Below are positions 1-38,165 of a stretch of DNA of 38,165 bases, one piece after another. The position numbers and the translations under genes were made by a program. The stretch lies in NCBI GenBank assembly GCA_015492645.1, contig WGER01000035.1, positions 1-38,165 of the forward strand, written 5' to 3'. Position 1 is the first letter of the stretch; each line of letters opens with the position of its first letter. The notes beneath the pieces were generated by a model. That model saw nothing but the letters and a program-made list of their open reading frames with translations. It was not told where the DNA came from and made no database searches. Source of the DNA: Nitrospirota bacterium. Lineage in GTDB: Bacteria; Nitrospirota; Thermodesulfovibrionia; Thermodesulfovibrionales; JdFR-85.

Positions 1-730
1 ATCTACTTATTTTTTGTAGACTCATCGGTGGGGGGAAAAATATCTTCCTTAATAGTTTATTGCGAAGTCTCTTGTTAGGGTTGACTATCTTAAATCCAGG
101 CTGAAATGACTCATCAACCTCAAGAAACTCAAGGGTCTCCTTATATACTCTTGCAGTATCTTTTTTGAAATCATCAAAGATAATTATATGAATTTTTTCT
201 CTATCAAAATGTCTCATAAATCGCTCAACTTGAACACTAAATCTTGCCATTTCTCGATAAAACAAAAACTCCACAGGCCACCTGCTTTCTGGAACTCTCA
301 ACCCTTTCTTACGGTCTCCCTCTGCCCTGAGGGCCTCTTCAAAGTCTTCAATATCTTCGTGTCCTGCAAATACCAACTGACTGTGTAAGGAATACATCAT
401 ATCCACAGGGTTCCTTAACATTATTATAATTCGTGCATCAGGGTTAAATTTTTTAATCTCTTCCGCTGCAACTTTAGAAAATAAGTATATAGCCGAAGCC
501 TCACCTACCCTTTTTTGGGTAGTTACATTTGAAAAGAGTTCAAGATATCGCTTTTCATCCCTTATATAATAATGGGAGTATAAATCTTTCGCAAAGAAAC
601 CAGGTTCTTTAGTATGTTCAGGCATATATACCTCAGGATGCTGTTTCAAGTACTCATACATAGCAGTAGTTCCACACCTTGGTGCACCCACGATGAAGAA
701 ATCTGGCTTTCTTATTGATCCGTCTTTCAT
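1..730 (-). CDS. Sulfotransferase family protein, 3' end cut off by the window
   Basis: Reading the minus strand from ATG at 730 gives an open frame of about 243 codons that runs off the window. The N-terminus (MKDGSIRKPDFFIVGAPRCG) carries the 5'-phosphosulfate-binding loop PRCGTT. A second conserved motif, RNPVDMMYS, near residue 105 matches the 3'-phosphate-binding region of PAPS-dependent sulfotransferases. The likely role is transfer of sulfate from PAPS to a glycan or other cell-surface acceptor. This is inferred from the fold and from the nearby glycosyltransferase and flippase. The acceptor cannot be read from the sequence. The gene is clearly more AT-rich than the dcw and rpo blocks, which suggests later acquisition. 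A GGAG sequence lies 9 nt before the ATG. The frame stays open for a short way upstream into a decayed regulator gene. Confidence 0.85.
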   Translation of the reverse strand, partial: MKDGSIRKPDFFIVGAPRCGTTAMYEYLKQHPEVYMPEHTKEPGFFAKDLYSHYYIRDEKRYLELFSNVTTQKRVGEASAIYLFSKVAAEEIKKFNPDARIIIMLRNPVDMMYSLHSQLVFAGHEDIEDFEEALRAEGDRKKGLRVPESRWPVEFLFYREMARFSVQVERFMRHFDREKIHIIIFDDFKKDTARVYKETLEFLEVDESFQPGFKIVNPNKRLRNKLLRKIFFPPPMSLQKISR

Positions 731-989
731 ATCCTCATTCTCCTTAATTACCTTTAACAGGGCCTTTTTAAGTGTCTCTCTATCACGTATGAGGAAATAA
801 GGACTGCATCATAATGGCTTCATCAACAGGTCTATAAGAACCACTCCCCTGCCCTCTCGTCTCAAGGTCACCTACCAGTTCAAGGCCTGTCTCCTGAAGC
901 GTAAGGTAGGCAATCTCGGCTACATCGTGTGAGCCAGAAACCACTATAAACACCCCGTTTTTCTGCTCTGAAAAGCCTGGCATACACAA
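731..989 (-). pseudogene. Decayed C-terminal fragment of a winged-helix/Rossmann regulator
   Basis: This is a broken paralogue of the C-terminal domain of the intact regulator at 1941-2534. The frame at 783-989 contains VAEIAYLTLQETGLELVG, nearly identical to VAEIAYLTLQETDLELAG in the intact protein. The match then breaks at an indel near GDLETRGQG (GVLDDERAG in the intact copy). Further on, a different frame resumes with HYDAVLISSYV, matching HYDAVVVASYV. A third frame, RDRETLKKALLKVIKENED, continues into the sulfotransferase start. No winged-helix N-terminus or operator is left. The 316 bases from 731 to 1046 hold this remnant and no intact gene. It sits directly upstream of the sulfotransferase, as the intact copy and the other remnant sit upstream of their own units. 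Confidence 0.8.
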
Positions 990-1046
990 AACTAAAAAAC
1001 ATTTAAAGGAGAGGCAACCTTATAGAGAATTGTCTCTGCTGAACCT

Positions 1047-1481
1047 CTAACCAAGGTCTGCCTCAGCGTGTCCATCGGATTTTATAACCCTTTCTACAAT
1101 GGTCTTTATCTCACTGGCCCACTGGATTGCTCTTTCTGCCTCTTGAAGGCTGTATTCATCTAAGGGAATCCAGTCATCTGCTCCGTAGAAGGAGAGTTCT
1201 CTTTCCTTTCTTAAAGTTCTTGAAATTTCTTTAATCTTATTGATGTTGGTCTTTACTATATCCGGGAAGAGAGATAAATTCTTCTCTATAAATCTTGATA
1301 CATCATGAACTTTTGGCACCTCAAGTCCTGCATTCATTATCAGGGCTTTAAGAAGCAGTTCTACTACCTCCTGTGCCTCCCTTACCACATCCGGATAATC
1401 ACCCTTTTTTTTCAGAAATTCCAGCATCTCTAATCTTATGGAAGCCCTGTTAAGGTAGTCCTCTATAAGCCTCTTTCTCAT
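1047..1481 (-). CDS. HEPN domain protein, partner of the MNT nucleotidyltransferase
   Basis: This 144-residue, mostly helical protein has the PF05168-type HEPN layout: helix, then REAQEVVELLLKALIMNAG near residues 35-53, then KVHDVSRFIEKN, then a last pair of helices with an E/R-rich RKERELSFYG segment. HEPN proteins paired with MNT proteins are often the RNase toxin of HepT/MntA-type systems. The usual R-x4-6-H catalytic motif of that group is not visible here: no histidine follows the arginines near residues 90-100. RNase activity is therefore doubtful. The start ATG overlaps the upstream MNT stop by 4 bp (ATGA), so the two are translationally coupled and in one operon with the winged-helix regulator. 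Confidence 0.85.
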   Translation of the reverse strand: MRKRLIEDYLNRASIRLEMLEFLKKKGDYPDVVREAQEVVELLLKALIMNAGLEVPKVHDVSRFIEKNLSLFPDIVKTNINKIKEISRTLRKERELSFYGADDWIPLDEYSLQEAERAIQWASEIKTIVERVIKSDGHAEADLG

Positions 1482-1927
1482 GGGTGAATTCTCCAGTATT
1501 TTATGTCATTCAAGTAAAGTTCCTCTATTGAGCCCTTGTCTTTTAGTTCTTTTATCGTAGCCAATATCTCTTGAACTATCCCCTTTTCGTCATAGAGGAC
1601 TTTGAACTCATCAAAGACACCAAGATAAAAGGGACGGAACTCTCTGACTTCCTCCTCTGTAAATATAACAGGCGAAAGAAAAAGGCCAAACTCATCTTCC
1701 AAGGTATCACCAACTCCCCTGTAAAAATCCTTTATCCTCTGTCTGAAAGACTTCTCTGAACTCTTCAGTATGATAAACAGGTCCACATCGGAAGATACAG
1801 TTAAGTCTCCTCTTGCACCTGAGCCGAAAAGGACCACGGCAAGAAGGTCTGGACCGTAGAAGGCCATTATTCTGTCTGCCAGACTATGCAGTTGTGGCTC
1901 AACTCTTTTATATACAGCAGTGGCCAT
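1478..1927 (-). CDS. MNT-type nucleotidyltransferase domain protein
   Basis: This 149-residue protein has the minimal nucleotidyltransferase signature VVLFGSGARGDLTVSSDVDL (about residues 31-50), with the GS motif and the SDxD metal-binding pair. In HEPN/MNT pairs the MNT protein is normally the antitoxin and AMPylates the HEPN partner. Other members act as small-molecule nucleotidyltransferases. It begins 13 bp after the winged-helix gene and overlaps the HEPN gene by 4 bp, so all three look like one transcript. A longer C-terminal tail (residues 90-149) follows the catalytic core. The domain call is firm. The toxin-antitoxin role is inferred and less sure, because the HEPN partner lacks its usual catalytic motif. 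Confidence 0.88.
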   Translation of the reverse strand: MATAVYKRVEPQLHSLADRIMAFYGPDLLAVVLFGSGARGDLTVSSDVDLFIILKSSEKSFRQRIKDFYRGVGDTLEDEFGLFLSPVIFTEEEVREFRPFYLGVFDEFKVLYDEKGIVQEILATIKELKDKGSIEELYLNDIKYWRIHP

Positions 1928-1940
1928 CTCTCTCAGTCCT

Positions 1941-2534
1941 CTAAAAGATCTGCTTTATGTCCATTTCTGAGACCCCAGAGTTTTTTAACCTCTCAATAAT
2001 ATCCCTTCTCTTTACATAGGAGGCTACCACCACAGCATCGTAATGCAGGCTCTGGATTTCACTGAAAGGATAAATCCTGTAAGAGAAAAACTCCTCCCCT
2101 GCCCTCTCATCGTCAAGGACTCCTGCCAGTTCCAAATCTGTCTCCTGAAGCGTCAGGTAGGCGATCTCAGCAACCTCGTCTGAGCCTGCAAAGACCACGG
2201 TCCTTTTTCCCTCTGCCTCCAACTGCCTGAAGAGGTCCTTCAGGGTGGTCCTTGCATGCTGGTATATCTCGTTGTAGTGGTGGAGGAGTTTCAGGGCAAG
2301 GCGGCCCTTCTCTGCAAAGCCCTTTGGTGTAAGATAATAGGCATACCTTCTTGGTGGGATGTTCTTTACCGTGACATAGCCCTTTCTGATGAGGTTCTTC
2401 AGGTAGGAATTCACAAGTCCAAGTGCGATGCCCACCCGCCTGCTCAACTGCCTCTGGGTGAGGGGGTCTCCACTGGACAGGGCCTCCATCAGTTTCAGGA
2501 CCCTGTAGTCCTCAGTGCCTCCAGTATTGTTCAT
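1941..2534 (-). CDS. Winged-helix regulator with C-terminal Rossmann-like domain
   Basis: With the start at ATG 2534 the protein has 197 residues. Residues 8-72 form a winged helix: helix-turn-helix around LTQRQLSRRVGIALGLVNSY, then a wing with KGYVTVKNIPPRRYAYYLTPKG. Residues 109-197 look like a Rossmann-type nucleotide or sugar-nucleotide-binding fold with alternating strands and helices: RTVVFAGSDEVAEIAYL, ELAGVLDDE, HYDAVVVASYV. Regulators of this build are commonly found next to surface-polysaccharide genes. An upstream frame extends to 2570, but the -35 element lies in that stretch and the -10 follows it, so ATG 2534 is preferred. The predicted transcript starts at or within a base of this ATG and there is no Shine-Dalgarno sequence. 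A palindrome over the -10 and the start codon suggests autoregulation. It is the first gene of an operon with MNT and HEPN genes. Confidence 0.85.
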   Translation of the reverse strand: MNNTGGTEDYRVLKLMEALSSGDPLTQRQLSRRVGIALGLVNSYLKNLIRKGYVTVKNIPPRRYAYYLTPKGFAEKGRLALKLLHHYNEIYQHARTTLKDLFRQLEAEGKRTVVFAGSDEVAEIAYLTLQETDLELAGVLDDERAGEEFFSYRIYPFSEIQSLHYDAVVVASYVKRRDIIERLKNSGVSEMDIKQIF

Positions 2535-2570
2535 ATTTTGAACATAACACATAAAAGATAGAGATGTCAA
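2528..2570 (-). promoter_or_regulatory. Promoter and palindromic operator of the winged-helix operon
   Basis: On the minus strand, -35 TTGACA (2565-2570) is followed by an 18 bp spacer and -10 TATGTT (2541-2546). The expected transcription start, 7 nt on, is the A of the ATG at 2534, so the mRNA is predicted to be leaderless. A perfect inverted repeat, TGTTCA-N5-TGAACA (2528-2544), covers the -10 and the start codon. It is well placed for repression by a dimeric regulator, most simply the encoded winged-helix protein. The same module recurs at 4141-4183. Confidence 0.75.
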
Positions 2571-2677
2571 TCTACCGGCCCGGCTTTGCCGTTAGACTTT
2601 TCGGTCAATAACTTATAGTAATAAGAGGCAGGGGCAGGAGTTAGAGAGATAACAAAGTATATATTGTTTTTGTCCCT

Positions 2678-2721
2678 TCTGACTTGTCCCTCATTTCAAG
2701 GTCCTGAAGTAGGAAGTCAGA
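2678..2721. repeat. Imperfect inverted repeat between flippase and regulator genes
   Basis: An 8 bp perfect outer stem (TCTGACTT at 2678-2685 with AAGTCAGA at 2714-2721) encloses an imperfect inner stem with CCT/AGG and TTCA/TGAA pairings. It lies in the 212 bp gap downstream of the flippase stop and upstream of the regulator promoter. It could form a 3'-end structure for the flippase transcript. It lacks a T-run on either side, so it is not a standard intrinsic terminator. Apart from the regulator's promoter, I see no gene or other signal in the gap. Confidence 0.4.
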
Positions 2722-2746
2722 AATCGTGTCAGAATTTTCTCTGTTT

Positions 2747-4066
2747 TTATTCACCTGTCCTCCATACCTTCAATCTCCTTAAATCACCCAGGGCAGTGGT
2801 ATATAGCCCAAGCCTCTTTCTGACAAACCAGGCCATAACCAGATTCCATGTTGCCATACTTATTGCCGTGGCCACTGCTGCACCATTCATTGACCACCTG
2901 GGGATCAATAGAAGGTTCAACACTACATTCACAACAGCCCCTATACCAAGTCCCAGAGAGGCGTCCCTTTCATACCCTGTCATTATAAGGATCAGACCAA
3001 CAGAGCCAGCCGCGATGTTTATCACCTGTCCAGCACAGAGTATGGCAAGCGCATCTGCACCTGCTGTAAACTCCTCCCCATAGAGCATCAGAAACCACCT
3101 GCCAAACATGATTAAGATGATTGCGACTGGTAATGAGAAAAGCAGGATCAAGCGGGCTGTATGGGTGATCTCCCTCTGGAGGAGGTCTTTCTGTCCTGAA
3201 TGATACAGCCTTGAGATAATAGGTCCGAGCGAGGTATTCACTGAAAGGAGGACAAACGGGACAAGGGAGGCCCCTGCTGAGGCAACCGTGTAGATTCCCA
3301 CAACCCTTGCCTCTTTCATCGCACCGAGCATCACTATGTCTGTCCTTGAGTTTATAAACCCCATGCCTGTCAACAGTAGAAGTGTGAGGCCACTCTTGAG
3401 CCACTTTTTTACATGATACTCCGGGGCAACACCACTCAGGCCTTCTGGAAGGTATCTGTATAAAAGGAAAGACACAATTACCGTTGCCACAAACATCGCA
3501 GAGAGATTGAAGAGTATCACACTTATCGGCTGGATCGTGTCACGACTTACAATATAGAAAAGGAGTATCAAACCTATAAAGATGGTCGGCTGTAAAAGCA
3601 ACTCAGGAACCTGTGCAATAACAACCCTTTGAAGCCCCTTCAGTATACTCCGATTTACCGCTGTGATGGATATCAGGGGCAAAAGGACGATAGCAACAGC
3701 GAATGCCTCCAACTTCTCTGATGAACCGGTGTGAAAATACCTGTAGAGAAACACCATCATCATAATCACGGCAGAGGAGATCAGCACCGTGCCCCAGGCA
3801 AAACGGATCAGACCCTTGAGGCCTGACCACTCTGACCTTGAAGAGAAGACCGATACCTCTCGAATCAAAAGGCTTTCAAGACCCATTATTGAAGGGATGC
3901 TCAGTATATAAACCCAGGCCAATGCATAGGAATACACACCCAGACCCTCTGCCTTAAGTAACCTCGCAAGGATCAGACTGAGTAGAAAACTCAATCCCGT
4001 GGAGGAGACCTTCAGAAAGAGTGTCCCTGCTGCCCCTCTTATAAGGGTCTGCCTCAGTGATCTCAT
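2747..4066 (-). CDS. Wzx-like polysaccharide/lipid-linked oligosaccharide flippase
   Basis: This 439-residue, very hydrophobic protein has about 12-14 predicted membrane segments in pairs. It starts with RSLRQTLIRGAAGTLFLKVSSTGLSFLLSLILARLL, as is typical of the MOP superfamily (RfbX/Wzx, MurJ-like). The late segment with GYERDASLGLGIGAVVNVVLNLLLIPRWSMNG is the usual Wzx pattern. The expected job is moving undecaprenyl-linked glycans across the inner membrane. With a GT4 glycosyltransferase upstream and a sulfotransferase downstream it fits a surface-glycan locus, though the cluster here is small and a polymerase is not seen. ATG 4066 lies 6 bp after the stop of a 24-codon regulator remnant, with only a weak AGGGTG ahead of it, so translation is probably coupled to that short frame. 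Confidence 0.88.
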   Translation of the reverse strand: MRSLRQTLIRGAAGTLFLKVSSTGLSFLLSLILARLLKAEGLGVYSYALAWVYILSIPSIMGLESLLIREVSVFSSRSEWSGLKGLIRFAWGTVLISSAVIMMMVFLYRYFHTGSSEKLEAFAVAIVLLPLISITAVNRSILKGLQRVVIAQVPELLLQPTIFIGLILLFYIVSRDTIQPISVILFNLSAMFVATVIVSFLLYRYLPEGLSGVAPEYHVKKWLKSGLTLLLLTGMGFINSRTDIVMLGAMKEARVVGIYTVASAGASLVPFVLLSVNTSLGPIISRLYHSGQKDLLQREITHTARLILLFSLPVAIILIMFGRWFLMLYGEEFTAGADALAILCAGQVINIAAGSVGLILIMTGYERDASLGLGIGAVVNVVLNLLLIPRWSMNGAAVATAISMATWNLVMAWFVRKRLGLYTTALGDLRRLKVWRTGE

Positions 4067-4072
4067 CTCACC

Positions 4073-4147
4073 CTATATTTCCCTCAATGGAGAGTTCCCG
4101 AGTCTCCTCAGGACCCTGTAGCCTTCAGCCTCGCTGTCTTTGTTCAT
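4073..4147 (-). pseudogene. 24-codon N-terminal remnant of the winged-helix regulator, now a leader ORF
   Basis: From ATG 4147 the frame reads MNKDSEAEGYRVLRRLGN and ends at TAG (4073-4075) after 24 codons. It aligns with the start of the intact regulator (MNNTGGTEDYRVLKLMEA), and a 14-base stretch around YRVL is identical in both copies. The rest of the gene is missing. The promoter, operator and start codon are kept in the same arrangement, and the flippase ATG follows 6 bp after the stop. The remnant may therefore survive as a leader peptide that couples translation to the flippase. That role is inferred. Confidence 0.7.
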
Positions 4148-4183
4148 TTTTTGAACATAACATAAGTACAGAAAACAAGTCAA
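4141..4183 (-). promoter_or_regulatory. Promoter and palindromic operator of the flippase unit
   Basis: On the minus strand, -35 TTGACT (4178-4183), an 18 bp spacer and -10 TATGTT (4154-4159) place the transcription start at the A of ATG 4147. The perfect inverted repeat TGTTCA-N5-TGAACA spans 4141-4157 and covers the -10 and the start codon. Every distance matches the module at 2528-2570, while the spacer sequences mostly differ. That points to selection on the sites rather than simple recent copying. Confidence 0.75.
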
Positions 4184-4190
4184 AGGAGAG

Positions 4191-4219
4191 AAAACCTGCA
4201 CTTACGACGTGCAGGTTTT
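4191..4219 (-). terminator. Intrinsic terminator at the end of the glycosyltransferase gene
   Basis: An 11 bp stem, AAAACCTGCAC (4191-4201) with GTGCAGGTTTT (4209-4219), encloses a 7-nt loop. On the minus strand it ends in TTTTCTCTCC. The glycosyltransferase stop codon (TAA, 4202-4204) lies in the loop, so the last codons form half the stem. It stands just upstream of the flippase -35 box and separates the two transcripts. Confidence 0.75.
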
Positions 4220-5299
4220 TAAAAATCCCTCAAATTCCCTGGCAATCCTGTCCCAGATGAAGGCCCTGGCGTACTGTCTACCCCTCTGCCCCAGGCTGTG
4301 CCTCAGGGAGGCATTACTCAGCAGGGTCTGCAGTTTCCTCTGGAGGTCTTTCGGGTCTTCCGGTCTGAAGGTGAGGCCTGCGCCTCTGTCCTTCACAAAA
4401 CCGAGTTCAGGTATATCGCTCACCAGTGTGGCCTTACCTGAGGCCATCGCTTCAAGGAGGCTCACGGGGTGGGCCTCGTGTCTTGAGGGAAGGACAAAGA
4501 CCTTCGCACCCTGAAGCACCCTCTTCTTCTCCTCCGCCGTGAGAAATCCGAGGTACTCCACCCTGTCTCTCAACCCTTCCGGCACCCTCCTGAGGAGTTC
4601 CTCTATGGGTGTAAACTGGTATCCTGCAAGGTAGAGTTTCAGACCATCAAACCTCTTTGCCAGGTTCACAAAGGCATCCAGAAGGAGATCGAGCCCCTTC
4701 GTGTACATATCTATCCTGCTCAGGAAGAGGAGGTAATTGTCCTCCTGTGGCTCACCCTCGAGCAGTGCCTCATCAACCCCGTTCGGGATGCAGGCATACC
4801 TCCTTGCCCTCTTCTTGAACCTCTCCATACCCACCTCTGTCACAAATATGTAATCCCTGTACAGGTAGGGATATATCCTCTCAACCAGAAACATCGGGAG
4901 GGCATATCTCATGGGAAACTTCCTGAACAGATGCCGACCCATTATCCCCTGGATCTGGAGCACCACAGGTCCCCTCCAGACAGCCCGGGTGAGAAAGGGA
5001 GTAGAGGGCAGAAAGTTCTCCACCACCACATCATAACCCCTTGCATGTCTGAAGAGGTGGTGGGTTGTCCTGATGGTATAGGAGAGGACACTCCTTGTGA
5101 GACTGTAACTCTCTGTACCGACAAAGAGATGCCTCAGCCCCCTGTAAATACCGTCCTTTGCCCCGGGATATCTCATGCAGAGCAGTGTTATATCATGCCT
5201 GTCAGCAAGCCGCCTGTATATCTCATAGGCCCTTACTCCTGCCCCCCCGAACCCGTAAGGGTTGTTCTCGCTCTCGTAGATGAGTTGAAGAATCCTCAT
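4202..5299 (-). CDS. GT4-family glycosyltransferase
   Basis: This 365-residue protein has the two Rossmann halves of a GT-B enzyme. The N-terminal half begins MRILQLIYESENNPYGFGGAG, a nucleotide-sugar glycosyltransferase start with a glycine-rich loop. The C-terminal half has IPNGVD, LLFLSRIDMYTKGLDLLLDA, and the retaining GT4 E-x7-E motif in PSRHEAHPVSLLEAMASGKA. It should add a sugar from a nucleotide donor to a surface glycan. Donor and acceptor are not readable. The gene diverges from hisA across only 20 bp and has no Shine-Dalgarno sequence. A perfect TATAAT lies 10 nt before the ATG, so the mRNA is predicted to have almost no leader. It has its own terminator and is transcribed apart from the flippase. 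Confidence 0.9.
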   Translation of the reverse strand: MRILQLIYESENNPYGFGGAGVRAYEIYRRLADRHDITLLCMRYPGAKDGIYRGLRHLFVGTESYSLTRSVLSYTIRTTHHLFRHARGYDVVVENFLPSTPFLTRAVWRGPVVLQIQGIMGRHLFRKFPMRYALPMFLVERIYPYLYRDYIFVTEVGMERFKKRARRYACIPNGVDEALLEGEPQEDNYLLFLSRIDMYTKGLDLLLDAFVNLAKRFDGLKLYLAGYQFTPIEELLRRVPEGLRDRVEYLGFLTAEEKKRVLQGAKVFVLPSRHEAHPVSLLEAMASGKATLVSDIPELGFVKDRGAGLTFRPEDPKDLQRKLQTLLSNASLRHSLGQRGRQYARAFIWDRIAREFEGFLKTCTS

Positions 5300-5320
5300 T
5301 CTGTGTAATATTATACCTTA
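5285..5320. promoter_or_regulatory. Overlapping divergent promoters for the glycosyltransferase and hisA
   Basis: The 20 bp between the two start codons holds interlocked -10 elements: TATAAT on the minus strand (5310-5315) and TATTAT on the plus strand (5309-5314). For hisA a -35-like TTGAAG (5285-5290), inside the glycosyltransferase gene, gives an 18 bp spacer. No good -35 is seen for the glycosyltransferase. Both predicted starts fall within a few bases of the ATG, and neither gene has a Shine-Dalgarno sequence. The two promoters cannot be bound at the same time. Confidence 0.6.
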
Positions 5321-6051
5321 TGATCGTCATACCGGCCATTGACCTTAAGGACGGCAGGTGCGTCAGGCTGAGACAGGGCAGGAAGGAGGAAGTGACTCAA
5401 TACAGTGACTCACCTGTTGAGGTTGCACGGAGGTGGGTCTCTATGGGTGCCACCCTTATACACATAGTGGACCTTGATGGTGCCTTTACAGGTTCACAGG
5501 CGAATCTTCACAGTATCAAGGAGATAAGGGATGCTGTGGATGTCACCCTCCAGGTGGGAGGTGGAATAAGACAGATGGAGAGGATAGAGGGACTCCTGAG
5601 GATGGGTATTGATAGGGTGATTCTCGGGACTTCAGCCCTGAGAGAACCAGAACTTGTGAGAGAGGCGGCCAGGAGATATCCTGACAGGATACTGGTCGGT
5701 ATTGACGCAAGGAACGGGAGGGTGGCTATAAAGGGGTGGCAGGAGGTGACAGAGGTGAGTGCCCTCCAGTTTGCCAGACAGATGGAGCGCTCAGGGGTGG
5801 CAGGGATAATCTATACTGATATATCAAGGGATGGGATGCTTACAGGTCCCAATTTCCGGGCTATAGAGGAGATTGTAGGAACTGTTGATATACCTGTGAT
5901 CGCCTCAGGAGGGGTCTCCTCATTGGAGGACATAAAGAAACTCAGAGATATCAGGGACTTATGGGGCGTTATCGTCGGTAAGGCCCTGTACACCGGAAGG
6001 GTGGACCTTGCCGAGGCTATCGCCCTGTGTGCTAACTCCTCTTCCCCTTGA
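5320..6051 (+). CDS. hisA: HisA, ProFAR isomerase of histidine synthesis
   Basis: This 243-residue TIM barrel, of full family length, isomerises N'-phosphoribosyl-formimino-AICAR-phosphate to PRFAR, the fourth step of histidine synthesis, in the cytosol. It starts [20 protein letters not shown] with catalytic Asp8. The second catalytic aspartate is Asp129 in [16 protein letters not shown]. Phosphate-binding glycines are in VGGGI and ASGGV. No other his genes are nearby, so it is separated from the usual his operon. It has no Shine-Dalgarno sequence and is predicted to be leaderless. Its last 20 bp overlap the end of ftsZ on the other strand. Confidence 0.96.
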
Positions 6052-7249
6052 ATATGTCTGCCTTCCTCATAAACGAGGGCATGTCATAGGGGTCGTCATA
6101 ACTGAGCAGGTCCTTCGGCAGTGAGTCCCTGTCTGCTCTATCCCCGATGGCAGAGAGGACCTTCTCTTTCTGAGGCTCCTGAGTCTTTCGCTCCTCCTCT
6201 GTCCAGGTGGATCTCTGGGTCTCCCTGGAGACCTGTGGCTTTGTCCCGGGCTTCCACCTCTTCGCCTCCTCGATCTCTATCTGTTCCCTCCTCTTCTCGA
6301 AGCCGGTGGCTATCACGGTGATCCTCACCTCATCCTTGATATCAGGGTTTATCACGGCACCAAATATGATATTTGCCTCTTCATGGGCAGAGTCGTATAT
6401 CAGGGCAGCCGCCTCCTGTACTGACTTCAGGGTGAGGTCCATCCCTCCGGTGATATTTATCAGTATACCCCTTGCCCCGTCTATGGAGGAATCCTCAAGC
6501 AGGGGGTTTGAGATCGCCCTCTTTGCAGCAGTAACAGCAGCCTCCTCTCCTGTTCCGACACCAAGCCCCATCACCGCCCTGCCCGAGTTCTCCATTATCG
6601 TCTTCACATCAGCAAAGTCCAGATTTATCAGGCCCGGAGTGAGTATCAGATCTGATATACCCTGAATCGCCTGCCTCAGCACATCATTTGCCGCAGAAAA
6701 GGCACTCAGAAGGGGGGCATCCTTATCCACAACAAGGGAGAGCCTGTCATTGGGTATCACAATAAGGGTGTCAACCTGTTCCTTGAGCATCTTGATGCCC
6801 TCTTCTGCATTCAACTTCCTCTTCTTGCCCTCATAAAAGAATGGCTTTGTCACCACAGCAACTGTGAGTGCACCTGTCTCCCTTGCCACAGAGGCGACCA
6901 CAGGGGTAGCCCCTGTACCGGTGCCTCCACCCATCCCGGCAGTGATGAATACCATGTCAGAGCCCTCAAGGGCCTCTCCGATCCTGTCCCTGTCCTGTAG
7001 TGCCGCCTCTCTGCCTATCTCAGGATCAGAGCCGGCACCAAGCCCCTTTGTCAGATTCCTGCCTATCTGTATCTTCTGTGGTGCAAGGGACTGTTCCAGT
7101 GCCTGTTCATCCGTGTTGATAGCAATAAACTCCACCCCTGCCAGATTGGCACCGATCATGAAGTTGATTGCGTTACCGCCTCCACCACCAACCCCTACTA
7201 CCCTGATTACTGCTGATGAGTTCCTCACCTCTTCGATCTCAAACACCAT
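6032..7249 (-). CDS. ftsZ: Cell division protein FtsZ
   Basis: This 405-residue tubulin-like GTPase polymerises into the Z ring at midcell. The tubulin signature GGGTGTG is at 107-113, the N-terminal GVGGGGGNA loop at about 19-27, and the catalytic T7 loop in [12 protein letters not shown] charged, variable linker follows residue 320. The conserved C-terminal peptide MPSFMRK near residues 390-396 is the docking site for FtsA and ZipA-like partners. Start ATG 7249 has an ideal GGAGG 5 nt upstream. It is the last gene of the dcw cluster. No terminator is seen, and its 3' end overlaps hisA, which runs the other way. Confidence 0.98.
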
Positions 7250-7287
7250 AATTACCTCCTTCTGGTTTTATTCTGGGTCTATAGACC

Positions 7288-8508
7288 CTACTTTCTGAAC
7301 CATCCTGCAACCCATCTCTTCATCCTCTTGAATATGTTCGCAAAGGCATCGGTATACTCTATGGGTGGAGACTCACTTTCCGACCCATAGAGCAACAGTC
7401 CTATGCCTGTGGAGTATCTCGGGTCTGAGAGGTTCCCCGTGAACAGGGCCACATCCCTCGGTTTGCCCAGCCTCACCGGCATCCCGAGGACCGCCTCTGC
7501 AAGTTTGTCAATACCGTTGAGCAGGGAACCTCCACCTGTTATTACCGCCCCATAAAGGGCCTCCTCATAGATGCCTGTGTTTATCAATTCAGCCTTTATC
7601 AGTTCAAAGAGTTCCTCACACCTGGGATTGATGATCTCCGTTAGACAGTCAACCGGCAGGCTCACCCTCTCTCCTGAACCAAGGACCGCCTCCACCTTCT
7701 CGTCCCTGCTTGAGGGGAGAGCGGAACCATAGGTCTTCTTCAATCTCTCGGCCTCCTGCAGGGGCAGTCTCAGCCCTATGGCCAGGTCATTGGTCACGTG
7801 GTTCCCTCCTATTGCTATCACAGAGGTGTATGAGAGGACCCCCTTCCTGTAGAAGGCGATATCAGTGGTTCCACCACCCATATCCACCATCACCACCCCC
7901 TCCTGTTTCTCCTGCTCGGTGAGGGTGGCGAGGGAGGAGGCGAGTGGCTCAAGGACAATATCTATCACCTTCAGTCCTGCCCTCTCACAGCACTTCATCA
8001 GGTTCTGGACCGCCGATACAGAGCCTGTTACTATCTGCACCTTGACCTCAAGCCTCACCCCGCTCATCCCGATGGGGTTTGTGATCCCCTCCTGTCCATC
8101 CACTATATATTCCTTGGGGATCACATGAAGCACCTCTCTGTCTAAGGGCACATAGACCGCCTTTGCCGCCTCAAGTGCCCTCTGTATATCCTCTGAGGTG
8201 ATATCCCTGCCCTTTACTGGTGCGGTCCCATAACTCTCGAAACTCTTTATATGGCCACCTGCTATCCCCACATACACCGCACCTGCCTGTACAGAGGATG
8301 ACTCCTCAAGTCTCTGCACTGCCTCCCTGATAGACTCAACAGCGGCCTCTATATCCACCACGATCCCCTTCCTCAACCCCCTGGACTCGGATGTGCCCAT
8401 CCCCAGGACCTGTATCCCCTCACTGCCAACCTCACCTGCTACGGCACAGATCTTGGTGGTGCCCACATCAAGCCCTATCACGATCGGACCGTTACCCACT
8501 GCCGGCAC
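7288..8508 (-). CDS. ftsA: Cell division protein FtsA
   Basis: This 406-residue actin-like ATPase tethers FtsZ filaments to the membrane. The phosphate 1 loop is IGLDVGTTKICAVAG (residues 11-25), phosphate 2 is VVMVDMGGGTTDIAFY, and the adenosine motif is ITGGGSLLNGI. The C-terminus, IFKRMKRWVAGWFRK, is the amphipathic membrane-binding helix. The frame starts at GTG 8508 and overlaps the ftsQ end by 17 bp. GTG 8499 is a possible alternative. A 38 bp gap separates it from ftsZ. Confidence 0.97.
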   Translation of the reverse strand: MPAVGNGPIVIGLDVGTTKICAVAGEVGSEGIQVLGMGTSESRGLRKGIVVDIEAAVESIREAVQRLEESSSVQAGAVYVGIAGGHIKSFESYGTAPVKGRDITSEDIQRALEAAKAVYVPLDREVLHVIPKEYIVDGQEGITNPIGMSGVRLEVKVQIVTGSVSAVQNLMKCCERAGLKVIDIVLEPLASSLATLTEQEKQEGVVMVDMGGGTTDIAFYRKGVLSYTSVIAIGGNHVTNDLAIGLRLPLQEAERLKKTYGSALPSSRDEKVEAVLGSGERVSLPVDCLTEIINPRCEELFELIKAELINTGIYEEALYGAVITGGGSLLNGIDKLAEAVLGMPVRLGKPRDVALFTGNLSDPRYSTGIGLLLYGSESESPPIEYTDAFANIFKRMKRWVAGWFRK

Positions 8509-9271
8509 CCTTCTTCATCCTTACGACCACCCTCCTGTCAAACCTGAGGTCCACATACTCCACAGGGATTGCATTCTCTCTTATCTTCTCCTCCACCTCC
8601 AGGAACCTGAAGAGTTTATCCCTGTAGTTACCCTTCCCCACCTTTATCACGTTGCCATCCACAAGTATGGTCAGGTCCTCCGGCCTTTTGCCCACAATGG
8701 TGACCTGTCTGTCCCCGAAGAACTCGTCTCTCCAGATTGTCCTTGCCAGAAGTATTGCCTCTGACAGGAGTTCCCTGTTCGCCGGGTCAACCCTCAGTAC
8801 AGGCAGGGAGGCCACCATATTACTCACCCTCTCCAGGAGTTTGCCCCTTTTATCGATGAGATAAAGGCCGTCCGGTCTCTTCAGCAGGGCCACCGGCCTC
8901 ACCTCCCTGAGGTATACCACCATCCTGTGGGGTGGTTCCTTTCTCACACAGGCATCCCTGATCCACGGCGAGGATAGCAACCTCTGCCTCACCTGCTGAG
9001 AGGAGACCCTGAACAGGGAGGTCCCCTTCCTGATACCCATCATCTTCAGCACCTCTCTATCCGAGAGCAAGCGGTTACCGACGACCTCAATCTCCCTGAC
9101 CCTCATCCACCCCTCTGTGGCCCTGTAAAGCATCAGGCCAGCCGTGATGATGAAGGCCAGGACACCCAGTAACAACACAGACCTCAGCAACAGGGGCCTC
9201 CGGTAAAATGGCTCGGTCTTCTTCTTTTTGAGTCTATTTATGCCTCTTCTCCTCATGCCTCCTGATCGCAT
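8492..9271 (-). CDS. ftsQ: Cell division protein FtsQ/DivIB
   Basis: This 259-residue bitopic protein has a basic cytosolic tail (RRRGINRLKKKK), one membrane helix at about 29-49, and a periplasmic POTRA domain at about 58-126 (VREIEVVGNRLLSDREVL). The FtsQ beta-domain follows. FtsQ bridges the early division ring and the FtsL/FtsB/FtsW/FtsI synthase complex. The start overlaps the ddl end by 38 bp. ATG 9256 is an alternative, but its GGAGG would be only 1 nt away, so ATG 9271 is preferred. Confidence 0.92.
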   Translation of the reverse strand: MRSGGMRRRGINRLKKKKTEPFYRRPLLLRSVLLLGVLAFIITAGLMLYRATEGWMRVREIEVVGNRLLSDREVLKMMGIRKGTSLFRVSSQQVRQRLLSSPWIRDACVRKEPPHRMVVYLREVRPVALLKRPDGLYLIDKRGKLLERVSNMVASLPVLRVDPANRELLSEAILLARTIWRDEFFGDRQVTIVGKRPEDLTILVDGNVIKVGKGNYRDKLFRFLEVEEKIRENAIPVEYVDLRFDRRVVVRMKKGAGSG

Positions 9272-10145
9272 CCTTCAGGATCTCCTCTATAAAATCTCCG
9301 AATTCATACCCTGCCTGTCTGGCTATCTTTGGCAGAAGCGATGTCTCTGTCATACCAGGGATGGTGTTCACCTCAAGCACATACACCTCATCTGCCGTTA
9401 CCAGCAGGTCCACCCTTGTGGCACCCGCACAGTCCAAGGCCCTGTGGGCCCTGAAGGCCACCTCCTTCACCCTCTCATAGGTCTCAGGCTCAAGTTCTGG
9501 TGGCAGGATATAATCCGTCTCACCAGGGGTGTACTTCGCCCTGTAGTCATAGAAACGCCTCCGTGGCCTCACCTCCACCCCTCCAAGCACCCTATCACCC
9601 AGTATCCCTATATGGACCTCCCTGGCACTGATATACTCTTCCAGGATCACCCATCTTCCATACCTGGATGCCTCCTCTATCGCATCAGCGAGGCTGTCTC
9701 TGTCATCCACAATACTCACACCCACGCTTGATCCCTCCCTCCTCGGCTTCACCACCCAGGGAGGACCAAATTCCGGCACAGAGAACCCGCCCTCTGCATC
9801 CACCACAGTATAGGGAGGTACGGAGAGTCCCTCTGACTGAAAGAGCCTCTTTGATACCACCTTGTCCATAGCCGCAGCAGAGGCGAGGACACCTGAGCCT
9901 GTATAGGGTATACCCATCACCTCAAGCATACCCTGAATGGAGCCATCCTCTCCCCAGCCACCGTGAAGGACCAGAAAGGCCACATCAACAGGCTCATTAA
10001 TGAGTTTCTCTGGCAGTGTCCTGTCAGCATCTATAAAAAGGACATTGTAGCCCTTCCCCTTCAGGGCCTCAAATACGGCCCTGCCACTTTTGAGGGACAC
10101 CTCCCTTTCAGAGGACTCACCACCTGCTATAACCCCTATCCTCAT
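9234..10145 (-). CDS. ddl: D-alanine-D-alanine ligase
   Basis: This 303-residue ATP-grasp enzyme joins two D-alanines for the peptidoglycan stem. Motifs visible are MRIGVIAGGESSEREVSLKS at the start, VFLVLHGGWGEDGSIQGMLE with YTGSG, PWVVKPRREGSSVGV, and the metal-binding end VYVLEVNTIPGMTETSLLPK. The frame is open to 10172, but ATG 10145 gives the family-standard N-terminus and follows the murB stop by one base. The gene overlaps ftsQ. Placement after murB is usual for dcw clusters. Confidence 0.96.
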   Translation of the reverse strand: MRIGVIAGGESSEREVSLKSGRAVFEALKGKGYNVLFIDADRTLPEKLINEPVDVAFLVLHGGWGEDGSIQGMLEVMGIPYTGSGVLASAAAMDKVVSKRLFQSEGLSVPPYTVVDAEGGFSVPEFGPPWVVKPRREGSSVGVSIVDDRDSLADAIEEASRYGRWVILEEYISAREVHIGILGDRVLGGVEVRPRRRFYDYRAKYTPGETDYILPPELEPETYERVKEVAFRAHRALDCAGATRVDLLVTADEVYVLEVNTIPGMTETSLLPKIARQAGYEFGDFIEEILKDAIRRHEEKRHK

Positions 10146-10146
10146 A

Positions 10147-11058
10147 TCAGCCACCATTAAATCTGCCGACAAACCTTATCTCAGGCTCCAGGGAGATGGA
10201 GAACCTCCTGTACACCTCTTCCTGCACGAGGTGCATCAGGTCAATAAAGTCCCTTGAGGTCCCCCTCCCGAGGTTTATAAAGAAATTGGCGTGCCTCTGG
10301 CTCACCTGTATCTGCCCCACCTTTGTCCCTTTCAGGCCTGCCTCCTCTATCAACTGACCGGCCTTCTTTCCAGGGGGATTCTTAAAGACACACCCTGCCG
10401 ATGCCTCACCGAGGGGCTGGCTCTGCTTCTTATGCTGAAGGAACTCCCTGCACCTCGACTTCACCCTCTCAGGGTCATCCTTGAGGAGCCTCAGATGGAC
10501 ACCCACTATCACCCCTTCCAGGCCAGTGCACCTGTATCCAAAACCCACCTCAGCACTCTGAAGTGTCTCCATCCTTCCGGATCGGGTGATAACCGTCACC
10601 CGATCCACCACCTTCCCGATCTCATAACCATAGGAGCCTGCATTACCAAAGACCGCACCACCAATAGTGCCCGGGATTCCCACCAGACCTTCCAGCCCTG
10701 TAAGTCCCCTCTGGGCCGCTGTCTCCACCATCCACTGCAGTGCAACCCCCGGCTGTACAAACACGACCTCATACTCATCCGTGGCCTCAACCACTGCGGT
10801 CTTCTTCCATCCCCGTAGAGAGACCACCACCTCCTGAACCCCTTCATCGCTAACAAGGAGGTTGGTCCCCCCACCTATCACCACCGCCTCCCTTTCCTCC
10901 TCTGCGAGTAATTCCAGCAGCAACTTCAGGCTGAAGGGATCTGACGGTTCTATCAGATACTCACAGGAACCGCCGATCCTGAGAGAGGTCATCTCCCTCA
11001 GGGATACTCCTCTCCTGATCTCACCATCAAAACCGAGTTGTTTCAGTCTGTCAAGCAT
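10147..11058 (-). CDS. murB: UDP-N-acetylenolpyruvoylglucosamine reductase MurB
   Basis: This 303-residue FAD-dependent reductase makes UDP-MurNAc. The FAD-binding part has TSLRIGGSCEYLIEP, VIGGGTNLLVSD and GLEGLVGIPGTIGGAVFGNAG. The C-terminal SAGCVFKNP holds the proton-donating serine. The lack of the longer type I insert and the overall size fit a type II MurB. ATG 11058 overlaps the end of murC by 8 bp, and the stop lies one base before the ddl ATG. Confidence 0.97.
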   Translation of the reverse strand: MLDRLKQLGFDGEIRRGVSLREMTSLRIGGSCEYLIEPSDPFSLKLLLELLAEEEREAVVIGGGTNLLVSDEGVQEVVVSLRGWKKTAVVEATDEYEVVFVQPGVALQWMVETAAQRGLTGLEGLVGIPGTIGGAVFGNAGSYGYEIGKVVDRVTVITRSGRMETLQSAEVGFGYRCTGLEGVIVGVHLRLLKDDPERVKSRCREFLQHKKQSQPLGEASAGCVFKNPPGKKAGQLIEEAGLKGTKVGQIQVSQRHANFFINLGRGTSRDFIDLMHLVQEEVYRRFSISLEPEIRFVGRFNGG

Positions 11059-12451
11059 CCCTCCGTCTCAACTCCTCTGTAATGGTCTCGGAGTACTTAT
11101 AGACATCACCCGCCCCGAGGGTGAGCACCAGGTCTCCATCCCTTAACTCACCCAGCAGGTCCTTTATAAACCCCTGTCTGCTACTCTCATCTGCCCTGTC
11201 AGCAATGTAATACACGCCCCCTGCCCTCCTCCTCCCGATCGCCTCTGCCAGTGCAGAGGAACTGACCCCATCAATGGGGCCTTCTCCAGCAGGGTATATG
11301 TCAAGCAGGTAGAGCAGATCGGCCCCATCAAAGGCCCTCACAAACTCATCAAATAGGTCAAGTGTCCTCGTGTATCTATGGGGCTGAAATATCACAATCA
11401 CCCTCTTAGGGCTGAGAGACTCCCTTATCGCCCTCAGTATCTGTCTGATCTCTGTGGGGTGGTGGCCATAATCATCGTAAATCCTCACCCCGTGGTATTC
11501 TCCCTTCAACTCGAACCTCCTCTGGACACCCTTGAAGTTACGGAGTGCGATCCTCATCACCTCAGGCTCTATCCTTAACTGTCCTGCCACCCCAACAGAG
11601 GCGAGTGCATTCAGGACATTATGCCTGCCTATGAGGGGGGTCTGAAACTCCCCGAGGTCCTGCCCGAAGCACCTCACCCTGAAGGTCATACCCCTCTCAG
11701 AGGCCCTCACATCATGGGCCTGGATATCCGAGTCCTCTGAGAAACCGTATGTGATGCACCTTCTGGTGAGTTCCTTCACCATGTTCCTGAGGTATGGGTC
11801 ATCATGGCAGACGACCGAGGCACCATAAAAGGGCACCCTGTCGAGAAACTCCCTGAAGGCACTGTAAAGACGGTCCATTGTCCTGAAGAAGTTCATATGC
11901 TCACGGTCTATATTAGTGGCAACCGCAATGGTCGGGCTCAATTTGAGGAAGGACCCATCGCTCTCATCCGCCTCAGCGACCAGGAAGGGGCCCTTACCGA
12001 GGGATGCCCCGGAACCAGTGGCCTTGAGCCTTCCACCTATCACCACTGTCGGGTCCATTCCAGCCTCGGCAAGCACTGCAGAGATGAGGGATGTTGTGGT
12101 GGTCTTACCATGGGCACCTGCCACCAAGATGCTGTATTTGAGCCTGCCCAGTTCTGCGAGCATCTCTGCCCTCGGGATAACAGGGATAGACCTCCGCTTC
12201 GCCTCAACAACCTCTGGGTTGTCGTCCGATACAGCAGAGGAGACCACCACCACATGGGGGTCTCTCAGGTTCTCAGGCCTGTGACCTATCCAGACCTCTA
12301 TCCCCAGTCCCCTCAGCCTCCGGACCGCCTCTGACTCCTTCAGGTCTGAACCGGTCACCTCATAGCCGAGGTTATGCAGAACCTCTGCTATCCCGCTCAT
12401 GCCTGAACCACCGATACCGACAAAGTGGATCCTCCTGTAGTGTTCAAACAT
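11051..12451 (-). CDS. murC: UDP-MurNAc-L-alanine ligase MurC
   Basis: This 466-residue Mur ligase adds L-Ala to UDP-MurNAc, using ATP. The N-terminal dinucleotide-type loop is GIGGSGMSG (12-20). The ATP P-loop is GAHGKTTT (112-119), with the alanine-specific AHGKTTT form. DDYGHHPTEI marks the central-to-C-terminal junction. The frame extends to GTG 12457, but ATG 12451 has GGAGG 5 nt upstream and is preferred. It overlaps the end of murG by 8 bp. Confidence 0.97.
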   Translation of the reverse strand: MFEHYRRIHFVGIGGSGMSGIAEVLHNLGYEVTGSDLKESEAVRRLRGLGIEVWIGHRPENLRDPHVVVVSSAVSDDNPEVVEAKRRSIPVIPRAEMLAELGRLKYSILVAGAHGKTTTTSLISAVLAEAGMDPTVVIGGRLKATGSGASLGKGPFLVAEADESDGSFLKLSPTIAVATNIDREHMNFFRTMDRLYSAFREFLDRVPFYGASVVCHDDPYLRNMVKELTRRCITYGFSEDSDIQAHDVRASERGMTFRVRCFGQDLGEFQTPLIGRHNVLNALASVGVAGQLRIEPEVMRIALRNFKGVQRRFELKGEYHGVRIYDDYGHHPTEIRQILRAIRESLSPKRVIVIFQPHRYTRTLDLFDEFVRAFDGADLLYLLDIYPAGEGPIDGVSSSALAEAIGRRRAGGVYYIADRADESSRQGFIKDLLGELRDGDLVLTLGAGDVYKYSETITEELRRRDA

Positions 12452-13616
12452 CTCCACCTCCGTCTGTCACTGTCAGGGTGTGTTTCAATCCCTCTGTCTC
12501 ACTCACCCTCTTTATCAGTGATACCGCTATATCCACAACCCGCTCTGCGGCGTCAAGCCTTGCGCCTGCCCTTGCCCTTGAGCCCATCTGTCCCCTCAAC
12601 CCCTCATCCCTGTAAAGTCTCTTTATCTCATCAGCCAGGACCTGCCCTGTCAACTCCTCCTGCCTGATTACCACCGAGGCCCCCATCGCCTGGAGCCTCT
12701 CTGCATTCCTCAACTGGTGGTCCCCTGTGGCATGTGGATAGGGGATCAGGATGGATGGCCTGCCTGTGACACATAACTCCGCAATGGTTGTGGCACCGGC
12801 CCTGCAGACGACCAGGTCGGCCACTGCATACGCCTCTGGCATCTGGTATATGTATGGTGTGACTGTGCCACGAAAGCCGTATCTCTGGTATGCCTCTCTT
12901 ACAAATTCGTAATCCCTGTCACCTGTCTGGTGGAGGAACTGGACCTCCTCTCTCAGATCGAGCAACCACTGCAGGGCCTCTGTCATCGCCCTGTTTATGG
13001 CATGGGCCCCTGAACTGCCACCAAAAACAAGCACTGTAAAGGTATCCTCTCTGAGGGAGAATATCTTCAGGCCAGAACGCCTGCTCCCCATCAGGACCTT
13101 CCTACTGACAGGGTTACCCGTGAGGTGGACCTTCCTTCGGGGAAAGTACTTCATCGTCTCCTGATGAGTAACACACACAGCATCAGAGATCATCCCGAGG
13201 AACCTGTTGGCCCAGCCAGGCACCGCGTTCTGCTCCAGGATCACCACAGGGACACCCAGGAGCCATGCACTCACAGTTGCAGGGACAGAGACATACCCAC
13301 CTGAACCCACCACCACCTCTGGTCGCAGTTCCTCCAGTTCCCTGTAACACCTTCTCACAGCCCTGTATACCCTGTAGAGTGCCCTCATCTTTTTATGGAT
13401 CGGCCTCCCCATAACCGCCTCTATCTCCAGTATCCTGAGTGGATAGCCCTCCTTCGGGACGACCCTCGCCTCTGTCCCCCTCTCTGAACCAATAAATACA
13501 ACCTCCACAAGGGGGTATCTCTCCCTGAACTCCTCTGCCACCGCAAGAAGGGGATAGAGGTGCCCACCGGTGCCCCCGCCTGTGAAGACAACCCTCTTTG
13601 GGACCACCTCGCTCAT
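12444..13616 (-). CDS. murG: Lipid II synthase MurG
   Basis: This 390-residue GT28 glycosyltransferase adds GlcNAc to lipid I on the inner face of the membrane. G-loop 1 is FTGGGTGGHLYPLLAVAE near residue 11, G-loop 2 is LVFGGSSGAHAINRAM, and the UDP-binding part has VCRAGATTIAELCVTGRPSILIPYPHA. The C-terminus is about 30 residues longer than in many MurG proteins. ATG overlaps the ftsW stop by 4 bp (ATGA). Confidence 0.97.
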   Translation of the reverse strand: MSEVVPKRVVFTGGGTGGHLYPLLAVAEEFRERYPLVEVVFIGSERGTEARVVPKEGYPLRILEIEAVMGRPIHKKMRALYRVYRAVRRCYRELEELRPEVVVGSGGYVSVPATVSAWLLGVPVVILEQNAVPGWANRFLGMISDAVCVTHQETMKYFPRRKVHLTGNPVSRKVLMGSRRSGLKIFSLREDTFTVLVFGGSSGAHAINRAMTEALQWLLDLREEVQFLHQTGDRDYEFVREAYQRYGFRGTVTPYIYQMPEAYAVADLVVCRAGATTIAELCVTGRPSILIPYPHATGDHQLRNAERLQAMGASVVIRQEELTGQVLADEIKRLYRDEGLRGQMGSRARAGARLDAAERVVDIAVSLIKRVSETEGLKHTLTVTDGGGDV

Positions 13617-14809
13617 ACGCCGAGCCTCAACCTGCCTGTCTTCATCCTCAACCTCACCCTCCTCTTGATGAGCATATCCCTTGTGATGACCCCTGTCTGG
13701 TACTCCATCTCCCTCTTTGACAGCCTCAACAGCACGCCCACCGCCATGAAGTTCACCAAGAGTGAGGACCCCCCATAACTCACAAATGGGAGGGGGAGCC
13801 CCTTTGTGGGCAAGAGCCCCGTTACCACCGCCATATTGACCACCGCCTGTACGGTAACCATCATGGTCAGACCAAAGGCGAGGTACCTGCTGAAGGGGTT
13901 TGCCCTCTGAGAACTTATCTTCACTCCCCTGTAAAAGAAGATGAAAAAGAGGACCAGTACCAGTGAGGCACCGAGAAAGCCCATCTCTTCACCGATCAGT
14001 GAGAATATAAAGTCAGTGTTTGCCTCCGGCAGGAAGTTCAGTTTCTGCTGACTGTTGCCGATACCCACACCGATCAACCCTCCCCTGCCAAGGGCTATAA
14101 GGGACTGGACCAGTTGGAACCCTGCCCCCTTCGGGTCTGCCCACGGATCAAGGAAGGCGACGAGCCTCTTCAGCCTGTAGGGCTGCATAACCAGGACCAC
14201 ACCAGGAGGCACCAGGCACAGGCCAAGGCTTATGAGATAGAACCTGGGCACCCCGGCCAGATAGAGCATCAGCAGGGTCAGCAGACCAATAACCACCGCA
14301 CCCCCAAAATCGGGCTGTTTCAGCAGAAGGCCCTGGATCAGCAGCATCACCCCTACTGGCAGAAGAAATATCTTCAGTTTCTCAATCTCCTGCTGCCTCT
14401 CTGACAGGTATCTTGCAAGGAAAAGGATCATCGCAAACTTTGCAAATTCGGAGGGTTGAAATGTTGATGGCCAGAGTTTCAACCATCTCTGGGCACCATT
14501 TATCTTCACCCCCAGTCCAGGGACAAAGACGGCTATCAGCAACAACAGAGACATCCCCAGCATCGGATAGGCAAACATCCTCAATCTATGGATAGAGGTC
14601 CTGTACAGGAGATACATCGCCGCTGTGGAAAGGACAAGGGTGAACAGGTGCCTCTTCAGGAAGAAGAGGTTCTGTGGATGCTGGATCTGTCTGTCCAGAT
14701 ACACCCTGGGTACAGAGGTAGAACTGTAGACCATCACCACCCCTATAAGGGTCAACCCGGCAACAGAGGCCAGGAACCAGAGATCCACACCCCTATCCCT
14801 TGACTGCAT
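13613..14809 (-). CDS. ftsW: Septal peptidoglycan polymerase FtsW (SEDS family)
   Basis: This 398-residue protein has about 10 membrane segments. SEDS motifs visible are FQPSEFAKFAMILFLARYL, KQPDFGGAVVI with the catalytic aspartate, IGEEMGFLGASLVL, and LPTKGLPLPFVSYGGSSLL. FtsW polymerises lipid II glycan strands at the septum together with FtsI. The start overlaps the murD end by 17 bp. The only SEDS protein in the window sits in the dcw cluster, which supports FtsW over RodA. Confidence 0.96.
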   Translation of the reverse strand: MQSRDRGVDLWFLASVAGLTLIGVVMVYSSTSVPRVYLDRQIQHPQNLFFLKRHLFTLVLSTAAMYLLYRTSIHRLRMFAYPMLGMSLLLLIAVFVPGLGVKINGAQRWLKLWPSTFQPSEFAKFAMILFLARYLSERQQEIEKLKIFLLPVGVMLLIQGLLLKQPDFGGAVVIGLLTLLMLYLAGVPRFYLISLGLCLVPPGVVLVMQPYRLKRLVAFLDPWADPKGAGFQLVQSLIALGRGGLIGVGIGNSQQKLNFLPEANTDFIFSLIGEEMGFLGASLVLVLFFIFFYRGVKISSQRANPFSRYLAFGLTMMVTVQAVVNMAVVTGLLPTKGLPLPFVSYGGSSLLVNFMAVGVLLRLSKREMEYQTGVITRDMLIKRRVRLRMKTGRLRLGV

Positions 14810-16157
14810 ACTGAAGGCTCCTCACCTTTTCCTTGAAATCATCACCTCTGTGCTCGTAGTCCCTGTACATATCAAAACTGGCACAACCGGGACTGAGGAG
14901 AACCACATCCCCATCCTGAGAGACCTCCATACATATCCCGATGGCATCCCCCATCCCTGTCGCCTCATAGACCCTCAGGTGCGGGCCCAGTTGAGACAGG
15001 ATCTTCCTCCTCGCCTCACCAATGGCCACTATCGCCTTCAGACGGCTCTTCACCCTCAACAGTTCTGAAAAATCGGCCCCCTTGTCCTTACCACCCAGAA
15101 TGAGTATCACCCCACCACCAAAACCCTCCACAGACTTAAGGACCGAGTCCATGTTCGTCGCCTTTGAGTCGTTATAGAAGTCCACCCCTCTCACAGTAGC
15201 CACATACTCGAGCCTGTGAGGCAGCCCCTTGAACCCCTTCAAGACCCTCCTTATATCCTCAAGTCCGGCCCCGCAGAGGTATGATGCCACTGAAGCGGCG
15301 AGGGCATTCTCTATGTTATGGGTACCCCTCACCCCCATCTCCTTTGCCTCAAGGATAGGGGAGAGCAGATCGGTATTCAACCATAAGAGGCCGTCCCTCA
15401 GGAAGGCACCCCTCACCTCCTCAGTCCTGGAGAAGAAGTACACCTGAGAGGGACAGGCCCTTGAGACCTCTCTCAACTGGTCATAATTCAGTACAGCCCT
15501 GTCAGATGGTGTCTGGTTCATGAAGAGCCTCAACTTCGCCTCCCTGTATTCTGCTGGGCCTGGATACCTGTCCTGATGGTCAGGGGTGATGTTCAGAAGC
15601 ACAGCCACATAGGGCCTCAGACGCCTGATCGTCTCCAACTGGAAAGAGGAGACCTCTGCCACCACATACCTGACACCATCGAGACCACCTGCCTGGAGCC
15701 TCTCCAGGACCAATTCCGTCATCGCAACCCCGATGTTTCCACCTGTGAGGATGTCATGGCCAGCGGCCCTGAGCATCTCGGATATCATTGTGGTTGTGGT
15801 GGTCTTGCCGTTTGTACCGGTCACACATACCCATGGTATACCGAGCACCTCTGTGCACCTGTAGGCGACCTCTATCTCTGAGACCACCTCCACTCCCCTC
15901 CTATTCGCCTCTCTCAGGATCTCTATCCAGGTCGGCACCCCGGGGCTGACAACCACCATATCGGTGCCATCCAGGAGTTCCTCCCTGTGTGGACCTGTTA
16001 CTATCCTCACGCCCTCTGGCAGGTCCACCCCTTTGGTCTCGGGCCTCAACTCAGACACCGTCACCCTGGCCCCCAGATGACTCAGGAGCCGTGCAGCGCC
16101 GAGGCCACTCCTTCCAAGCCCTATTACAAGCACATTCCTGTCCCTGAACTCGGTCAT
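14793..16157 (-). CDS. murD: UDP-MurNAc-L-Ala-D-glutamate ligase MurD
   Basis: This 454-residue Mur ligase adds D-Glu. The N-terminal loop is VLVIGLGRSGLGAARLL, the P-loop is GTNGKTTT (114-121), and NDSKATN marks the C-terminal domain start. It lies between mraY and ftsW. Its start overlaps mraY by 4 bp. Confidence 0.97.
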   Translation of the reverse strand: MTEFRDRNVLVIGLGRSGLGAARLLSHLGARVTVSELRPETKGVDLPEGVRIVTGPHREELLDGTDMVVVSPGVPTWIEILREANRRGVEVVSEIEVAYRCTEVLGIPWVCVTGTNGKTTTTTMISEMLRAAGHDILTGGNIGVAMTELVLERLQAGGLDGVRYVVAEVSSFQLETIRRLRPYVAVLLNITPDHQDRYPGPAEYREAKLRLFMNQTPSDRAVLNYDQLREVSRACPSQVYFFSRTEEVRGAFLRDGLLWLNTDLLSPILEAKEMGVRGTHNIENALAASVASYLCGAGLEDIRRVLKGFKGLPHRLEYVATVRGVDFYNDSKATNMDSVLKSVEGFGGGVILILGGKDKGADFSELLRVKSRLKAIVAIGEARRKILSQLGPHLRVYEATGMGDAIGICMEVSQDGDVVLLSPGCASFDMYRDYEHRGDDFKEKVRSLQYAVKG

Positions 16158-17236
16158 CTCAACTTGAGTGTTGAAAGGCTCAATAGTGCCAAGAGTATAC
16201 CCACGATCCAGAACCTGACCACGGTCTTAGGCTCAGCCCAGCCCTTCACCTCAAAGTGGTGGTGGAGGGGTGCCATCTTGAAGACCCTTCTGCCTGTAAG
16301 TTTGAAGGAGACCACCTGCAGTACCACAGACACGGTCTCAAATACGAATATCCCACCGACCACTGCGAGCACTATCTCATGCTTGGTTATAACTGCCAGT
16401 GTCCCGAGGGCACCTCCCAGACCGAGGGCACCCACATCCCCCATAAATACCTCAGCGGGATAGGTGTTATACCAGAGAAATCCGAGGGCAGCCCCGAAGA
16501 GGGCACCACAGAATATGGTCAACTCTCCAGTACTCGGAAGATAAAGCACCTGCAGGTACCTTGCAAGTCCTGAATGTCCACTGATGTAAACGAGCGCCCC
16601 ATTGGCAAGGGCGGCTATCGCTACCAGACCTATGGCGAGGCCATCTATCCCGTCAGTAAGGTTTACCGCATTACTTGCCCCCACCATTACGAAGACCGCA
16701 AAGGGGATGTAAAACACACTCAGGTCTATCAACCACTTCTTGAAGAAGGGTACACTCAGTTTTGTACTGTAGGGGTCATGGGGATTGTAGTAGAGGTACA
16801 GACTTATACCTGTGGCAATCAGTATCTGTAGCCCAAACTTCTGACAGGCCCTCAACCCCTTATGGTTCCTTCTCACCACCTTCAGATAGTCATCAGCCAG
16901 TCCGATCAGACCGAACAGCACGGTACTTATCACCATCACCCAGAGGTAGGGGTTCTTCAGGTCCATCCAGAGCAGTGAGGTAACCACAATGCTACAGAGG
17001 ATCAGGAGTCCACCCATGGTAGGTGTGCCTGACTTCTTGAGATGGCTCTGAGGCCCGTCGTCTCTCACCTGCTGTGTAAATCCCCCCCTCTGGAGCCACC
17101 TGATAAGATAGGGGGTGAATAGAAAGGTTATAGTAAAGGCGGTCACCACCGCCATCGCTGTCCTGAAGGTGATATACCTGAAGACATTGAATGGGAAGAA
17201 GAACTCATGCAAACTATAAAGCAACCAGTAAAGCAT
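16154..17236 (-). CDS. mraY: Lipid I synthase MraY
   Basis: This 360-residue membrane enzyme with about 10 segments transfers phospho-MurNAc-pentapeptide to undecaprenyl phosphate. Family motifs are GTPTMGGLLIL, GLIGLADDYLKV with the catalytic Asp pair, NAVNLTDGIDGLA, FMGDVGALGLGGALG, and MAPLHHHFEVKGW. ATG 17236 directly follows the murF TAG. Confidence 0.98.
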   Translation of the reverse strand: MLYWLLYSLHEFFFPFNVFRYITFRTAMAVVTAFTITFLFTPYLIRWLQRGGFTQQVRDDGPQSHLKKSGTPTMGGLLILCSIVVTSLLWMDLKNPYLWVMVISTVLFGLIGLADDYLKVVRRNHKGLRACQKFGLQILIATGISLYLYYNPHDPYSTKLSVPFFKKWLIDLSVFYIPFAVFVMVGASNAVNLTDGIDGLAIGLVAIAALANGALVYISGHSGLARYLQVLYLPSTGELTIFCGALFGAALGFLWYNTYPAEVFMGDVGALGLGGALGTLAVITKHEIVLAVVGGIFVFETVSVVLQVVSFKLTGRRVFKMAPLHHHFEVKGWAEPKTVVRFWIVGILLALLSLSTLKLR

Positions 17237-18580
17237 CTATTCCTCCAGCAGTCTTTCCAACTTCATTCCTCTGGAGCCCTTCACGAGCACCGTATCACCC
17301 TCTTTTACCCTCTCCAGCAGTATCTGTCTGGCCTGTAGGGGATCATCCACTGAGTAGACCTCTCTGGTGGAGTCCATCCTCTGGAACTCCTCACAGGCGT
17401 ATCTCATCAGAGGACCAACACCGATAAACAGGTCAACCGGCAGGGTTGCGAGCCATCTGCCGAGGTCCCGATGGGCCACCTCCGAGTAGGCCCCCAGTTC
17501 CAGCATGTCTCCAAGGACGGCCACTGCACGGGCCCTCTTCAGGTGGACCAGTTCCTTTACCGCCTCCTCCATAGAGGCAGGGTTCGCATTATACAGGTCA
17601 CTTATCACTGTTGCACCCTTCAGGTGTCTTATCTCATGCCTCATCGGTACACCCCTGAATTCTGCTATCGCCTCCTTAAACTCATTCAGACAGCCAAAGA
17701 GGAGGCAGACCGATGCAGCAGCCAGGGCATTGTACACATTAAACCTACCGAAGAGGTTCAGTTTCACAGGTATCGCCTTTGCATTTACCCTGAGAGTGAA
17801 GTTTATACCCGTGGAGTTGTAGTGGATCTCTGTTGCCCTCACCATCGCACCCTCAGAAAGCCCATAGGTTATCAACTCCCTCACGGCTCTACTCTCCCCT
17901 GTGAGTGGAAAAAGCATGGGATCGTCATGGTTTATTATCAGGGTATCCACAAACTCGAGCATCTCCAGTTTTGTCTTTCTCACCTGTTCAATACTGCCGA
18001 ACCCCTCCAGGTGGGCAGGCCCGATATTTGTGATCACCCCGATCTGGGGGAGAGCGATTTCACAGAGTTCCCTTATATCACCAACCCTGGACGCACCCAT
18101 CTCCAGGACAGCAAACTCCTCATCAGTAAGGTCTGTCAGGCAGAGGGGAAGACCTATCTGGTTGTTGAGGTTCCCCCTGCTCCTCAGGACCCTGTATCTC
18201 CGTGACAGCACAGTGGCTATCATCTCCTTTGTGGTGGTCTTACCATTTGTCCCTGTAACTCCGATCACCGTTGCCTCGGACTTTACCCTCCTGTAACGGG
18301 CTATCCTCTGCAGGGCCTTCAGGGTGTTGTCCACATAGATGATGCTCCTGCCCTGGTATGGCAACAGTGGTGGCAGGCTCACAACAGCACCACTGCCCCT
18401 CTGGAGCGCCTCCTCCAGGAACTGATGGCCATCAAACCTCTGCCCCTTCAGGGCTATAAAGAGTTCACCCTCCTTTATCGTCCTGGAGTCGATGGATATG
18501 CCAGTAACATACTCCTGTCCCTTTGACAGAACTCTACCACCTGTCGCCTCTATAATCTCTGTGATGGTGTATCTACTCAT
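17237..18580 (-). CDS. murF: UDP-MurNAc-tripeptide-D-Ala-D-Ala ligase MurF
   Basis: This 447-residue Mur ligase adds D-Ala-D-Ala, the product of the nearby ddl, to the UDP-MurNAc tripeptide. The N-terminal domain begins MSRYTITEIIEATGG, the P-loop GTNGKTTTK is at 110-118, and DLYNANPASMEEA starts the C-terminal domain. The frame is open to TTG 18607, but ATG 18580 gives the usual N-terminus and overlaps the murE stop by 8 bp. Confidence 0.96.
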   Translation of the reverse strand: MSRYTITEIIEATGGRVLSKGQEYVTGISIDSRTIKEGELFIALKGQRFDGHQFLEEALQRGSGAVVSLPPLLPYQGRSIIYVDNTLKALQRIARYRRVKSEATVIGVTGTNGKTTTKEMIATVLSRRYRVLRSRGNLNNQIGLPLCLTDLTDEEFAVLEMGASRVGDIRELCEIALPQIGVITNIGPAHLEGFGSIEQVRKTKLEMLEFVDTLIINHDDPMLFPLTGESRAVRELITYGLSEGAMVRATEIHYNSTGINFTLRVNAKAIPVKLNLFGRFNVYNALAAASVCLLFGCLNEFKEAIAEFRGVPMRHEIRHLKGATVISDLYNANPASMEEAVKELVHLKRARAVAVLGDMLELGAYSEVAHRDLGRWLATLPVDLFIGVGPLMRYACEEFQRMDSTREVYSVDDPLQARQILLERVKEGDTVLVKGSRGMKLERLLEE

Positions 18581-20039
18581 GTGTAAGGACCCCCAGGACC
18601 TCTCCAATCACCTCTGTATCAGAAAAGGGGTATCTCACACCCCGAATCTCCTGATACCTCTCATGCCCCTTACCTGCTATAAGGACCACATCCCCACGGG
18701 TGGCCATACCAATGGCATGTCTTATCGCCTCCCGTCTGTCCTGTACAACGGTGTAATTGTCTCTTACCACACCACTGAGTATCTCTTCTATAATCCGGGA
18801 AGGGGGCTCATCCCTGGGGTTATCTGATGTGATCACCACGAAGTCGCTCAATTCCGTGGCAACCCTCCCCATGAGCGGCCTCTTACCCCTGTCCCTGTTA
18901 CCTCCACATCCAAAGAGGGTGATCAACCTCCCCTCAGTAATCTCCCTGAGTGCAGACAGTACATTCTGGAGTGCATCCGGTGTATGGGCATAGTCCACAA
19001 AGACGGAAAAACCATCAGGAGAATCAATCCTCTGGAGCCTGCCGTCTACAGGACCAAATCCCGCAACGGCCTCTGTAACCACCTCCTGAGGGAGACCGCA
19101 CTGGAGGGCGGCCACAGTGGCCATCACCACATTGTAGACATTAAAGAGACCGACCAGCGGGGTCCACATCTCCAGACGGACATCAGGTCCGTTCAGGACG
19201 AACCTGACCCCCATGGAGTCACTCCTGAGCACATCAAACCTGTAAGTTGCCTCCTCGGACTGGCCGCAGAGGAGACCCTCGAGGCCCAAGCACTCCCTGT
19301 ATGCCCTTAAACTGTAGGGGTCATCTGCATTGAAGACCCCTGCACCAGAGGTCAACTCCCTGAAGAGCCTCAACTTCGCCTGGTAGTAATCCTCCATACT
19401 GCCATGGAAGTCCAGATGGTCCATAGAGAGGTTCGTGAAGATGGATATATGAAACTCCGTATAATCCACCCTCCTCAGAGACAGCGCATGGGAGGATACC
19501 TCCGCCACTACCACCTCGGCACCCTCTGAGACTGCCCTCCTCAACAGTGCCTGCCAGGTTATCGCATCAGGGGTGGTATTCTGAGGGCTTGCGGTCCAGA
19601 CAGTGGTCCCTCCAGGGCCTTCAACAGAATACCTCACCGTACCTATCAGGGCGGTCTTTACCCCGGCAGTGGACAGTATCCTCTGCAGGAGCGAACTGGT
19701 GGTGGTCTTGCCATTTGTGCCCGTAACCCCCATCACCTTCACCTCTGCAGAGGGATGATGGAAAAAACGGTCTGCTGCGAAGGCGAGGGCATCCTGTATA
19801 TCCCTCACCAGCACGGTGGGCAGTGAGGAGTCCACCTCCCTGTCAGTCACTACTGCAGATGCCCCCTTTGACTCCACATCCCTGATAAACTGGATGCCGT
19901 CATGCCTGCTGCCGGCAATCGCAAAGAAGACCTCTCCCATCTTCAGCCTCCTGGAGTCTATGGAGAGCCCGGAGACAACTGCATCCCCCTCAAGCCTTAA
20001 AAGACCGGCGTATCCATCAAACAGTTCAGTTAACCTCAT
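18573..20039 (-). CDS. murE: UDP-MurNAc-tripeptide ligase MurE, meso-DAP type
   Basis: This 488-residue Mur ligase adds the third stem residue. GTNGKTTT is at 107-114 and VDYAHTPDALQNVL opens the C-terminal domain. DNPR (406-409) is the signature of enzymes that add meso-diaminopimelate rather than lysine, so the wall is A1-gamma-like. It overlaps the ftsI end by 14 bp. Confidence 0.97.
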   Translation of the reverse strand: MRLTELFDGYAGLLRLEGDAVVSGLSIDSRRLKMGEVFFAIAGSRHDGIQFIRDVESKGASAVVTDREVDSSLPTVLVRDIQDALAFAADRFFHHPSAEVKVMGVTGTNGKTTTSSLLQRILSTAGVKTALIGTVRYSVEGPGGTTVWTASPQNTTPDAITWQALLRRAVSEGAEVVVAEVSSHALSLRRVDYTEFHISIFTNLSMDHLDFHGSMEDYYQAKLRLFRELTSGAGVFNADDPYSLRAYRECLGLEGLLCGQSEEATYRFDVLRSDSMGVRFVLNGPDVRLEMWTPLVGLFNVYNVVMATVAALQCGLPQEVVTEAVAGFGPVDGRLQRIDSPDGFSVFVDYAHTPDALQNVLSALREITEGRLITLFGCGGNRDRGKRPLMGRVATELSDFVVITSDNPRDEPPSRIIEEILSGVVRDNYTVVQDRREAIRHAIGMATRGDVVLIAGKGHERYQEIRGVRYPFSDTEVIGEVLGVLTHE

Positions 20040-21792
20040 TCCTCGGTGTCCTCTCCTGGTATCTCTGTCTATCTGAAACGAGTATATGGCCTGGCGACAG
20101 ATCCTCCCTTGGCACCATCATATAAGAGAGGATTCTTGAGGCGATCGTCCTGAACACAGGGGCTGCCACCTCTCCTCCATAGTAGGCACCTTTAGGATCC
20201 CAGAATACCACTACTACAGCCATGGCAGGCCTGTCTGCTGGCACGAACCCGACAAAGGAACTCACATAGTGGTCCTTCGAGTACCTGCCTGTGGCAGGAT
20301 CAACCATCCTGGTGGTGCCTGTCTTACCTGCCACTGTGTTGCCCTCAATTGTGGCATGGTGGCCAGTGCCTTCCTCTGTCACTACAGCCTTGAGGGCCTC
20401 TTTAAGCATATATGCAGTCCTTGAAGATATAATCCTCTCTTTTGGATATTCCTTAGGGTATAGTATATGACCCTCAGGCGTAACGATCGCCTTCAACAGA
20501 TGTGGCCTCACCAGGTAACCACCATTGGCCACGGCTGAGTAGGCCCTCAGCACCTGAATGGGGGTCACCATCACCTCATACCCGATAGCCATCGCAGCAA
20601 GTGTTGTCCCTGAGAATGCACTGAGTGGCTTCACCACACCAGTGCTTTCGCCAACCAGGTCTATCCCTGTCTTCTCTCCAAAACCGAAGGCCTTTACATA
20701 CCTGTAGAACACCTCAGGGCCAATCTTCATTGCTATCTTGACCGCTCCCACATTTGATGACTTCTGTATGACCTCCTTCAATGTGAGGACACCGTGCTTC
20801 CTGGTGTCCCATATCCTCTTTCCTGCAACATCCACATACCCCTCTGAGCAGTCGAGTCTCGTGGCAAGGGTTGCAGTTCCTGTCTCAAGGGCTGCTGCTG
20901 CCATTACTATCTTGAAGGTGGAACCGGGCTCATAGAGATCTGTTACCGCACGGTTCCTTCTGTAAGATGCCCTGTAGCGGCCCGGCGAGTTTGGATCAAA
21001 GGTTGGCCTGTTAGCAAGTGCAAGGACCTCCCCTGTATACGGGTCCATAACAACCACAGAGGCGGCCCTCGGGCTCCACTTCTTTACGGCCCTGTCCAGT
21101 TCACTCTCAACTATCACCTGTACAGCCTCATCTATGGTGAGCACGATCCCGTTGCCCTCTGTCTCGGTCTCTACCCCGCTGTACAGTAGATTGCCAAGGG
21201 CGTCTGTCCTCAGGGTAACCTTCGGGGCCTCCCTGCTCAGCAGGTCATCATACACCCTCTCCACACCCTCCAGGCCCCTGTTGTCTATATCCACAAAGCC
21301 GAGCAGATGGGCACCAATCTTTCCCTTTGGGTATACCCGCCTCGTGTCCCTGAGGAGTCCCAGGCCTTTCAGTGGTATCCTTTCAAACTCCTTTGATCTG
21401 TCTGCATCTATCTTCCTCGCCAGCCAGAGGAACCTCCTTCTGGAATCAAACTTTTCACGGAGTCTCCTCTCTGGCAGACCGAGAAGGTTGCTCAGTTTCT
21501 CCAACGCCTCCTGAGGTGGTGACTCCAGTCCTGGTCTGTAGTACACCGAAACCGCATCTGTATTGAGTGCAAGTACCCTGCCTCTCCTGTCAAAGATCTT
21601 GCCCCTGTTAACAACGATCTCCCGAACCTTGGTATACTGTTCAGAGGCTAACCTCTGATAGGTATGATGATTGAGGAGCATAACTTCAAATAGTCTCAAA
21701 AAGACCAGGAAGAATGCAGTCCCGCAGATGCTTACAACTATTATACCCCTCTTCGATAGCCTCTGTCTATGGCCCGGCTCTGGAGGTCTCAC
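20026..21792 (-). CDS. ftsI: Septal transpeptidase FtsI (PBP3)
   Basis: This 588-residue class B penicillin-binding protein has a short cytosolic tail, one membrane helix (about 15-40), and a PBP-dimer domain starting around RGKIFDRRGRVLA. The transpeptidase domain has STFK at 291-294, SSN at 345-347 and KTGT at 490-493, so all three catalytic motifs are intact. No PASTA repeats are seen. It cross-links septal peptidoglycan with FtsW. It starts at GTG 21792, which overlaps the ftsL stop by 4 bp (GTGA). Confidence 0.97.
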   Translation of the reverse strand: MRPPEPGHRQRLSKRGIIVVSICGTAFFLVFLRLFEVMLLNHHTYQRLASEQYTKVREIVVNRGKIFDRRGRVLALNTDAVSVYYRPGLESPPQEALEKLSNLLGLPERRLREKFDSRRRFLWLARKIDADRSKEFERIPLKGLGLLRDTRRVYPKGKIGAHLLGFVDIDNRGLEGVERVYDDLLSREAPKVTLRTDALGNLLYSGVETETEGNGIVLTIDEAVQVIVESELDRAVKKWSPRAASVVVMDPYTGEVLALANRPTFDPNSPGRYRASYRRNRAVTDLYEPGSTFKIVMAAAALETGTATLATRLDCSEGYVDVAGKRIWDTRKHGVLTLKEVIQKSSNVGAVKIAMKIGPEVFYRYVKAFGFGEKTGIDLVGESTGVVKPLSAFSGTTLAAMAIGYEVMVTPIQVLRAYSAVANGGYLVRPHLLKAIVTPEGHILYPKEYPKERIISSRTAYMLKEALKAVVTEEGTGHHATIEGNTVAGKTGTTRMVDPATGRYSKDHYVSSFVGFVPADRPAMAVVVVFWDPKGAYYGGEVAAPVFRTIASRILSYMMVPREDLSPGHILVSDRQRYQERTPRNEVN

Positions 21793-22112
21793 TGCTGTTC
21801 CCTGTAGCCGGTTATGTAGGGCTTCGGCCCTGGTTGTATCCGGACATAAAAGACCCTTGTCCTGTTAAGTGAATCCAGGCCAAGTCTCTCTTTTGCATAC
21901 CTCTCAAGGTTCCAGACAGAACCAGACTCCTCCTTCTCTGTGAGGAGTCTCCTCTGTTCATCCAGGAGATTTTCCTTCATCTGCTGATACTGGGCCAGTT
22001 CATATTCCAGGTTTATCACCTCTGTCCTGAGCCAGAGGGTGATGCCCAGAACCGCCACAGGCAGGAGAACAACCACAGAGACCAGGATACCCCTGATGAA
22101 TCGACCAATCAT
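21789..22112 (-). CDS. ftsL: Cell division protein FtsL
   Basis: This 107-residue protein has one membrane helix at about 8-30 followed by a heptad-like coiled coil (EVINLEYELAQYQQMKENLL). A segment with LERYAKERLGL follows, as in FtsL/DivIC proteins. It forms the FtsQ-FtsL-FtsB scaffold that activates FtsW/FtsI. The sequence is weakly conserved, so the call rests on topology, size and position between rsmH and ftsI. ATG overlaps the rsmH stop (ATGA). Confidence 0.88.
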   Translation of the reverse strand: MIGRFIRGILVSVVVLLPVAVLGITLWLRTEVINLEYELAQYQQMKENLLDEQRRLLTEKEESGSVWNLERYAKERLGLDSLNRTRVFYVRIQPGPKPYITGYREQQ

Positions 22113-22990
22113 AATCTCTCCCCCACTCTCAGTTTTGCACTCCTTGAAGATGGGTTCAACCTCCTCTCCTGTTCAGATGGTGTAATTGGCTTCTTAGTGA
22201 GCCTCCTCATCTTCCTCTCTTTCTCCATCTCAAGGAGAAACCTCTTTACCACCCTGTCCTCAAGGGAGTGGTAGGATATGACACAGAGTCTGCCGCCTTT
22301 CTTTAAGAGTTTGAGGGCCTCCTGGAGACCGCTCTGGAGTTCCTCTATCTCATTATTTACAGCAATCCTGAGGGCCTGAAATGTCCTTGTGGCCGGATGC
22401 ACTCTGCCCCTCCTGCCATAGACCCTCTCCACAACAGAGGCGAGTTCTGAACACCTCTTTATCGGTGCCCTGGACCTCTGTCTCACTATCTCTCTTGCTA
22501 TGAGACGGGCCCTCTTCTCCTCCCCGTATCTCCTCAGGATGTCCTCTATCTGTCTCTCTGTCCATCTATTCACTATCACCTCTGCGGTTAGATCACCCTC
22601 CATATCCATCCTCATGTCAAGGGGTGCATCGGAGTGGAAACTGAATCCCCTCTCTTCAGACTTCAACTGTTCAAGGGAGACCCCGAGGTCCATCAGGACC
22701 CCATCCACCTCCTCTGTAGAAAAACCCTTCAGTAGATCTGACATCTGAGAGAACCTCCCCTGTATCAGGGTAAGCCTTGGGTCCTTTATCCTCTGCCTCG
22801 TCCTCTCTATCGCCTCCGGGTCCCTGTCTATCCCGAAGACCCTTGCAGCATCTCCACACCTCCTCAATATCTCCTCCGCATGCCCTCCACTGCCAACAGT
22901 GGCGTCCACATATACCCCTTCCCTGTCAGTGATGAGGCGGTCTATCACCTCCCTCAGTAGGACCGGTCTGTGCCTTACAGTCCGTAAGAT
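22109..22990 (-). CDS. rsmH: 16S rRNA (cytosine-1402-N4)-methyltransferase RsmH, unusual start
   Basis: RsmH methylates N4 of C1402 in the 16S rRNA P site. The SAM-binding loop is VYVDATVGSGGHAEEIL. Further motifs are DGVLMDLGVSLEQLKSEERGFSF, TRTFQALRIAVNNEIEEL and VISYHSLEDRVVKRFL. The first ordinary start codon is GTG 22948, but it would remove HRPVLLREVID, the conserved first segment of the family. This segment is encoded in frame just upstream, with no ATG, GTG or TTG before it. ATC 22990, 7 nt after GAGGAGG inside the end of mraZ, is the best-placed candidate and gives 293 residues. The product is sure. The start is not. Confidence 0.93.
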   Translation of the reverse strand: MLRTVRHRPVLLREVIDRLITDREGVYVDATVGSGGHAEEILRRCGDAARVFGIDRDPEAIERTRQRIKDPRLTLIQGRFSQMSDLLKGFSTEEVDGVLMDLGVSLEQLKSEERGFSFHSDAPLDMRMDMEGDLTAEVIVNRWTERQIEDILRRYGEEKRARLIAREIVRQRSRAPIKRCSELASVVERVYGRRGRVHPATRTFQALRIAVNNEIEELQSGLQEALKLLKKGGRLCVISYHSLEDRVVKRFLLEMEKERKMRRLTKKPITPSEQERRLNPSSRSAKLRVGERL

Positions 22991-23427
22991 GCAAGTTCCT
23001 CCTCAAAGGCATCTATATCCACCTTGTTCGGGTCTGTCTCCTCATCCCACCTCTGTCTGCTCCATATCTCTATCTTGTTGATCTGACCCACCACAACAAC
23101 CTCTCCGTCAAGGCCCGCATCCTCTCTGAGTGCCGAAGGCACCAGCAACCTGCCCTGTCTGTCAAGTTCACACTCATGGGCAGAGGCTATAACAGTCCTC
23201 ATGAACCACCTGACTGACTTCTTGGACTGTGGCATCTGCCTCACCTTCTCGACCATGCTCTGCCACTCCTCTGCAGGATAGACCTGGATACACTTCCTGT
23301 CTGTAGAATTTGTAACATATAACTTTGAACTGTAGTTCCTCTTCAGGGTATCTCTGAGGGGAGAAGGGATCATCACCCTTCCCTTCTCATCGAGACTGTA
23401 ATAGTACTTACCAGAGAAAATAGGCAC
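22975..23427 (-). CDS. mraZ: Transcriptional regulator MraZ
   Basis: MraZ has two AbrB-like half-domains, each with the DxxxR motif (DEKGR near residue 13, DRQGR near residue 91). It forms ring-shaped oligomers that bind repeats at the head of dcw clusters and usually repress them. The frame is open to GTG 23439, but GTG 23427 has GGAGG exactly 5 nt upstream and gives a 150-residue protein starting at PIFSGKYYYSLDEKGR, closer to the family. GTG 23439 has no usable Shine-Dalgarno sequence and lies inside an MraZ box. Confidence 0.95.
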   Translation of the reverse strand: MPIFSGKYYYSLDEKGRVMIPSPLRDTLKRNYSSKLYVTNSTDRKCIQVYPAEEWQSMVEKVRQMPQSKKSVRWFMRTVIASAHECELDRQGRLLVPSALREDAGLDGEVVVVGQINKIEIWSRQRWDEETDPNKVDIDAFEEELASYGL

Positions 23428-23434
23428 CGGTGCC

Positions 23435-23459
23435 TCCACTTTTTACCACTTTTTACCAC
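23435..23459 (-). promoter_or_regulatory. MraZ operator: three GTGG(T/A) boxes with 5 bp spacers
   Basis: On the minus strand, GTGGT (23455-23459), GTGGT (23445-23449) and GTGGA (23435-23439) are each separated by AAAAA. Known MraZ sites are three or more direct repeats of TGGGN or AAAGTG type with a 10 bp period, and this matches in number, spacing and core. The boxes lie from the predicted transcription start to just before the mraZ Shine-Dalgarno sequence, as expected for autorepression. Confidence 0.85.
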
Positions 23460-23462
23460 CTA

Positions 23463-23491
23463 ATGATAAACAAAATCTCCTCAAATGTCAA
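23463..23491 (-). promoter_or_regulatory. Main dcw promoter (Pmra)
   Basis: The -35 is TTGACA (23486-23491), the spacer is 17 bp and the -10 is TATCAT (23463-23468). The predicted start is near 23456, inside the first MraZ box. It is the only strong minus-strand promoter I noticed ahead of the gapless cluster, so most dcw transcription probably begins here. Confidence 0.85.
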
Positions 23492-23637
23492 GTCCAAAAT
23501 TGCTATTCATGTAAAAAACACCAGATATTGCATCCCTCAAATACAAAAATACTATATGTTGAGGATCTCACCTCATCCCGGCAGGGTGGTCTCTCCCCAC
23601 TCCCCTACTATCCAGCACACCTTCTCTAAGATCATGT

Positions 23638-23643
23638 TATAAT
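23638..23643 (+). promoter_or_regulatory. Probable -10 element of the lipoprotein gene
   Basis: A perfect TATAAT lies 35 bp before the lipoprotein ATG, and GGAGG follows at 9 nt from the start. No clear -35 is seen at the right distance. The rest of the 239 bp gap from 23440 to 23678 holds the divergent dcw promoter and MraZ boxes. I see nothing else in it. Confidence 0.55.
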
Positions 23644-23678
23644 TGTGCTGAACTCTCAAAGAAAGGAGGCAGGATTAT

Positions 23679-24176
23679 ATGAAAAGGGCGTGGGGGATTT
23701 TCCTTATAAGCCTCTTTGTGGTGGCCATTGTAATGGGTTGCAGCAAAGATGAACGGGTAGTGTATGAAAAGGAGGGGATTGTTGTCACCTTCCCTGATGG
23801 CTGGCGGAAGACAAGGACTGTGTCAAACACAGAGATCACAGTGGTCTCACCCGATGATTCGGCCCAGATAAGCCTTTTTGTACAGAAGTTACCTGAGAAT
23901 ATGAGCCTTGAAGAGTTTTTAAAGATGGTATCATCAAGGGCCGACCTTGCAGGGGTTCAGGAGCAGGACTCAGGCCCAATTGAGATCGGCGGTATCCAGG
24001 GCAGATGGGTCACGAGATCATTACAACTGGGAGATAAGAATTTTGAGTCTATCGTATATTATGCCATGAAAGACCACAGGATATACGCCCTGATGTGCAT
24101 GGCTGAGGAAGGGGCCTTTGACAGGTGGGAAAACACCTTTGACAATGTAGCAACAGGGGTCAGATTTGAGGATTAG
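23679..24176 (+). CDS. Putative lipoprotein of unknown function
   Basis: This 165-residue protein has a lipoprotein signal: basic MKR, hydrophobic helix, and lipobox VMGC with Cys21 as the acylation site. The mature part (VTFPDGWRK, ITVVSPDDSAQISLFVQKLPENMSLEEF, GGIQGRWV) resembles small PsbP-like or DUF-type periplasmic domains, but I do not recognise a specific family. It has a good Shine-Dalgarno sequence and a following terminator, so it is probably transcribed alone. It is divergent from the dcw cluster. Confidence 0.8.
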   Translation: MKRAWGIFLISLFVVAIVMGCSKDERVVYEKEGIVVTFPDGWRKTRTVSNTEITVVSPDDSAQISLFVQKLPENMSLEEFLKMVSSRADLAGVQEQDSGPIEIGGIQGRWVTRSLQLGDKNFESIVYYAMKDHRIYALMCMAEEGAFDRWENTFDNVATGVRFED

Positions 24177-24226
24177 TCACCTGAGTTGCCTGAGACGGCA
24201 TGGGCCCCAGCAGATTAGATCTGTTC

Positions 24227-24255
24227 AAAACTCACACTTCAGAAGTGTGAGTTTT
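24227..24255. terminator. Intrinsic terminator after the lipoprotein gene
   Basis: A perfect 14 bp stem, AAAACTCACACTTC (24227-24240) with GAAGTGTGAGTTTT (24242-24255), has a single-base nominal loop (about 4 nt in practice) and ends in TTTT on the plus strand and also TTTT on the minus strand. It lies 50 bp after the lipoprotein stop. Confidence 0.8.
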
Positions 24256-24279
24256 AAATTCGGGAATGCTTATTGCTCA

Positions 24280-24309
24280 TTGAATTAAGAAATTCTAATG
24301 TGGTAGATT
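24280..24309 (+). promoter_or_regulatory. Possible promoter of the DUF6485-fmdB-isomerase group
   Basis: TTGAAT (24280-24285), an 18 bp spacer and TAGATT (24304-24309) lie after the terminator and 44 bp before the next ATG. Both boxes are 4 of 6 matches. The region is AT-rich with no other candidate, so this is plausible but weak. Confidence 0.3.
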
Positions 24310-24352
24310 ATATTAATTTTTTTCCATCAAAACCCAACAGGAGGTAGAGGCG

Positions 24353-24565
24353 ATGGAGTGTATCAGGGAGGAGAATCTTGCGATCTGCAACTGCTCTTAT
24401 GAACCCTGTGCGAGGAAGGGCAGGTGCTGTGAGTGTCTGCATTATCACAGGAGACACGGTGAACTGCCTGCCTGTTTCTTCCATGACTCCTATGAGAGGA
24501 GTTATGACAGGTCCCTTTCAAACTTCCTGAAGATGGCCCAGAGCATGGGCATGAGGACCACCTGA
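24353..24565 (+). CDS. DUF6485 family small cysteine-rich protein
   Basis: This 70-residue protein has six cysteines in the first half ([22 protein letters not shown]) and a seventh in LPACFFHD, with conserved [11 protein letters not shown] near the end. The pattern fits the DUF6485 family, which has no known function. The cysteines suggest metal binding. GGAGG lies 8 nt before the ATG. The fmdB-type gene begins 30 bp downstream. Confidence 0.8.
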
Positions 24566-24595
24566 AGACCTATTATCCCAAAGGGAGGTGCGGCT

Positions 24596-24877
24596 ATGCC
24601 GATATATGAGTACAGGTGTCTGGACTGTGAAAAGAAACTCGAGGTGGTGCAGAAGATAACAGATGAGCCCCTCTCCACATGCCCGGAATGTGGAGGGGAG
24701 TTGAAAAAACTGATCTCGAACACATCCTTCATCCTGAAGGGCACCGGATGGTACATCACTGACTACCCCTCTGAAGAGAGGAAAAAGGCGATGGAGGCTG
24801 AGAAGAAGGCGCAGGAAGAGGGGACAAAGAAAGAGAATAAAAAAGAGGAGAAGAAAACTGAAAAGGCCTCGGTCTAA
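24596..24877 (+). CDS. FmdB-family zinc-ribbon protein
   Basis: This 93-residue protein begins [20 protein letters not shown], the standard FmdB/CxxC-CxxC regulatory-protein start, with zinc ligands C8, C11, C29 and C32. The C-terminal third is a low-complexity, Lys/Glu-rich tail. The family is common but its function is poorly defined. GGGAGG precedes the ATG. The lysine-rich tail region also supplies the GAGGAG sequence that may serve the next gene, and its last 20 bp overlap that gene's start. Confidence 0.88.
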
Positions 24878-25643
24878 CCTCTACTTTCATATACCCTACA
24901 GAAAGATAGAGGAGTACCTTTCCCCTATAAACCAGTACAGATTCAATTTAGAGATATACTTTGATGCTGAAGACCTTGACACCCTCCAGGATGGTGAGAT
25001 AGAGGCCCTGAAAGAGGGGTTTGAGTACTCCCCCTCTTTCACTATCCATGGCCCCTTTATGGACCTCAGTCCAGGGGCTGTTGACCCACTAATAAGAGAG
25101 GTCACCCTCAAGAGGATGAAACAGGCCCTGAGGTTCGCAAAACTGCTGGATGCCTCTGTAGTGGTATTCCATTCAGGCTATGACAAATGGAGATATGACC
25201 ATAAAGTGGAGATATGGCTTGAAAAGAGCCTCCTGACATGGGAAGAGATACTGAAAGAAAGGGGTGACCTCAGGATAGCAGTAGAAAACATCTTTGAAGA
25301 CACCCCGGATAATCTCATTCTTTTGATGGAGAAACTGGACACACCAGAGATCGGTCTCTGTTTTGATACAGGCCACTTCAATCTCTTTTCATCCGTGTCT
25401 CTGACCGAATGGCTTCAGCCCACCCTGAGGTACATATCCGAAATCCATATCCATGACAATGACAGGACAAGGGACCTTCATATGGCGCCTGGGAAGGGCA
25501 ATTTCAACTTTCAGGAACTCTTTCAGATGCTCAAAGACTCTGGCAGTGAAGACCTGGTCTTCACCGTGGAGGCCCATTCACTCCAGGATGCGATAGAGGC
25601 GGTGAGGTTCTTACAGAACTACAGAGACCTGGTCTATTTCTGA
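24858..25643 (+). CDS. TIM-barrel sugar phosphate isomerase/epimerase, apparent CTG start
   Basis: The protein resembles the xylose isomerase-like/AP endonuclease 2 TIM-barrel group: [61 protein letters not shown] and FTVEAHS supply the usual His/Glu/Asp metal ligands. The substrate is unknown. The first ATG in frame is 25059, but the frame upstream encodes clear barrel sequence ([28 protein letters not shown]), and the fold needs it. No ATG, GTG or TTG occurs in that stretch. CTG 24858, 7 nt after GAGGAG, is the best start and gives 261 residues. The family call is good. The start is inferred. It converges on rimI with a 7 bp gap. Confidence 0.85.
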
Positions 25644-25650
25644 GTCCTTT

Positions 25651-26145
25651 TCAGGAGTCAATCTGCCGATCTGGAGGGTACAGATCCCTGGACATCACGA
25701 CCGCATCCTCCTCAGGCCTGATATAGTAACCCCTCCTCACCCCAACGATCCTGAAACCGAGTTTCTCATAGAGCCTCCTCGCGGCAGTATTTGAGACCCT
25801 CACCTCCAGAAACACCTTCTTACAGCCCTGATTATAAAGCCTCCTCATCGCCTCCTTCATCAGGGCCGTAGCAACCCCCCTCCTCCTCATATCCGCCCTT
25901 ACTGCGAGGGTCTTTATCTCTGCCTCCTCAGCAGTACAGGAAGCACAGATAAAACCCACCACCTCTCTGGATTTCAGTGTGGCAACAAGGGTGACAGATG
26001 AGGGGTTCTGGATCTCCCTCAGGAAGGACTCCTCTGACCAGGGTGTACTGAAGGAGTAACGATCGATCCTCATCACCTGCCACAGGTCAGAGACCTCCAT
26101 CTCCCCAAGTTGCAGTAAGATACCGGGCGATATCCTTACTGTCAC
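25651..26145 (-). CDS. rimI: Ribosomal protein S18 alanine N-acetyltransferase RimI
   Basis: This 164-residue GNAT acetyltransferase has the acetyl-CoA loop RADMRRRGVATALMKEAM, then FLEVRVSNTAARRLYEKLGFRIVG and the late YYIRPEEDAVVM typical of RimI. It would acetylate the N-terminal alanine of S18. It is the last gene of the rpo transcript. Its start abuts the stress-protein stop (TAATG). Confidence 0.88.
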   Translation of the reverse strand: MTVRISPGILLQLGEMEVSDLWQVMRIDRYSFSTPWSEESFLREIQNPSSVTLVATLKSREVVGFICASCTAEEAEIKTLAVRADMRRRGVATALMKEAMRRLYNQGCKKVFLEVRVSNTAARRLYEKLGFRIVGVRRGYYIRPEEDAVVMSRDLYPPDRQIDS

Positions 26146-26564
26146 TACTTCACTACAAGTACAGGACAGTGGGCGTGTTGCAGGACCTTTGAGGAGACAC
26201 TACCCAGGAGAAACCTTGAAGGCCCGCTCCTTCCATGGGAACCCGTAACGATAAGATTGGTCCTTAAGGACCTTGCGGTCTTGATTATAACCTCGGCAGG
26301 GTCCCCCTGTTTCACCAGACACTTGAAGGGGATCTCCTTAGAGGTCAGTTCCTTCTCTACCTTCTTCATCAACTTATGAGTCTCCTCTGTAAGGACCTCC
26401 CTGATCCTCTCCCTGTCAGCCTCGGAGAGTTCAGTCAGATAGAGTTCCGGCACAACAGACAGGACATACAGTTCTGAACCGAATTTTAGGGCCAACTGTA
26501 TACCGGTCTTCAGGGCCTTCCTGGAGACCCTGGAACCGTCATGGGCAACCAGTATCCTCTTCAT
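26145..26564 (-). CDS. Universal stress protein, UspA family
   Basis: This 139-residue protein has the Usp fold: start [20 protein letters not shown], and the ATP-binding motif G-x2-G-x9-G-S in [20 protein letters not shown], ending [10 protein letters not shown]. The motif suggests the ATP-binding class. It overlaps the rpoC stop by 4 bp, which ties its expression to RNA polymerase genes. That is an uncommon partner. Confidence 0.92.
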
Positions 26565-29500
26565 TCAGCCTCCTCTTCCTCAACAGCCACCCCCTTCTCC
26601 TCAAAGAAGAGAGAAAACTTATCGCTCTTCACAAAGGTGTTGCGGTACCTCTCCATCCCGGTGCCTGCGGGTATTATCCTTCCCACTATCACATTCTCCT
26701 TAAGACCCCTCAGTTCATCCACCTTCCCCTCAAGGGCAGCATCCGTCAGCACCCTTGTGGTCTCCTGGAACGATGCGGCAGAGACCCAACTGTAAGTGGT
26801 AAGTGATGCCTTGGTGATCCCCAGGAGCATGGGCTTACCTGTGGCAGGTCTTCCTCCCTTCGCCTTCACCCTCTCATTGGCCTCTATAAACTCAATCCTG
26901 TCAACCTGTTCACCCACTAAGAAATCGGTATCACCAGGGTCCTCAATCTTGATCTTTCTCATCATCTGTCTCACGATTATCTCGATATGCTTGTCGTTGA
27001 TATTCACACCCTGAAGCCTGTAGACCTTCTGGACCTCGTCAACCAGGTATCTCTGGAGTTCCTTCGGCCCGAGGATGTCAAGAATGCTGTGTGGGTTAAC
27101 AGCACCATCCATAAGGGGCTCACCTGCCCTCACCCAGTCACCCTCATGTACAGTGACATGTTTGCCCTTGGGTATCACATACTCCTTTGTCACATCACCA
27201 GAACGGACTACCACGATCCTCTGCCCCTTTGGAGCACTCTTGAACTCCACCACCCCGTCAATCTCTGAGACTATCGCGTGTTCCTTCGGCTTTCTCGCCT
27301 CAAAGAGTTCTGCAACCCTTGGCAGACCCCCTGTAATGTCCTTGGTCTTGGTGGTCTCCCTGGGTATCTTTGCCAGGATATCGCCAGGTGAGACTATATC
27401 GCCCTTTTCCACCAGTATGTGGGCACCAGCAGGAAGCAGGTACCTCGCAGGCTGGTTGGTACCGGGGATCTTCAGGGTCGCCCTGCCCTGCTCGTCTTTG
27501 ATGGATACCCTCGGCCTCATATTCGCAGGATAATCGATTATCACCTTCTGACTGAGGCCTGTTATCTCATCCACCTCCTCCTTCACAGTAACACCCTCAA
27601 CAATATCACCAAGGGCAACCCTTCCGCCTACCTCTGTAATGATAGGCACTGAGTATGGGTCCCACTCAACAAGCCTCTGTCCTGGTTCCACACGCTGGCC
27701 CTCTTCCACCAGGATGTTCGCACCGTAAACGAGGGAGTACTTCTCCTTCTCTACTCCCCTGGCATCCACAATAGATATCATCGCATTACGGTTAATGACC
27801 ACAAGCACACCCCTTCTGTTCCTCACCGCCTTCAGGTTGTGAAACTTCACTACCCCGCTGTTCTTCGCCTCTAAGGTGGCCTGCTCTATCACCTTTGTGG
27901 CGGTACCACCTATATGGAATGTCCTCATCGTCAACTGGGTACCAGGTTCTCCTATGGACTGAGCGGCAATAATACCCACCGCCTCACCCACCTCTACCGG
28001 AGTGCCCCTCGCAAGGTCCCTGCCGTAACAGGTGGCACAGACACCAAACTTGGTCTGACAGGTGAGCACTGACCTTATCTTCACCCTGTCAATACCTGCA
28101 TCAAGGATCCTCTCCACCGCCTTCTCGTCTATCTCATGATTCGCCTTCACAATTATCTGCCCTGTCAGGGGGTCCTTTATATCCTCTGCAGCCGTCCTGC
28201 CAAGTATCCTCTCCTCAAAGGACTGTATTATCTCTCCACCCTCGACCAGTGCTGTTACATAGATTCCGTCCCTGGTACCACAGTCGTGCTCTGTCACTAT
28301 CACATCCTGTGCAACGTCAACCAGCCTCCTGGTGAGGTATCCTGCATTTGCGGTCTTGAGGGCTGTGTCTGCAAGCCCCTTACGGGCACCATGGGTGGAG
28401 ATGAAGTACTGCAGTGGACTGAGCCCTTCCCTGAAGTTGGCGGTAATAGGGGTCTCGATTATCTCACCAGATGGCTTGGCCATAAGCCCTCTCATACCTG
28501 CCAACTGACGGATCTGGGCAGCAGAGCCCCTCGCACCTGAATCTGCCATCATGTATATACTGTTGAAGGCCCTCCTCTCCTCCATCTCCTCAGGGGTGAG
28601 TTCAACCCCGTCCTCTGCTCCCAGTTCCTTCATCATCTCCTCTGCCACCTTCTCCGTCACATTTGCCCATATGTCTATCACCTTGTTGTATCTTTCACCC
28701 TGTGTGATGAGCCCCTCGGCATACTGACGGTAGACCTCCATAACCTGTGTCTCTGCCTCCTTTATCAGTTCGGCCTTCTTCGAGGGTATATGCATATCCT
28801 TCATGCATATGGATATACCGGAGCGGGTGGCCATCTCGAAGCCCAGCCTCTCTAAGTTGTCAAGGAATATCACAGTCTGTCTCTTGCCAAATTCCTTATA
28901 ACAGTAGTGTATGAGGTTCTGGAGTTCCTTCTTCGTCATCACCTTGTTGATAAATGAAAAGGGCACACCCTCTGGCACAATCTCTCTAAAGAGGACCCTG
29001 CCCACGGTGGTCTCCACCATCTCACCATCAATCCTCACCTTTATCCTGGCGTGTTCAGATACGGTGCCGGCATCATAGGCTACCCTCACCTCTTCAGGCT
29101 CATAGAAGACCTTCCCCTCACCCTTTGCACCCCTCTTCTCCTTTGTGAGGTAGTAGATACCCAGGACCATATCCTGTGTCGGGTAGACAATCGGTTTGCC
29201 ATTGGCTGGAGACAGCAGGTTGTTCACAGACATCATCAGTACCCTCGCCTCAATCTGTGCCTCCATGCTGAGGGGCACATGGACCGCCATCTGGTCACCA
29301 TCAAAGTCTGCATTGTAGGCGGTACAGACAAGTGGGTGTATCCTTATCGCCTTGCCCTCAACAAGGACAGGGTCAAAGGCCTGTATACCGAGACGGTGAA
29401 GTGTTGGGGCCCTGTTCAGTAGCACAGGGTGCTCCTGTATCACCTCTTCAAGGGCATCCCATACCTCTGGCCTCTCCTCCTCCACCAGTTTCTTTGCCTG

Positions 29501-30694
29501 CTTTATTGTGGTGGCATAGCCCTTCTCCTCCAGTTTATTAAACACAAAGGGCTTGAACAACTCCAGTGCCATCACCTTCGGAAGACCGCACTGATGGAGT
29601 TTTAACTCTGGTCCGACCACAATCACTGAACGGCCCGAGTAATCAACCCTCTTGCCGAGCAGATTCTGACGGAACCTGCCCTGTTTTCCTTTGATCATGT
29701 CACTCAGGGACTTCAGTGGCCTCCTCTGAGAAGCCTTCATCGCCTTTGCCCTCTTGCTGTTATCAAAGAGGGCATCCACCGCCTCCTGCAGCATCCTCTT
29801 TTCGTTCTTTATGATAACGCTTGGGGCCTTCAGATCCATCAGCCTCTTCAGCCTGTTGTTCCTGTTAATCACCCTCCTGTAGAGGTCATTCAGGTCCGAA
29901 GTGGCAAACCTCCCACCTTCCAGATGCACGAGTGGTCTCAGGTCAGGCGGCAGTACCGGTATCACATCCATGATCATCCACTCAGGCCTGTTACCTGACT
30001 TCCTGAAGGCCTCCACAACCTTCAACCTCTTGGTGAGTTTCCTCTTCTGACCCAGTGATGTGGACTCCTTTATCTTCTCTCTCAACTGTCTGCTCAACTC
30101 ATCAAGGTCCACCTTCTTCAGGAGTTCCCTTATAGCCTCTGCCCCCATACCTGCCTTAAAGGTGCTGCCGTATTCTGCAGAGTACCTCTTGTACTCCTCC
30201 TCTGAGAGGAGTTGCTTCTCCTTTAGCGGAGTCTGCCCCGGATCAATCACCACATAACTCTCAAAGTAGAGTACCCTCTCCAGTTGCCTTATCGTCATGT
30301 CCAGCAGTGTGCCTATCCTGCTCGGCACCCCCCTCAGGAACCATATATGTGCCACTGGAGCAGCCAGTTCTATATGCCCCAGCCTCTCCCTTCTCACTCT
30401 GGAATGGGTCACTTCCACACCACACTTGTCACATATCACACCCCTGTGTTTCATCCTCTTGTACTTACCACAGAGGCACTCCCAGTCCTTCACAGGCCCG
30501 AATATCTTCGCACAGAAAAGCCCATCCCTCTCGGGCTTGAAGGTCCTGTAGTTTATCGTCTCAGGCTTCTTCACCTCGCCATAGGACCACTCCCGGATCT
30601 TCTCTGGTGATGCTATCTTGATCCTTATCGCATCAAAGACCCTCGGATTCTTCGGCTTTTGATAGAGTTCGTATACCTCTTCCACCAATTTCAT
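26561..30694 (-). CDS. rpoC: RNA polymerase beta' subunit
   Basis: This 1377-residue full-length beta' subunit has the N-terminal zinc site with C73, C75, C88 and C91, and the active-site metal motif NADFDGD at 461-467. The bridge-helix region is near [18 protein letters not shown]. The second zinc site includes CGTRDG and [11 protein letters not shown]. The C-terminus is acidic ([13 protein letters not shown]). AAAGGGGG precedes the ATG. Confidence 0.98.
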
Positions 30695-30715
30695 CCCCCT
30701 TTGATTTATCCCTCA

Positions 30716-30737
30716 GGGTATCCCCAACGGGACACCC
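30716..30737 (-). repeat. Hairpin in the rpoB-rpoC gap, proximal to rpoC
   Basis: GGGTATCCC (30716-30724) and GGGACACCC (30729-30737) pair through 9 positions with one G-U in the minus-strand RNA, around a 4-nt loop. There is no T-run. With the neighbouring hairpin it fills much of the 70 bp gap. A role in RNA processing or ribosome access to rpoC is possible but unproven. Confidence 0.55.
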
Positions 30738-30749
30738 CGGGCTGATTTA

Positions 30750-30765
30750 AGGCCCTCAAGGGCCT
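30750..30765 (-). repeat. Hairpin at the rpoB stop codon
   Basis: AGGCCC-N4-GGGCCT forms a perfect 6 bp GC-rich hairpin that touches the last base of the rpoB stop. No T-run follows, so it should not terminate the rpoBC transcript. Confidence 0.55.
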
Positions 30766-33700
30766 CACGATTTCTTTTTCCTCTCGAGTAACTCCACATC
30801 GAGGCCAAGGCTCTGCAGTTCCTTCACAAGGACATTGAAAGACTCCGGTACACCCGGCTCAAGGAAGGGCTCACCCTTCACAATCGCCTCATACATCTTC
30901 CCCCTTCCCTGGACATCATCACTCTTCACTGTGAGGAACTCCTGCAGACTGTAGGCAGCCCCATATGCCTCCAGCGCCCATACCTCCATCTCACCCAGCC
31001 TCTGTCCACCGAACTGGGCCTTTCCACCAAGGGGCTGCTGCGTAACCAAGGAATAGGGGCCTATTGAGCGTGCATGGACCTTATCCTCTACCAGGTGGTG
31101 CAACTTCATCATATACATGTATCCAACAGTTACCGGTCTCTGGAAGGGCTCCCCCGTTCTTCCGTCATAAAGGGTTATCTGACCATCCTCAGGCAGTCCG
31201 GCCTTCCTGAGGAGTTTCTTTATCTCCGCCTCAGAGGCCCCCTCAAACACCGGACAGGCCACATGCAGCCCCAGGGCCTTTGCTGCCCATCCAAGGTGGG
31301 TCTCCTTGATCTGACCCACATTCATCCTTGAGGGCACCCCGAGGGGGTTCAGTACTATATCCACTGGGGTACCATCTGGCAGGAAGGGCATATCCTCTTC
31401 AGGCAGTACCACAGAGATGACTCCCTTGTTTCCGTGTCTTCCTGCCATCTTGTCTCCACTCTGGATCTTCCTCTTCATTGCTATATATACCTTTATCAGT
31501 TTGTTCACTCCTGGTGGCAGTTCGTCCCCCTTCTTCATCCTCTCCACCCTGCTCTGATACCACTTCTCTGCCTCCTTTATCTTCTGTTCTGTCTCCTCTA
31601 TGAGAAGCGTCACCTTCTGCTGGGTCTGGGCATCAACCAGTTTGATCCTCTTCAGGTACTTGTCCTTGATCTTCTGGAGATGTTTTTCTGAAAGGACCGC
31701 ATTCTTCTTACAGATGGGTTCCTTCACCCTCGGTATCTTCACATCCTCGGCCACCTTCTTCCCGACAAGCAACGACCTCACCTTTGAGTAACCCTCCTCT
31801 GAGATGATCCTGATCCTCTCCTGCAGTTCCTCCTGCAGTTCCCTCAGTTCCTCTTCCTCTATCTTCTTGTGTCTTTCGTCCTTCTTCACACCCCTTCTGG
31901 CGAAGACCTTCACATCAACCACCACACCAGAGATCCCGGGAGGAACCCTGAGGGATGTGTCCTTCACATCCTCTGCCTTTTCACCAAAGATCGCCCTGAG
32001 CAGTTTCTCTTCGGGTGTCAATTGTGTCTCACCCTTCGGTGTTATCTTGCCCACCAGTATATCACCTGGCTTCACCTCTGCACCTATCCTGATGATACCA
32101 CTTTCATCCAGGTTCCTGAGGGCCTCTTCACTCACGTTCGGGATATCCCTGGTGATCTCCTCAGGACCGAGTTTCGTCTCCCTCGCCTCCACCTCAAACT
32201 CCTCAATATGTATGGATGTATATACATCCTCCTTCACCAGCCTCTCACTTATCAGGATCGCATCCTCAAAGTTGTATCCACCCCATGGCATAAAGGCCAC
32301 AAGGACGTTCTTACCAAGTGCCAGTTCTCCGCCATCTATACAGGGACCATCTGCCAGGAGGTCACCCCTCTGGACCTTCTGTCCTGGCTTCACCACCGGC
32401 TTCTGGTTGAAGCAGGTGCCCTGGTTGGACCGGATAAACTTCAGTAACTTGTATACATCCACACCACCACCATCCTCTGTTACCCTCACCACTATCCTTG
32501 TGGAGTCCACACTCTCGACCACCCCGCTCCTCCTCGCATATACAGCAAGCCCTGAGTCCCTTGCCACAAATTTCTCCATACCTGTTCCCACGAGGGGGGC
32601 CTCTGCCTGAAGCAGGGGCACGGCCTGACGTTGCATGTTTGAACCCATCAGCGCCCTGTTGGCATCATCATTCTCAAGAAAGGGGATCAGACTGGCAGAG
32701 ACGCCCACTATCTGCTTGGGTGAGATATCCATATACTGGACCTCTTCAGGAGGCACCATCTTGAAGTCCCCGGCCTGTCTTGCAGGCACTGCATCCCCGA
32801 CGAGCCTGCCATATCTGTCAACAGGGGCAGTTGCCTCTGCTATTACGTACTTCTCTCCATCTATGGCAGTCAGGTACTCTATCTCGTCTGTCACTTTGCC
32901 GTTCTTCACCTTCCTGTAGGGCGTCTCAAGGAAGCCGAATTCGTTTACCCGCGCATACGTCGCCATTGATGTTATCAGTCCTATATTGGGACCCTCTGGG
33001 GTCTCCACAGGGCATATCCTTCCGTAGTGTGTTGGATGGACATCCCGTACCTCAAACCCTGCCCTCTCTCTTGTGAGCCCACCAGGGCCAAGGGCGCTCA
33101 GCCTCCTCTTGTGCGTGATCTCTGAGAGGGGATTCGTTTGGTCCATAAACTGGCTCAACTGGCTGGAACCGAAGAACTCCTTAACAGCAGCCATTACAGG
33201 CTTCGCATTTATTATCTCATGGGGCATCGCCTCGTCCAACTCTGTCAGGGTCATCTTCTCCTTCATCGCCCTCTCCATCCTCATCAAACCGATCCTGAAC
33301 TGGTTCTCAAGCAACTCTCCAACACCCCTCACCCTCCTGTTGCCCAGATGATCTATATCATCCACCTCACCATAACCGGTCCTGAGGGCGAGGAGATACC
33401 TCACTATCTCTATAATGTCCCGGTCAGTCAGCACCCTCACATCGAGTGGAATATCCAGACCGAGTTTCTTGTTTATCTTCAGCCTGCCCACTGCAGACAG
33501 GTCATACCTCTTGTCGTCAAAGAAGAGGCTATTGAAGAGTTCCTCCGCCGCCTCCACTGTGGAGGGCTCTCCCGGTCGGAGTTTCTTGTAGATCTCAATA
33601 AGGGCCTCTTCTCGGGTGTTTACACCATCGGTCATGATGGTATCCCTGAGGGATGGTAGATACCTCACATTATCAATAAAGAGGAGTTCTATCTCCTTAA

Positions 33701-34697
33701 CCCCCATCCTCTCTATCCTCTCAAGGCCCTCTTCTGTTATCGGCTCGTTACTCTCTAAGATCACCTCTCCTGTCTCTGGATCGATTATATCCTTCAGGGT
33801 TATCCTTCCGAGCAGTTCCTCCCTCTTTATCGGTATCTCCTTTATACCAGCCGCCTCCATCTTCCTGTAGGATACCTTTGAGATCTTTCCGCCTTCGCGG
33901 ACTATCAGTTCATCCGTTCTGGGGTCTCTCACCTCTATAGAGGAACGGGTCCCGATCAGGACCTCGGTCACTGGCCTTGTATACTCACCCTTCCGCTTTA
34001 TCCTTATCACCTCTGAGGGATAAAAGGTCTTCAGTATATCCTCATTGGTGTAGCCAAGTGCCTTCAGAACTATCGTGGCAGGGACCTTCTTTCTCCTGTC
34101 AATCCTTACGTACAGGAGGTCCTTTGTATCAAACTCGAAGTCAAGCCACGATCCCCTTGCAGGTATAACCCTTGCGGTGTACAGGGGCCTGCCGCTCACA
34201 TGGGTCTTCGTCTTGTCAGGGCTGAAGAAGACACCAGGAGACCTGTGCAACTGATTCACAATCACCCTTTCAGTGCCATTGATTATAAAGGTGCCTGTAG
34301 GTGTCATAAGGGGGATCTCCCCTATGTATACCTCCTCTTCCTTGGACTCCTTCAGGACCTTATTACCGCTTTCATCTGTATCGTAAAGGTCCAGCCTTAC
34401 CTTGATCTTCAACGGTCCACCGTAGGTGAGACCCTTGTCTATACACTCCCTGGGTGAGAACTTGGAGTCTCCCACTGAATACTCGATAAACTCGATGGTG
34501 GCTGTTTCGTTATAGTCAGAGATTGGAAATACGCTCTTAAATGTGGCCTGCAGCCCGATGTCCTTCCTCTCTGAAGGTGGTACATCCTTCTGGAGGAAAT
34601 TCTCAAAGGACCTCTTCTGGAATTCAATCAGGTAAGGTACCTCCAGTAAGGTCTTCACCTTACCAAAGTTTACTCTCTCTCTCAATACCTCAGCCAT
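30765..34697 (-). CDS. rpoB: RNA polymerase beta subunit
   Basis: This 1310-residue subunit starts [20 protein letters not shown]. The rifampicin-binding cluster [20 protein letters not shown] is intact with wild-type residues, followed by [20 protein letters not shown]. Active-site sequences [12 protein letters not shown] and [14 protein letters not shown] are present. The C-terminal clamp part has [30 protein letters not shown] lies 4 nt before the ATG. Confidence 0.98.
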
Positions 34698-34728
34698 GGC
34701 TCTCCTTACTATTCAGTTTTTTATATTT

Positions 34729-34751
34729 GCTGCAGGGCAAGGCCCTGCAGC
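34729..34751 (-). repeat. Strong hairpin between rplL and rpoB
   Basis: GCTGCAGGGC (34729-34738) pairs perfectly with GCCCTGCAGC (34742-34751) over a 3-nt loop. In the minus-strand RNA it is followed by an A-rich stretch, not a U-run, so it is not a simple terminator. In E. coli this same gap holds an attenuator and an RNase III site that separate ribosomal protein from polymerase output. A like role is inferred here. Confidence 0.65.
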
Positions 34752-34758
34752 ATCCAGT

Positions 34759-35145
34759 TTACTTTATCTCTACTGTTGCGCCCTGCTCTTCCAGTTTTGC
34801 CTTTATAGCCTCGGCCTCCTCCTTGGACACACCCTCTTTGACAGGCTTGGGCGCACCATCCACAAGTTCCTTCGCCTCTTTCAAACCAAGGCCTGTTATC
34901 TCTCTGACCACCTTGATCACCTGGATCTTCTTGTCACCAGGGGCTGTAAGGATCACATCGAAACTGGTCTTCTCCTCCGCCTCTGCGGGTGCCGCCTCTG
35001 CCTGAGCAGGTGCAGCAGCCACTGCCATTGGGGCTGCCGCCTTTACCCCGTATCTCTCCTCAAACTCCTTGATAAACTCAGACATCTCCAGTATGGTCAT
35101 CTTGTCAAAGAATTCAAAGACCTGTTCTTTGGTAATTTCAGCCAT
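34759..35145 (-). CDS. rplL: Ribosomal protein L7/L12
   Basis: This 128-residue stalk protein has an N-terminal dimer domain ([20 protein letters not shown]), an Ala/Pro-rich hinge at about 34-55, and a C-terminal factor-binding domain with [25 protein letters not shown] precedes the ATG. Confidence 0.98.
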
Positions 35146-35167
35146 GGTATCCTCCTTCTGTTGTTTT

Positions 35168-35695
35168 TTATTGTCCCTTCTCCTTTTTCTCCTTTAGTGC
35201 ATAGAAGGCGTAAAGCAAACTATTAACAGTGGCCTGAAGTGCTGCTGCCATCTTTGCAGCAGGTGCTGCAAGCGCCCCTGCAAGCATTGCCAACTGCACT
35301 TCCCTGGGTGGCAGTTTTGAAAGTTTTTTCAACCCCTCAAGATCGAGGCGTCTGCCCTCGATCATGGCGGTCTTGATCTGAAACTTCTCATTCTCCTCAC
35401 TGAACTGTATCAGCCTCTTCGCAAGGAGCACAGGATCGTCATACCCGAAGGCCACCCCTACAGGTCCCCTGAAATCATCCTTGAGGACCTCCACAGGGGT
35501 CTGCTCCGCTGCAATCCTTGCAAGGGTGTTCTTCACAACCCTGTACTCAAGGGCAGCCTCTCTCAGTGACCTCCGGAGTTCCGACATCTCGGCCACATTC
35601 AACCCCTTGTAGTGGGTTATAACAACCCCTTTCGCCTTCTGGAACTTCTCCTTCAGGATCCTGATCTCCTCTGCCTTCTGTTGTCGTGTCTTCAG
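35168..35695 (-). CDS. rplJ: Ribosomal protein L10, apparent CTG start
   Basis: L10 anchors L7/L12 dimers to 23S rRNA. The usual core is present: [45 protein letters not shown]. The only ordinary start nearby is TTG 35602, which would delete the conserved first 31 residues ([20 protein letters not shown] and onward). That stretch is encoded in frame with no ATG, GTG or TTG. CTG 35695 lies 5 nt after a perfect AAGGAGGT and gives 175 residues, the usual L10 length. The CTG start is therefore strongly supported. The C-terminus is a short Lys/Glu-rich tail. Confidence 0.95.
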
Positions 35696-35798
35696 TGCTG
35701 ACCTCCTTTCCCAGAGACAGTACGGTTACACAATCTCACAAGGTCTCGGTAGGCGGGACAGATGCCCCTTTTAAAAGACCTACTGTCTCTGACCCTGT
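35696..35798 (-). ncRNA. L10-type ribosomal protein leader in the rplA-rplJ gap
   Basis: In the minus-strand RNA, CAGAGACAGTA (from 35791 to 35781) pairs over 11 bp with TACTGTCTCTG (35722 to 35712). The enclosed part contains GTAGG and CCTACCGAGACC, the kind of CCGAGA-containing kink seen in L10 leaders (Rfam RF00557). The leader ends at the rplJ Shine-Dalgarno sequence. Free L10, with L7/L12, would bind it and repress rplJL. Helix and position are seen directly. The family match is from recall. Confidence 0.72.
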
Positions 35799-35820
35799 AA
35801 TAAAACCAGGTAAGACCTGG
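35799..35820 (-). terminator. Short terminator-like hairpin after rplA
   Basis: CCAGGT-N3-ACCTGG (35806-35820) is followed on the minus strand by TTTTATT. It starts right after the rplA stop. The 6 bp stem suggests partial termination or attenuation between rplKA and rplJL rather than a full stop. Confidence 0.5.
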
Positions 35821-35821
35821 T

Positions 35822-36517
35822 CTATGCCGCCTTTTTGGTAATACTCTGTAGGTCAATCCTTACACCAGGCCCCATCGTGGAAGAAAGGGTAATCCTCTTT
35901 ATATACTTACCCTTTACTGCTGGTGGTTTGGCCTTCAGGATAGAGTCAATGGCAGCCTTTATATTCTCTACAAGGGCCTTCTCGTCAAAGGATACCCTCC
36001 CGACGGGTATGTGGATAATCCCTCCCTTGTCGACCCTGTACTCCACCTTTCCGGCCTTCAGTTCTTTGACCGCCTTGGCAACATCAAATGTGACAGTGCC
36101 GACCTTCGGGTTTGGCATAAGCCCGCGGGGACCAAGTATCCTTCCCAGTTTACCAACCAGTGGCATCACATCAGGTGTGGCAACCGCCTTGTCAAAATCA
36201 AGCCAGCCCTTCTGGATCTTCTCCACTAAATCCTCTGCACCTACATAATCCGCACCTGCCTCAAGGGCCTCTTTCTCCTTCTCACCCTTTGCAAAAACGA
36301 GTACCCTCACCTTTTTACCTGTACCATGGGGCAGGACCACCGCGCCCCTCACCATCTGGTCACTCTTTCTGGGGTCCACATTAAGGTTCACTGCGAGGTC
36401 CACACTCTCATCAAAGCCGGCATAGGCGAGTTCCTTCACCAGTTTGACCGCATCCTCTATCGGATACTCCTTTGTCCTTTCAACCCTCTTCTTTGCGTCA
36501 ATCAGTTTCTTGCCCAT
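35822..36517 (-). CDS. rplA: Ribosomal protein L1
   Basis: This 231-residue protein of family length forms the L1 stalk. Signature sequences are [65 protein letters not shown] and [14 protein letters not shown]. It lies 18 bp after rplK with a GGGAGG ribosome-binding site. Confidence 0.98.
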
Positions 36518-36535
36518 CCTGTTCCTCCCTTCTGT

Positions 36536-36973
36536 TTAGTCCACCACCTCTACTCCCATACTCCTTGCAGTACCCTCTATTATCTTCATCGCCTTCTCCA
36601 AGGAGGTGGTATTCAGATCAGGCAACTTTGTCTTTGCTATCTCCTCCAACTGCTTCTTGGTTATCCTGCCCACAGTGTTTCTGCCCGTCTCAGATGACCC
36701 CTTTATTATCCCGGCGGCCTTCTTGATCAACTCCGATGCAGGCGGTGTCTTTGTGATAAACGTGAATGACCGGTCAGCATATACCGTAAGGACCACCGGT
36801 ATGATGGTATCTCCCATACCCTCGGTCTTCGCATTGAACTGCTTGCAGAAATCCATTATATTGATACCATGAGGTCCCAGTGCAGGACCCACAGGTGGAG
36901 CCGGGGTCGCCTTACCTGCGGGTATCTGGAGTCTTACCTCTGCTATCACCTCTTTCTTCGGCTTTGCGGCCAT
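36536..36973 (-). CDS. rplK: Ribosomal protein L11
   Basis: This 145-residue protein of the GTPase-associated centre has the thiopeptide-binding N-terminal segment [20 protein letters not shown] with intact prolines, and a C-terminal rRNA-binding part ([28 protein letters not shown]). It lies 20 bp after nusG. Confidence 0.98.
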
Positions 36974-36993
36974 ATCTATCCTCCCAACGGTGT

Positions 36994-37521
36994 TTAATCT
37001 GCCTTTTCCACCTGATGAAAACTCAACTCCACAGGTGTCTGTCTTCCAAATATACTCACCATAACCCTCAACCTGCCATGGTCAAGGTCTATCTCATCCA
37101 CCACCCCATTGAAGTTGGTGAATGGACCATCCGTTATCCTCACCACCTCTCCCTTCTGAAATTTCGTCTTCGGAGGCTGGTGGGGGGCCTTTTCCACCTG
37201 CTGCAGTATCACCTCCACCTCCTCTTCAGGCAGGGGCATCGGCCTTGTGCCTCCGACGAATCCTGTTACCCTCGGGATACTCTTTATGAGGTGCCATGTA
37301 TCATCATTGTATTCCATCTCTACCAGTATATAACCGGGATAGAACTTCTTATCAGTCTCTCTCTTCTTACCACCTCTCAGTTCTATCACCTTCTCTGTCG
37401 GTATCAGGATCCGACCGATCTTGTCCTCGAGGCCCTTTGTCTTGGCCCTCTCAAGGATGGACTTCTTGACCTTCTCCTCATATCCTGAGTAGGTGTGTAC
37501 TACGTACCAGCTCATCGCCAT
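36994..37521 (-). CDS. nusG: Transcription factor NusG
   Basis: This 175-residue protein has an NGN domain ([39 protein letters not shown]) and a C-terminal KOW domain ([20 protein letters not shown]). It acts in elongation and in coupling transcription to Rho or the ribosome. GAGG lies 6 nt before ATG 37521. ATG 37515 is a near alternative. Confidence 0.97.
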
Positions 37522-37524
37522 CTC

Positions 37525-37710
37525 TTACCTCAGTAAAAACTTCACAAATTTTGTTAATATAAAATCCACTATCCCGAGAAAGACCGCCACAATCAGGGTG
37601 GATATTATCACCACCCAGGTAGACCCTATCAGTTCCTCCCTACCCGGAAAGACTGCCTTTTTTATCTCGGTCCTCACCTCTCTGAGAAATTCCTTGAACC
37701 TTTTTATCAT
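37525..37710 (-). CDS. secE: Preprotein translocase subunit SecE
   Basis: This 61-residue single-span SecE has an amphipathic helix (KRFKEFLREVRTEIKKAVFP) followed by one membrane helix (STWVVIISTLIVAVFLGIVDFIL). The frame stays open to 37794, but that extension crosses the tRNA gene. ATG 37710 with AGGAG 7 nt upstream is the true start. Confidence 0.96.
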   Translation of the reverse strand: MIKRFKEFLREVRTEIKKAVFPGREELIGSTWVVIISTLIVAVFLGIVDFILTKFVKFLLR

Positions 37711-37733
37711 CTTCCGTCTCCTAAACAAAAAAA

Positions 37734-37810
37734 TGGCAGGCCAGGCAGGACTTGAACCCGCAACCCCCGGATTTGGAGTCCGGTGCTCTGCCAAGTTGAG
37801 CTACTGGCCT
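37734..37810 (-). tRNA. trpT: tRNA-Trp (CCA anticodon)
   Basis: The cloverleaf folds fully: acceptor AGGCCAG/CTGGCCT, D arm GCTC/GAGC, anticodon stem CCGGA/TCCGG with loop CTCCAAA (anticodon CCA), T arm GCGGG/CCTGC with TTCAAGT. The 3' CCA is encoded, for 77 nt. Position between rpmG and secE is the common one in bacteria. Confidence 0.96.
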
Positions 37811-37857
37811 GTCCAGCACGGCCCCGGAAAGTCCCTGACCTCATGAAGGGCCGGTAT

Positions 37858-38010
37858 TTATGCCTTTGTCTCCTTGTGTAATGTATGTCTGCCGCAGTGT
37901 CTGCAGTACTTTCTCAGTTGAAGTTTATCAGGTGTATTCTTCTTATTCTTCATAGTTGAGTAGTTCTTATTCTTACACTCTGAACACTGTAGAAGTATTA
38001 CCATCCTCAT
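37858..38010 (-). CDS. rpmG: Ribosomal protein L33, zinc-binding form
   Basis: This 50-residue protein starts [20 protein letters not shown] and has [19 protein letters not shown]. Cysteines 9, 12, 36 and 39 form the zinc ribbon, so it is the C+ form. The alternative ATG 38004 would lose two residues. It lies 3 bp after the tuf stop. Confidence 0.96.
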
Positions 38011-38013
38011 CCC

Positions 38014-38165
38014 TTACTCCAGTATCTTGGTGACCACGCCTGCACCTACTGTCCTTCCTCCTTCCCTTATAGCAAACCTCAAACCCTCCTCCATCGCAAC
38101 AGTGCTTATCAACTCCACCTCCAAGTTCACATTGTCACCAGGCATCACCATCTCCACTCCCTCAG
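38014..38165 (-). CDS. tuf: Elongation factor Tu, 3' end only
   Basis: The last 49 residues of EF-Tu domain 3 are in the window: [20 protein letters not shown], then [24 protein letters not shown] and stop TAA. The rest lies beyond the window edge. Position before rpmG-trpT-secE is the standard arrangement. Confidence 0.97.

Follow-up and report, generated by a model that had tools for sequence, protein, structure and literature searches.

A predicted operator on the start codon of a MarR_EPS-type regulator recurs ahead of a flippase unit in a Nitrospirota genome

We analysed a 38,165-nucleotide stretch of DNA (the window) from a Nitrospirota bacterium in which a polysaccharide-cluster regulator gene begins inside a palindrome, and in which the same promoter and palindrome precede a flippase gene. 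The best explanation of the whole, which we consider likely, is that the regulator binds GTTCA-N5-TGAAC, represses its own gene and, following a duplication, sets the expression of both units as a single protein. Judged by sequence comparison, the predicted start-codon operator is the rule for this regulator family across phyla. The results supply a regulator family annotated in many environmental bacteria with a predicted operator, an exact promoter geometry and a target list, and provide an unusually clear case of selection at the DNA level shaping the first residues of a protein.

Results

An initial annotation of this DNA had described two sites of identical layout and proposed counting the palindrome across the genome and comparing it among relatives. 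Both sites were exact palindromes with promoters (Table 1). In the 2.43 Mb genome (G000), TGTTCA-N5-TGAACA occurs exactly twice, as TGTTCATATTTTGAACA at site 1 and TGTTCATTTTTTGAACA at site 2; both copies lie in promoters, so the palindromes are not scattered at random. Read on the minus strand, the sites (TTGACATCTCTATCTTTTATGTGTTATGTTCAAAATATGAACA and TTGACTTGTTTTCTGTACTTATGTTATGTTCAAAAAATGAACA, respectively) run TTGACA or TTGACT, 18 bp, TATGTT, CAAAA[T/A] and ATGAAC, with the first base of the -35 at 2570 and 4183 and the ATG, at 2534 and 4147, within the right half-site of the palindrome. A promoter scan ranked site 1 top (10/12 consensus) and gave site 2 9/12, with an extended -10 TG in both. 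The boxes are kept while the spacers differ, as had been claimed: the operators are identical at 16/17 bases and the 18-bp spacers at only 8/18, with the -35 at exactly 18 bp in each. Site 1 does precede an intact regulator gene, the start codon of which is inside operator 1, and the geometry of promoter 1 is kept in relatives.

Nine further copies with one mismatch are present in the genome, each within an ORF and without promoter context, which argues against a larger regulon there. Since only two exact copies exist, the regulon in this genome may comprise just the two sites. A chance origin of the pair was rejected in view of the exact copies, the matching promoters in both and the relatives.

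Table 1. Features of the window discussed in the text, by position.
Feature	Position	Strand	Details
Sulfotransferase	1..730	-	cut by window edge; last gene of ancestral operon
C-terminal remnant of a further regulator copy	836..935	-	82% DNA identity; ahead of sulfotransferase
HEPN protein	1047..1481	-	PF05168 3.1e-19; partner of nucleotidyltransferase
MNT-type nucleotidyltransferase	1478..1927	-	starts 13 bp past regulator stop
Regulator, 197 aa	1941..2534	-	MarR_EPS-type winged helix, long helix, Rossmann-like C-terminal domain
Operator 1, TGTTCA-N5-TGAACA	2528..2544	-	overlaps -10 and regulator start codon
Promoter 1	2541..2570	-	-35 TTGACA 2570-2565, 18 bp, TG-T-TATGTT 2546-2541
Oligosaccharide flippase (Polysacc_synt), 439 aa	2747..4066	-	PF01943 1.5e-19
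24-codon remnant of first regulator copy	4073..4147	-	mini-ORF begins in operator 2
Operator 2, TGTTCA-N5-TGAACA	4141..4157	-	exact palindrome
Promoter 2	4154..4183	-	-35 TTGACT 4183-4178, 18 bp, extended -10 TATGTT 4159-4154
Terminator-like hairpin	4191..4219	-	11 pairs; parts upstream glycosyltransferase unit from promoter 2

The gene content of the window suggests how the two sites arose. In reading order it consists of operator 2, the 24-codon remnant, the flippase, operator 1, the regulator, the nucleotidyltransferase, the HEPN protein, the C-terminal remnant and the sulfotransferase. The initial annotation had taken site 2 to precede a remnant of the regulator gene fused to the flippase. 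The remnant is genuine, with 84% DNA identity to the intact gene across 57 bp and the translation MNKDSEAEGYRVLRRLGNSPLREI followed by a stop; the fusion is not, as that stop falls 6 bp before the flippase ATG. A relative in the same family (G004) has the order operator, regulator, flippase (64% identical to that of the window) and sulfotransferase (41%), and one in the same genus (G001) has the same order at 28% and 30%. The flippase is the next gene after the regulator in these two genomes and in G025 and G118. By this comparison, the predicted ancestral unit is operator, regulator, flippase and sulfotransferase, a single operon in relatives. As the flippase is second in the regulator's operon in same-genus and same-family relatives, site 2 would be the old promoter of the operon, with the regulator shortened behind it. 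With the first regulator copy truncated and the intact copy carrying its own operator, the simplest account would be that the regulator was duplicated, the first copy was mostly lost and a single operon was thereby split into two units that share an operator. The core of the earlier proposal, one regulator acting through one operator on itself and the flippase, thus finds good support in the comparison, given the operator in 29/29 homologs (below) and the flippase as next gene in relatives.

A second, independent truncation was observed in another genome (G065:C82:3029-3071, loci L121/L227), where the truncated regulator MNSDKASVEFL, ending in a stop, lies behind an intact promoter-operator, with a NusG paralog and an MNT-HEPN pair downstream; an intact copy is found elsewhere in that genome.

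The winged helix of the window regulator matches TIGR04176 (MarR_EPS; E 1.5e-17) with 63.6 bits, under the curated cut-off of 88 bits, so by curated score the protein is not a member but a distant relation that shares the HTH. It does show a MarR_EPS trait, the polysaccharide-cluster setting, with a flippase, a glycosyltransferase and a sulfotransferase nearby, and its relatives are placed likewise. The Rossmann-like domain that had been claimed is real by structure prediction and makes up ~85 residues at the C-terminus, with an AlphaFold pLDDT of 91 for the whole regulator and 96 for the C-terminal domain folded alone. It was folded alone because a Foldseek search with the whole protein returned O-methyltransferases and MarR proteins that superposed poorly. 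On its own, the domain matched an uncharacterised Clostridium protein, Rex, UDP-quinovosamine 4-dehydrogenase and sugar-nucleotide N-acetyltransferases. A Pfam search on the domain returned nothing usable, the domain being absent from Pfam, and its best named sequence match was NeuD/PglD (TIGR03570, E 0.0056, 16 bits against a cut-off of 161). The dinucleotide-binding motif GxGxxG is absent, with Gx[DG]E[VI]AE (GxDEVAE) as the conserved loop. Because the domain resembles NeuD/PglD in sequence and Rex and sugar-nucleotide enzymes in fold, a nucleotide sugar or a dinucleotide is a plausible ligand. This is a guess, since the closest folds include both sugar-nucleotide acetyltransferase domains and NADH-sensing Rex and GxGxxG is lacking.

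We compared the site across related genomes, using a protein search of 101 genomes that was blind to the promoter and yielded 29 full-length homologs with readable upstream DNA. The palindrome GTTC-N7-GAAC is present in every one of the 29, and the start codon begins at its tenth base. Among five homologs read later, four keep the palindrome; in the fifth (G024) its left half is degenerate. In this family, GTG stands in place of ATG where the half-site is GTGAAC. A tandem class (11/29) has a second palindrome that abuts the first, within codons 3-7. Codon 2 is AAC in 29/29, compared with 90/211 (43%) of the other asparagines in these genes, and the valine at codon 3 of the tandem class is GTT in 11/11 versus 88/314 elsewhere; the rows are related, not independent, and no probability is attached to these counts. 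Even families far apart from one another avoid the synonymous alternatives. The invariance of codon 2 argues for a constraint on the DNA and not on the protein alone. A simple single origin of the tandem operator was not upheld: the tree needs at least three label changes, which may be one gain and two losses.

The same architecture was recovered from searches that began with the DNA. Across 396 genomes of the phylum, TTGAC-N17..23-GTTCA-N5-TGAAC gave ~75 matches versus 6 for the reversed control, and among 69 loci fetched from the phylum list, window excluded, the regulator starts in the palindrome in 59 and 16-55 bp beyond it in 3. TTGACA-N18..20-WTGTTCA-N4-ATGAAC matched 65 times in 84,980 species, with a regulator homolog beginning at that ATG in 51; the remaining 14 are near the ~11 of 65 expected by chance, by our own arithmetic from base counts. 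The hosts are Nitrospirota, Nitrospinota, Thermodesulfobacteriota, Myxococcota, Deferribacterota, Omnitrophota, Elusimicrobia and a Rhodospirillaceae bacterium. At one locus (L035, G074:C75, just upstream of 172900) the start-codon operator is accompanied by a further GTTC-N7-GAAC immediately upstream of the -35.

No Shine-Dalgarno precedes the start in any of 57 non-redundant homologs, and the first T of the -35 lies 35-37 nt from the start codon in 52 of the 54 that have a TTGAC -35. An in-frame stop occurs within 45 nt upstream of the start in 41/57. As this geometry leaves no space for a leader or a Shine-Dalgarno, we infer that the regulator mRNA is probably leaderless, starting at or beside the A of the ATG.

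Short homologs without the Rossmann domain have GTTCA-N5-TGAAC 9-442 bp upstream in 13/14 (dinucleotide shuffles, 0.013), a property found here and outside the curated TIGR04176 definition. The operator therefore goes with the winged helix. Besides these 14, a short homolog in G003 scored 147 bits, which makes it a true MarR_EPS under the curated cut-off, and in that genome a promoter-operator stands ahead of an RfaH-like gene, followed by MarR_EPS. Possible targets in trans were found in three genera of one family (G149, G158 and G166), where a second promoter-operator of the same geometry precedes a GDP-mannose dehydratase (gmd) operon without a regulator gene; the G149 gene was scored.

Several of the short homologs have GGCGGTAGC between operator and gene, which is the core of ops, the RfaH recruitment element (PMC7593976). 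In 130 site loci, which include some duplicates between collections, GGCGGTAGC was counted 28 times on the operon strand and not once on the opposite one; the reversed word was counted 6 times. It lies ~100 bp after the regulator or after the operon's second gene; many relatives have an UpxY/RfaH-like NusG paralog in that second place. At these loci (L130, L132, L133, L137, L139, L142, L144, L147, L150-L153 and others) the ops-like element, [TC]GGCGGTAGCC[TC]G, thus follows the regulator or follows the NusG paralog in polysaccharide operons of bacteria beyond the usual RfaH hosts. A search of the window's own genome for ops gave no match, and the only NusG paralog there (C49:1266-1925, L261) has no operator and is flanked by a histidine kinase and a sigma54-type response regulator. 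On these grounds, ops/RfaH control was rejected for the window genome.

Discussion

In the mechanism that we favour, GTTCA-N5-TGAAC would be the operator of the MarR_EPS-type regulator, and a dimer bound there would cover the DNA from the -10 to the third codon, so that polymerase would be blocked. The regulator gene, leaderless and with the right half-site as its first codons ATG AAC, would in this way repress itself. After the duplication, the copy before the flippase would have shrunk to a leaderless mini-ORF of 24 codons that retained the promoter-operator, with the intact copy and its own operator now between flippase and sulfotransferase. One protein would then lower its own and flippase expression until released by a signal, presumably one sensed by the Rossmann-like domain. 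Because the mini-ORF stops so close to the flippase ATG, ribosomes starting leaderless on the mini-ORF could pass on to the flippase by translational coupling. Repression of the regulator itself and of the flippase is the most likely mode of control; the position of the sites, taken alone, may also be compatible with activation. In the tree, a long branch (0.74) leads to the window regulator, so its DNA specificity may have drifted.

It is also conceivable, though we think it unlikely, that site 2 is a decaying relic left by the duplication, with an operator that looks intact only because the event was recent, and that the flippase is driven otherwise or constitutively. The remnant is still 84% identical over its first 57 bp, which may point to a recent event; the second remnant marks the region as rearranged, and the window regulator is fast-evolving. 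Yet the -35 of site 2 is kept at exactly 18 bp despite a largely different spacer, operator 2 is nearly identical to operator 1, and a terminator-like hairpin lies ahead of promoter 2, in a scan that gave only ~2x the matches in shuffled sequence. With such a hairpin upstream, the flippase would need a promoter at site 2.

Operon genes need not encode their own regulator, and the palindrome could be bound by another protein, such as a global factor, with the regulator gene merely one of its targets. This is improbable in our judgement, as the palindrome tracks the regulator family across phyla, whether the protein is long or short, and is almost missing from one family (f29), with matches in only 2 of its many genomes. 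We give hardly any credence to the symmetry acting in RNA, as a 5'-end hairpin controlling translation in place of a DNA operator. The second palindrome of the tandem class does lie wholly inside the transcript, but in the single-site class, the window included, the left half falls within the -10 box, outside what this promoter transcribes, and before short MarR_EPS genes the site is mostly 92-442 bp upstream.

Repression by the regulator through a start-codon operator can be set beside several known systems. Rex combines a winged helix with a Rossmann NADH sensor, and the window protein has the same domain order (AlphaFold and Foldseek; C-terminal model versus 3wg9, E 7.7e-4). It differs in the missing GxGxxG, the operator and the gene neighbours, so the likeness is in fold only. 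The N-terminal domains of NeuD, PglD, PerB and VioB are similar through the weak TIGR03570 match and the folds 4eaa, 4m99 and 7txp; unlike them, the window protein scores far under the cut-off and has no acetyltransferase domain. The repressor genes of lambda cI and Tn1721 tetR are reported to be translated from leaderless mRNA, as we predict for the window regulator. Leaderless genes have likewise been reported for the repressor CvkR (PMC9938897) and for CrtR, a MarR-type regulator of carotenoids (PMC5401885). All four belong to protein families unrelated to the window regulator, CrtR being MarR-type but controlling carotenoids. To our knowledge, none of them has a start-codon-bearing operator conserved across phyla.

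The closest comparison is with MarR_EPS itself. The winged-helix region (58/58 aligned members match), the cluster setting and the palindrome upstream of short homologs are held in common, whereas the window protein scores below the cut-off and has the additional Rossmann-like domain. The family seems functionally unstudied, the name having been applied to an up-regulated gene (PMC10599003). We found no published description of the start-codon operator arrangement in the open literature under the family name, TIGR04176, leaderless autoregulation or Nitrospirota polysaccharide regulation, and it has apparently not been described before.

Many relatives, with an UpxY-type NusG paralog second in the operon and the ops core, resemble RfaH/ops and UpxY/LoaP systems; the window, lacking both, does not. 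The pairing of an UpxY/RfaH-like factor with the ops core outside the usual hosts makes surface-glycan control in Nitrospirota and their neighbours directly testable. More speculatively, and with rather less confidence than in the mechanism above, we suggest a multi-phylum regulon in which one DNA word would serve as -10 region, operator, transcription start, start codon and first residues of a glycan-precursor sensor. Operator symmetry would dictate the N-terminus (MN, or MNV[HQ]xxN with tandem operators), and repression would feed RfaH/ops-type antitermination of the same polysaccharide operon.

The MNT-type nucleotidyltransferase of the window is probably co-transcribed with the regulator. 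Together with the HEPN gene it forms a pair (1047-1927) that also adjoins family regulators at three other loci (L116, L117 and L121), and that may be a toxin-antitoxin or defence pair carried along in the cluster.
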